Assembly: GCA_004369045.1 (NCBI GenBank)
Contig: ML213503.1
Coordinates: 2,955,697 to 3,019,696, forward strand
Direction: 5' to 3'
DNA from: Heliocybe sulcata
Taxonomy: Eukaryota; Basidiomycota; Agaricomycetes; Gloeophyllales; Gloeophyllaceae
DNA length: 64,000 bases
The translations under genes were made by a program, and so were the position numbers. Shown in pieces: positions 1-64,000 of the stretch (positions within the stretch are counted from its first letter, which is position 1; every line of letters starts with the position of its first letter). The notes beneath the pieces were generated by a model. It was not told the origin of the DNA and made no database searches. It was given only the letters and a program-made list of their open reading frames with translations.

Positions 1-200
1 GCCTGGTCGTGAGCGCAGGTGTCCACCAGCGCTTCATATGTTGGTTCAGCTTGACGACTGGGACTGCAAGCTCGATGGTCCGGGCAATCGCACTGTGTAG
101 ACCAGCAGCCTGGCGTTCGAATTCCTCCTCCGTTCGAATACGTCTTGCTTTCCCGAGCGGTGCCAGCTGGCGACGTAGTTCCTCACTGAACAATGCAATA
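1..200 (-). mobile_element. 5'-truncated LINE fragment, linker before the reverse transcriptase
   Basis: On the minus strand one frame is open from about position 192 to the window edge. It reads like the stretch between the endonuclease and reverse transcriptase of fungal non-LTR retrotransposons: a charged segment, an 'AIARTIELAVP' helix, then the telltale K-R-W-W-T-P motif. Upstream (above about 200) the frame is closed and no endonuclease is visible, which fits the 5' truncation typical of LINE insertions. The reverse transcriptase itself would lie beyond the left edge. The assignment rests on family memory of the SKRWWT-type motif; the exact clade (Tad1 or other) cannot be told from 65 residues. 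Confidence 0.6.
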
Positions 201-602
201 CCTTATCAGAAGTGCCCGAATGAACACGCAGGTAAGCGCGAGTGAGGCAAGCAGAAGAGCATTAATAGAGAGTCCGAACACAGTGGCCATGAGCGGAGTC
301 TGAATTCACGTGGCACGTGGGCGGCTTCGACAGTCCTATATGTAGACGCCAATCGTCGTGGCCACTCTGCGTGATAATTCTGGGATCTGAAATGGTCTGC
401 TCTTCCCGAGACATGCCTAGGACAGCGTATACAACAAACAAGCGAAAGTACAGAAAGTATGTCCAGATATACAGTATCCAAGTACAATTCGACCAAATGC
501 GATCTTCGGATAAGTATCATACAACAACGAAGCCGCATATATCCCAGCTATATACAGGATACGAATTTATCGTCCAGCGCAAGACAAAAGTACGGAGGAA
601 AC

Positions 603-2115
603 TTAAAACCACACGCCCCGTGCAGGCTTCTCAGTCCGTGCCCAGCTATCATGATACGAAGGAGGTTGCGACCCCACCAGACTCGCAGGTTCAGAATGTT
701 CGGTAATCGTCGACACCGGCCCAGCGCCGTGTCTGGCAGTGGAGAAGTCGGACTCTGACTCGACACCGTCCTCGTGAGTGGAACGCGGGTCGGAGTAGGG
801 CGCTATGGAGGAAGCGATGGTGCCGAGCGTCGCGCGTGTGTTGGAGCGCGTGAGGCTGCCGCCGCCGCTGAGGGAAAGGAAGGGGGATACGGGAGGCATG
901 TATACGGAGCGTGCGTCCGTGGGTGAGGGGGGAGCGGAGACGGGGGTTGGTAGTGGCCTCGATGCGGTGCGTGGCTGGGAGGTGAACCGGCTGGAATAGC
1001 TCTCCGCTGTGCCGGTGGTCGGTGTAACTGGGCTGCTGTACGCAGACGCCGCAGTCGGGTACGGATCGCTTCTCAGCCAAGATGGCTGTTGCTCCCTGTT
1101 AACCCTGCGCGTGGATGGCGGTGGGCTCACGTGGATCCAGCCGTCGGTGATGAGTGGCGGGAGGGGCTTTGCGTTCGGGTGCCTCGCTATCCATCGATCG
1201 CCTGGGCCTTCCCTAGGGAAGACGGGGGTTGTGGAGTTTGTCGGGGACCTGGCGGTGTCTGCGGCTTTCTTCCTTCGTCTCCGACGGAGGTAGATGAAGA
1301 GGACGACGGCGATGGCTATTAAGAGTACGCCTAGCAGGGAAACGACCACCGCGATTATGATGATGAGCTTCCTGGAGAGGTTGCTCCCATTAGAATTGGA
1401 GTGGTGCGATCCCTGACGCGACGTTCGGGAGGAATCAGGCGAAGCCCTTGTACCATCATCATATCTGTCAATAGGTAAGTACTATTCCTTCTGAAAATGC
1501 TCAACGACACTCACGTATACTGCAAGTAGTCGAATATGACTATTGACTTGGTATTGTTATGCCCTGCCTCCAGCCGAAACGTATGCGAACCAGCCTCAAT
1601 TGACTCGTTCACATAGACCGGGAAGCTATAGACGTAATTCGCGCTCCCGTTAGCGGGGAGCTCGAAAAAGCCGACAATGTCGTTGTCTATCCAGAACTGC
1701 ATATCCGAGTTCCCCGCAGGATGGTCGGCTGTGAATGTCAGGATGCAGAAGACGTAGAGTGCGCTGCCTATTGTCCGAGGTCAGCGCTCGCGGCTTGCTG
1801 AATCTCATAAGGATGTACCTCACCGTTAAAGGGAACAGAGAGCGAGACGATGTTCGAGGTTGGAGTCGCAGAGGTGGCTGGTATGAACGTCGTATCATGC
1901 CATGTCCCCATATACGTCTGATTCGGGTCCGGATGCGCGGTGCACCCGACGCACTCCTGCCCTACATTCCACGCATCAGCAGGAGAATAAGAAACCTGCG
2001 CCCCCGTGAGCGAATCCCCATCCGTATCGTCGACCGTAACATTCGTGAGCACCCCGAGAACACGGAGACTGAGCTGTAAGAGCAAGCCGGCGAGGATCCA
2101 GCGGCGCGCGGGCAT
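603..2115 (-). CDS. Secreted-ectodomain single-pass membrane protein, basidiomycete-specific
   Basis: Three exons (2115-1824, 1767-1515, 1464-603) give 468 residues. The start is the Met opening a signal peptide (MPARRWILAGLLLQ...). The ectodomain holds several N-glycosylation sites and the family pattern ending in 'FDYLQYT', known to me from many uncharacterised agaricomycete membrane proteins. A single hydrophobic segment (LIIIIAVVVSLLGV..., about residues 217-243) is followed by a basic RRRRRKK stop-transfer run and a long Ser/Pro/Thr-rich cytoplasmic tail. Both introns (56 and 50 nt) have GT..AG ends, and the first has a clear CGCTGAC branch site. Topology suggests a plasma-membrane or wall-facing protein with a signalling or anchoring tail, but the function is unknown. 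Confidence 0.75.
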
Positions 2116-2986
2116 GGCGCATCCAAGTCGAAGATCCAGCTCGCAGTGGATGCCGCCCCCTCGGGTCAACGAGGGCAAGGAAGGAATTGGCGTGCGGCAG
2201 AATCTGCCAGTGGGAGGGACTTCTCATAGACGTCTTTATATACGCTATGGAGGTGACTTTCCCGCCATCAGAGCTTCTGGCTGAATTTCATAGCCGGGGC
2301 GTTGATGGGATTGTGGATCAACGCTGATTGAGCACCGGAGGATAATATTGCTCTGCATAGGCTTCTTGGAGGTGGAGGCTACAGAGATTGAAGGGTGGTG
2401 TACGACTCCACGTTGTATGTTTGGCTTGAGATAATGGAAGCTCGAGAGGCTGCGGTCAGTCGTAATAATCGATGATCGAAGGGATAATTGAAAGCCTCCG
2501 ACGCCTGTGAACGGATATATGATGGTTTGATCCTTGTCGTTAGGCGAGATGGCTGGCTACTGAGAAAGTGGGTCAGTGCATTACCTACTTGGGGAAGTGC
2601 TCTTCGTGATCATTAGCCGATAGATTTACAGGGAGAAGTAGCGGGTCCGCAGGACGATATTGGGGCAAGAACGTCGAACGTCCGCTGCGTGTGATTGGTT
2701 CCAATTCAGAGGCCACAGGCGAGCGAGACCACAGGATATACGAACTAGGGTTAGGGGTCCATAAGGTCTCGCATCACAAAGTCCGATCCCCCCTGCTCTA
2801 TTTACGTATGGACCACTGGGACCTCTTAAAGGCGGAGCATCATGACGTTCCGCGACGTCATGCGTGCCCATGACATGCTCGACGCGTCTCCCCTGGGTGG
2901 GCGTATAAAGCCACGTCGACTCTCTCTCGCCGGTTTCTGATCGTCTCATCACATTACAAGTAATCGATTAATCCACGACTTCGACC
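2116..2986. other. Intergenic region, divergent promoters
   Basis: This lies between the starts of two divergent genes. No open frame with family resemblance or codon structure is seen. A TATA-like element lies near its right end. Confidence 0.5.
2904..2909 (+). promoter_or_regulatory. TATA box of the LEA-like gene
   Basis: TATAAA lies 78 nt upstream of the ATG at 2987, a usual distance in fungi if the 5' leader is about 50 nt. It is the only good TATA in the region. Confidence 0.45.
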
Positions 2987-3468
2987 ATGTTCCGCAACGC
3001 CATTGCTCAGACTTCGCGCGCGCTGCACACCACGCCCGTCGCGCGGAAGACGGTGACGGAGACGGTGAAGGAGACTGCGGATAAGGTGGGCAGCTCCCTC
3101 CCGGTTAGGTGTTAGTGTTGAAATGAGTTTGTCTGCGACCTAGGTGAACAAGACGGTCGGCCAGAAACTTGCTGGCGCGATTGAGAAGGGCGAGCAGGCG
3201 ACGGCGGCCACGAAGGAGACGCTAGGTACCAACCATTCTCCTGCGCGTCGGGCTGTGCTGACTCTCGTACGAACAGGGACCAAGTCGGAGGAGGCGTCGC
3301 AGAAGGCAAGCGAGGCGTCGACGGTGGCGGGTCAAAAGGCGAATGAGGTACGATTACGGCTGTGTTTGTTATGATGTTATGATGGGTGCTCTGAGCTCAC
3401 GCTTTGGATAGACGGCCGCGAAGGCTCGGGAAGGCAAGGATGAGACGAAGGAGACGCTCTCCCGCTAG
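2987..3468 (+). CDS. Small mitochondrial LEA-like amphipathic protein
   Basis: Four exons (2987-3085, 3144-3225, 3277-3347, 3412-3468) encode 102 residues. The N-terminus (MFRNAIAQTSRALHTTPVAR) is a classic mitochondrial presequence: Arg and Ser rich, no acids, amphipathic. The rest is almost entirely Lys, Glu, Ala, Thr and Gln in short repeats such as KETADK, KETLG, KASEAS, TAAKARE and KETLSR, resembling the 11-mer style of group 3 LEA (LEA_4) proteins, which protect membranes and enzymes during drying or heat. Introns are 58, 51 and 64 nt. Matrix location and stress protection are inferred from composition; no enzyme motif is present. Confidence 0.75.
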
Positions 3469-5158
3469 GGGTGGAGCAGGACTGTGAACGAGCAGCCACG
3501 GATGAGTTGTATTCACTTATTAATGCATCAAGTAACAGTATGCCATCCCCTTCGCCACATATCCGCGTCCGGGGCCTTGCGTTTGCGAGGAATTTCGGAC
3601 ATGGCATGTATGACTGCATGACTGAGCCCGACAACCGACTATTAGATATAGTTGCGAGTCCTCGGTCTCACTGTTGCCGGTGCTGGCGATGTGTACGGCG
3701 GAGGTAAGAGCAGGGGGCTCCGGAACTAAATCCTGTCAATGGCATTGCTCTCACCTGACAAGCGTCCGCATGTGGACGCGTCGCGAAGTGAGACGGAAGA
3801 CGCGTCCGGTGATCACACTGCACAGCCACACTTTCCGGCAACTCAAGGGATCTCCGATAGGTCATCACATCGCTTGCCTCCCCCGCCCTTGGCCCCGGAC
3901 CCACACTTCAGTTATTCGACGCTGCTGGCAGACGAGATTGGGCACTACGTTTACTCAAGCTTCAAGTTCGATAAGCTGACTACATTCGAGCGACTTTGAG
4001 ATTGTGTAACAGTATTGGGCTGGCACCATGGCATGTTCGGAAAACTTCCATCGTCCGATATCCTTCGAAGTTGACGCGTCTGCCTGGTTTCTCCGGTGAA
4101 TTGGGTTCTTCTCGAATAGGCGGTTACCGGTAGAAGTCAACATGGCCGAAGGCAAAAACGGGACCGCCAGACGTTGTGGATCTCGATGTCTCATTTGCTT
4201 CCGCCTCAAATTGGCTGGTCTATCCTGTCACAGCGCGTCGCGTGTACGCCACCGGAAGACAGACTTGTCGGTGTCGCGGCGTAGAAGCTCAAGGATGTGA
4301 GGAAGCCTCGTGCAAGGGCGGGCTGCAATTGTTCTACTCTGTGGTCGCGGATAGCCTGACCTCACTCTGTACTGTTGGTAAAATGCAGTGGGGTGTCCGG
4401 CCACTCTCCATTCCCGGATACTCTGGAGTCCCAAACGTCACCCGGCTTTCTATGCTTGACTGGGTTAGATCCCTCGGCAGATAGGCGACCAGAGATGGAC
4501 TTGGATTACCGGCGGATCTCCCAGATCTGTGTCTCATCTGCTTCCGTTTTTCTCAACTGTGGCGTTCAGCGTCGACCGGAGACCGGCAAGTGGTAGACCT
4601 TTATGTCTGAAGCCATAACTGCGATATCCAAGCCGCATTTCTCTGTTTGCTACCTGTAGGCGTAGGCTGGAGAGAAGACATGTGGCACTTTCTTGAATAT
4701 AACGGACGAAGACAAGGAATATTCTTGCAGTACTTGGACCCAAATGCCTTACACGGTCGATCGACACGTCGATCGCTTCCGATGAGAAGCTGTTGAATGG
4801 CCGAACGAGATTGGCTGCCACCATCGGATCTGGTGAATCTGACCCTTCACGGCTGACAACCCTTCACCGGCCTATCCTTCCTGCGAACGTCCTCGGCCAG
4901 TTGAACGTCGCTGTCAGTTCGTTTGGCAATGGGCGCCTCCGCCGACGCGTCGAAGAAGCACGTCAGCCACGTATGACGCGCACCCGAACCCTTCCACGAC
5001 AAGACTTCCTGCGGCTGACCGATCAACGAGCCCGCCGGACACCGCAGGCCCGATGGCAACGGGCGCATAAGAACCTGTGCCCCGCACCCGTTTTCTGTGT
5101 ACCGAGCCCGCTCCGCTCGCACATCTGCACAGTCAATCTACCCTCTGCACCCGGTACA
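3469..5158. other. Intergenic region without a recognisable gene
   Basis: No frame shows family resemblance. Several medium open frames exist on both strands but none has a convincing start, splice pattern or composition. Two stretches near 4165-4195 and 4518-4550 share a short similar core and may be degenerate repeats. Confidence 0.4.
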
Positions 5159-6429
5159 ATGATGTCACCCACCTTCCCCGCGTCCTCCCCTACCCCGACC
5201 ACCCCCTCCATCTGCTTGCCACCCAGCGAGGAAACTCTAGTCCCAGCTTCGGCAAGCGGCCGCCCTCGCTCCGTCTCCCAGCCCGCCAGCGCGAGCCGCG
5301 CCTCCAACTTCCTCTCCTGCAGCGTGTCCAGCATCAAGCGGCGCCCTTCGCTGCGCCTCCTCGGCCGCGCGCGCTCGGGCTCCGACCCCACCCACCACCG
5401 CTCGAAAGAGGACACCTCAAAGGAAGGCCCCGAGCTCGAGAGCACCAAAGCCGTAAGTCCCATCCCATCCTGAAAAGCCACAGACCACTAACCCCATCCC
5501 CTCAGCGCGTGGAGAGAGCCGCCGCCAGCGCGCTCGACATCTCCGTGGACGTCGTCCGCGAAGCCCTCTTCACCGGCTCGCACCTCCTCGAGCTCGCGCC
5601 CGTCCTCGGCCTGCACGAGGCCGTCGAGACCCTCCTCGTCATCTGGGAGAACTGCCGCCAGGTCGAGCGCAACCGCGCCGCGTGCTGCCAGCTCACGCAG
5701 CGCTGCGCCGACACGCTCGCCGACGTCAAGGCCGAGATCGACGCAGCGGGCGCTGAGGTCGCGGGGGACCTCCAGTGTGCCGTGGGCAGCCTGACTCGGT
5801 GCGTATCTTTCTCGTGTGGTTGAGGGAACTTGCTTATGCTTATTGGGAATGCAGGGCGTTTGATAACGTGCGCGAGCTGCTCCAGAACCAGAACCAGCAA
5901 GGCCGGTTCAAGAGGTACCTCAAGCGCGACGAGATGACCCGCGAGATCGCGGGCTGCCACCGCGACCTCGACACCGCCATGGCGAGGTTCACGGTACGCG
6001 CCCCCCCCTCTCTCTCCCCTCCCGCTCACGCTCACACACGCTTCCCAGATATCGCTCAACATCAAGACGCACAAGAGCGTCAGGGCGCTCGCGGCGGGCG
6101 AGGAGCGGCGCCGCGCCGCGGAGCGCGAGCTCCTCCTCGCGTGCGAGGCCATGCGCTCGCTCTGCAGCTCCCCGAGCATGAGCCTCGCCTTTCCCCCGCC
6201 GCAGTACGCGGTCTCCACTTCCCCTAGCATGACCCTCCCCACCTCACCTTCCCTCCTCCCGGAGCTGTCAGCCTCCCCCTCGGCGTCGCCCATCACCAGC
6301 CCGGAGCCATTCACCCCCACGCCGGCCGGGGCCTCCTACTTCCAGGCGACGCTAGACCAGTGCTGCGACGAGGCGCCGAGGAAGGCGGCGGAGAGGTCCG
6401 ACATGGATTACGTGGCCTATCAGATCTAA
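5159..6429 (+). CDS. MLKL-like N-terminal helical-bundle domain protein
   Basis: Four exons (5159-5452, 5506-5798, 5855-5993, 6049-6429) give 367 residues. Residues 1-95 are Ser/Pro-rich and disordered. Residues about 98-280 match the fungal four-helix-bundle fold annotated as MLKL N-terminal-domain-like: a helix ending 'IWENCRQVERNRAACCQL', then 'CADTLADVKAEI', 'VRELLQNQN', 'FKRYLKRDEMTREIAGCHRDLD' and 'ISLNIKTHKSVRAL'. The tail is again Ser/Pro-rich. In animals and plants the related bundle permeabilises membranes in necroptosis-like death, and in fungi HeLo/MLKL-like domains often sit on NLRs or kinases. Here no kinase, NACHT or NB-ARC follows, so it is a stand-alone bundle. The start could also be the ATG at 5162. 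A death-related role is inference only. Confidence 0.75.
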
Positions 6430-6807
6430 AGCGAGAGAGAGACTGTTTCAGACCTTGTAGTATTAGTGTATGAGATGGACTGTTGATTTTCTTGAGTAGA
6501 GTACATGGTTTGTATTGTAGCGCATTGGAGTGTATGCTTGATCAATGAATGTATGTGTATGTGGACAATTCCTGCCTCGATACACGTGCCACCCGTCAGA
6601 CTCATTGCAAAGCAGACTGTGCCCCGTTCCTGCTCCTTACGATATGTCGATGTCCATTCATAGCTCGCTGACGCTGACCACACGCCACGTAAAAAGGTCT
6701 TCCTGATCGGACGCAATGCTCTTGTATATGGGACATGCATGGAGAAAACTCGGAAGGTATACGTGTAGTACATATATAAAAATACCATACAGCAACAGGG
6801 TCCACAG
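6430..6807. other. Convergent 3' region
   Basis: Space between two converging genes, AT-richer than its flanks. It presumably holds both 3' untranslated regions. Nothing else is seen. Confidence 0.5.
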
Positions 6808-7983
6808 CTACGCCAGCGATTTCTGGAAGTACTTCAACAGGGTATTGTACAGATCCTCGAACCTACCGCGCCGCGTGAGCCAAGGTATCACGAAAGGCGC
6901 GAAACCAAGACGGGACGCACTGTTTCTTGTTCTCAGCATTATCCAAGTCCGCGCGGGCAGCGGCAAAACCGTGGAACCTGGTCCCGACATGGCATGAGAA
7001 ACCGACCGGAAAGAAGGGGCACGGGCTTACATGGTGGTGTAGTGCTTGTGGTCGTTCTTGGCCGCGAACGGTTTCTTGGACACGATCTCGAGCATCTTGG
7101 TGTACTGCGGTGGGGAGGGGCGCCGAGAATAGGTGCAAGGGAAGATGGAAGAAAAGGCGGCGTACGTACCTCCTCCGTGGACTCGTCTTTTGAGGGGTAG
7201 AGACCCAGGGGGACGGAGAGGGTCTCGACGTCCTCGGCGGAAAGCATGCTAGAGATAGGGATTAGTATAGCTCCGGGTGTTGGCAAGGGGAGTACACATA
7301 CGCAGGGTGAACAGCAGCGACGGCATCCAAGGGCGTGTCCACAACCGACCCAGCGAGAATATTAACCTTGCCACCTTACACAACCCCACAAAAGGTCAAC
7401 TCATCGCCCCACAGGAGGCCCAACAAACAATAAAAGTTACCCCAGCAGAACCCAAACGCGCCGACCTTTTTCGCGCCGTCCGCTTTGAGCTGCCTGGCGA
7501 CGTCGAGGAGCCTGTCGACCGATTTCGGCGGGTGCGCGGCGCCGCCGGGGCCGAAGAACGCTTGGAGGCTGGCTTTTTCGTCGTCCGACTGAGGTGGGAA
7601 GCGGTCGTTTGGCCAGGGCGCGTCCGGCTCGAAAAAGTCGGGCATGACGAGCGTCGCGTTGAGCTGCTGAGCGAGGAGGTCCGCGCCTTGCTGCGTCTGC
7701 GGGTAGAACCTGCCTCTTCCATGTCAGCAAACATGCGTCTCTTGGTGTGGACGGGGGCGCACCCGAAGATGTCGTACACGGCGACGAGCGCGAGGTCGCT
7801 CTTCTCTGGACCGGTCATGTAGACCTTCTGGAAGCCGGCGTAGGGCTTGTACGTGCCGACGGGCTTGTAGTCGGACTGCACCGGGGGGATGGAGCAGCAC
7901 GCGGCGTTGTCGTTGTTGACCTGCGTCGAGGACGACATCTTGCGCTTGTGCCCGGGGACGAGGGAGCGGAGGCGCTTGAGCAT
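6808..7983 (-). CDS. Dienelactone hydrolase family protein
   Basis: Seven exons (7983-7763, 7709-7441, 7374-7302, 7248-7170, 7104-7031, 6977-6921, 6862-6808) encode 275 residues of an alpha/beta hydrolase. The catalytic triad is visible: Cys in GFCWGG, Asp in the 'PLGLYPSKDE' strand, and His in 'FHGFAAAR'. The family hydrolyses lactones such as dienelactone; fungal members (AIM2-like) are mostly uncharacterised. Introns are 53, 66, 53, 65, 53 and 58 nt. I chose the ATG at 7983 because a TATA box lies 58 nt upstream. The family's usual start is the internal Met at 7938 (MSSSTQ), so the 15 extra basic residues could be a targeting signal or leader. Confidence 0.88.
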
Positions 7984-8040
7984 TTGAGGCGCGGGCGGGG
8001 GCGGAGGACGGGCGAGGAGGGAGGAGGATCGCCAGGCTGA

Positions 8041-8046
8041 CTTTAT
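8041..8046 (-). promoter_or_regulatory. TATA box of the dienelactone hydrolase gene
   Basis: TATAAA on the minus strand, 58 nt before the ATG at 7983. Its position argues against longer models that begin near 8100. Confidence 0.45.
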
Positions 8047-8759
8047 ATGCGAGGGGATGTGCGAGACGGAAATAGCGCGCCGGGGTGCTTTGCTTAGAAA
8101 CATGTTCACGGAGAGTAGAAGGATTCGTCCAGGAATTCACAGATGAGCGTCCTCTTGAGAAAGAGGAGACGTCATTCGAAGATCTCGGGTGATGCCGAGG
8201 CTATAGGGAATCTATACAGGTCTCGTCTTAACGGTCGTAGGCGCAGAAATCAGGCCTTCAAAGCTTCACGGACTGACTCGAGGACGGATGCTACTGAACT
8301 AGAGCATCAGTTCCACGAGTACCCTCTCGTCGCAAGCAAGCACAAATCAGCACGAGTTCCTGCAGTGGGTAAGCGAGGTCGCCGGGAGTCATGACAGTGG
8401 CCCAGGATCATTATACCAGAAGCAGGAGACTAATTCTGTAGGTGATGCGTGGATGCGAGCAGGACATCGCATTGCCGAGTTGGAACTCTATCCATGGCAT
8501 GTAGCTTCGAGATTATTCATTTTGCCTAGTGCAGATCAGGAAGAGGCAGACCAAGCCGGTATCTTGGCATGAGCGCAGCCGACCTAAGGATTCCGGTTTT
8601 TTTTTTTCGGTTTTTGAGGGTGACCTTAGAGGGGCCGTATAGCAGCAGGTTCAGCCAGAGAGGACAAGACAATTTTGGTTGCAGAGTCCGGCGTCGTGTC
8701 CAGCAAGCGTCCACAAGCAAGCGTCCACCGACCGGCTCGGCCACGTGAGATCACGCCGT
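8047..8759. other. Intergenic flank left of the transposon island
   Basis: No gene is recognised. A short T-tract lies near 8597. The last four bases (CCGT, 8756-8759) are repeated right after the LTR element at 16007-16010. Confidence 0.5.
8756..8759. repeat. Target-site duplication of the LTR element, left copy
   Basis: CCGT directly precedes the TGTTGG LTR start. The same four bases follow the CA end of the 3' LTR at 16007-16010. Confidence 0.6.
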
Positions 8760-8805
8760 TGTTGGCGAATATGATTTCCTTATTCCTTTTTCAGTTATCT
8801 TACTA

Positions 8806-8836
8806 CTGTCGCGGGCCGGGTACTCGGACAGACTAC
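8806..8836 (+). repeat. Left terminal inverted repeat of the pogo element
   Basis: Begins CTGT right after the TA duplication and pairs with 13966-13996. The longest shared block is TCGGACA. Confidence 0.75.
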
Positions 8837-9727
8837 CTACTCGGACACTCTTCCTGTACATCACTCTACATCGAATATCAGACATATTTTACTACTGTGT
8901 CTAGTAGATAGATGTTAGAGGACTTCACATGCAAGATTTTGAGTTGTAACACCCATGCAAGTCGTGAGATATGGCGACCAAATTGGTGGTGTTTTCGGCA
9001 ATCCCCCCGGAATGGCCATGCGCGTCGAGCTGCTTACTCCTTGAACTCGGTCTCCTGCCCCACTGACCTATCCGTTTCCTCTGAGATTTTCGCCACTGTT
9101 TCCTGCTATACCTGGCTTGCTTAAGGCTGAGCTACCCAAACAATGGATGTGCCTGTCCTTTACAATATCGACATCTTCTTGGCCTTGGTGCAAGACCGCT
9201 TCGACATGTCCGGACAGCGCTCACGCCCGATATGTTTGCACTACAACTTCTGCATCTGATGGACTTTGGTATAGATCCTCTAGGTGCGAGTATCCACCCA
9301 TCAGCGTATTTTTAATGAATTCCCTTACGTCTACAGCTTGGCTACATCTCAAATGTGCGGTTTCCGGATGCTGGATGATGCAAAAAGCACGATTTTTGCT
9401 GTAGGACTCTGTTCGGGGATAACGGTCGATTAATGCATAGCAGGGGATGAGAGGTATGTCTGTCAGTCATCCCGGGTGTCCTCGAGCTAATATTGAGCTG
9501 CCAGGCTGCGTTGCGGCGAGGCCTGTTTTGCCTCGTGGGATGAGGGTCCGATAGGCCGTCGCTTGTCACAATGATCCATGTGTCAGCAAGTGGATCCATC
9601 CAGCACATGTCTGCTGATGGAAACAGCGCTGTTTGGCGACGGATAAATGTATGTAAACACCTGTATTGCATCACTATACAATCTCGAGAAGGTTGCTTCC
9701 TGTCCTGCTGTCAAACACACCTGCTTC

Positions 9728-12200
9728 ATGGCGACGACTCCTCTGCTCCCCGATATACTTGAGGACTCCAGTACACCCCTCTCCGTTGACTCTGCTGACT
9801 CTGAGCAACGACTTACCCTTGCGATCACTGCCATAGGTTGTTCAGGGGTGAATCAGAAGGGAAAGCCCAACTTGTCGATCTGCGAGGCTGCTAAGGCATT
9901 CAGCGTCTCTAAGAGCACACTGTCTGACAGGTACAATGGCAAACTCCCAAGGGCTGAAGCACACCAATCAGAGCAGAAGCTCCAGCCTGAGCACGAGAGA
10001 GCCCTCGTCGAGTGGATCAAGGTCATGGCTCAGAGAGGATTGCCTATGACTGCTGCTATGATTATTGACTGTGCAGTCGACATCAGCAAGAAGCCAATTG
10101 GAGAGTCGTGGGTGAAGCGATTCAAGAAGCGGCACCCTGATCTCAAGATCCTTTGGACTACAGCCCTGGAACAATGCCGAGCACAAGCACTCAATCCGGC
10201 TACGGTCAAGGAGCATTTCGACATGCTGGGCGGTGTGGTCGAGCAATTCAATATCCTCCCTGAAGATGAGTGGAATATGGACGAGAAGGGGATCCAACCA
10301 GGTATTGGGGGTCGAGTCGCGGTCTTCGTGGATCGTGATGCAAAATCAGTCTATCAGGTTGAGAATGGAAACCGAGAGCTCATCACGATTATTGAGGCAG
10401 TCTGTGCCGATGGCAGGGCTCTCCACCCGTCCGTCATATTTCCAGGGCAACGGTGGGATTTGGAATGGGGACGGAACAACCCCTGCAAAGCCAGGTACAT
10501 CTGAGTCCATCCAACTTCATATCTGGATATGTAGCTGACATTCTTGCTCTGTAGCATCTCCCATTCACCCAATGGCTGGACAGACCAGGACCTCGGTCTC
10601 AAATGGCTCGAGCATGACTTCGAGCCTGCTACCCGTAATGTAACTGGTCGTCACTGATTGCTCATTCTCGATGGCCATAATTCCCATTGCACCTACCGCT
10701 TTTGCAAGTTTGCTGCAGACCACAAGATTGTCATGGTATGCCTGCCATCTCACACCACTCATGTTCTACAACCTTGCGATGTTGGCGTATTCGGGCCCCT
10801 TGCATGAGCTTGGAAGGGCTGAAGTGAACACTGCATCACGCAGCCTCATAGTGATCAACAAACATAACCTGCTCGAATACTACCACAATGCTCGGCAGCA
10901 TGCGATGAAGCTGTCTACCATCAGGGCTGCTTTTGCAAAGACCGGGATATGGCCATTCAATCCGGATGCGATACCTGCGACTGCATTTGCTCCATCACTA
11001 CTTACAACCACCAAACCGGCTCTACCGCTAGCACCCTCACACCCGGCATTGCTCAAGACAAAGTCTATTGCCAGTATGAGCCCGCCCGCAGTGGACCTGT
11101 ATCCACTGAGCGACACGGCCGTATATGCCACAGACCACACTTGCAATCCTCTCGCTCAAATGGTATGCAATGTCAGAGTTACTGTGGCTGTCAACGGTAT
11201 TACTCCTGCCCCTCCCATCATGGCAGATCATCCGGTGATCGCAGCAAACACTATCCCTCTCACCATGCCCGCCTCGCCAGTTGTCACTCCAGTACCTACT
11301 CATCAATCTGCCGGCTTGCTAAGAAGTCAAATCATTGCCACTGCAGCAATAGAACAAATTCACGCACCTGGGGAGTCAATCCTACTGCAGCTCCCACCGC
11401 CGCCACCCTACTATGCCTCCCGCGATCAGCTTCGCACACATGTGGCTATCCTCACGACAATGCTCAAGGCTGCCTATGGTGAGACACAGTCAGACTATGC
11501 TACAATGGTACTCATGGAACGGGAGAATGGGAGACTATGCCAGCGAGCATTCCAAAAGGAGAAGAAGCCCGCCAAACGCCTCGACACATCACATGGGAGG
11601 CATATGACTTGCGACGAGGCCCTGGACTACCTTGCGAAGGCACAGTGGGAGGCTACCATGAAGGACTTGCATAAAGAGGCTGGACCTGTCTTCAAGCAGT
11701 GGAGGAACAAGATAATGGAATTCGAGCGAGATGAGAAGAAGAAAAAGGACGATGCTGAAAAAAACCGTCGCAAGGAAGAAAAGGCCCAGGACCACGAGAA
11801 GAAGGAGGAAGAAAAGCGCCTTGAGAAGGCTAAGGCGAAGACAGCGAAGCAGGAAGAAAGAAAGAGCGTCAAAGCACTACGAGAAGCAGAGGAAGCCGCC
11901 CGGAAAGCTGCAAGGCTTGCTGCAAGGCGAAAAGGGAAAGGTAGGAAGGCAAGGACAATTGTCGAAGCTGCCGCCGACCGGGACGAGTTGGACTCTGCGA
12001 AACTACCCAGGCCCAAGCTACGACCGCGCTACCAAGGTGCGCACTCGGGAACACGATCTGCAACAGCGGAACATGACGTACCGAGCATCTCTCCATCTCA
12101 ACCAACCTCAAACTTCACCCCCGAGCTCCAAAACTTTGCACAGACTCGGAAGGTGGACTCTTCCTGTCAACCCAGTGAGCTTTGCCATATGCCAGGGTAA
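9728..12200 (+). pseudogene. pogo transposase (HTH plus DDE_1 type), inactivated
   Basis: From the ATG at 9728 the protein has an HTH_psq-like start (SICEAAKAFSVSKSTLSDRY), a CENP-B-type HTH (WVKRFKKRHPDL), then the catalytic core. The acidic residues appear in NMDEKG, LILDGHNSH and LQPCDVGVFG, the DDD triad usual for pogo. A likely intron lies at 10495-10554. The gene is broken: in-frame TGA codons follow 'NVTGRH' (about 10655) and 'FGPLA' (about 10807), and a one-base frameshift lies just after (about 10817). From there the frame is open to 12200 with a long Lys/Glu coiled-coil tail (about 11730-11960). Both TGAs could be C-to-T changes, but that is a guess. Confidence 0.85.
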
Positions 12201-13965
12201 ATTTTGCTGATGAATGCATAGTCAACCATAACGATTCTTCCGGGAGCAAAGTAGCTCCTCTTCGCAGGAGTACACGGCTTCGAGAGTCGTGATTGGATGC
12301 AGGGTGTCATGAAGAAGGCTTGTACTGGTTCTGAGATGTGGTTTGAGTCCATAGCATCGAGACAATGTGCGTGCAGACCATGCAGAACGCTGCAGCCAGG
12401 GGATGGCGGGTTTGGCACTCCGATATCCCACGCTGTCCGAGTACCTGGTCTGCGCCACTTTGCATGCCCCACCAAAATAATATTCATACCACTCTTTCCG
12501 CGTTAATACGCCCTACGTGTCTCTGAGCGCCGAAAACGCATTTTCACTACATTTGCGCAGATTCCCACGCTCTGTGCGATAGTGAGCATATCCGCGGCGT
12601 CGCGCTACGAGCGATATTCAAGTTTCTATGGATTTTTCCGTTATTTCCTGGCTTTTCCCAAGCTCCGACCTCGCCCGACAACCTCTCCGAATCGTTCCAC
12701 AGGCTGTCGCTGGCCTCTCGATATGCAGCGCTGCAGCGGCGCTTCGTCGCTGTCGGCATCGGCGTCGGCGGCACGTCGTAGCGGTGCAGTGCAGTGACGC
12801 AGCGACACTTCGGCAATAGCCGATGGTCTTGTTCTAGGTCGTCTCAGTCATTTCGAGTCATTTCCGAGAGAGTGCGTGCCTTGCCGGCACCGTCCGTTGT
12901 CCGGCCGCTCATCGGCAGCGCTTTTGATGCGATGAGCGCACATTCCCACGCTTGTGTCGGACAGCGGCCGCTTCCGTATATGGACACTGCAGCTCCAGGA
13001 GCTTGTTCCGAGGTTTGGGGTTTGGTCTAGTCTGTCTTATTGTTTTGCATATAACTATTGTTCTTATGTTTAGCACAGGGACCTCGGATATTTGGTTTAG
13101 GCAGGTAGACTACTAGAGTAGCACCTTCTGTACTCGTAATTGAGGTTCCCGAGTCTACCAGAGTCCCCCAGAGCTTGTATCTCGTCCTCCCTGCGCAATC
13201 TAGTGTTTCCCTCCCTTCCCTGCGTCTCCGTCTGAGTTTCCTGCGTCTCCGTCGTTAATCCCGCTCATCGTCGCTAAACCCGCTAATCGTCGCTAAAGTC
13301 GCTGCTTGTTGCTAAACGGCCGACAAGCGTCGCTCACTATCCTGTGCTTCACAAAACCCTTGCCACTCTACGCTCCGAGTCGTCCCTAGCTATCACCAGC
13401 GGTTGGACGCTGTCGCTACACACGCCGCTGTCACTTCGTCATATTTTCCCACGCCTCGCTGTTTCGCTCGCTGTATGCTTTCCATCCGTTTCCTTCAGAG
13501 CTTTTGCTGTCTGTGTTCCGCCAGACACCAGAGGTCTTTTTGCTTCATTCTATTTTTAGAGTCTACATCTATTTTTTAGCGTTCAGCGCATTTTCGCTTC
13601 TATAGCGCTCTCCGTCGCTTCCGGTCACTTTCGCCGCTTGTTCTATTTTTAGCGCTTCGCTACGTCGCTCTTGTGGCTTGTGGTCACGGTCCAATATTTC
13701 CCATTGACTCCCTCCGAACTACATTCATACCCTTCGATTCCCGGGGCCTCGCAGCCGCAGCAGCACCAAGAGATTGGTGCTGGTGTGTGGTTGTTGTTGT
13801 TTGTTTAGGTCTTCCTCTTTCCGGGTTTTCGTCGTGTGTTCGTGTTCATCAGCATTCTCAAAAAATACAGAACACGTATATGTTATAGCCAGAAAGCATG
13901 CAGCCATTATGAGATATCTTCCAAACTGAATGACGCAGGAAGAGAATGGGGGTGAACCAGATTGC

Positions 13966-13996
13966 GTAGGGTGTCCGACTACGCAGCCCTTCACAG
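13966..13996 (-). repeat. Right terminal inverted repeat of the pogo element
   Basis: Ends in CACAG followed by the TA duplication, and is the inverted partner of 8806-8836. Confidence 0.75.
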
Positions 13997-14410
13997 TAAT
14001 ATTCATCATTATTTCACATTTATTCTGACTCGACTTCGTCTCGTACGCTCTGGTTTGTTTCTCGCCTTGTCTCGTTCTACTTGGCCTACGTATTCATATG
14101 ATATTGTGGAGCCAATTCTTGAGTATATAAGCTGTAGTATTTTACATTGTAATATCAGTCACTCCTTGCTTAGTCTCGACGATTTAAGCAAGTTCACATT
14201 TTTCGAAAAGTGTGGGTCCTTAGTTGATTCACACACCAGGCCTGGCGTCTATCTCTCTGTTGTCTCTCGAGCTCGCCGTCTAGTCATCCCTAGTCTCGTC
14301 GCCGTACTCGACGCCGCCGAAGTTCAGTACCGTTGCCGTATTCAGCGCCGCCGTATCCGAATTAGGTCGCCGTATTCGACTCCGCCCAATTTTCGTCTAC
14401 CAACGCCAAG

Positions 14411-15607
14411 ATGTCGGATCAAGAGCTCGCAGCGCTTGCCGCATCTATGACGCCCGAAGCATTCAACGCGTTACGCGCGCTCCTTACGGAACTCAATCAG
14501 TGCGTCGCGGCCAGCGAGGCTGCCGCTAATCAAGCCCGCGCAGCCACCGTTACCGCGAACCAACTCCAAGCCGCCTTCCAGCAGGCGCTCTCGAATGCAA
14601 ACTTTACGATCAACACCACAGCTTCCCCGTCCGCACCATCGACACCCGCCCGCGCTCATATCCGCGCCGATCTACCGCTGTTTCGCGGTAAGGATGAAGA
14701 AGATGTACGTGCCTGGCTTATCATTGTTGAGGATTATCTGAAGGGACAGCGCATCGCCGAAGCAGATTGGCCGTCGCAAGTCTCGGTCCTTTTCCGTGAT
14801 GACGCTATGCGCTGGTACGTAGCGCAAAAGACTACGAGGGGAGATATTGGATTTAGTTGGAGAGAGCTGAAGGAGGCCCTGGTGAGCAAGTACGACTCTC
14901 CTCTTCGAATCGAGTCGCTGCGCTCCGCCGTCAGAGACATCAAGTTCAAGGGCGACGTCGCAGACTACTGCGCGCAGTTCCGTACGCTCGAATCCCAAGT
15001 CCCCGCTATCGACATGACCTTCCCCGACCGCCTCGCGTACTTTGTCAATCCACTTCCGTTCGACATCGCTCGAGAGGTCCGCCGCGAGAAGCCGAAAAAC
15101 GTCGAAGAGATGTACTTTGCAGCCCGCGAGTACGCTCGCCTCCTGTCTCTCGATAAACCCGCCGCCAGTCGTAATATCAAGCTAACTAATCATTCCCCTT
15201 CCTATTCGACATCGCCGTATACGTATCCCGCTCGCACCGCTGCGCCGCCGACTACCGCGCCGCTTGCACCCATCACTTCTGGTGCCCAGGAACATGACCC
15301 GGACGCTATGGACCTCGACGTCATGGTTACCGGACACCGAGCATAGAGTAGGTTGGGTCCCCGGTGCTTCAACTGCAATAGGCTCGGACACATCGCCCGC
15401 GATTGTCGCGTCCCGAGTCGCGTTCGCTCCGCTCGGCCGACTGGTTCCTCTCAGACACTCGACGCCAACCTCTACGAAGTCCGGCACTCTGCCGATACCT
15501 CCGCAATTTCCTCCGAACCTTTCATCGATGACGCTCAAGCTCTTGCGGACGTCATTGAGGTCTCAAACTCCTTTGGAGACCTTAATGAGGGGGAGGGAAA
15601 TAAATAA
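14411..15607 (+). other. gag-like region of the LTR element
   Basis: The start reads MSDQELAALAASMTPEAFNA. A Ty3/gypsy-type retrotransposon gag (capsid) domain follows, with 'LPLFRGKDEEDVRAWL', 'WRELKEALVSKYD' and 'RTLESQVPAIDMTFPDRLAY', then a Pro/Thr-rich spacer. A CCHC zinc knuckle (C-F-N-C-N-R-L-G-H-I-A-R-D-C) lies near 15362. There is no pol after it. It looks nearly whole, with about one break. As a fossil of a non-autonomous element it has no host role that I can see. Confidence 0.8.
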
Positions 15608-15761
15608 TCGATTTATTTCGAATATTCCGTATGCTTTTCTCTTTGATTCCCTATGCTTGAACTGTTCTGCTGACTTTATTTCGCCTTTATCGAGTCCTGT
15701 ACGCTATAGGCTGAATTACCGCCTTCCTTTTGCAGGAGCAAAAGGCTTGAGGAGGGGGTAA

Positions 15762-16006
15762 TGTTGGAGAATATGATTTCCTTATTCCTTTTTCAGTTAT
15801 CTTACTAATATTCGTCATTATTTCACATTTATTCTGACTCGACTTCGTCTCGTACGCTCTGGTTTGTTTCTCGCCTTGTCTCGTTCTACTTGGCCTACGT
15901 ATTCATATGATATTGTGGAGCCAATTCTTGAGTATATAAGCTGTAGTATTTTACATTGTAATATCAGTCACTCCTTGCTTAGTCTGACGATTTAAGCAAG
16001 TTCACA
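15762..16006 (+). repeat. 3' LTR, intact
   Basis: 245 bp, TGTTGG...TTCACA, preceded by a purine tract and followed by the CCGT duplication. It contains a TATATAAG promoter-like motif near 15935 and serves as the reference that reveals the split 5' LTR. Confidence 0.88.
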
Positions 16007-16025
16007 CCGTACGGGTCACGTCACA

Positions 16026-16374
16026 TTATAAGAGGGATGCCCGACCCCGAGCAATTTTCTCAACTTCCGCCGCAGCTCTCGCCATCGAGCAGAGTAACTC
16101 TTGGTCTCCGCGTAGGTCGAGGGTATCGTCGGTGGCAGGAGAACAGTCGACGGGTTCAATTAAGCCGGAGCGCCTTCCAGCGGGTACGCGTCCGTCTTCG
16201 TCTGAAGGCGGCTCGGAAGGATGCTTGACTATGTAACTCGTACATTCCTTCGCAGCCAATGGCATGTATCGTACAGACTGCTCCCGTGTTCCTTGATAAA
16301 TTGATTGTGTCGTCGTCAGCCTCCCTTTTGCCAATTCCTCCGCGTTTCATGACGGGCGTAGCACGCCCCGACAA
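16026..16374 (-). other. Possible small gene or remnant, unrecognised
   Basis: Two overlapping minus-strand frames cover this stretch, one starting at 16374 (MSGRATPVMKRGGIGKREAD) and one ending at 16026. They could be linked by an intron or be a decayed gene. I recognise no family. The 3' LTR ends only 20 bp beyond the downstream stop. The rest of 16011-16726 shows nothing else. Confidence 0.2.
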
Positions 16375-16726
16375 GCAATGTTACTGTATGCAGTAGTGCA
16401 GATCTCGACGACCCTCCACCATCGCACTGTGTTTCTATGCACTGCCCGAGCGCCCTCGGCCGCGAAAGACAGCAACTCGTTGGCGGTGCTGCCTAGTCAG
16501 GCACCAAGGGTATCCGGAACAGAATTCGAACCGCATGCAAATCTTCGTCACTTGAGGAGCTCCGACCCAGTGATTAATATCTCCTCCGAACCATCGGCAC
16601 CCTGTGGTCCATACTCTGCTTCTCTTCCTATATGAATGGAAGCCCGACGCGTCTTTTAATGCTTGATCTCGCGAGTCTCGTGTCTCGTCCGCGGGTCTCT
16701 CTTGTATATACGAGTCGTCCGGTAGG

Positions 16727-18606
16727 ATGGTCAAGGCGCCTGCGCTGAGCGAGGAGGAAATGATTAGTGGCCTGCAAGCCTGTAATTACAGCGCCAGTGA
16801 GTGGTATTCAGTCCGTCGTGTGGCGCCCCTGTGTCTAAATGAAATGCTTCCGCGCCAAGTGGGGGCCATATGCTTCACGTTTTGGGACATTGTGATCACT
16901 CTGGAAGATGAAGTGCGCCTGCGATTTGCTAACGTACTATGTCCCGTTGACTGACCATTGGGCATGTCAAGATACGAGAAGTGTGGCAGTAAGTGTCTAC
17001 ATATCAATTAGTTGCTATCTTTAACCGAGTCTTTTCCCTGCAGAGGTTCATGGACGCCTCTCAAGTTCGTATGTCTGTTCCTACGATACTACTCATTTTT
17101 CTCCCAACTGTGAGCTGATCTCCACTTTTCCATGACACACAACGCATCTGACCACGCATACATGCAGGCTCGCCGCGGCGGTCACGATGAAAGTGTCCAC
17201 CGGCCTCAACCTCTCCCAGCACGGCTGCCAAATCTGGCTCCTTTTCCAAGCAGCATCGAGTACGGCGCTGTTGGTGCTCTGCCAGTACATCCTCATGATC
17301 AGAGGTACGTCTAACTCCTAACCTTACCCGCCCCACTTCCAAGTGACGGTTTGACATTTCTGACGTTGACGTCTGGCATTTCCTTTCACTTCCCGCTTCC
17401 TCGCTTCCGTGCCGATCGCTTCCTTCGCCCGTGCCAGTCTCGGCCCTGTACAGCAGCAACCGCGCCCTGCTCATCTTCCTCCGCCTCTTCTACTTTGCTG
17501 AAGCGCTCACCCTCATCCTCCTCATCTCGCTCTCCCAACCTCAAATCCAGTACGGCACGCACTGCGTCGCGATCGAGTTCCCGATATCTGCCATCGGCTT
17601 CGGGTGCGTCCTCTCCTCCCCACGACTCATTCTCGAGTCTCAGCATGCCCCTGCTGACTTCGGTTGTTCACGTGTGTCTGGGTATAGGGTGGTACCGCTG
17701 ATTTTCGACACGACCCTCTTCGCGCTCACTATGGCGAAGTTTTATAAAACTATTAAAGAAGGCTGGGGCCGCGAGTCCGTCGTCGCGCGGTTCATGCAGG
17801 ACGGCATATGGGCGTATGCGCTGCCGTTTCGTGAGTCGCCACATTCTCTCCGAACGTCCTCTTCGGATCCCACTCTTGCTTCTCCGAGTAGCCTTCTCCG
17901 ACCGTTCCTTTCTTTCCCATCGGCCCGCCCATTGCTTCCCCTCCATGCGCTCTGATCTTCTCGGGCGCGTTCCTTGAACTAATTGTGGGATCTGTCTCTT
18001 CAGTCATCATCACCATCAACACGAGCTGCATGGCCTTCCTCAACAGCGCGCTCTCCTCCGTTGCCTACTCGTACGTCCCTCCCACAACCCCCCCACCCCC
18101 CTCACCCGCGTTCTCACTCTTGGTATTATCAGCTGGCTGATCGCCATCCCCGCATTCGCCGTGAGTCCCCGGCGCTCGAACCCGCCCGACCGCCCACCGC
18201 TAAACGCTTGCAAACACAGGGCTACCGCCTCATCCTAAACATGTCCCACCTCCTCCGCGCCCCCCGGCTCCGCGTGGATCCGGAGCTGGACGCCACGACG
18301 GCGGGCGCTGGGTACATCTCGACTGTCAACATCGCGAGGCCCGTGGACAGTGCGGCAAGTAAGTGCCGTTCGTTCATTCAGGTGTTCACGCCTGCGTACT
18401 TTTTTCTCTGCTTCGATGTGTTGCTGATATATAATTTGGAACCAGCGACGGATTCGGGCTCGTACCCGATGACGCCCACGAGCTCGACTCCTGGCGAGCC
18501 GCTTGGGTGGACGACGCTCTCTGCTTTACAGGAAGAGTCGTCGCCGTCTTGTCTTCCGGAAAATGAAACGCGACATGAAGGTCATGAGCGGGAGCGAGGG
18601 CGGTGA
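16727..18606 (+). CDS. DUF6533-type seven-pass membrane protein
   Basis: About ten exons. The N-terminal exons give the DUF6533 signature 'FWDIVITLEDE...REVW', then a run of hydrophobic helices: 'LKFVCLFLRYYSFFSQL', 'CQIWLLFQAASSTALLVLCQYI', 'ALLIFLRLFYFAEALTLILLI', 'PISAIGFG', 'VVPLIFDTTLFALTMAKFYK' and a late 'GIWAYALPF...INTSCMAFLNSAL' segment. The C-terminal tail is polar. This large basidiomycete family has GPCR-like topology but no known ligand or partner. One exon (16972-16988) is only 17 nt. Splice sites GT..AG were placed by eye and the middle introns are the least certain. The start at 16727 is the first Met of the open frame. Confidence 0.75.
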
Positions 18607-19472
18607 TGCGGACGCTTTTAAATTATGCCGTTATTATCCGTGTAGGCTGAGATGATTAGATGACTTATTGACGACTGATTAATGAATTAGAAGATTGTAG
18701 AGTTATCATATGGTGCGGGGTAATTTATTGCGTTGCATGTATACCATGGTATTGTACTCAATGTGTTATGGAAGACAGAACACGGGCGGTGTGCTCTCCC
18801 TTTGGATGCCCAGGAGAATAAAGAAGTACTCATCGACGCAGCGACCGGCTGCCAGAAGCACAGTATGCGGAAGGACGTACTGCGGCTCCATAGGTGTCTA
18901 GCAGATGGTGGCAAAATATGTCAGCGAAAACCTGGATCGGAGTGTCCGGCAGTCCCATGAACAGATGGCGATGTGACCGACAAGAAAGGGAGGAATAAGG
19001 ACAACACTCTGAGAAATGTGAGGAGATGGGAGGGCTTCGCAAAAGACTATACCGAGATTCGCAAATTCAAGTTCCACTGGGAGTATCTGGCTTTGGTAGG
19101 TTCTTTCTTAAGCTTGAAGGACCAACATCCCGACTCACCATCATGAAGGATGACTTTGCGCAGGTATTGAGCTGTCGCATTCAGCCATGTTATTGCAACC
19201 GAAAAAATTCAGTCTTGTAGACCTGCCGTCATCGCGTTCGGGGTGTCTCACCCTCACTCGTGGAGAAATTGCGGATGTCCGAGTCCACGACTATTCACAG
19301 TGACAACGCAGCCTGCTGCAGCATACACTGATCGAATTGGATTATACAGTCGTTGGAGCCTTCAAGGTATACAGTGACTTTAGAAAGAGCGGCATTACCA
19401 CCACCATTGTCTCCACTCATCCTGGCGTACAAACAGCTCGACTTATGCCACCATTGACCTTGATGAGTGGCA
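18607..19472. other. Convergent intergenic region
   Basis: No gene supported. A plus-strand stretch around 19030-19150 can be read as 'FAKDYTEIRKFKFHWEYLAL' but has no start or continuation, and may be a decayed coding remnant. Confidence 0.35.
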
Positions 19473-21073
19473 TTAATGATATATCAGCTTGAACGTCTTT
19501 TCATCTTCATCACCGTCAGGAAAGCAGGCCTCGTGAAGATGAGGAACCATCCGCTCGAGAAAGTGCGAAAGACCATCAATATCTGCGACGTTATTGAAAC
19601 GAACTACGAGCAAAGTCAGGTGTGCGAGCCTGGGCGGAGCATCACCCTGTCTTTCATGCACTTCAGCGAAAGCTGAGGCATCCACTTTCCCAAAGTCCGC
19701 GATCTCAAGCCAGGGGCATAGCGTGAACATGGAGAGGATGCTCTGGACGGAGTACCCAGAGCTGCTCAGCGAAAGCTCCCTCATCTCCGGAAAGGATGAA
19801 AGCAATCTGGACATGGCGTTGTCGTTCAGAATGAATATATCATAAGGGGCCACGAGGTGCAGCTTGCGAAGGTGTCTCAGCTCCAGGAGCGGCTCTATAG
19901 TCCAGAAAGGAAGACGTTCGCCACGGACACCGTAGTGCTTTATGATGACTTCAGTGAGACTTTCATTGAAACGCGATAGTGCAACGCAGAGAGCATGGAT
20001 GCCTTTTCTGCTCCACTTAAATCCCGGAGAGTGGGGACGGTGGTAAAAATGGCAACTCGACAGGTGTGGGCTAGTGAGCGCGCGGAGCATAGCAGCGGCT
20101 GCTTCCAGTGTCAGACAACATACTAACAGGCTACGGAGCTGGGGCAACGTGGCCCGAGCGGTGACTGCCGACTCGTCAAATACACGTGTGGGGACTGGGA
20201 AGTCGCTCAGCTCTAGGTGGGTCAGGTTCGTGAGTCCAGGCAGGACTTGAGAGAAGTCCTGAAGTCGCGGCATGAATGCGAGGAACTGGAGGCGGGAGCT
20301 AAGCTTTACGAGGACCGAGGAGAGGGCTCTCGATGCAGCGAACCATCGGAGCCCGGGACAGCGATCAGGGAGGTCCGCTAGCCCAGAGTCCATCCCGTCG
20401 TATTCAGCGTCCTCATGTTGGCTACCTCTATTCGGGCTGACTCTCAAGTCCAGTCCACGGAGTTCTTCATGGACAAAGTAAGACAGCGGTGCCACTTCCG
20501 CGGCGCGTGAGGACCATGTTACGCGTTCTACCTTCGGAAGAAGAGGGCGCGATATTGCATCAAGAAGAGCGCCCGTAGCAGCATACGAGAGATGCCATAG
20601 CTCAATTCGAATAACGCGGACGCGAGCGCTATAGGCCTCAAATCGAGCTAAATCGGCAAGCTCAATCAGCCCGTTAACATTCTGCGATAATGATTTATGA
20701 GCCATTTATCATGACCAGCCGAAAGGGCAGTACGAACGAGAAGGGGATCATCTGGATCTCTTCCCATTAAATATGGTTGGACAACAATTGCAGGCTCTAG
20801 AAGCTTTAACAGAGGGTATATTGAGTCCATGTCCCACCAAAGGGCGTCCAGAGCTGGGTCGCGCCATGTACTGCAAGTCAGCGCCAGAGCCAGTAAGGTC
20901 CGTCTTTCCAGACCGTGAGCGCCATAATAGTAGTCGTCCCGAGGAAGATCAGTACCCGAATTTGTCTGGTCGATTTTGCCTGTGAGCGCAAAACATATCT
21001 TGTTGCGTAGCTCCGCTGGGAGGAATACAGGAACAGAACCGGTAGTACTTGAGGATGACCTGCTGTCCGACAT
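19473..21073 (-). CDS. F-box-like / leucine-rich-repeat protein
   Basis: Two exons (21073-20738 and 20681-19473) joined by a 56-nt intron give 514 residues. The N-terminal F-box-like segment is 'VFLPAELRNKICFALTG...LLALALTCSTWRDPALDALWWDMDSIYPLLKLL'. The rest is a set of irregular leucine-rich repeats such as 'LRSLLVCCLTLEAAAAMLRAL' and 'MRELSLSSSGYSVQSI'. This architecture is typical of the greatly expanded agaricomycete F-box families, thought to be substrate receptors of SCF ubiquitin ligases. The substrate cannot be told. The intron donor GTTCGT is weak but is the only choice that keeps the frame across the conserved 'LARFEAYSARVRVI' block. Confidence 0.8.
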
Positions 21074-21438
21074 CGGACGTGGGCTCTATAGACCTGCCGT
21101 CGAAGGTTGGGTATAAGTACTGATGCTGCAACGTCAAAGCGGACTTGATATATGCGCTAGTTGGGGGCGACAGACAAGAGGCATTTCATTCTGACGCCGC
21201 GAAGTCCGAATTAGGCAGTGCCTGTATTGCAGCACTTTGCAAGAGGAGTCATGTCTTCGCCTCTGGACCGTATCCCTGGGGTCGACAGCCTGAGGTACTA
21301 CACTCGAAGTGTAAGAGATTTTGTTTGCAGTTCAAGCTTCAAACTCGAACTCAAGTTTGCACGGTGAAAGCAGTCAGTAGACAATATTGCGTTGCGTCCC
21401 CACCTATCCGATACTGATGTCAGTACAGACGGATTGCT
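21074..21438. other. Divergent promoter region between the F-box gene and THR1
   Basis: 365 bp with no gene. It must hold both promoters. No clear TATA or repeat stands out. Confidence 0.5.
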
Positions 21439-22633
21439 ATGTCTTCAGCTGAACGCTCATTCAAAATCCGCGTTCCAGCGACCTCAGCCAATATTGGCCC
21501 CGGTTTCGACGTTGTCGGGCTCTCACTGTCCCTGTGGCTCACATTGACCGTGGCACTGCCAAGCAGCCCCTCCTCGTCGACGTACGTCCCGCCGAAAATC
21601 ACCTATACTGGCGAGGGCGCAGATGAAGTGCCTTTGGATGCCTACAAAAACCTTACGACACGCGTCGCACTGTACGTTCTCCGATGTCATGATATTCCCA
21701 GTTTCCCCTCGCATCTCTCCATCCACTGCCACAACGAGATTCCCTTCGGTCGAGGGCTAGGATCCTCCGGCGCAGCCGTCGTCGCTGGGACCCTACTCGC
21801 GAACCATGTCTGCAAGCTTAACCTCCCCGTAGAGCGTCTCTTGGATTTCGCGCTCATGGTCGAGCGTCATCCGGACAACGTCACTGCGGCGCTCGTAGGC
21901 GGATTCGTCGGCAGTTACTTGAGAGAGCTTGATGACGATGCATCCGCAAAAGCAAGTGTACCTTTGAGCGAGGTGCTGCCGGAATACCCGCCGGATGCTG
22001 GCCCTGAATGGGGCTTGGACCCTCCGCCCCCAGTTCCTCCTCATGGGATCGGCCACTACGTTCGGTTTTGCTGGAGCAACACTGTGAAAGCTGTCGCAGT
22101 TATCCCAAGGTTTGAAGTGAGCACAGCAAAAGCACGAGAAGTCCTTCCACAGGCATACTCAAGGAAAGACATGGTGGGATCACTCTTCGCGTGGTATGAT
22201 CAGTATCCTCACGTGCTTGCACATCAGGTCTTCAACCTGCAACGATTAGCTGTGCTTACCACTGCTCTCGGCCAAAGTCCACCAGACCCCGAACTCATCT
22301 ACGAAGCAATGAAAGATCGGATACACCAGCCATACCGTAAATCACTGGTGCGTGGGTTGCCCGTTGCCTCTAATTTTCCGTGCCCTCATCCGTTTCCTGC
22401 AGATTCCAGGTCTCCCTGAAGTTCTCGCTCTTACACCATCTTCCCACCCCGGTTTGCTCGGTATCTGTCTTTCTGGCGCGGGACCTACCATCCTCGCGCT
22501 CGCGACCGGAAACTTCGAGAGAATAGCAGAAGACGCGAAACGTATTTTCAAGGAAGCAGGCGTGGATGTCGACTGGAAGCTTCTAGAGGTAGGAGGAGGT
22601 AGCCAGTTTAAGGAAGACTCCCAAAGAGAGTGA
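21439..22633 (+). CDS. THR1: Homoserine kinase
   Basis: Two exons (21439-22347 and 22403-22633) give 379 residues. It phosphorylates homoserine with ATP, the step before threonine synthase in threonine biosynthesis, in the cytosol. GHMP-kinase motifs are clear: N-terminal 'VPATSANIGPGFDVVGLSLS', the ATP loop 'PFGRGLGSSGAAVVAG' and the C-terminal 'GICLSGAGPTILAL'. Length is normal for fungal Thr1 (about 350-380). The single 55-nt intron has GTGCGT..CAG ends. Nothing odd. The gene is essential for prototrophy in fungi studied. Confidence 0.95.
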
Positions 22634-22889
22634 CCAGTAGTTGGAGCACGAAAACAAACTTAGAACACGAGGGTAATTACGACTAGCAACCATCCCACTG
22701 CTCACCTGCACCAATGTGCATGTAAATTGCAGTGAATCGTCGTATCTATTCGTAAAGCTTCGTAATCATATCTAAGCATCACACAATTCCGTATCCATAC
22801 ACATTACTTGGTAACCATAGGTATCGCACTCCAGGGGTATCAACCTGCATCCAAATCCTCTAAGCAGCCTTCTAGCGCACCGCATACAA

Positions 22890-25800
22890 TCAACCGCTTG
22901 CAGTCAAGCAAATAGCCCGCATTGCAACCAACGCACCCGCACTGCCATCGAACGGCAGGTCCACCGTGAACATGACATCGCTTCTGTCGTTGTTCAGGTA
23001 TACAGGCAAGTTCACCGTGTGGGTCTGACCCTCCGCCGCGGCGCCCTCCCCAGCGGTCTGCACCCAGCGGACTTGCGACGGATTCAGCCTGACGGACTCT
23101 CCGTCGTTCAGCACGAGCTTGTCTTGGGCCCAGGCGGCTCCCTCGAGCACCAGTCCATCTACGACGAATGCACCAGGATCGTTGATCTGCTCGATATCCA
23201 ACCGCAGATTCAGCGTCTCCAGACTCCACCGCTTGCGGTGTGCGACAGCCTGTCGCGTAGCAGTGATATACGCCTCGGGGAAGAACAGGCCACCAAGCCA
23301 CACTTCAACACCAGCAAGGGTGTCCAGACCGGCGATCTTGTTGAGCTGCGCCAAACGGCGAGCAAAGTTCGGGATCCATTCAGTGACGGACATGGATTTG
23401 TGCACCTTGTATCGCCGCCAATGGTCGGGAATCGTGCCTGCAGGACGTCAGAGATGGCATCAAAAGATGAATATGATGGGACGCACCCTTCGTCAAGGAA
23501 GACAACAGGTTGCGAAGGTGATTGGTTTGCTTGAGCGTGCCCTCGCAAACCTTGGCCACATCTTCCAGGTCTCTACGGACTTGTTCCAGCAGTTTGCGTC
23601 CAATAGAGCCCTCACGGAAGAACAGGCGATACAGAGGGTCCTGGTTGTCATTGGTCGGCTTGCTGAGAGTATTGAACGACTGGGTTGCACCAAGATCAGT
23701 AAGACGGTACAGGAGGCGGAGAGGCGCTGATACGTACAGCAGGAAGTTGTGACAGCCATTCGTTGCATCGCTCATGCAAGTTCCGCATCCAAGCCGGCTG
23801 CTGTGACGCCTGTCCCTTGCCGGGTCCGCCTGCAGCTGGAGAGACCTCGTCGTCGTCGTCTGCTAGCTGTCTCATCTTCCGTAGTTTCACCAATAGTTCG
23901 TTCCCTATGTCGAACTGTCAGCAAGCTAGACCAAATCAGTCAGGAAGTAAGCATAAAAACCTTGGGCTATCGCGATGAGGCGCTCTGCTCTGGGTGGCAA
24001 GCTGAGCCAAGCGGGCGGCTCGCGATCTGGCAAGCCCTGTACCCACGACAGGAAGTGCTCCAACTTCGTGCCGTCAGGACTGGTGAGAGTTTCCGCACCG
24101 CTGGCTGTTGGAATGAGACTGAATTTGACATTATATGCTGCAGGTGTGAAGAGTCCATCCACGAAAGCGTCTACGATCCGCTGGTCAAAGTCGCTGTCGA
24201 CTCTGCCGCCGTACACGGATTGCTTGACGAGTGTCCTGAGAGCGTCCCAAGGGATTCCTGCAGGATCTATATTCGCACGACCCCTCGCAGCCGCACTTAA
24301 CCAGGCGTCGATGGTATTGAAGGCAGAGTTCATGTCGGAATCGTTGAAATCGTACTTCTTGCTCCATCCAAGAGGCACGTATCGCAGACGCTCCTGGATG
24401 ACGGCATGGAACCATGCAAGCAAAAAGTATAACCGGACCTTTTCAGCAGGTCCTTCGCTGAGACGTGTAGAAGATATGCCTCGCAACGAGTCCAGGAGGT
24501 TGGCCTTGATACCCGGAGGGGGCTCATTCATGATGATGCGCGACTGACGCAGAATATTGACTGGAATGGAGGGATTAGCTTCCATGGTGAGGAAAAGCCG
24601 GAAGCTGCGATTGGGGTTGAGGGTCTGTAGTTTCTTCTCTAACTGTCCGAGCCAAGTTGGGGCGAGATGGACATTCTTCAGAAGAACCCACGATCCTTGA
24701 CGCGCAGCCACGGCGATCGCCTGATCTGCCAGGCTGAATCCTTCTTGAGAACCCATAGCAACCGATGTACATCTTGTGCTAGTGGACTGTACGAGGTTCT
24801 CCACTCTATAACTGGCATCGTAACCCGGCACAGAGACGAGGGCCAAGGGCGTTGCAGGCGGCACCTCATCAGCGACCATGGTTCCAAGATTATATGTGGA
24901 TTCAGTCCCGAGGTCAGTCTGGAAGACGATGCGGACCAGCACCGCTGTGGCTTGCAATAGTCGATCCGGGCGTAGACACTTAACGATGAGGAGGACGCGG
25001 ATGGCTTCCAGGGCCGCTATTAACAGTGTCAGCACAATATTTGATAGCGTAAATCGGTGACACTCACGAGTGCTCGGATACCAAGGTTTAGGTGTACACT
25101 GCTCGGGAGTTGGAGACTCAAGGAAAGGTATCCATTCGTTCTCATGTTCAGCGATGTGAGACTGCACGGGTTTGAAAATATCGTGTTTAGAGAAGCTCTC
25201 CAACCGGCGCCATTGATCCTCCGTTAGGATAGAATCGCTAGGTCTCTGAGAAGACCCAGCAGCTGATTCTCCACTTTCCAACAGGAACTCGAGCTCATCA
25301 GCGATTTCCTCTACACCACGCAATTTTACCTGTGCGAGCAAGACGGCAAGCATGACGTGATCGCGATAGAGCAATGCTCGAGAGGTCCTCTTGTAGACCA
25401 TCAGGAAAAGGTCCTTGAGCAGGATGTCTCGCCTCTGTCCATAATCCGACACATTCTTGAGGTTCGGGTTTTGATGCAGGACATAGTCGAATATGTCCAA
25501 GAAGTAACGCAACGAGAATTGGTAGAAATGATTGACCAGATTCATCTGCTCCAGAATGAAGAAGACGGAACTGCATGCTTGGGCCAAAGGCAAATATTCT
25601 GCAGTGACTTGCTCCACTTCTCGCATAACAAGATCAGTTTCCTCTACCTTGCTTGTAATCTCGGCAGCCTCTCGCTTTAGGGTCTCCAGTGTATCGATAA
25701 CCTTGTCGTCATCGAGAATGTTGCCAGTAGACTCATTGAGAGCCTGAAGCAGAAGCTTCTCCAGCGTGCGTAGCCGAAGTCTGAATTCACCCTGAATCTT

Positions 25801-28800
25801 CATCAGATCCGTTCTCTTGCGCTCAGTGTCGGGTCGCTCCACTTTGAGAACCTGGTCGAGGGACTGACTCTGCAAACTGCTTCTGGTCATGGTGAAGTTG
25901 ACGAAAGTCACGCGACTGCAGATATCCGGAGAGAACTCGACGGAAGGGTCTCGAGTAGTTAGGAACATAGTGAACGACGGAGAGAAATCGATGTCCTGAT
26001 TGCCGAGGCGAATCAAGACGCGACCTCCTGTGCGCCTGATCTCTTTGTTGAGGACAGCGTTCAATATAGGGTCGAGGTGTTCGACGTCTTGAATGAGGAG
26101 CGGATTGCCGAATCGAAGCGCACTTTCGAGAACCTTGAGGAATGCTTCATCCAAGAAGCTAGTAACAGCGATCTTGCGGTCCTTGTATTCATTAAGGATA
26201 AACGTAGTAGCCTGACCGGTGGGGTCGATGACCAATGGATACCGGTTGTAACGTTTGAGCATGATGGCATTCTCCGTACACAGGTTATCGGAGGGAAGAG
26301 ACTTGGACTGCCAGGCAAGACGATCATCTGCAGTCGACAGATATTCCGGGAAAGATAGCTCCTGTTTGAACTTGATACCTGCTTCTGCGAGATGGTTCGC
26401 CCATTCTTGCCACATAACTTCACGATAATGTTGATCAAAGAAGCCGCCATAGGCCAAGAACGCGGCTGACAAAAGTACATCGCCGACGATCGTGCTCATC
26501 TCCACGTCAAAGGTCCGGCTTCCGGCTTCCCAACGTCCTCGCTCGGACGAGAGACTGTCCAGCAACTTCATACTACGATCGACCTTGCCCTGAACGCGTT
26601 CCATCTCGCCCTTTATAGCTTGCGTCTCGCTGATGAGCAGGGCGTACTCCTCCTTATACTGGCTTATCTTCGTCTCCAATTCAGCAATCATCTCTATGAT
26701 CATCTTCGCCTGCTGCTTGGCTTGCTCTGCTTGATCCTCCAAGGATTGTACTTCGTTCCGCAGAGGCTCGACCTTATCCAAGATTTCGGAGAACTTGACT
26801 TGGGCGATGACCCACTTTACTAGGGGACCACAAGCTTTACTGGCTCGGTTCACCATCTCGAAATTGAATGATGGCCTGCTCAAGAAGTCCTTCTTCATTT
26901 GTTCGCGGATTTGTCTGGTCATCTGGTTTGTAGTATCGAAGTTGACAATCCGCAGAATGAAGTCGTCTCGACGAATGATACCTTGGACAGTACGCCAACT
27001 ATCGATCTTGTGACCAAGAACCGTGCAGACAGACTCCATTGCCGACTTAACGGCTTCAGGAGGGTTTGCCATCGACCGCACTTCTTGCAAGTGCTGCTTC
27101 TTGATATTACTGACCGCAGCTTGGGCCTCCAGAACGGCGGGCTCAGCGTCCGCGAGATCTGCCATTACCACCGCTCGACGCTGTTCTATGTTCTTCTCCT
27201 GCTCCACTAAAGCCGCCTGGATCTCGATAGACGCCGCCTTCTTCTGCTCCGCTTCTTGCTGATCTGTAACCATACGCTTCAGTTTCTCGTTGGCTTCTGC
27301 GTTCTTAGCCTCGAGCTGTGATCGCTTGATAGCCAAGCTCTTCCGTAGTTCCTCGACTTGCGTAACAGTATCGCGCAACTTGTCAAGTCCAACGTGTAGA
27401 TGGCGCTGCTGCTCTTCCAATTCGCTGCGTTTCTCGTTGAATAGCCGCACATACTGGTTAATGCTATATAGAGAGTCAGCTATGTACCTAGTCCCCAATG
27501 ACTACACTTACAAGTCGAGATAATGGCGAGGTGTCACGTAGTTGTACCGGCCTTGGCGTCGACTGATCCGCTGGTTGATCGCATACATGGACATATGAAC
27601 ATGGACCAGGGCATTGACGATGGCGTTGCGGTGGGTTGGTGGCATGGCCAATTCTCGGTAGGCAATGGGGAAGAGAGCGGGAGGATTGTACGTCGGAAGA
27701 TCGAGATCAAGGGTATTGGTGAATTCCATGCCGACCTGATAGAAGGCCTGATCTGGCCAGTCACCGAACCAGTCCAGGACGCAACGATTGAACAATGCAG
27801 GAGATGTCGCAGCTCGCGATGCTAACCCGTTCTGGGGTGGATTCATCGTGAACACAACATGAAGGTTCTTAGCCACTTGTCCGGTGAACCACTTATACAA
27901 CTCTTCGTGAGAGTCGAGCATTAACCCATCTCGTTGCGAACCTTCTTTACATGCTGTCATGAGCGCAGCATGCTCATCACCTTCGAAGAGACCGGGAACC
28001 TCGGCGTTGGCCAGGAGAGTATTCATGCGCTCCAGAAACCCAGAGTCAAGAACGTTGGATTCGTCCATGATGAAACAAATCTTCTCTCCTTTGCATCCAG
28101 CGCGTCGCAGCACTGTCCTAAGGTCCTCATCGAAGTCATCTCCAGTATATTTGTTGGAGACCTTGATTTGGAATATGCTGAGACCATTCATCCAAGCAAC
28201 AAAACGCGACAACGTAGTCTACGGAAGCGTTAACGAGCTGAGCTTATATTCGAAGTAAATGACCCACCTTGCCACTTCCACTGACGCCAATGAGCAACAA
28301 GTGACCTTGGATTTGACGGAAGACACGATCAATGCGTAGCACGTGATCGAGGACGTCGTTGAAGAGAACCAGCGGGACATCCAATTCCTCCTCGTGGAAG
28401 ACTCGCAAACGCGCTTTCGTATATTCACGAAGAGTGTCGCGATCCACCGGAATATAGTTCTTGGACGTCCAATTGGAGAAGAGGATAGGGCGACTGAGAG
28501 CCTCGTCGTGGTTGATAGTCGGAAAGTGCAGTCTAGCCACGGAGTCAATATTTTCGTCGGTCCACTGCTTCTCATCTTCCGTCACTAAACGGTCCTGGAA
28601 GAGACGCAATGCCTCATGCGCCCATACACGTACGAGACCCTCCACGGACAACGTTTCTAGAGGCCGGACAGCCTCATAGATGCCACGGACCCAGCGAGTG
28701 AGTTCACGGGGACTGTAGACATAGTGAGCTTGGACATCCGTGGTGAACCTCTTCTGTGAGGCCAGATAAAATTCGACCATAGCGTCTGTCAAAGGCTCGG

Positions 28801-31800
28801 CGTAAGCGCGTAGGTTGGGTACAACCTTTAGTGCAGCACGGGTGTAAGTGCCGTAGATCTGCTTCAACGACAGCTCTCCGGGATAATCGACCATTACCAA
28901 AGGTGCATGGCGCAGGAACCTGTGACTAAGTGGAACTCGACCAGGGTCGGTCGGAGGATTACAAGCGCCGACGAACTGGATTCTCTCGAGTTTCACCCAG
29001 GACATGTCCGTCGTGCGCCAGAAGCCGTTATACTCGACCAACTCTCGGATGAAAGAGATCACTCGTTGGGTGCCGTACTTGTCCGTGGCAGGCAGGTTAA
29101 TCTCATCGCAGAAGACAACAAGCCAACGCCCGATCTGGGTAGGTGCCAAGACTACTCCGTTCGGACTCTTGCGGTATTCGCAATACTGGTCGAACGTTTT
29201 CAGGATCAATTCCGGTGTAGTGGCACTGGAGAAGTTCAAGCCGACGACCTCCATGTCCGGTAATTTACGCAAGGCGCTGAAAAGTGTCATAGTCTTTCCA
29301 GAACCCGGAGGACCACAAAGAAGGAGAGGCTTGTGTTCAGATAGCCAGGAGTACAAGACTTCCTCGTGTCGGATGGTATCGACAGTTGGCACAACGACAT
29401 CAGAGGCCGTGATAGCATGCGACTCGATATCAATGACAGGAACCTTAGTCTGCCATGTTGACCATTCAGCATTTTGTATGTGGACATCATAATCAAGCAA
29501 AGAACTGCCAGGTCCCAGTGGAGGTAGGTCGATGCCGGTATGCTTCCGTAGGAAGTCTCCCATTTCTGCTCGAAGATCCAGTTTGGCGTCACCCGAGAAA
29601 GCCCAGATTATATTCACCAACAGACGCTTAGTCACGTATTGTTCAACACGTTCCGGAGCTAGAGGGAAATCGGAGTGCTGGATATTGTATTCGATGATGT
29701 TTCGAGCAGTCTTGTTGAGAAGGGAGAAGAGAGTGTTGAGGGCGCGCGTAGCAGTGAAGTCCATAATGTGTTCAATGGTGTCGGCATAAGATAACGCAGA
29801 TCCCACGAGGTCGCCTTCAGCAAAGTAGGGCTCCAGTATGGAAGCAATCTGCTTTTGCGTGGACAGGTTCGCTGAAACAGCTGCATCAGATACCGCATCC
29901 GTCCGCCTGATCAGGAGGTCGCTCGTCTCATCGTCATCAGCATCCAATGGAATCGTCGACAATGTGTCCAGGTAATGACGGTAGACCATAGAAGGCTCGA
30001 CGATATCGTCGCTGAACCAGATCATACCACAGCGGCTGACAGTGGCCAGGGTGGCGTAACGGAGATGCTCTACTTCGAACATGATCCGGACATTAGGCGG
30101 AAGGTTGAGACGCTCGCCATTAGGAAGTGTTAACAGCTTGTTATCATCCAAAACACTGGCATGGAAGATATAAGGATACAGCCGGCTCCATGGACACTAT
30201 GAACTGACCTGTTAAGGTTCTCGACCCATTCTGGGTCGACATCACCGTCGAAGATGATCCAGTGCCTCTTGCCACTCTCGCCACGGACGTCGTCAACAAT
30301 TTTCCTCAGGTTATGCGTGAACAGGCCATCATTCCATTCACGTGTCGTGGGATCGAGTGTTCCATAGAGCTGTTCCTTGTCCATAGCCTTCGGATCAATG
30401 ACGTAAGATATGCCCTCGACACCATCAAGTTGTTCCAGTGCCTTGAGTAGAACTTGCCATGCGTTGGTCTTGCCACTACCCGAAGGGCCGACCATCATTA
30501 GACCGTGCTGGATCTTCTGGATCTGGTACAGTTGCAAGATCTTCGAAATCCAGCGCTCTCCAGGAACCAGTCGGCGCTCTGCACACACTTTCAGGATCTG
30601 CTCTTTGAGGGCACTCAGATCGACCGGCTCGTAATCAACTCCCGGGAAGACATCAGCGAGTAAGCTACACCAGACGAGCTGTCAGGGGCGGAAGGGTTGT
30701 GTGGTCATATTACTTACCTCGTGAGTAACGGAACATCTTCTGCCACGAGCTTGGGCACGATCGTCTCCGTAACACTTTGAATCACGATGACCTGTTCAGA
30801 TACAGCATCCGACAAACTCGCTTGCACTTCTGCATCTCCTTCCATTTCACGAGCACTCTGCAGCCGCTCACGCTTCAGTATACCGGCACTGGCCAATACT
30901 GCCTTCAGAGCCCGTAGACCGAAGTCGTAATGCGGCTGAGGGGAGAGTTGTTCATCACAAAGGTTGAAAAACGGAACAATCTTGGATGCCAAAGACTCTG
31001 CAGTCCGGAAACCCTGCGAGAACAGCATGACCTGAGCAATGAGTTCACGATCGGGTCGAGTCATAGCCATACTAAGAAACCACGTCGGTAAGGAGGGGTG
31101 AACATCTGACTAGCAACACAAGGCTTACGGTCTGAAGAGCTTGGTCAAGTTAGGAGGAAGAGCCGAGCGACCAGCGTATGTCGGGTTAGTGGTGATGAAG
31201 ATACCTGTTTAAATCCCGAACCTAAGACGATCTTAAACTTGCAGGAAACGCGCCACCTACCAATATTCTTATTGATCTTCAAGTTCTTGCCCACGAGTTC
31301 AATCTCAGCGTTGGGGTTCTTGGATACAGCGACAAGACCCTGCTGAATAGTTTGAACCTGCTGTGAGACAGCACTCAAAATACGTTCTTCTAGACGATTG
31401 AACTCGTCGAAGCAACCCCAAGCACCGACTTGGCACAGCCCAACGAAGATACGACCCATGGCCTGGAAGTCGAAAGTCTCATCACAGCAGAAGACCAAGA
31501 CGAAACGGCCCAATTGGACACCCAGAGCCTTGACAGATTCCGTTTTCCCTGTCCCGGCGGGGCCAAAGGGCGCGCCACCCAACTGGTTATCCAAAGCCTG
31601 AGTGAGAGTAAGGTAGCACCGATCCGTAAGAGGAGTCTGGACGAGACGGTCAGGCACACCAAGATACTCCCACCCGTAGGGGAACGAAGCATCCGCGACG
31701 CGGATAGCAAGCCGATCCAGCGGGTTGCCGATATTACGATCCAAGTAGTACCGCATCTGATACAACCAAGGGAATGCTCTGTTGTCCGCCACCTTCTGCT

Positions 31801-34170
31801 GCATAAGATTCCGGACGACATCACGCTGGTGCACAAGCTCCGTGATGAGGTGCTCGCACTTGCGTCGGGTGACAGGCGTCAACTCGGTAAGGACGACATC
31901 AGCGAGGAGATCGAGACCTTCTAGGATAGTCGCTAGCGGGGCTTCAAGAGAGCCAGAGGATTCGAAAGCAGTTTCAACGGAGGCTGTCCAGGCTACTTGC
32001 ATAGCCAGCGTTACCAGCTGGGCTGGGTACTGCTCCATCCACGCCCTGAATTGATCCATAGGCAGCGGCGTGCCATTACCGTAGAACGACTGCAAGTCCA
32101 CAACCGCTTCACACAGCAGCTGTGCAAGTGTCACACGCATCTCGGACTCGATCTTGGCCAACCAGTCGTTGATCTTCGGGAAGTCCTTCAGTAGGATAGG
32201 CGTCTTGAATTGAATCTCCTCGCCTTCCCGAGAAGCCATTCCCTGGATCTCAGTCAGCTCCTCATCGAGCATCACCGTCGAGATACCAGCAAACATCTTC
32301 TTGAGATGCTTCATGATACGCAGTATATCCTTGCTGTTACCAATAATCTCCAGTAAGTCTTCGTCACCGACGAAGTAGAACCGAGGGAAGGAGGAACGCT
32401 CCCTCTCAAGGTACTCTCCGAGAGCCTTCTGGATCTTGTTCAGCAAATCGGCTAGACGCTCTAAGCTCTTCTGAATGCCTTGAATGTTCATCACGTCTAT
32501 GACGAACGGAGACTTGTAAACCTTCTTCATGACAGCCAAGAACTCGGTGTTGATGTTCTGGAAACGCGCGCTTTCGACTGGCAGGAGGTGCTTGATGTCC
32601 GCACTGCCCGAGAAGATACCTTCCAAGTACACCCACTGACGCTGGACATCAATCCATACATCTGCGAACAGCGTTAATTGAGCAACTTGCGGCGGCTAGC
32701 ACAACGTACCGAAGAGAACATGGATGCGATTCAGCTTCTCCTCCCACGAACTCGCCTGCACCAATTAATAAGCGATCATCTCTGCCGCTAGTCAATTCTG
32801 AGTCATACCTCTTCCTCGAACACTGGGGAGCATAACTGTCAGTAGCGATACAGCACAGCAGTTGACGGTAAACTGACCTTTGTAATACGGCGACAACTTC
32901 ATGGCAGTCAGAGAGTTAAGGTTCTCGCTACACTTGTTGAACAGGTCGTCCCATCCTCTGCGAAACATTGCGATGAGATATCTGGATTCATATACTGAAG
33001 AGCCGTACGCACCTGATAAGTCGGCACTTGTTTTGATAATTGACGAGGTCCAAGGTGTAGCTGGTCCAAGTCTCCTTGACTTGCCTGATATATTCCTCCA
33101 AAGCCATCTAGAGCGCTGTCAGAAGGCAAATGCTGACGCCAGGCGCGAATGTACGCACCTCTCCCTGTGCTTGGATGATGACCTCCTTGATAACAGACTC
33201 GTTCCGCTTGAGATCCATGTCGTACACATTTCCCAACGTCATTCTACAGCGCAGTCAGGCAACATGCTGCATAACCAGCTGTCGAAAACTTACAGAGTCA
33301 AGCTGGGACTAGTCGCCATCCGCAGGTTCTTGAATAACTGCTTCCAATGCCTATCCTTCAGGGCCTCGGACTTCAGCTCCGAGATAATAGTATTGGACTT
33401 GAGCAAGCCACGCAAGACATCCTGCACGTATTCGAAAGCCGCATACTGCCTCATCCGCGTCGGCATGTCCTTTGTTGACGAGAGGAGACCATCGATCTGC
33501 TGGCGCAGCTTCCTTGGCTGGACAGTAGCCCATGACAGCTCCCTGAGTTCACCAATCTGACTCCATATACCCGACAGAGCCATCCACACGGCCTTCAAAT
33601 CCCTCAACTCCTCGAAGACGGGCTCGAGGCGCGTGTGACGGGTGAGCTCAAGGTCGAGGGCCTCTTTGGCTTTACAGACGAGGTCGTACTCCTCCTGAAC
33701 TCGAGTCAGCCGTCCTTCGAATATGTTGATCGTGTTCAGCGCTGTGTCTGCGCGCATGTTGCCTTGGACCGGACGGGTCTGCTCCCACTCCTGTATGATG
33801 TCGTTGATCTTGTTCTCTACAATTTTATCCTCAGCGGTGATCTTTAGCTGCAGACCCGCTATACATAGTGACCAGATGAACGTTGAGTTATAAATCGCTC
33901 GAACATAAGCTTGCGCACGCACCCAGCTGCTCCTGTATGGAATCATTCTTCCTCTTCAGTATCTCATTGAACGCGCTCCACTCTCCGGTTAGTTGGTCAC
34001 TGTACAGCCAGTCATCCGGAAACTGGTATCGAAATCTCTCCAGACTCTTCTCTCCGCTGGCACAGAGCTCGATCATGGGTCCCCATGTCTTGGTCTTGCG
34101 CTTCAAGTCTTGCACGAACGTGATGAACGTAACCGCCGCTGCGGTCGAAGAATTGGAGGGCGCCAAAACC
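22890..34170 (-). CDS. dhc2: Cytoplasmic dynein heavy chain, motor half (split gene)
   Basis: At least a dozen exons encode roughly 3,500 residues of cytoplasmic dynein 1. Running 5' to 3': distal tail ('[15 protein letters not shown]', '[10 protein letters not shown]'); linker; AAA1 (GPAGTGKTE near 31550, CFDEFNR); AAA2 (GPSGSGKT near 30480, IIFDGDVD); AAA3 (GPPGSGKT near 29305, FCDEIN); AAA4 (GVSGSGK near 28275, FIMDESN); the coiled-coil stalk with microtubule-binding domain (27498-26500); AAA5-6 and a C-terminal domain to the stop at 22890. All four main P-loops look intact. The first ~1,000 residues (dimerisation tail) are absent, and SmE starts on the other strand just upstream. This matches the split dhc1/dhc2 arrangement reported for Schizophyllum commune. 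The start is unresolved: homology begins at about 34170 and the first in-frame ATG is at 34076. Confidence 0.93.
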
Positions 34171-34340
34171 TATAGTACATTCAGTTACACCAGGTAAAAA
34201 CAAGCGCAAGACGAGGAACGCGCCTCCATAGTGCCGTTGTAGGAGGTGGCGACTGGTGAAGGACGCGTTTCGATGGACCTGCACTTTGGAGCGTTCTCGG
34301 CAAAGGCCGACTACGCCTGCCGTTTGCCATAACTCTGCGA

Positions 34341-34400
34341 CTTGTTCGAGCTTCCAGGGACTTATTCGAGCTTCCAGGGACTTATTCGAGCTTCCAGGAT
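34341..34400 (+). repeat. Three 20-bp tandem repeats in the dhc2/SmE promoter
   Basis: Units at 34341-34360, 34361-34380 and 34381-34400 share the core TTCGAGCTTCCAGG. The first differs from the second at one base, and the third differs at its last two bases. They lie about 65-125 bp upstream of the SmE ATG, inside the divergent promoter. Confidence 0.9.
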
Positions 34401-34464
34401 CTATTTCCTCCTCTATATCTCGGTCACTATCTACGTGTATCTTTCTGAAACCCGTCCGCCTAAC

Positions 34465-35087
34465 ATGTCTGGCCGCCAACAACGCGTTCTGGTTCAACCC
34501 ATCGTAAGTCCTTCCATGCGCGCGAGTACCTGGGTTCCTATGCTCACGAGCGGCATAAGAATGTCATCTTCAAAAACCTGCAACAGGTGCGGCGTTTTAT
34601 TACATTAATGAATGCGAGCTAACTTTGCCCTCAGAGGACAAAAGTCGTCGTCTGGCTGTACGACAACATCGACATGAGGATCGAAGGCAGAATAATTGTG
34701 CGTGTCCCTTTGAAGCCCCTTCGCACATGAGCGTTGAACACGTCTGTGGATTGTCAAGGCTACGTCGCTGTCTTCGTGGTGCTTTTGTGGGGGTGCCGTT
34801 CGGTCTGATTGGGATTGCTGTCCGCCTTTCTGTCTCCCTCTCTCCTTGTCATTTCTACCGGGGAATCCACTGCAAAGACTAATGTATTCTACTTAACAGG
34901 GTTTCGATGAGTTCATGAACGTGGTGGTTGATGAGGCGGCTGAGGTTTACGTGAAGGACGCCAAGCCACGACGGGAGCTCGGTACGTACAATCAACCTGA
35001 GTCTCGCTATGACCTGTGTTCATTCCAGCCGCAGGCCGCATCCTGCTAAAGGGTGACAATATTACACTGATTCAACAGGTAGTTTGA
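34465..35087 (+). CDS. SME1: Small nuclear ribonucleoprotein E (SmE)
   Basis: Five exons encode about 92 residues: 'MSGRQQRVLVQPI', 'NVIFKNLQQ', 'RTKVVVWLYDNIDMRIEGRII', 'GFDEFMNVVVDEAAEVYVKD' and 'GRILLKGDNITLIQQVV'. These carry both Sm motifs (Sm1 with D-x-R-x-E-G; Sm2 with G-R-I-L-L-K-G-D-N). SmE joins the seven-member ring that loads onto U1, U2, U4 and U5 snRNA, so it acts in pre-mRNA splicing. The second exon is 27 nt. The gene is head-to-head with dhc2 and tail-to-tail with PEX10. The stop at 35085-35087 is the simple reading; a further intron starting at that GTAGTT is possible but gives an untypical tail. Confidence 0.93.
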
Positions 35088-35200
35088 GGTCCCATGATTC
35101 TGTTATTCTTGTAAAATGCCACAGACGGCGTGGTGGCGCGGTCCATGTACAACGTGCTCTCCGATTACAGTCAAATGCTGGCAGCGGATATGTGTTGATG

Positions 35201-36434
35201 TCAAAGATTATGGATAGGAAGGAGCCGAGATAGCGTCAGAGATTGTCGACATAGTGGACATTCCGGCTGTAAAAGCAGGTGAATCCCCTTCCGTTACTCG
35301 AAGTCAAATAGACATACCTTCTCTCTCCCCCAACCTACTATACAATCCCAACAGAACAAATGCCCGCACTCTGTCGCACAACTCGCCGTTCTCTCCTCCA
35401 GACACAGTGTGCAATTCCTCCCTGATCGGAGCTCCGCAGGAATAGTAGCCATATCCAAGACGGTCCTGTCGTCCTCCTCCGCTGGCAACACAGGTTTGCT
35501 GTCAGGGTCGATGGGTCCTAGCATGGTCGAGACCGCACGATCGTCGATGAAGGCTTCATTCAGAGCGTCAACAGACTGTTTGCCTTTGGCTGCGGCAGTG
35601 GACTTCGATTCGCTCGCTCGGAGGGCCCGGATGGAAGTGATGCCTCGGTATAGTAATCGAACCGCAAGGAGGATACCGAGAAGAGCGTACGAAGGCGGTC
35701 TTGTTCGAGGGTCTTCCGGGATGGATGACAGCTAAGGCGGTGTTCGGACTGAGCAGGACATTGGAGCACATGAGCGGAGGACGCACCTGCCGGATCCCCA
35801 GCAACCTCTTCGAGAGATCATAATACGTCCCGCGCAAGTAGAATATTGCAAGATTGATCTCAGAAAGGACCTCCAGCGCGATGGGGAGCCTCCGCAATAC
35901 GACCGATACTGTAGACGAGCTGCCCTGTAATGCTGACCCGAAGCGTGCGAGAAGGTACGACGGCAGGGCGGGTAATAAGATGAGGGCTGCTCTGAGCTGC
36001 ACCGAAGGCGATCTGTGCGTGGTTGAAGAGTGCTGCCATATGTCTGTGTACTCCTCTCCGAGTGTCTGGACCGCTGACGCGGAATTAGCAGCAGCCCTGC
36101 CTTCAGAGGCTCGGTACGCACCTCGGCCAGTGGTCAGACCATAGTACAGTAGCTTCACCCCTAGCTCAATCTCCTTGTCCCATCGAGTTAGCCATCTTGT
36201 TCCTATGTATTAGAAGTTCAGAGCAGGTATTAGGCGAGGAAGGTTGCGGAATTACCGAGCCATGCCCGCAGGGCATTCTCTGTCTGCTCCTTCAACGACA
36301 GAACATGGAACAAGTCCCGCTGATTGGCACGGACTGCAAAACACGTTCAGAGATCGAAAATGGGGCTCTGAAGTTACGAACGCACTCGTCTGAGCCTGCT
36401 GGGCACGAGGGAAGGAGGGAAATGATGATGACAT
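35201..36434 (-). CDS. PEX10: Peroxisome biogenesis factor 10 (RING E3 ligase)
   Basis: Six exons. The N-terminus '[16 protein letters not shown]' leads into the Pex2/Pex12 domain: '[25 protein letters not shown]', '[22 protein letters not shown]' and '[10 protein letters not shown]'. Then come membrane segments ('[20 protein letters not shown]', '[16 protein letters not shown]') and a C-terminal C3HC4 RING (CTLC...CGHLFCWDC...CPLC). Pex10 with Pex2 and Pex12 forms the ligase channel in the peroxisomal membrane that ubiquitinates the receptor Pex5. Introns are about 50-57 nt, and the final one splits the RING just before 'PECPLC'. Its start codon is only 61 bp from that of MGR2. Confidence 0.93.
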
Positions 36435-36495
36435 GGTAAGCGATCGGACGCGCCGCGGCTAAAGTTCCTTTTGGTCTCTTTTCACCACAACCACC
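36435..36495. promoter_or_regulatory. 61-bp bidirectional promoter between PEX10 and MGR2
   Basis: The two ATGs face away from each other across only 61 bp, so both transcripts must start inside this stretch or inside the partner's first exon. No TATA is seen. Confidence 0.55.
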
Positions 36496-37065
36496 ATGGC
36501 GTACCCGACGCGCCCGCAGGAGCCAACGGTATGGCAGAAAAGTAAGTGACTTTCAAAACAAAATATGGGAGAGCCTGATTATAGCGGTTTTGCTCAGTGA
36601 AGTGGGTTTATGATTATGGGAGACATAGTTCGGATCTGAGAGTTTCTGCAGGATGGGCGCGATGATGGGTTGTGGTGTCGGTCTTACCATCGGGTTTATA
36701 TTTGGGTCGTATAGCATTATGAGGTGCGCGAATAACTTGCCTTACGATGAACGTCACTGATACATGCATGATGAACAGAGGAGGAGCGGGCCCGAGAGGC
36801 TTTGTTGCCACTCTGTCGCAGTACATGCTCAGCAGCGCTGCTACTTTCTCTTTCTTCCTTGCTATCGGTTCAGTACGTGTTCAAATTTTTTGGTTGTTCA
36901 CTCTGCATCTTACTGAGTCCGGTACAGGTTATCCGAAGCGACTCTGTCTTGCCTCCGCACATGGAGGCTGCTCGTCTGCAACTTCTGTCGCCGGCTATCC
37001 GATCAAGAGCAGACGGTGCCGCTCTAATTAAGGCTAGGTGGGAGGCCGAAAAGAGGCAACATTGA
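36496..37065 (+). CDS. MGR2: Mgr2/Romo1-family subunit of the TIM23 translocase
   Basis: Five exons encode about 125 residues. The core 'MGAMMGCGVGLTIGFIFGSY...RGGAGPRGFVATLSQYMLSSAATFSFFLAIGSVIRSD' matches yeast Mgr2 and animal Romo1: two transmembrane helices with glycine-rich faces. Mgr2 seals the lateral gate of TIM23 in the inner mitochondrial membrane. Keeping the frame from 'MAYPTRPQEPTVWQK' into this core requires a 4-nt exon (TGAA, 36598-36601) between a 56-nt and a 50-nt intron, both with good splice ends. The result 'WQKMKMG' matches the yeast 'WDKFKMG'. The C-terminal extension beyond 'VIRSD' (about 42 residues) is longer than in yeast. Confidence 0.88.
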
Positions 37066-37328
37066 GGTTGTCCTCTATCAGTGACGCCTTATATCCAGCG
37101 TCGATGAAGGCGCTGGAACAGAAGGTCGTATGGAACTGGTCCAGCTGGGACGTGACGGGTGCCGCCCTGCTCCTTGCGTAACCCTTCGGTGTGTCAGCTG
37201 CTCGTAGCAAGCTGCAACCTTGTATTATTAGTGGTGCATATTAACACGATGTTCCAAGCAGCGACTAGAGAACCGTTGAGTGCTCTATAATCCGTAAGTA
37301 AAGAACACGAGCGAGCCTATGGTCCGGC

Positions 37329-37737
37329 TCAGCTTGTACTTGTACCCTGTGCTGGATCCTTTGTCGGCTTGGTTTCCTTGTCGACATTGCTCAGGCCAAG
37401 GTTCTTCCATTCATCCCTTTGCATGAGACCCCTGCCGCGGACATCAGACTCATTGAACTTCAATAAAACATTGCTACACGACGCACTTGTTCATACGACA
37501 TTCCAAATATGCTTTATTCAGATGTCGGCAAGGTGTAGAACTGTTTGCATTATTTCGCAAGCAGTTCGCGTACGCCATCATCTGGTCTCTGCATTCTCCT
37601 AGTATACAAGTCAGAAGCCCTTCCCTCGTAGTAGCCTCATTCGTGCACAGACCATAGTGGTCCAAGGGAAAGGAACCACGATCAGGTGGTGTGACCTGGA
37701 AGCCAGTCGAGATGGAAGGCGGTCGTCCGAAAGACAT
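37329..37737 (-). CDS. COX19: Cytochrome c oxidase assembly protein Cox19
   Basis: Three exons encode about 100 residues. The start 'MSFGRPPSISTGFQVTPPDRGSFPLDHYG' is the Cox19 signature. The twin CX9C motifs are exact: C-RDQMMAYAN-C and C-RHLNKAYLE-C. The tail 'RMNKGLMQRDEWKNLGL' is also typical. Cox19 is imported by the Mia40 relay into the intermembrane space and helps copper delivery to cytochrome c oxidase. The first intron has a GTCTGT donor, weaker than its neighbours; the second (GTGCGT..CAG) joins 'MNK' to 'GLM'. Confidence 0.93.
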
Positions 37738-37966
37738 GGATGCTCGAGAGAGAGAATTCGGAATGCATCGTTCGGACGAGGCACTCGGAGGTGGCCCGGC
37801 ACCACGAGCCGAGCCAATCCGCGCCCGAGTTGACTGGCTTTAGGCCTTTTCCGTTCATCGGTGGCTGCAGCGCACCCGTCTGACCCTTGCAATTCGGAAT
37901 TGCTAACATCATTCGGAATTCGCGAGTTGCCAGGAGTATATATTCTATTGGACTGCTAAGACGGTC

Positions 37967-39076
37967 CTAAGCTTTCCTTTTGCCCTTCTTCGACCGGCTC
38001 GGATTTTGTCCCTCTGACTTATCGCTGTCGTTCTCCTCCTGCGTCGATGGTCCCACCGTCTTCTCTTCTGGGTCGGACGGACTGAGGTCTGGCATGGCTC
38101 CTCCCACAGTCTTGCTCTTCAGTACAATGATCTCCTTTAGCCACCCGTTCTCTCGTCTCAGCTCTGCAGCCTCTCGTTCTAGGTCCTCTGCTCTACCTGT
38201 CAAGTCTGATACCGATCTCTCCAGGTTCAAGACCTTCTGCTTCTTCTTGATCCTAAAACGGGCTGCAAATGGTCAGGGTCGTACGAGTCGTCGCGGCAGT
38301 GAGAAACTCACCGGAAGCTGCCGTATTCCTGCGACGCTTGTCGTCTGCTAACGCTTGTCTCTCCGCTTCTGTGAGGTCTCGAGTGTCCTGAGGTGAATCC
38401 GCTCTCTCTGTCGAAGGCGTCGGAGAAGGCCTGCGATCTGAGGTGGAGCCTCCCGGGGTCTCTCTTGGAAATGTGGGTTGCTGGCCGAAGATGTGAGGCG
38501 CAGGGACTACGGGCGACTGAGAGTGATACCCCGCTGCGGTGTTGCCCCACTGCCCGGTTGCCGGGGAACCTTGCAGCCACGAGAGTGCGAAGAGTGGGTC
38601 CAGGCTGGGCGGGGGCATCTGCATCTGCATCTGATGCATTTGTCCAGTCCCTTGTAGGTGAGGATATGTGGCTTCCAGGGTGCGCAGTGCTCTCGTGAAT
38701 TGTTCGTAAGCCTCCTGAGGGTTGACGGGTTGTCCGGGTCCCGGTACTGGAGGTCCAAAGGCCTGTGCCAGTGGTGGTAACGAGGGCATACTCTGGTTGG
38801 AATGCTGTCGGTCGAGGGTCAGTGCTCCGGTCGGAATGCAATTCAAGCTGGATTTACCGTAGTCATCTGAGCGGGGAGTTGCGATGCAGTTGTGGCGGCC
38901 CTTCGTCGTGGCTGCGAACGCTTCTGTGTGGAATTGCCCCTGCTACTCCCCTCGCCCTGGTTATTGTTCGGTCCTTGGTCCATAGTGAAGGAGAAGGTCA
39001 AGCTCTCCCAGAAGTCCGCGTCTAATTGCGCTGCAGAGTCGAGGGGTTCGAGGTCTCGCATTGATGCCTCCTGCAT
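37967..39076 (-). CDS. bZIP transcription factor, Cys-3/Met4-like
   Basis: Three exons (39076-38858, 38804-38312, 38262-37967) give 335 residues. The N-terminal 250 residues are Pro/Gln/Ser-rich with a 'QMHQMQMQMP' run. The bZIP lies at about 225-290: basic region 'KRRRNTAASARFRIKKKQK', then a leucine zipper. This basic region (N-T-A-A-S-A-R-F-R) is that of fungal Cys-3/Met4/Met28 factors, which switch on sulphur assimilation. The last intron sits inside the basic region at 'AAS|A', a conserved place in this family. A sulphur role is inferred from the motif only. The start may instead be the second Met (MRDLEPL). Confidence 0.87.
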
Positions 39077-40255
39077 CCTCGGGAGCGGCGAAGAAGCGTG
39101 TTTCCCCTAAAGCATGCGAATATCGTAACTTGGTTGTTGATCCCCATGTCGGGATGTGTAGGTTAGAGGTCAGGATGGCGTAGATAAGAATAATTCGCAA
39201 TAGGATAGAGCGATGGCGAGCGTTAGCGCAACTGTGGCGACACTCGTGACCGCCACAGCGCTGCGCTCTGCCTTCGTTTTCAGATCGAACGCATTCCGTT
39301 GGCAGCTCATTGGCAGCTGCTGCTGAGGCTTCCAGTCAGTCAAGGGGGAGATATCATATGGGTGTGTCTCGATATCGCGAAATTAGAATGGCTTTGGTGG
39401 CGACCACTCTCGAACGTTTGCCGACCTGGATTCTGTCAGGTTCTGACTCTGCAAGGGAATCTTCTTGTCTTCTTACTGTATGGATGGCGACTCCGACATC
39501 GCATCTGTAAGCCATGCATATCTTGCGCCACTTTCAAGTTCTCTACCTTCGTCATGCGTACTCGCCAATCGTCAGGTATATATGTATTTCGCTGTGGGCC
39601 TTACGATGTCTCTCTGGGATTTGATACGACGATACTACACGCGAGAGGCACACGCGTAAGAGACATTTAATCACAACATGGCATGGTTCTCTGCACGGTA
39701 TGTCTAGACCTACGTTTCCTGTCGGGGCTATCAAGAAGCATCACGTTTTGTCCTCCATTATCTCCAACACTGGGGTGGATTGAGACGCTATACCCCTGCT
39801 TGGTCCGCATAACAGAAGTCGATGCCGATGGTCTACGTCCCCCAAACCACTGCTGTTACAGGGTCATCGACATCTTCCGCGCCGGTCGCTAGTTTCCCGG
39901 GCAAGTCCGGCGGCGTGTAATAATGGTGCTCCTGTTGGCAGTACTGTGCTCCATTCAGTCTCGTTGCAGGGGTGGTGTAGGATATTTTCGCGGTTCAGGT
40001 TCGTCCTTCTTGTCGCTATGCTCTGCGTACGCAAGCAGTTGGAGGGGTTAGAGCGCCTGTGTGGCGTCCTTCTGAACGCCGGCGATATTAAACCACGTGG
40101 CGGCGCCTATACCAATACAGCCCCGCGAAAGGTCATGCGCCCCGCCGATCTAATCCGTATTGGAACGCCCGGCAGTCTGTCATGGGACGCAGCGAACCTC
40201 GCCGAACTTAAAGAGCAAACACCATCAGAATTTCAAAGATGTACGCGACCCACTC
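39077..40255. other. Intergenic region, no gene seen
   Basis: Open frames here are short, overlap on several frames and resemble nothing I know. Confidence 0.4.
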
Positions 40256-41841
40256 ATGCCTCACGTCCACAACGGCGCAAAAGTACTCGTCACTGGTGAG
40301 TCTTATCGGATAGCGTACCCCGCGGGGCTCACTCTGGGGTGATACAGGTGCAAGCGGGTTCATTGGATCATGGGTCGTACGGTATCTCCTCGAACGGGAT
40401 TACGTCGTCCGCGCGGCAGTGAGGAGTCCGGAAAAGGGAGAGTATATGAAGAGGCTACACGAAAGTTACGGTGATTACTTCGAGTACGTGGTGGTCCCAG
40501 ACGCAAGCACGGTGAGCCCCTTCTTTGGACACCCCGCTCATATTGTTAATCTACCAGAATCTCCGGCCGGACGTAGTCTGGGGCATTCGACGATGTTCTG
40601 GAGGGCATTGACGCTGTCGAGCACCACGCAGCTCCTATCACCGATGATCCCGACGGTAGGCAACCACCGTGTCGCAACGAACCATACACAGAACTGATGT
40701 ACGGGCAGATTTTGTAGACGCCGCTATCAGCGGCACAACATCTCTTATGGAAAGTATATTGAGATATGGGTACGTTGGTGCCGTAACCTTCCGTCAGCTG
40801 GCAAGCATTAATAGCAGCACGCCTCACAGGCGCTCTGTAAAGCGTGTAATCGTCACCTCTTCTGGTGCGGCCCTAGTGGAACCCACCAAAGAACCCGGCT
40901 ACGTTTACACCGAAGTCCGTACTGATTTGATTTCTCGATTTCACAGAGCTCTAACTATATTCTGTTAATAGGCCGATTGGGGAGACTACTCCGTGAGGGA
41001 AGTCCAGCTGAAAGGAGCGAAAGCGGATACAGTGCAGAAATACAGAGCTTCCAAGACCCTGGCTGAGAGAGCGGCTTGGGACTTTGTCGATGCACATAAA
41101 GATAAGATAACATGGGATTTAGTTACCGTACTCCCGACTATAGTAAGTGAATCGTTTATATGATCTTGGTTGGGTGACGCAGATGGTTGGTCCTCAGGTT
41201 TATGGCGTGCGTGTTCAAGAATTGTATCGAGACGGTGGACTACTGACGGGGCTGGATTCTCTAGCCTGTTATACACCAGGTACGGACATATGCATCCGAC
41301 GGGAGTCTTTAGACTAACCATATGCCGCGACAGACGGAATCGCTACAAGATGTAAACTATTCAAATCAGCTGTTGTACAACTCTATTCTACACGAACGTT
41401 CGCCAAGCGATATCGGCGGTAATTGGGTGGACGTACGGGATGTGGCGGAGATCCATGTCGACTTGCTTGAAAAGAGGAGCGCTGCGGGCGAGAGATACAT
41501 AGTCTCTGCAGGTATGCACTCGTATACGGCTCAGTCACGGAGGTCGTCTAACGGATAGCATAAGGTGTCCACTCATGGCAAGAACTCTGTGAGTCCAAGC
41601 GATCCCGGTCCCTAGGACAGGTTTCCTCATTACCAACGCGCATATGACAGACGACCTACTGAACGCCTCGATCCCGCCAATCGAAGGTATTCCTCGCGGC
41701 GAATTTGGGAACTACACCCGAGGACGGCCACCATACGTTTTCTCGTCACTGAAAGTGATAAAGTTGCTCGGCTTCAGGTTCAGAGCCTTGGGAGAGTCCG
41801 CGCGCGACGCAATCACATCAATACGAGAACGAGGCTTCTGA
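40256..41841 (+). CDS. NAD(P)-dependent epimerase/ketoreductase (GRE2 / dihydroflavonol-reductase type)
   Basis: About ten exons. The Rossmann loop is '[13 protein letters not shown]', split after 'VTG' by the first intron. It is followed by '[22 protein letters not shown]', '[18 protein letters not shown]', '[16 protein letters not shown]', the catalytic Y-R-A-S-K in '[14 protein letters not shown]', and '[17 protein letters not shown]'. The extended-SDR family reduces aldehydes and ketones such as methylglyoxal and aryl aldehydes, using NADPH. Two consecutive exons of 15 nt (41183-41197 and 41265-41279) encode 'MVGPQ' and 'PVIHQ', restoring the conserved G-P-x-I-H region. All catalytic parts are present; the substrate is unknown. 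Confidence 0.85.
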
Positions 41842-42474
41842 GGTCATGTGTTCCTGCGAGATTATTCAGCGACGTCGTGCATATTCTCCGCGTGCTGATT
41901 CTTATTTTCTTGCGGTCGTACTCTGCGAACTCTTTCTAGGCCAACGTTCGGTGTGCATAACACGACATCTGATCCGTCTATTCCATTGTACAGAATTAAT
42001 GTTCGGATATCCCTACCAGAGCGCTAATTCAATACACTGCTGCATGAGCGCATGCTTCAGGCCCATGGCCATCGATCACGTGTTACGCTAGTGTTGAACG
42101 TTGAATCCCACACGGTGCTTCGATCATGCTCGCTCGTCCACGAACGCGAGCCTTGCTCCACATATCGAGGAACTTGATAACCTATGAATACCCCGACTTG
42201 ATCTCACAAAAAGGAAAAATCAAGCGTTCGAGGAGAAAGGCATCTGGCACGCTCAGGGTACGCGCGTACCGCCAGGCGCGAGCGTAGGATGGAGCAAGAG
42301 TATCGCCAAGTGATATACTCTTCCCTAATAAGCGCTTCGAGGTGACTTGCACTTTGCTGCACATATTCCCAAAGGTCTCCTCTGTACTTCAAAACCCGTA
42401 AATTGTCTCGGAGCAATCACATAGGAATCCGTTGTACAAGTCTCCCTTTGGCCTCACTTCTTTCTTTGCAGTCC
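41842..42474. other. Convergent intergenic region
   Basis: 3' ends of the ketoreductase and NPL4 genes. A short minus-strand open frame (42416-42204) has no recognisable features. Confidence 0.45.
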
Positions 42475-44722
42475 TTAGTTCAGCGGCAGACCACATATAT
42501 CACAGTCGCCCGTCGTATGCGTGTTCTCGAACGTGCAATGCGGGCATACTTTGCCTGCAGCGCTTGCGCCGCCGTCGTCGAACTGGTCGAACACCTCCGC
42601 CGGTATGTCCTCGTCCATCGCGGTTAACGGCGCCAGAGGAGGAGGTGACGCTGCCGGTCGACGAGGGACTGTAGAACAAAGTTGAGGAACAATAAGAGGG
42701 GCTCAGACACGAAAAGCACCACGTACGAGCTGTCTCCCTCGCGAATGTCATGAGTGTGTTCCAGCTCTCCGTTCGAAGCAAGCTATCCAGGAGCTCAGGG
42801 TCATCCAGGTTGGGTGCAGTTGCCGTCTTGGCAAGCACCTTCAAATCAGCCTGCACCAATGCGCGCGTCACCGCGCAATTCCCTCAGAACAGGAGACTAC
42901 GCACCTCGGAGAACAGCTGCGACGTCCCGAGGAAGGCGACGAGATGCCAGTCGCTCAGGAACTTGAGCAGGTCAGAGCGGCGCTGGTAATCCTTGCTGTG
43001 TGTACCCGGCTCAATCTCGGGCGCTTGCAGGTTGACCAGTGCCCGTAAGACATCCTCGATGCTCTGGTCTTCCAGCCCTGGCCTGTTCTCGATATGGAAC
43101 TTCGTCGAGCGGAAAAGGGGAGACGCATTCGAGGGGAAACCGTGGCTAACCTGCGAAACAAACATCACTCACTGCCCGCTATGCGATCCTGCAGATGACA
43201 GAACTCACGTTGACTAGCAGATACTCCACCGGGAAGCACGGCTTTGCACTCTTCTTCACCTCGATCCCATACTCATTCTTGTATCTGAAGAAAACATCTG
43301 GTACATATCTCGCCGAATCCTGGCTCCTGTCTTCCTTCTTGACGAGCATAGTGCCGGGGTCTACACTGGCTTCAATCATGTCCGCCTCAACCATCGCCAC
43401 CGCCTGCTCAGACACCTGATAAGCGGTAATGTCCAGCGATCCGTCTTCCGTCCCGCTGATGACAGCCGTTACCATCCGCGATGAGAAGTGCCCTGTCGTG
43501 GATGACCGACACGGAGTCGGATTCGCATGCTGCACTGTCGCAGCAAAGATGGTCTCAAGGGAGGACAAGAAGAACGAGTTCGGGTGCCGCTTGTAAACGT
43601 TCTTCGTTCGGTCCTCTGCAGTAGGGTCGATATCAGTGAAGATATACCCTACAATCTGCAGTGGCGTAGTAGCCCCCTTTGCGAGCTCCCGAATGCGCGG
43701 CTCGTCCTCCCACGGCAGGCCGAGCGAAAGCCCGTCGAGCTCTCCCTCCTGCGGCGGCTCATGAATAGCTTCTACAACCGCCTTTATGCCCATAGGCACC
43801 GCATCATAAGGTTCGTAGTGTCCGATCAGCCAACCGAACCGTTGTAGCCCCGTTACACGCCATGCCTGCAAGAAGCGGTCGATGATCTCCGGCGAAGCCA
43901 CTTCTAAATGGTCGACCATCCGGAAAGGCTGTGACTGGAGCGTGATGGCCGAAGGCTGACAGGATGTACAGATCGCCGCAGGCCAGGGCGGGTGGCCGCT
44001 CGGGCAAGGCACCTTGACCTTGTAAGATGATGGAGTGAGCGGGGGCAACTGGGTGGATGTAGTCGCTGCAGACTTTGGCGTGAGCTGGCGGATGTAAGCA
44101 TGGAAGGAGAGATGCTTGATGTTGTGCTCCTGGTGATAGTTAACGTCGTAGGGCTCAAGCGGCATACAGTAGTCGCACATCGCGTTCGGGCCGTGTCTGC
44201 AGAAGCGGGAGTCACGCCCGCGAGGGATCATGCCATCCTTGGAGCGCCAGTACCTGTCCACTGCATCTTCTTGCACTGTCTCCCATGGTCGGTTAGCGCC
44301 GCCGGCTGGAGCTTGGGAGGATGTGGCCGCAGTCGGCTCTGCGGGTGCGGATGTACTTGCAGCAGGACGTGACTGATACCCGACGAAGATCAAGTCGCCA
44401 TGTCTTACAAGAGATACATATCAGTGTTTCTTAATATGAGGTTGTAGTGACGTACTTTAGCCCAAGATTCTGCAGGCTTCTTCCTTTCAGCGTTGACACA
44501 TCTGTTTCGTTACCGCGCGGCTGATTCGAGATTGTTATGCTCGCTGGATCAGCATCCGTGGTGGTGGTAAGTATCTAAAGAAGTATAGGTCCGTTATCAT
44601 CCGATGTTGCGGTGGAAAACTAGTCCGCGCACCTTCTCTACCAATTCTGAGATATCAGCAGTAGGAGCAAACTCGAAACGGAAGTTCCCATCTTTGGACC
44701 GGATACGAATGAGCTGAGGCAT
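42475..44722 (-). CDS. NPL4: Npl4, Cdc48/p97 ubiquitin cofactor, with C-terminal NZF finger
   Basis: About six exons. The N-terminus 'MPQLIRIRSKDGNFRFEF' is the ubiquitin-like domain. The zf-NPL4 domain follows (CRHGPNAMCDYCMPLEPYD), then the large MPN-like region with 'GWLIGHYEPYDAVPMGIKAVVEAI' and 'CRSSTTGHFSSRMVTAVISG'. The 3' end encodes 'CPHCTFENTHTTGDCDIC', an NZF (RanBP2-type) finger with the Thr-Phe pair used to bind ubiquitin. Npl4 pairs with Ufd1 on Cdc48 to unfold ubiquitinated clients in ERAD and chromatin. Yeast Npl4 lacks this finger while animal NPL4 has it. The start at 44722 is chosen by family fit; an ATG four codons upstream is also in frame. Confidence 0.93.
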
Positions 44723-45449
44723 ATGGTTCAGCATATACTCTGCAAAAAGCACAAATAAGAGCTCGCACCATCGTAGGCAGTAAGAGGATGAAATGAGAAG
44801 ATAAGACTGGAAAGCTCGACTCAGCGAAGCCACAAATTACGCGTCGAGCAAGGACGCGTCATGCTGAGTAAGCTAATTGGTACCACAGCGTCGGGTCTTT
44901 TGCACGGCACTGCATTTTTGATGGCTGGTTCGTCGATCTTCCAACCGCCCCGAGCTCCATAAGTACGAAGAATGCTATCAATGACTGATTCGTAGCAGCA
45001 GTCTGATCATAAGTAAGTTTCTTCTTGCGGTTGGAATGAGCCCATCAATGGGATACTTATCATGATCGCTATCCGGTCCACGACGTTCAGCTGTGGACGT
45101 TAACGCTGGCTGATACTGCCCGCAGCAGGCAAGGACCACTGCGCCGTGACGAGAGAAGTGCGTTCTGCACTGATACACGTCGCTGACGGAGTGTAGGACT
45201 TGGACATGTCTATGCGCTTCTCCGGCCAACCACCACCATCTCGACGTCGGCTGCTGATAGTACTGCTGACTTATACACTGTGGTCGATGGTGGTAGCGTG
45301 AGTGTCTGTTCTAGTCTGCGGACACCGAGAAAACGTCATCATTTCATTCCCATGAACTGTAAGATGCAAGACTACGGATCTCTGCTCTGATAACACAACC
45401 GGATGAAGTGGCTAGCGTACACCCAACCTTTCTGTAAAAGAACCTTACA
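44723..45449. other. Intergenic region
   Basis: Lies between the NPL4 start and the end of an ABCD transporter remnant. I looked on the minus strand for the missing nucleotide-binding domain (Walker A, LSGGE) and saw none. Confidence 0.5.
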
Positions 45450-46684
45450 TTATTGCGCACTCACTGCGAAGCTTCCCCACAGCCACTTCACAATCCCCTC
45501 CTCCACAGTCCCGTGCCACCACCGTCCCATTAGCACTCTCCTCTCGTGCATGACCATGCTCGCATACTCTCGTTCCAATAACATCTTCTCAGTTTCCTCG
45601 CCCCGGAAGAAAGCGATCTCCTCTGCGTGTTCCGATAAGCGGGAGTGTGTATGCCGGAGAGAGCCCACCAGCGAGGCAGAGAGGGCCGTGTACTGGCCAA
45701 TAGGCGAAGTTAGTTTGCGTACTATGGAAACCGAGTCAATTCGGATTGATGGTTAGTTACGGTTGGAAGGGGCGCACGCAGAGCAGCAGACGTTTGTACA
45801 AGCACAGTGAGGACAACGAGACCTTCGCCGCCGACGTTCTGCGAGAGCTGGTAGTTGTACAAGATAACGTCAAGCACAGGGTTGGCCATGTTTACGTGGA
45901 TGGCGGCAGGGTGGGCTGAAAAGCGCTGGATGTCGTTAGTAATCATACTGGGAGGGATGGTGAGGATCGATGCAGGGGAATTGGCATACTGATCGTGGTT
46001 CTTTATCAGGTCGTCCAGATTAGCTGCGGCAAAGTATGAGTTCCACCAGCCCCCGTGCGGATTTGAGGATACTCACAGATCTTGTAGTACACCTTCCCTC
46101 CACCCTCCCCATCGTCTAAATACGATCGGACAACTTCATTAGTGAGCCGCGTTCGATAGGCGCAGGACAAGCGGGACTCTATGAAGCTAAGCCAGCTATT
46201 GCACCATGTCGCAGGTATGGCGACCAGTAGCCAGCGGAGGATATTCAGGAGGAAGGCCAGCGGTTGTGCTCTGACAATGGATGCAACTATTCTGCGGGAC
46301 CTATGTCAGAAGTGTACGGTAGTGATGCGACGAGGAACTGACTTTCCGCCCAAGGAGGCGACGTAGTGTGATATAGTGGTACGGAAGACCAGCAGGCTAG
46401 CGTGCATGATGAGCAGTATCGCTTCTTTCGACCTCAGACTCGGAATAACAATTCTGAGGATTCTCGCAAGTCGCTGATAGGATACTGCATCTACCTGATG
46501 CTTTCACTATCATCAGTCCAGTTCTCAGATGGTCTCGAGATGTTCGAATACTCACTGCAACCCGCAGGGCCTTGTCTCCTTCCTTCTCCTTGCCCTTTCC
46601 TTTGCCCCGCGTACCCTTCCCTCCCTTCCCTCCACCAGATCCCCATTGTATTCCCCGTAATGAAGTCCTTCGTTTGCCACCCAT
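45450..46684 (-). pseudogene. Membrane-domain remnant of a peroxisomal ABCD (PXA-type) fatty-acid transporter
   Basis: Several exons, still with good splice ends, encode the ABC_membrane_2 domain: 'VDAVSYQRLARILRIVIPS', 'SKEAILLIMHASLLVFRT', 'LAFLLNILRWLLVAIPATWCN', 'RTRLTNEVVRSYL', 'YYKI.ANLDDLIKNHDQ', 'AHPAAIHVNMANPVLDVILY', the EAA-like loop 'SEHAEEIAFFRGEETEKMLL' and 'EEGIVKWLWGS'. Homology stops at 45465. The rest of the membrane domain and the whole ATPase domain are missing, and the usual N-terminal segment before residue ~60 is not seen either. Intact members import very-long-chain acyl-CoA into peroxisomes. No internal stop was found, so the loss may be recent, or the fragment may still be expressed. 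Confidence 0.78.
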
Positions 46685-46833
46685 AGACCTGTCTCCTCAA
46701 GCCCCCAGGTCTGCGAGGCCCCGGCGTGATGACCGGATCGTTCTGAGCCAATCAACGACTTCACAGAATGCACCGCCACCTGCCGATTGCGAGATACCCG
46801 ATACGATATTCTTCGCATTCATTCAACGCCGAC

Positions 46834-48071
46834 ATGTCCTCCAATACAGCCGCTGGTTCACAGCACCCTACTCAGCCGCCGTCGGCCAAGTCCTCGATAC
46901 ATGAGGCCCCGTCGCACGATGAAGAGGCAGGCTCTGCACTGGCAGCGCTTTCGCCAACTACACCTACGCCTGCGCATCCACAAGGGCCCATAATCGCGGT
47001 GGATTTGGATGATGTCTTGAGTGAGACGAACAGGTATATAGCTGACTGTAAGAGACTTAGTCTTTAACCCTCTAATGTCAAAACATGCTGATGTGGATCA
47101 AGGGCACAATAAATATTATGGATCAAACATGACTTTGGATGATTTCCATTGTAAGATCCTTGCCTTTCGAGACTACTGTGTTTAATCGCATCCATAAAGA
47201 CTACCACTACTGGAAGGTGCGTCTATTTCTCCATCTTCAGTTGGCATTGATCAACTCCGTACTCTGTAGAATCCATATTGGGGAACCCCAGACGAGACCA
47301 ACGAGAAAGTAAAGCGATTCTATTCCACCTCCGCCATACTCAACGCACAACCCGTTCCTGGTGCCTTAGAAGGCACTAAGCGACTCAGGGAGATGGGATA
47401 CAGGCTCATCATTGTCACGGCACGAGCGAGAAATCAGCTGGAGCCGAGCTGGAAGTGGTTGGAGGAACATTTCCCCGGTACTCTCGTCTACTTGCTCTCC
47501 GTGATGGCTGACTGACGAGGATATACTAGGTATCTTCGAAAGTGTCATATGCATCGGACAGTTTGAGGAGACTATTGAAGATGAGGGACACGAGATCGTC
47601 ACAAAACTGACAAAAGCTGAGGTGCGTCTTATCTCGTGCCGACCCATTCACCTGACGAATATCCATGTTCAGGTATGCCGGAGCCTTCCTGCGATTCTCA
47701 TGATCGACGACTCCCTCGACAATGCTCTGTCCGTGTCCGCTCCTCCGCCTCCTCCCCCTTCCCAACCCTCCGCTGCACCGGGCGGCCACCCCGATCCTCA
47801 CAAGCCCCACACGCACAAACCTATCCCTGTTCTCCTCTTCGGCACTTACCCCTGGAACCTTCGCTCCTCCCCTGTCTCCGGCGATCAAGACCAGCTCTCC
47901 TTTGATCAGCGTTCGGCACTAGAGGTGACTGAAGGGAGAGAGTGGTGGCACGATGAGGATGTTGACCTTGATCAGGAGAATAGGCAGAGGGAGAGGGAAG
48001 GAGGAGGTCAGATATGGAGGGTGCGGAATTGGGAGGAGGCTGTGGCATGGGTAGTGAGCAACAAGCCATAG
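46834..48071 (+). CDS. HAD-superfamily nucleotidase-like protein
   Basis: About six exons. After a Ser/Pro-rich leader (MSSNTAAGSQHPTQPPSAK...) comes HAD motif I 'IIAVDLDDVLSETNRYIADWH' (D-x-D), then 'MTLDDFH', 'YHYWKNPYWGTPDET', motif II 'YRLIIVTAR' and the C-terminal acidic pair 'LMIDDSLDNAL'. This order fits 5'(3')-deoxyribonucleotidase-like proteins (NT5C family), which dephosphorylate nucleotides. The first splice must use the GT at 47048 to give 'ADWHNKYYG', which fits the family. A long Pro/His insert (about 47740-47820) follows motif III. It is divergent from the ABCD remnant with about 150 bp between the coding parts. Confidence 0.82.
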
Positions 48072-48913
48072 ACTGCGAAGGAGGCAGGAAAGGGTACTGT
48101 TCAAGCGCACTGATGCGGGATTTAGAGAGCGTAATGGGCGGGTGCAGTGACTGACGCCTTCAGACCGCCCGCAGATTCTCGATGACTACTAAGGGTATAG
48201 GACGGACGTAATAGCAGCTGCACTGTTGCTGGACTCGACAAGCATTTTTTCTGCCGTGACATTAGTGCGGAACTCCGCTTAGAGTATACTATCAACCCAG
48301 CTTTCCATCTCATCTATCGTACGTGCATCTTCCTTTCATATTCCGTCCTGTTCCTAAGCTAATAATCCTACTAGGATATTCGCCACGGCACTTCATTCTC
48401 AGAGTAGAGATGAGCAAAGCATGGCCGACAGTGCACCACGGCAGCATCATGACACCGAGAGCTTTCACGTCTGGGCCACCCTTCCATCTCAGATATTACG
48501 ACAGAAATCGGGTTTGTCCCCGAGCGCTCCAGAAACCGCTGAGCCGGTATATTCGACTATCATGTCGTCGGGTTGCTATCTTGCTTTGAACGAAATCTCT
48601 GCTAGGCGTGCCATCAAACTGACACTTCAGGCAAGTTCCGATGCCGGCGAGCATCCTGAAAGCTGTGCAGTTGCGGGGGCAAATCATCGCGGAAAGGGGC
48701 GTGCCACATTTTGAGCCACAATGATCCTCTGGGGAAGAGACCCCGGACGCGCGAGCCAAATATAACTTGTAAGTAACCATATTTGGGTATTGGCTTGGGG
48801 TCCTCTGAGAGCGCGCCGTGACGTCGCTCCCCAACGAAAGTCGGTGGGCGGGGTTGCTGCTCGAGCATTGCAGGCGCGTGAGTACGACCATAATTTTCTT
48901 CCGTGCAAGCAAT
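48072..48913. other. Intergenic region
   Basis: No gene is supported. A plus-strand open frame (48421-48714, MADSAPRQHHD...) has no family resemblance and no sign of splicing. Confidence 0.4.
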
Positions 48914-50814
48914 ATGTCTGACCGTATGTTATTCGCTTTCTTCTGGTTTTCTTTTTTATTCTGACGACGGGACAGAACCTAATATCATCCCGCTTCTCCT
49001 ACGCGCGCTGGTTCGAATCCGGTCGACTCCTCCCAGAGTCATCGCTTCCCCGCCAACCCGTACGTCCTGATCTTTATCAACGCTCTGACATTCATTCATT
49101 GATATTGCTGTCAGAGCCGCGCCGTGCAGCCGTCTCGCTTATAATCCGCGTTGTACCTTCTCCTTCAAACCCGCCACCGACACCCCCACCCCCACCGCCC
49201 CAATCTATCACCGCGTTCTTCGAGCAAGAATGGGTGAACGCGCCGGGAGCGCGCCCAGAGATCCTCTTTCTGCGGCGGGACAGACCAGGCGTGGACGGCG
49301 GCCAGACGCCCTTGACGCCGCACCCGAGCACGTCGACGAGCGGCGGGGGGGAGGCACATGTCGCATTTCCGGGCGGGCGGATGGAGGAGGGGGACGAGGG
49401 CGGCTTGTACACTGCGATGCGGCAGACGTGGGCGGAGACGGCGCTGGACCTGGCCGAGCCGCATTACCTCGCCATCGGCCAGCTGGATGACCGGGAGATC
49501 ACGACGAGTCTGGGGAAGCGGCTGTTGATGATCCTCTCGCCGTTTGTGTTCCTTCAAGTGACGCCCGCCGTTCCCGGCCTCGCACCCGTCGAAGACCCGG
49601 TAGAAGGGACGACGGTCTACTGGGTACCCCTGGTCAGCCTATTACCGAGCAGGGACGTCGTGGACAAGCAGTCGGGGCGGAAAGGCAAGGGCAAGAAGGG
49701 CAAGCGCGAAAGCGTGGGGATGGTGCCCACGAGCCCTGGCCCGAGATGGAGCACCGTCAAGGTGGACGCGGCGTCGAGGCTTGCGCCGAGAAATTCCAAG
49801 CTGCTGAAGATGATGGTCAGGGGCCTCGTCGGGCGCATGCAGTTCCCCGCGATCGTGCTGGATGCGCCGTCTAACTATTCGTACGCGGAAGAGGAGAAGG
49901 GGCTGCGAGCGCTGGAGGGTGGCAGGAAAGAGGAGCTGAAGCTATGGGGGCTGTCCTTGGGCATGACGTTGGATCTGCTTGCCTTCATGGTCCCACCTTC
50001 TTCAAGGCCTTCTGGTGCGTAGCACTTAGTTTCTGCTACTATATGCGCTTATATCTATGCGTTACATGCGCAGATAACCAACCGCCTTCACCGACATCTC
50101 ACTGGCTCCCCTTCCACTCTGACGAAGTCGCCTCGGTGGAGCTTGTCAGTAAGCTTGCGCCGAGTCTCACAAGTGTCGTTCCAAGATTCGGCTACCCCGA
50201 CGTCAACTTTTGGATATGGTAAGTATCCACTGCTCTAGCTTTACAAGTTGTGTCTGCTGTGGTGACCTTGTCGTACCTATGCTTGGCATTGCTTTGCCTT
50301 CTTCTACGCACTGCTGCCCTTTTGATTAGGAGGGAGCGTTTGAGAGATCGCTACTGGGCTGTAGTGGCGGTCGTCAACGGAAAGTTGGGCCACCTCCACT
50401 GTTAGCCCGGTCGCGCACTCCCTAACGTCTTGGTGGTTGTATGCGCTTGATATATCATTTCCTCCTGCTGGATGTCGTCCCTGTTTATTATTACACTTCT
50501 GATACTGTCCAATCGTATACTGACATTGTTCCGCTCTCAGGGTATTTGGTAAACGATACCGAGAAGTCATTCGTGGGTGGGAGGTCAGCGTGCGCTCTGG
50601 AGGGACGAATGATAGGCGGTATGTCGGCTCTCTGCTTGCCTCGCTATGATGTTTCTTGCTAAACTCACGTGTGGGATACAGAATAAATTGGCCCGGTACG
50701 GCTCTGTCGACGTTCTACGCGGCCATTCGAAAGGCGCTTGTGGTCGTGATTGTTGTGAGGGCGATTGCGATCTTGTTTGGCGCGGCTGGGTTTGTGTGGT
50801 GGTTGTTCTGGTGA
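48914..50814 (+). CDS. Nudix-fold protein with degenerate catalytic box and C-terminal membrane anchor
   Basis: Six exons. Start 'MSDQPNIIPLLLRALVRI', spliced through two short introns into 'PRRAAVSLIIRV'. The Nudix region reads 'HVAFPGGRMEEGDEGGLYTAM', then R-Q-T-W-A-E-T-A-L where active Nudix enzymes have R-E-x-x-E-E-x-G. Basidiomycete relatives as I recall them keep WEE here, so the change to WAE plus the lost Gly suggests no metal-dependent hydrolysis. A C-terminal helix 'ALVVVIVVRAIAILFGAAGFVWWLFW' is a membrane anchor. The fourth intron (about 50219-50541) is near 320 nt, far longer than its neighbours. CoA-pyrophosphatase-like ancestry is inferred. Confidence 0.78.
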
Positions 50815-51551
50815 GGAGGGTAGGTTGGTGAGGATGGGGTTTCCGCTCTGGGACACTGATATCGCTCAGTCTATGCTATGCTATACAGTCTACGTTGCTG
50901 TCTGTCTTATACGGGTCGGTTTGTAAAGGACTTGAGTACTAGTAGTAATAGTTTGTTGTTTGCGTAGAGTGCATGATGGGTTATGACCTTTTTATGAAGG
51001 AGACGTTCCTCTAGGCGCTGTTGTGCTTTGCAGCTGCCTCAATACTGCGGTTATAGAAGTTCTCCATGTTGTATGCGTGTGAGTGCAGATGACCCGACGG
51101 TCCGTTAAGGAGCCGTAGATGAAGTATCTTGGTAATAAAGTCCTATTCACTGCGATATCACGAACCTCTGAGGATATTCCACGGACGTCATAGTGGGCTC
51201 CTTCTCATCGTCAGGAGACCGAGGCTGATGCACATATGAATAGCGTGCAAGGTGCCGAACGATAAGACCGCCGCACTTTGTCTGGCCGTTATTGAGCGCA
51301 AGCCACCCAAGCCGTACAGTAGGCCTGGAATGATGAATTGAAAGGCGCACAGGTATTGCAAAGCCCGGAAAGGAATGGTCCGCAGTCTCGAGCGCCGGGC
51401 CACATCTCGATCATCGCCGTTAATAGGCAGTCACCTGCCTAGATCAGCCGTGGCGGCTTCGTCCCGGACCCCGCCCCGAGTATATATCGCAGGGCAGTCC
51501 TCGTTGAAATGGTCCTCATAACCCACCTTGCAGCGTACTGTGTAGCTCAGA
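50815..51551. other. Intergenic region
   Basis: No gene supported. A minus-strand frame (51403-51188) has one hydrophobic stretch but no family resemblance. Confidence 0.4.
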
Positions 51552-52795
51552 ATGCCGAACCCTGATAAAGTCACGGAGAAGGTCTTCCAGTCCCCGTCCA
51601 AGTACATCCAGGGACCCAGTGCCATCAAGAATGCGGCGCGATATCTCCAGCCGTTAGGCCAGCGACCTCTCGTGGTTGTTGATGACATCGTCTATAAGAT
51701 CGGTGAGTGTTCTCAACAGCGCAGACGCGTGGGACCACTCTGAGCATCCCTCGTTGATAGCCGGAGAGACTCTTCTGAATGCCTTGAACGCGGCGGGGAT
51801 GTCCCCTACAAGGGGAGCCTTCACAGGCGAAGCATCTCTTCAGGAGATCAAACGCCTCGCGGACATCGCTACGTCCTCCAGCACCCCGTGCGACTTCATC
51901 ATCGCACTTGGCGGTGGGAAAACCATTGATACCGCAAAACAAATCGCGACGGACCTGCATACGCCCGTAGCAGTTCTGCCCACTACCGCATCCACAGACG
52001 CGCCCTGCTCCGCCTTGTCCGTGCTCTACACGCCCGAGGGCGAGTTCCACAAGTACAGCTTCTTCGAAAAGAACCCGAACATCGTTCTTGTCGATACAAG
52101 CATTGTCGTCAAAGCCCCCGCGCGGTTCCTCGCAGCCGGTATCGGCGATGCGCTCGCCACCAATGTCGAGGCCCGCGAAGTTAGGAATAGCCCCAACTTC
52201 GGGAAGGGGCTCCCGACAAGGGTTAGCGAGGCTATTTGTCAAAAGTGCGAGGAGATCTTGTTCCAGTATGGCAAGCAAGCATTGGAGGCGAACAAGGCGC
52301 AGGCGCTTACGCCCGCCTTCGAGGCTGTAGTGGAAGCCAACACCCTGCTGTCTGGTCTTGGATTCGAGTCTGGTGGGTTGGCTGCTGCCCATGCTGTGAG
52401 TGCCTATCGCAAAAAGACAAACCTTGGAGAATACTCACTTGATCCCCCAGATTCACGACGGCTTAACCGCACTTCCTGAGTTGCATCACCTGATGCACGG
52501 CGAGAAGGTCAACTTCGGCACGGTCTGTCAACTTCTCCTCTCGAATACGTCCAAACAGGAGCTCGATCGCTACCTTACCCTCATGGTCTCTGTCGGCCTC
52601 CCGGTCACGTTCGAGCAGCTAGGCCTGAAGCAGGTCAAGGACGAGGAGCTTAGAAGAGTGGCGAAACTCGCTTGCTCACCGGGAGAGACTATCTGGAACC
52701 TGGACTGCGTGATCAACGACGACGTCGTCTACGGCTTGCTGAAGGCAGCGGACGCTGTTGGAAGGGAGTTCATGGCTCGAGTGGGCAAGGCATAA
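51552..52795 (+). CDS. Glycerol dehydrogenase, GldA type
   Basis: Three exons (51552-51702, 51761-52395, 52451-52795) give 376 residues, close to the family's 365-375. It is a metal-dependent polyol dehydrogenase oxidising glycerol to dihydroxyacetone with NAD. Visible landmarks: 'KYIQGPSAIKNAARYL', the NAD loop 'IALGGGKTIDTAKQIA', 'PTTASTDAPCSALSV', and the metal ligands Asp in 'AAGIGDALAT' and His in 'AAAHAIHDGL' and 'HLMHGEKVNFG'. The GldA lineage is best known from bacteria; fungal copies exist, and old transfer is possible but not shown. It converges on the MFS gene 183 bp away. Confidence 0.93.
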
Positions 52796-52978
52796 AACAT
52801 CAGTTGATGAGAAAATATGACAGGAACGTCACCAAGTTGATCTGTATTCTTAAAGGCTAGCCTTCGACTGGAAGAGTGTTGTATTTGGAAGTGTTGTATC
52901 TTGTATCAATACTGTAGAAAATAGTTGCGGAAATACCAACCTCGTTCGAGCTTCGTAACCGATTCAAGTTCTTGCAGG

Positions 52979-55253
52979 CTACTTCCTCTCACCCAACCTC
53001 AACATCTCCAACTGCTCCCTCTCCGCGTTCTGCTTACCTTTGCTGCCGCCCATAACACCGACACCTCTGAGTGCCCAGAAGTTCAGCATAAGACCTACAG
53101 TAGCGGCAGCCAGGCAAAGCCAACCAGCTGCATGATACCCTTCCAATAGTGCCCTCGGAGAGTCGGGGTCGATATCGTGAGCACGAGCATAATTATTGGA
53201 CACAGATGTCGCCACTAGAGATGTCAAGGCAAGCCCTACAGCTGTCGAGATCTGGACATTACGGCAGTATTAGATACGTGCCGCCATGGAGTAGGAAGTA
53301 GATTACCCTGGTGGCGGTAGAGAATAGGCCTCCGGCCAGTGCCTGGGATTTCTCATCCATGGAGGAGGTCGTGAAGATGTTCCCGACAATGAATGCCGTA
53401 TCAGCAATGGCTAGGGAGAGGCATAGGGTTTAACCATATGATACATCAGGTCCGGATAAAGGGGAGACGTACGCAGGAGTATAAGCACCACGAAGGCATT
53501 CTTCCAGTACACGCCGTCAGGGTCAATGACGCCAAAAAGAGCCGAAGCAGCCTAGAAGTAATGGTGACCCAGTTCTGTGAGACGAGCTTCGGCGTATAGA
53601 GAAAGAATATATAGCGTACGACAAGACTGCCTGCACCAAAAGCATTCAGCCTCTCTCCTGGGATATATTCCACAATGAAGCCTGAGAGCGTGTTCACGAT
53701 CAGGCCAGATATCGATTCCGGAATGAACCGGATACCGGTGTCCAGCGGTGACAGCTTCTGTACGTCCTGGTAGCTTCGACATAGTTAGCGCGTTATAAGC
53801 GGACAGGGACAAGTCTTAACGTACAAGAGAGTCACGAAGTACTGTACCGTGTTGAAGCTCCACCACATGAGGAAGACCATGGCGAATACCCCGCCGAAAC
53901 GGCCGTTGCCCTGTTTGAAGATGCTGAAAGGGAGGAGAACGGCCCTACCCAGTGATTCTCTGCGCCGTTCCCAGAGGACGAAGAGGACCAGGAGGAGTAT
54001 CGAGGCGCAGAAGAGAGTCGGAATATACACAGTGGTCCATCTGGGTGACTAAGTCAGGGCAGAAACTATCCGGCGTAGCTCTGTGGCGTACCCTACTGTC
54101 TGCGATTGACTTGAATAGAGTATCAACAAATTGTGCAAAGCGCTGGAGACGTTATGCTTACGAGAGAGAGAATATGAGCAGTATCAAGCCTAGCGAGCTG
54201 AGACCCGCGCCGGCCCAGTCCATTTCTCGATCATACTTCACTCGATCCTTTGGGACCGAGATCCAAGCAGCACCCAAAAATATGGCGCCGAGAGCAGCCT
54301 GCAGGACGAAGATGTACCTCCATCCTCGGTACAGATCACATAAAAATCCAGCTATGCCGCAGGACTGCATATGAGCACCATCAATCGTCGCAAGATGTGG
54401 GCATTACGCTTACACGATAGTATCCCTAGGATGAAACCGACGCTCTGGCCGCCGGCGAGTACAGCCATGGCTCGATTTTTGAGAGCACCCGTGAGATTTC
54501 CACCTATAATACCGATACCTATGCGCGGAAAACGTGAGCATACTGACGTTCTCGAACACCCTACAAGGGCACGCACCTGCAGAGGTCATCATAGAGGCCC
54601 CAAGACCCGAAAGGCCCATGACAATGATGAAAGACACAGGTTCTAGATCCATGTGATAAGATGCGAATAATATAAGTCGATCTCCACCAAATAACTCCTT
54701 ACCAGGGCAGAAGATAGGCGGGATCGAGAGGAGCGTAAACCAGGTAGTGCCGACCATGAAAACCGGCCGTCTACCATATTTATCAGCCATCCTCCCGGTC
54801 AATAGGAGGAGGCAGCCATAGGTCAAGCTTGAACGCATATATTAAGGATTTCAGCTGCCACCCTCGAACGTCATGGTTTACACACTTATATGCTTGGAGA
54901 GGCCAGGAAAGTGCCGCCTGTGTAAAGTGCAGATCTTGTCCGATAGAGGGTACAGCGACGGTCATGGCTCCTCCTGAGTAGACCTAGTCCGGAGTAAGCG
55001 TGCGCATATATGAGCTGACGTTCGACTTAATGTCAAGAGCGGTGCATACATTCAGCAGAGTCGATCCACTGATGGCGACGATCATACACCAAGCCCTCCA
55101 TCCGGTCATGTACGACGAAGCTTCGCCGGTCGCGATGATTTCTGAGGCCGGACCATGAATGTCTTCCCTGTCGTCTGCGCGTTGGGGGACCCGACAGCTT
55201 GTGGCAGCCCTCACCTGGATCTCCTGTATATGCGAAGATAGTTCACCGGCCAT
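52979..55253 (-). CDS. MFS transporter, DHA2-like drug:H+ antiporter
   Basis: Many small exons. The N-terminal cytosolic tail 'MAGELSSHIQEIQ' is followed by 'YSGGAMTVAVPSIGQDLHFTQ' (helix 1 end), motif A 'LLLLTGRMADKYGRRPVF', 'GIIGGNLTGALKNRAMAVLAGGQSVGFILG', 'GWRYIFVLQAALGAIFLGAAW', 'VFAMVFLMWWSFNTVQYFVTLL', 'LSPLDTGIRFIPE' and a last helix 'AGWLCLAAATVGLMLNFWAL'. About 12-14 helices are expected, at the plasma membrane, exporting small molecules with proton exchange. The substrate is unknown. The model near 53,400-53,600 is the least certain. Confidence 0.85.
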
Positions 55254-58200
55254 GTCGCCGTCGGAGACGTGGTGGTGTAAAAACAGCAGAGACTCTCACC
55301 GGCGACGCCGAGCCATGCCAAACAATTCTCTTCGCCAAATGGATATGTCGTTTTTGTCTCGGATCTTGGGCGCCTGACGAGTTCAAACGATCCGACTTCC
55401 CCTGAGTGACGAAGGATGTCCGGCTGCCAGTGCCCAGTCGTAGTGGGCATCTGAGTCGTTCATAGGAAATGCACTTAGCCCTGTATCTAGCATGTCGAAG
55501 CCCTCTCCGCACAAAAGTAGACGAAGCGTTGAAGTTGAAAGTGGCGGCGAATCATCGGCACCGGGGAATGCCGGAGTACTGCCGTACTTGGGAGTCGACC
55601 TTCCCTCTATGGTACCAGATTCTTGTACAAGCACGAGCTCATCAGTAAGATATCGCTGCGAGCCAGAATCTCACCTTGAGCTGCACATATCACGAGCCCA
55701 GAGTATACACCAAGTAACCGTACGATATTTTGAGGGCGCAGTATTCTGACGATAGTCGACCGTGTTTGGGCAGTGAGCAATGGTCCGGACCATATCAGCA
55801 CCCTCCTTCGCTGCTGTTGGAGATGGTAGGCAAAAGGCACCAGAAGATCGATGAGCTCCGTAAAGTCTATGGAAAGCGAGCTGTGTACACCGTCACCGAG
55901 CGCACCCTGGACGTCAGCGTAAGCCTCGTGTTAGCGCTGTGAGAGAAATGCCTAGCAGTTTCTTCCCTCGCGTCATGGCTTGATATATGATTCAGCGAGG
56001 AATCTGAGTGTCTGTGAAAGCTGACAGCCGTGAGCAAGGCGACTGCCTGTTTATAGCCTGAAGCAACTCAAAGCCATGAGTATTGCATGGCTGCAATAGT
56101 ACGGAACTAATACTACGGAGTATCATATGTTAACGTCAAACTGCATACAACGCAGGCACCTCGGAGGCGTTGCACGGCTGCGTTTTACGTAGGGTGGGGC
56201 GTACAGCATATCAATAAACCCTAGAATTCAGAGCTTGTTAACATGCTGTAAATCAACTCACCGGAACTTGCTGGTAAGAGAGGGACGCAAGTATATCATA
56301 CATTGTGAGAGAATGGATCAGGTGGTTCATTATTGGGATCGCCATGCACAGTACGCAAGAGGAAGGTGGTGTCATGTGAGCTGTCGTCGAGTGGCAATCA
56401 TGGCACATCACAGTGCGAACACGGAAGTCACGGAGAGCGAGGAAGCATCTGACATCGGGAACCTGAGGGAACTCGACAGCTGAGGAAGCTGCCGACTCTT
56501 GTATCGGCATTTGCGAACGTAAGACCGTTCCGCAGCCATTGATTTCGAGATCATATCACCCTCGCACCCTTCATAGCAGACATTAATCGCGAGTAACGTT
56601 GCCATCCTGAGCGCTTCTTCGCGAGGATCATGTCGTAAAACGAGCAATAGACAGCCCAGTAAAGTATACTGGAACCCCAGGACTAGACAGCCGTAAGCGG
56701 TAGAGCCCCAGCGATCCCAAGGTAACCAAAGAGTCCAGTGAGATCCGAGGGGAGGGTGCACCCTCGAACTGTCTTGTCCACCGGTGTTAATTGCGATACG
56801 AGAGATTGGTCAGACGGCGAATACGGCTCCCCTCCTCCCGACGACTTCCAGCCTTAGAGTACAGGTAATCCACAGCCAGCGAGGAGGCTAGACACGATAG
56901 AGCTTGGGCGTGCTTATGATCGACTATTCATATGTACACAATCTGGACTGGTCGTTGAGGCCCACCCGAGATCTATGCGCGATCAGCCAGGAATACCAGC
57001 CACTACGGGAGAAGTCACATAAGCAAGGGGCATCCCGTCCAAAAGAGAAGGTGATTGAATATGGACAGCGGTCTCCGGTAGGTTGGCCAACCCCGCAGAA
57101 GGGCAGCATGAAATCGATTTCTCCGGCAACCAAGGGGAAGACGTCGAGGCCGAGTCCAATGAGAGCTTTTCGCCACGGGCGGGCTCGATAGTACAAACTC
57201 GAGTTAGACCTAAACGGATGGCGGAGGAATTGCTGAGGCATCAAGATGCCTCCAGCACATGCAGGTCCGTGGCGAAGACGGGCATAAACCCGCCAGTCAC
57301 CGCTGGCATTGGACTTCGTCCGCAGGCAGTAAGCCAATAGGATTTGCAGCATACCAAGATAGCTCCACTCCGTGCGCAGAGGATTGTCTCATCCCGTACA
57401 GGGCGCGACGCGTCTGGCGAGTAGCTGGCTTTAACCTGCGAACCTCCGATGATACAGGGGCGGACCCAAGGCTGCGGATGCTGATACGTTGGTCCCGGAT
57501 CTGGCGCCAAACCGAGGGCGACCGTGGCGGAAGTATGAGAGCATCCATACGAAGCTAGTTCCTCCTATTCCTATTGGATGAGATAAGAACGCTCGGGTGG
57601 GTCACGAGCAGCACTGACGGAGAAAACACAGTACTCCTTCTCAAAACAGCTAAGTGTAGGGGGTAACCGGTAAGTGACAGTGAGGACTTAAACCTGAATG
57701 AACGTAAGGGTGTGTCAACCAGGTCCGGCGTTCAATGCGGTCCTAATGTCTGTACACCGCATGTACAAAGGGTCCAGGAGTCTTCTCAACGCAATGTTTA
57801 ATCTGCGTCGATCCCGACCCAATTAAAAGGATCAGCTTGTGAATATAGTGAAAAGGAGAAGGCGTCAGCATAGATGCCCAGGGTCTTTAGACTTTCATGT
57901 TGACTGACTTTTAATTCGGATTTCCATGACCTGGATAAGGCGAGGTCGCTGGCCCCATTTGAGCGAATCAGCATCTGTAGTTTGTCAGGGATCTGGTGAC
58001 CATCATTTCAACCTCAGCGAAGCTCAGGATCCTATCGCTGCATGGAAGAGAGATCGACTATGAAACATCTCTACCAGAAGCAGCAAGCAATATTGGTAGC
58101 AGGATAAGACCCGGCTTCCCTTGCTTCTTGACAGTGCAAGCCCGATTACTCCAACGAGCGTTCCGGGAAGGTATCGGAAGGAAGCGGTGTATGCAACTTG

Positions 58201-58660
58201 CAAGTGATATGTAGCACAGCTCGGTACAATTACCGTAACGCGGCAACACGAAATCTTTAGAGGTCGACAATGGATAGTCAGGGTGGAGAGCGAATTGAGA
58301 TCAGGTAGGGACGGAAGTTAAGCTCCCGACTATACGCCTTTTGTCAGACAGCATTTTGTCTCCGAGTGCGCAGGGCCGCGTGGGCAGCACAAAAACAGAA
58401 CCAGATCCGATGGGTCAAATGATATGCAGACGGCCGTCCACAGCCGCCGAAGCAAAGCGAGATCTCTCCATGAACCAGCCACATTTGGTAACCAAACATG
58501 CCACGCCCAATCCGGTGCAGCGTCCGGCATTTGTTTTCGCTTATTGCAAGCTCACCCTAGCTACGCGCCCTCTATATCAACCCCGGTCCTCAACCTCTTT
58601 TCCTCCCCAACATGCTTATATCGTGCTAGCCAATCCTCACTACCAGAGCTCACCGGCGAC
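55254..58660. other. 3.4-kb stretch without a confident gene
   Basis: Several open frames occur on both strands. A minus-strand frame (56761-56408) contains a hydrophobic 'WGSTAYGCLVLGFQYTLLGCLLLVL' followed by 'ATLLAINVCYEGCEGDMISK', and another (57352-56924) contains 'RPWRKALIGLGLDVFPLVAGEIDF'. They could be exons of one unrecognised membrane-protein gene or relics. No repeats or transposon parts are obvious. Confidence 0.3.
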
Positions 58661-59329
58661 ATGCAGTCTCCACGCCCTATCCTCAAGCGCAGCGCAGTAA
58701 CATACCCCATCGATACCTCTGCCGCGACGCTCGCTTCCGGGACGAAGCACCCCTCGCCGCGCTCTGCCTTACCCACCACCCTTTCGGTCCATTTCCCGCC
58801 CTCGAGCGGACTCACAAAGACGTTCGATACCCATTCTGCTGCCGTCTATGACCGCTCTCCTATCGTCGTCTCCCGCAACCAATGCGCGTTGCCGGAGAGA
58901 GGTTGCCCGGGCAGGACCTATGGTCTGGAGGCGGCTGAAGAGGAGAGAGGACGAAGTCGGCGTGTCAAGGACGACAAGAGGACGACGAACGCCCATTCGG
59001 GCTGCACATCTTCCTCCCCTCCGGGCGTTCTTCCGCCTCTCATTCCCGACCAATCCGAATCCGACGATTCAGATTCCTCCTCGAGCTCGGGCCATTCATC
59101 GTTCGTCAGCACATCCGCATCCTCTCTCCCGCAATCTATACCCGTCAAGCCGTCCGCCTACGACTTGCACTCGAATTCCCCTAATCTCGCATTCCTCCCT
59201 CACCCTCGGGGCCGCAGCCGTACGCGACCGCAGCACGAAGAGCAGAACCACCCTCGGAGACCGCGCGCGAGCAAAGCGTTCTCCCAAGATGTGTTTGGAA
59301 GCGATCATGGCTGCCTGGCGGGCTTCTGA
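58661..59329 (+). CDS. Conserved basidiomycete Ser/Pro-rich protein
   Basis: A single open frame of 222 residues from ATG 58661. The N-terminal pattern 'MQSPRPILKRSAV...LSVHFPPSSGLTKTFDTHSAAVYDRSPIVVSRNQCALPERG' matches a widespread uncharacterised agaricomycete family with a conserved block around 'VHFPP...YDRSPI'. The rest is low-complexity Ser/Pro/Arg with an acidic-Ser run (QSESDDSDSSSSSG). It is likely disordered, perhaps a phosphorylated regulator. Longer in-frame starts upstream (58424) lack the family pattern. No function can be given. Confidence 0.65.
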   Translation: MQSPRPILKRSAVTYPIDTSAATLASGTKHPSPRSALPTTLSVHFPPSSGLTKTFDTHSAAVYDRSPIVVSRNQCALPERGCPGRTYGLEAAEEERGRSRRVKDDKRTTNAHSGCTSSSPPGVLPPLIPDQSESDDSDSSSSSGHSSFVSTSASSLPQSIPVKPSAYDLHSNSPNLAFLPHPRGRSRTRPQHEEQNHPRRPRASKAFSQDVFGSDHGCLAGF

Positions 59330-59989
59330 TGCTGGACTCGGACCATGTCGTAAAAGTATTCCCGTTGGACGCACCCGATACCAACTGTAGTTGTTCCCAC
59401 TTCATTAACTTATTATTTGCATCATCATCCCTTGTACTAGTACCGAGTCACGAATGTCAACGTATAGCCGTAGTTCATGCAAACTTCGAGCATTATGATC
59501 AGATTCATGGCGTGCGCTCGCCACCTTTTAGTACCTACTGCGCACCACACTACATCTTTGTGATCAATCAATCAATTTTCGGGCAGCATGCTGAGTTGCT
59601 GACGCAGAAGCTAGCGTCGTAGGTGGGTTACTATATATGGTATGGATCCTTCTAGAAATGGAAGCATCCGCGGGCATGACCGGAAGGGGCACAGCCGACT
59701 TCCGAGCCTGCGATCTCGTCGGTGCTCCTAAGTACATGGTAAAATATCCAACACTCAAATTCAGCTCTTATATTCTTACACTGATGTCAGCTCTTACTAT
59801 TAATGTTACAAGGCCGGGCGGAAGAACATTGCCCGATGACGGCACACTGAACGTATGCGTTTCAACGTCAGGCCGTGTCGATGATGAGGCTCCTCGTATT
59901 ACTATTGGCTAGCCCGACCCACCCTCCGCGCCCCGATAGATTGGATCGTATATAGTCTCGAGGCATTTGAAGGTTGGAGTACTTATCAG
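59330..59989. other. Intergenic region
   Basis: No gene supported. One plus-strand open frame (59637-59912) shows no resemblance to anything known. Confidence 0.4.
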
Positions 59990-62348
59990 ATGTTGCGTTC
60001 TTCGATAGCCGTCCGTGGTGTTAACACCGTCAACGCACTGAAGCTGTCAATTGGGACGCGAAGCTTCAGTCTTAGATCAAGTAATGGCGAGCCCAAGCAG
60101 AAGCTCGTAATACTTGGATCAGGATGGGGAGGGTACGAAGTCCTGAGGGGAGTCGACCGTAATCGATGGGGTGAGAACGAGGTTTTTAACTGCGTGCCAC
60201 GTCCTGATCGCTGTGTACATGACAGATGTGACCATAATCAGTCCGAACACCTATTTTAATTTTACACCGTTGCTGGCCAGTTGCGCAGTCGGCACATTAG
60301 AATTCCGCTGTGCAATTGAATCTGTAAGACCGCATTTCAGAATCGAAGAACAGGAAAAGGATCTGAACAATGGAGTCGGTTTTAGGTCAGAAGGTACACG
60401 CCGCAAGCTGTGCGTGCATCTGCCATAGAAACCTTTACGGCGCACTGATATCCAGGCATTAGAGAGCTTATCAAGCCTGGTGCGATCGCATAGGTACATA
60501 TGTTCTCCTAACCCGAACTCGCGATGACCCTAGCTCCCCAAAGATTTCAAGAACAAGACCTTAACATGTGTAAGAGCCGCACTTCTGAGCCGAATGCTTC
60601 TTTCTTAATTTATGGACCCCATCTTGAAATGAAACCCAACATAGATGCCAGCTACGCCACCCATGCCATCCGAGAAGGCCCCTGCGCCACTCGTAGATAA
60701 TACCACGACCGCGTTCCCCGGGACCGGTACCACATTCCAGGTGAAGTATGACAAACTTGTCATCGCCGTTGGAGCATATTCGCAAAGTACGCGCACTGTC
60801 TAAAACATATCTCTGGGCGCGGCTGATATGGAAGCGTGGCAGCCTTCGGTATTCCTGGAGTCAAGGAACACGCGTATTTCCTGAAGGACGTCAAAGATGC
60901 GAGGGCAATCCGGACGCGGCTCCTGGAATGTAAGTGACTTGTCACGGTGCAATAACTCCTGGATGATGGCATAATCCACTGCATTTTACAGGTATCGAAC
61001 AGGCCTCGCAGCCTTTCCTCACAGACGAACAGCGCCGTAGACTTCTGCACTTTTGTGTCGTCGGTAAGGCCCCACTCCAAGCAAATCTCCCAGCGTATAT
61101 ACTCACCCTCTCGCAGGCGGGGGCCCCACAGGCGTCGAATTCTCAGCGGAACTGCACGACCTTCTCGCCACGGACATCAAGAAGCACTACCCCGATCTCG
61201 AACCGCTAGCGAAGATCTCGCTGTACGACGTCGCACCGAATATTTTGGGTATGTTCGACAGGAATCTGATGCAGTATGCGGAAAATACGTTTCGACGAGA
61301 TGGGATTGAGATGAGGACAAGCCACCATGTTGAGAGGGTCGAGAAGGCAATGCTGTTGTGTTCCATCATGTACGCGGACTTGCTAATCTGGTTGCGCCAG
61401 GGCAAACTATTTGTCAAGGAACAAGGAGAAGGTAGATGAATTTGCACTACGGGAGAAATCCGCTTGCTGACATCTATAAAGTTCCGTTTGGAATGCTCGT
61501 ATGGAGCACCGGACTCGCTCCGAATCCGTTACTCCTCTCGATCGACTCGGTACAGAAGCACGAGAGGTCCGGAAGGTAAGAAATTGACGGTCCGCCGGGA
61601 CTATACGTATCTTAATCACTGTTCAACCTACAGTCTACTAACGGACAATAACTGCAACGTCCTGCTTAAGGAGGGTGAGGGAGGGCCAACCGATCCAGAT
61701 GTATTCGCGATCGGCGACGCAGCTATAATCAAGGGATACAGTTTGCCTGCTACCGCGCAAGGTCAGTAGGTTGTCCTCGGGCTCCGCAATTAAAGATACC
61801 TAATCACCCCTTAGTCGCGAACCAGAAGGCAAAGTATATCGCCAAGAAGCTGAACAAGATCGTAAGGAATAAGGATCAGACGGAGCCTTTTGAGTTTAAC
61901 AACATGGGGAGCTTGGCGTATATCGGAAACTGGTTTGTGATGTTCCATCATATCGCGGGCTGATGCCGAGACAGACAATGCGCGCTCCTGTAGGAAAGCA
62001 TTGTACGATAGATCCAAGGCACAGTCGGGCCCGAAGACGATGAAGACGGGTACATTGGCGTGGCTGCTGTGGCGCTCGGCGTATTTCACCATGACCTTGA
62101 GCGTAAGGAACAAGTGCGTGTATCGAGTGTGATGTCTGCAGCCGATGTCTGACATGTTGAATGTCAGGGTGTTGATACCGACTTACTGGTGAGTACGAAA
62201 GTCTTCCCGCGACCGGTAATGAACCTGAAACTCCGTTGCTCGTGCGGTATAGGTTCTTGAACTGTGAGTGTATTTCTTGGAACGTCGTCGTACTTCCGTA
62301 TAACCGTACATTGCAGGGCTTCTTGGGCGAGATCTCTCAAGATTCTAA
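59990..62348 (+). CDS. Type II (alternative) mitochondrial NADH:ubiquinone oxidoreductase
   Basis: About 15 small exons. The leader 'MLRSSIAVRGVNTVNALKLS' is a mitochondrial presequence. The FAD Rossmann is 'KLVILGSGWGGYEVLRGV', then 'VTIISPNTYFNFTPLLASCAVGTLEFR', 'RRYTPQARAYQAWCDRIDFKNKTLTC', 'YDKLVIAVGAYSQTFGIPGVKEHAYFL', the NADH Rossmann 'GGGPTGVEFSAELHDLL', 'DVFAIGDAA', and the C-terminal quinone and membrane segments ending 'PTYWFLNWLLGRDLSRF'. It passes electrons from NADH to ubiquinone without pumping protons, as Ndi1/Nde1 do. No EF-hand insert is seen. Whether it faces the matrix or the intermembrane space cannot be told. Confidence 0.9.
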
Positions 62349-62850
62349 ATGACAACCAGACACAGCCAAATGGACTTCTAGCATTAATTTATGAACTCAA
62401 GCATCGGACGCCACCCCCACTTAGACAGCATAACCTTAATCCACAATACAGCAGTACTAAATTCCCCAGGTTCCATACAAGCACAAAATCAGGCATCTGA
62501 TTATGATCGCATTCGTTTCCCCAGCACCATGTAAACAAACGTGAGTAGCAGACGTAGTACATCGCATGTGCGTTACAACAATTTCCAAGGTATACGCCGT
62601 AATCCTAGTCAGAAAACCCAGAGAGAAGAATAGTCCCGAACTGCCCTGTCAAAAGATTGGGCTTCGGAGAGCACTTAGCTAATAAATATCGTGATGGTAC
62701 GTATGGGTGTCACTTGCATCCACAGACGTCCCAATAAATAGAATAAATATGAGGCAGAAAAGATCGTGGAACGCTCGAAAAATGGTTAAATGAACGTAAA
62801 GAGCGGGAGCCCGCCTTGGACGGTTTACGTACTGTGACTCAATGACAGCC
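62349..62850. other. Convergent intergenic region
   Basis: Holds the 3' ends of the NADH dehydrogenase and GH30 genes. AT-rich; nothing else seen. Confidence 0.5.
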
Positions 62851-64000
62851 TCAAGACGAGGCGTACCACCATAGGGTTGTGACCCCGACAGGGAAAGTGT
62901 ATGTAGCCTTGCACGGATTTCAATGCGACGTTATGCAGATGCGAGGGAAGGGACACACCTGCTTGCCCTGGAACTCAATTGTGGCTTTCACCGGAACCGG
63001 CTTGAACGTAGTGCTGGAGCTGTCATCCCTGGATACCGGGATGAGTAAGAAAGCAATGGGACTTTTTCTGCGACGACACTTACCAGTTGAGGACCACGAG
63101 GCTGTACCGTGGCCAGGCACTGGAGCTCACGCGACCAGTCCTGTACGCGCCTACGACCAAAGCCCAGTTCATACCACCGTTGACGGTTACCCCGATCCTT
63201 TTCCCAAAGGGCCCTCCAGAATCCTTGGGAAGGATTGCCCTGGAGGCTTGCGCGATCGCGTAGACTAACAGAAACGCTGATATTAATAATTGCAAGGGGA
63301 AATCAACAGCCACCTCACATTCTTGGTTGGGAACCCATGTTCCGTCACTGTTGATAGTGATTACTCCGCGGCAGGCGGTTTTGCAGCTATCGGATCCGGG
63401 CAGAACAGGCCCTCCACTACTGTCTAATGCAAGATTCCACATCGCGGCAACTGCAGCATTGTTAGTGACAGCCCCGATGAAGCTGATCAGCTGCTAGTTA
63501 GCGACGGGTGCAAAGCCATCATGGCGTGGTCTTACAGCTGATTCGTATACCACTGAAATTATCGTCAGGTTCAACTGGAGCCCAATACTATGCACTGAAT
63601 ATACCTTGATATCACCCCACCAATCAGTACCCATCTGACCAGTGCACTCGGTCTCGTATATCTCTTTGTTGGAATATGCGCTATGGAATGTGTTCTGATC
63701 GGAGACCGCGCCCTGGTAACAGTGGAATGACACGCCAGCAAAGTCGCTCCCGGCAGATGCCATCTGTGCAGAGACACCGAACGTGAGTAACGGGACCCCA
63801 CATATTGCATTATTTGAGGCACTCACGAGCTGCTCAGGATACGCGCCCGCGTCGATCCAGTTGTGCTCATAACCGACGATCTTGACGCTGGAAAACCCGT
63901 TGTTGTTCATCAATGTCCGCAGTGATGTCGCGACACCCGCTTCCGTAGAGACAGGCATGTTACAGCTCGGGTACGACGTATCACTGTTCTCGGGTTCGTT
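62851..64000 (-). CDS. Glycoside hydrolase family 30 glucanase, 3' part
   Basis: The 5' half lies beyond the right edge. Visible exons run from 'MPVSTEAGVATSLRTLMNNNGF' through 'VKIVGYEHNWIDAGAYPEQLV', 'AGVSFHCYQGAVSDQNTFH', the nucleophile strand 'KEIYETECTGQMGTDWW' (Glu in T-E-C-T-G), 'MWNLALDSSGGPVLPGS', 'ACRGVITINSDG', 'AQASRAILPKDSGGPFGKRIGV', to a last exon ending 'ATYTFPVGVTTLWWYASS'. This is the GH30_3-type pattern of fungal endo-beta-1,6-glucanases, secreted enzymes that cut beta-1,6-glucan in fungal walls. Substrate choice is inferred from the subfamily pattern. Confidence 0.88.

Follow-up and report, generated by a model that had tools for sequence, protein, structure and literature searches.

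A pogo-type transposon nested in the LTR of a gag-only retrotransposon and itself interrupted by a dispersed repeat in Heliocybe sulcata

Within a window of 64,000 nucleotides (the whole stretch of DNA analysed here, from contig ML213503.1 of the Heliocybe sulcata assembly GCA_004369045.1), we describe a nest of mobile elements that, with high confidence, was built by three successive insertions: an LTR element, then a pogo-type transposon, and then a 1.35-kb repeat (Table 1). First, a short gag-only Ty3-type LTR element would have integrated with a 4-bp duplication, its reverse transcriptase and integrase presumably supplied by another element. Second, a ~3.84-kb pogo/Fot-type transposon, probably with an intron-bearing DD35D transposase, would have entered a TA at LTR positions 45-46 by cut-and-paste, and third, the 1.35-kb dispersed repeat would have entered the pogo element in its 3' subterminal region with a 4-bp duplication. 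The nest is an ordinary pile-up in which every part is of a known kind except the third repeat, which is unclassified, and all of the moves would be ordinary transposition.

Table 1. Features of the nest, with positions counted from the first base of the window
Feature	Positions	Strand	Evidence or remark
Target duplication of LTR element, left copy, CCGT (4 bp)	8756..8759	.	sequence
5' LTR, first piece (LTR positions 1-46, U3)	8760..8805	+	98% to 15762-15807
TA target site of pogo insertion, left copy	8804..8805	.	sequence
Pogo-type DNA transposon, including nested third repeat	8806..13996	+	full-length 3,819-bp relative on contig C24
5' terminal inverted repeat region, two TACTCGGACA motifs 17 bp apart	8806..8848	+	91% to non-autonomous copies over 43 bp; direct repeat
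Transposase exon 1: HTH_psq, HTH_Tnp_Tc5, first catalytic D	9647..10494	+	Pfam; open frame from 9647, not a fixed start codon
Probable GT-AG intron, 60 bp, branch-like CTGAC	10495..10554	+	sequence only
Remaining transposase: DDE_1, DD35D; stops 10655 and 10805; frameshift ~10816-10836	10555..12197	+	sequence, domain matches
Subterminal copy of inverted end motif	12433..12457	-	~186 bp from 3' end, third repeat excluded; C24: 188 bp
Target duplication of third element, left copy, GCGT	12500..12503	.	right copy differs at one base (GCAT, 13852-13855)
Unclassified dispersed repeat of 1,348 bp (third element)	12504..13851	+	genome matches; no inverted ends
3' terminal inverted repeat of pogo element	13970..13996	-	sequence comparison
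TA right copy (13997-13998) and remainder of 5' LTR	13997..14198	+	99% to 15806-16006
LTR-element internal region, gag only	14199..15761	+	gag 14366-15604; Retrotrans_gag, zf-CCHC; no pol
Intact 3' LTR	15762..16006	+	right target copy CCGT at 16007-16010

The initial annotation had placed a 5,191-bp insert inside the 5' LTR with its boundaries resolved to the base, and the junctions and the intact 3' LTR agree with this. On the left, TTAC-TA runs into CTGTCGCGGG, on the right, CCCTTCACAG runs into TA-ATATTC, and the uninterrupted site in the 3' LTR reads TTACTAATATTC; the claimed inverted ends and duplicated TA are both present, with LTR sequence beginning again at 13999. The genome held 12 LTR matches, 3 of which belong to the window element itself. 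Six cross the insertion point without the block (the element's own 3' LTR plus five further matches, of which two are just 72-76% identical), four do not cover that point, and two are pieces of the interrupted LTR. No other LTR copy holding the block was found, and searches with the first 400 bp of the insert and with 9206-12500 as queries returned no second copy of it: the former was matched elsewhere only over 43 bp, and the latter matched itself, a relative on contig C24 (71% identical), and a 42-bp stretch on contig C27. Because the insert lies in the U3 of one LTR and not in that of the other, pogo arrived after the LTR element had integrated, and empty sites elsewhere agree with this order. 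What had to be revised is the view of the insert as one transposon, which is instead a composite with the third repeat nested within it. An assembly artefact is an exceedingly improbable explanation of the nest: runs of N do occur elsewhere in the assembly, but the window contains none, and target duplications occur where predicted, in three separate sets that are each exact or nearly exact.

The LTR element resembles Ty3/gypsy LTR retrotransposons in its Retrotrans_gag domain, CCHC zinc knuckle, and purine-rich tract just upstream of the 3' LTR, but differs from them in that no protease, reverse transcriptase, RNase H, or integrase was found in its 1.56-kb internal region. Its gag frame contains one in-frame stop (15344-15346), and, as to a primer binding site, TGG does not directly follow the LTR. 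A close copy, on contig C3, is flanked by TTAT at either end; an N run covers part of its 5' LTR and the start of its internal region, and its full inside is not readable. Gag appears under purifying selection at two divergence levels, with dN/dS of 0.21 between the window and C3 copies (283 codons) and 0.28 between the window copy and a relative on contig C1 (171 aligned positions). On no contig did any of the 36 RVT_1 matches (best-scoring candidates) come within 64.9 kb of one of the 12 LTR matches, and a best-candidate search of the genome, the assembly of which has gaps, found no pol-bearing partner with similar LTRs. In carrying only a gag ORF, the element recalls the TR-GAG elements of plants, one of which was observed transposing in Arabidopsis (PMC8704663); compared with these, it differs in its fungal host, its Ty3-type gag, and the lack of a detected partner. 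We infer that it moved in trans.

The pogo element, once the third repeat is set aside, is close in size to the C24 relative (3.82 kb), which has TA on both sides and shares its ends. That the insert is of pogo type, as first annotated, is supported by the TA duplication, a Tc5-type HTH, a psq HTH, DDE_1, and DD35D (Pfam matches: HTH_psq 1.1e-6, HTH_Tnp_Tc5 1.1e-10, DDE_1 4.4e-21), with 35 residues from the second to the third catalytic D. In PMC7325037, this spacing corresponds to groups 33-40, the pogo/Fot1 group of Tc1/mariner, with which the element shares the TA duplication, an HTH plus CENP-B/Tc5-like DNA-binding domain, DDE_1, and DD35D, the features by which it is classed here. It departs from that group in being 3.8 kb long (nested repeat excluded), in probably having an intron, and in a further subterminal end motif close to the 3' end. 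This last motif (12433-12457) was considered as the true 3' end and rejected, as C24 has the same motif inside its own end.

An apparent stop at 10502-10504 is probably accounted for by the predicted intron, and hence one of the breaks first ascribed to the transposase would fall away, whereas two in-frame stops and one frameshift directly after them are real. Between the window and C24 transposases, synonymous sites are saturated and dN is 0.25, indicating a lineage long under selection. Six DDE_1 matches at five loci were found in the genome, with CTGT..ACAG ends only at the window and C24, both of which are broken; a search scoring the best candidates only detected no intact transposase between such ends, with N runs at loci L057, L062, and L064. 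The transposases C14, C40, and C14:410k were set aside as helpers since they look like a different family and have no such ends in the stretches examined (one is cut off by a contig end, and two contain N runs); the stretches examined around C14, C40, and C9 likewise showed no CTGT..ACAG ends. Cross-mobilisation by C14, C40, or C14:410k is possible.

The insert ends, which the initial annotation had proposed to compare with other pogo copies, match both the C24 element and a family of 1.1-kb non-autonomous copies (12 of 18 matches full length). All 10 oriented copies match the pogo element at both termini, over 43 bp on the 5' side and 30-32 bp on the 3' side, TA lies on both sides at 9 of 11 loci, and some pairs differ by only 0.8-1.3%. 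Beyond the ends, 2 of 10 copies resemble the coding elements over a subterminal 57-66 bp at 74-75% (E 0.01). A genome-wide domain search, limited to DDE_1, gave no match at the places of these copies, and the full-length ones apparently moved without a transposase of their own. Since the search revealed no intact transposase bearing these ends, they may have relied on an enzyme that the assembly does not show, which would be a pogo transposase that perhaps served the window copy as well. They are like MITE-type pogo derivatives in their common ends and mostly TA target, and unlike them in length, 1.1 kb being long for a MITE.

The third repeat is full length at 14 of 19 other loci read, and its last 254 bp is matched nearly full length at 27 places outside the window (81-96%). 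Its ends read TAATACG...TTCATCA, and an inverted match sought between them revealed no terminal inverted repeats. Its duplication takes the form NCGN: by eye, the 4-bp flanks of 16 copies, including that in the window, are identical in 11, agree at three of four positions in 3, and at two of four in 2. A strict test scored 10 of 20 loci and found 8 of 10 identical, compared with a maximum of 6 in 5,000 shuffles; "3 of 4 or better" held at all 10, but was reached by some shuffles (mean 4.8) because all flank centres are CG, and L037 and L040, outside this test, match at only two of four by eye. The duplication in the window is itself inexact. Copies L026 and L030 each have a paralogous empty site in the flank of another locus. 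A structured RNA was considered and rejected, as a search of 8700-16100 against Rfam returned two matches at E up to 5, neither of them inside the repeat and both scoring far under the gathering threshold; an LTR plus internal region was also rejected, as a comparison of 19 loci gave no pair with shared sequence directly at the 3' edge. Some flank pairs in that comparison are empty sites of the repeat. The odds that the repeat represents a solo LTR from an unrecognised retrotransposon, and not a non-autonomous DNA element, we put at slightly under even: near-fixed length, the 4-bp duplication, and the absence of inverted ends fit a solo LTR, and the nearby LTR element likewise makes 4-bp duplications, but the ends are TA...CA rather than TG...CA, the same 3'-edge comparison yielded no sharing pair (upstream flanks being ~400 bp or missing), and a reverse-transcriptase match lies within 8 kb of only 2 of the 28 listed copies.

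Across 245 aligned bases, the two LTRs are separated by 2 substitutions and 1 single-base indel, in line with the three or so differences first counted, giving K = 0.008 (95% 0.001-0.029). At the fungal rate used in PMC4905642, this corresponds to ~3.9 My (0.5-14, hand calculation); the earlier description of both events as recent depends on the clock. From this it had been proposed that the transposase was either moved when already dead or decayed fast, and here each arm is possible. With Jeffreys priors on the LTR counts, the probability of at least three lesions since insertion is 0.28-0.68 at LTR-calibrated rates, against 0.02-0.09 for at least two stops plus a frameshift without CpG acceleration.

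We give about an even chance to a transposase that was working at insertion and decayed later, mainly by CpG-type mutation. The LTR clock leaves enough time for this, in 4 of 5 comparisons CpG transitions outpaced other transitions by a factor of 3.5 to 20 (two of these four overlap, and the fifth comparison is one copy pair with no CpG change), and CpG observed/expected is 0.70 in 8806-12500 versus 1.0 for the whole window. However, the gag region is not depleted (1.38), and depletion is common to C24 (0.79) and the non-autonomous copies (0.64-0.68) and is therefore largely older than the insertion; the low probability of the exact lesion mix also counts against later decay. The same low probability leans mildly toward earlier death, i.e., a copy already dead and mobilised in trans by a related transposase like the non-autonomous copies, which we regard as possible but doubtful. 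Both transposases with these ends being broken, and the 12 full-length 1.1-kb copies having apparently moved without their own enzyme, argue for such a history, but it is quite probable that at least three lesions, whatever their kind, would arise after insertion, both stops are by eye of the kind produced by the fast CpG transitions, and the dN of 0.25 at saturated synonymous sites speaks of a lineage long selected.

Finally, both outer elements may belong to families sustained by borrowed enzymes (the gag-only LTR lineage and the pogo family), although we consider it unlikely that these are orphan families dependent on the enzymes of unrelated elements. On the LTR side, gag is selected and no pol-bearing partner sharing the LTRs is detectable; on the pogo side, both detectable transposases are broken and non-autonomous copies moved recently. 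Together, nested insertions with exact empty sites allow three families of a single genome to be dated relative to one another, and a selected gag-only lineage alongside a pogo family with mobile passengers, in which no working transposase was seen, makes movement in trans testable in a fungus.

The initial annotation read this locus as an LTR element into which a pogo-type transposon had later inserted, and this nested-insertion reading is correct and precise, though the structure is richer than described. The sequence bears out the annotation exactly for the junctions, for the duplicated TA and for the empty site of the 3' LTR (see table). CCGT is duplicated on both sides of the LTR element and TTAT bounds a close copy on contig C3, so the LTR family makes 4-bp duplications. 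Searches of the genome (31.6 Mb, 51 contigs) returned no second copy of the pogo block and LTR matches at 12 places, three of them the window element itself. Six of the 12 run through LTR position 46 with no such block there, namely the element's own 3' LTR and five others (those on C17 and at C1:260512 being just 72-76% identical), four (query 144-245 or 163-239) do not reach that position, and the remaining two represent the 5' LTR split by the insert. During reverse transcription, the U3 of the 3' LTR is copied into both LTRs. The insertion point, LTR position 46 (a TATA-like box lies at position 172), lies within U3, and just one of the two LTRs has the insert; the pogo insertion therefore postdates integration of the LTR element, which fixes the proposed order of events.

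Nested elements within the 5' LTR
Feature	Coordinates	Flanking duplication	Basis
pogo insert	8806-13996	TA, 8804-8805 and 13997-13998	junction sequence
third element, dispersed repeat	12504-13851		

Profile searches of the window transposase frames detected HTH_psq, HTH_Tnp_Tc5 and DDE_1, and 35 residues separate the second and third catalytic D, a DD35D spacing shared with pogo groups 33-40 as given in PMC7325037, where clade 37 is named with Fot1. Domains, spacing and flanking TA thus uphold the pogo assignment, but the insert is not a single pogo, since it also contains the third element; once the repeat is subtracted together with its duplication, about 3,839 bp of pogo element is left. 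Contig C24 carries a full-length relative (3,819 bp, TA on both sides), whose transposase matches that of the window at 373 of 566 aligned residues. On C27 (L060, C27:217500-223500; 2995-3598), the last 604 bp of this relative recur with one mismatch and with the 5' side missing, a stretch that, judged by its sequence, is a very recent truncated copy. All 10 oriented copies compared from a family of 1.1-kb elements have 43 bp of 5' terminus and 30-32 bp of 3' terminus in common with the window and C24 elements; 12 of 18 matches to one such element are full-length, and TA lies on both sides at nine of the 11 loci read, the exceptions being L011 (AA on one side) and L013 (no 3' end detected within the searched stretch). 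Both the window and the C24 element carry a pair of end motifs at the 5' end; in inverted orientation the motif occurs once at the 3' end and once about 186-188 bp inside it, and at locus L010 the inner one is matched at a comparable distance of about 187 bp. The transposase probably binds at these end motifs. CpG is scarce in the pogo family (0.64-0.79 observed/expected in window 8806-12500, L010, L015 and L056), while the gag region (1.38) and the third repeat (1.25) are not depleted and the whole window stands at 1.0. Separately, a pogo-type family with different ends is present at L061 (C14:791000-796434), L062 (C40:97000-104500) and L064 (C14:407500-414500), as three transposase copies nearly identical by eye; N runs interrupt two, and the C40 copy is enclosed by a perfect 29-bp inverted repeat. 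This second family is possibly recently active.

When the genome was searched with 13598-13997, the last 254 bases of the third repeat gave at least 42 matches, the window's own included; with the best 40 of 95 candidates scored, at least 27 besides the window span nearly all 254 bases at 81-96%, and the remainder are partial or about 75% relatives. On the same scoring of 40 of the 95 candidates, part of the 3' end of the repeat (about 13661-13856) is matched at 75-76% in at least six further places. Outside the window, the repeat is full-length at 14 of 19 loci. In the 16 copies, the window's included, that have both ends readable by eye, the 4-bp flanks are identical in 11, agree at three of four bases in three, and at two of four in two (L037, L040). 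A strict duplication script, which scored 10 of 20 loci, found identical flanks at eight and three-of-four flanks at two, all left flanks being NCGN; 5,000 shuffles averaged 1.1 identical with a maximum of 6. Flanking sequence at L038 and L037 contains paralogous empty sites, each with a single target copy, for the copies at L026 and L030. The closest copy to the window's differs by 5.7%, and neither inverted ends, TG...CA ends nor an RNA family was found for this repeat.

The annotated breaks in the transposase hold for two stops (10655, 10805) and a frameshift soon after, but probably not for the stop at 10502-10504, which lies in a probable 60-bp GT-AG intron (10495-10554). The C24 transposase is also broken, at different places (one stop and two frameshifts, by eye). 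The two LTRs, said to differ at about three sites, show two substitutions and one indel (K = 0.008, 0.001-0.029), which a hand calculation with the fungal rate of 1.05e-9 used in PMC4905642 converts to about 3.9 My (0.5-14). With LTR rates transferred, Jeffreys priors, and insertion either immediate or at a uniform later time, the probability of three or more lesions since insertion is 0.28-0.68 and that of a frameshift together with at least two stops 0.02-0.09, the latter rising because CpG transitions run faster. They exceed other transitions 3.5- to 20-fold in four comparisons out of five, a pair of the four being overlapping comparisons of the third repeat, and about 3.5-fold in the window and C3 LTR copies (by hand); the fifth, one single pair, shows no excess. 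A transposase moved when already dead and one that decayed fast had both been proposed, and the timing does not settle which applies.

The LTR element is gag-only, with Retrotrans_gag and a CCHC knuckle in an internal region of 1,563 bp, and none of the 36 RVT_1 matches, 32 of which exceed the cut-off, shares a contig with an LTR match at a distance of 64.9 kb or less. The window gag has one in-frame stop, between its capsid and knuckle parts; the C3 gag has none over the 283 codons compared, its start being hidden by an N run. Between these two copies dN/dS is 0.21, and between the window and a decayed, 72%-identical C1 relative 0.28. This C1 relative, at locus L058 (C1:1714500-1724400), is gag-only (72% over 478 bp, zinc knuckle present) and is accompanied by a 40-bp fragment of a similar LTR. 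The nest is built from known kinds of element, apart from the unclassified third repeat. Genome size, the short probable intron and the types of element present make a fungal host likely. Aligned with window 14754-15761, the C3 copy (L057) is identical over the first 231 columns and then several percent different, with the differences crowded, a mosaic pattern behind which recombination or template switching between element lineages likely lies.
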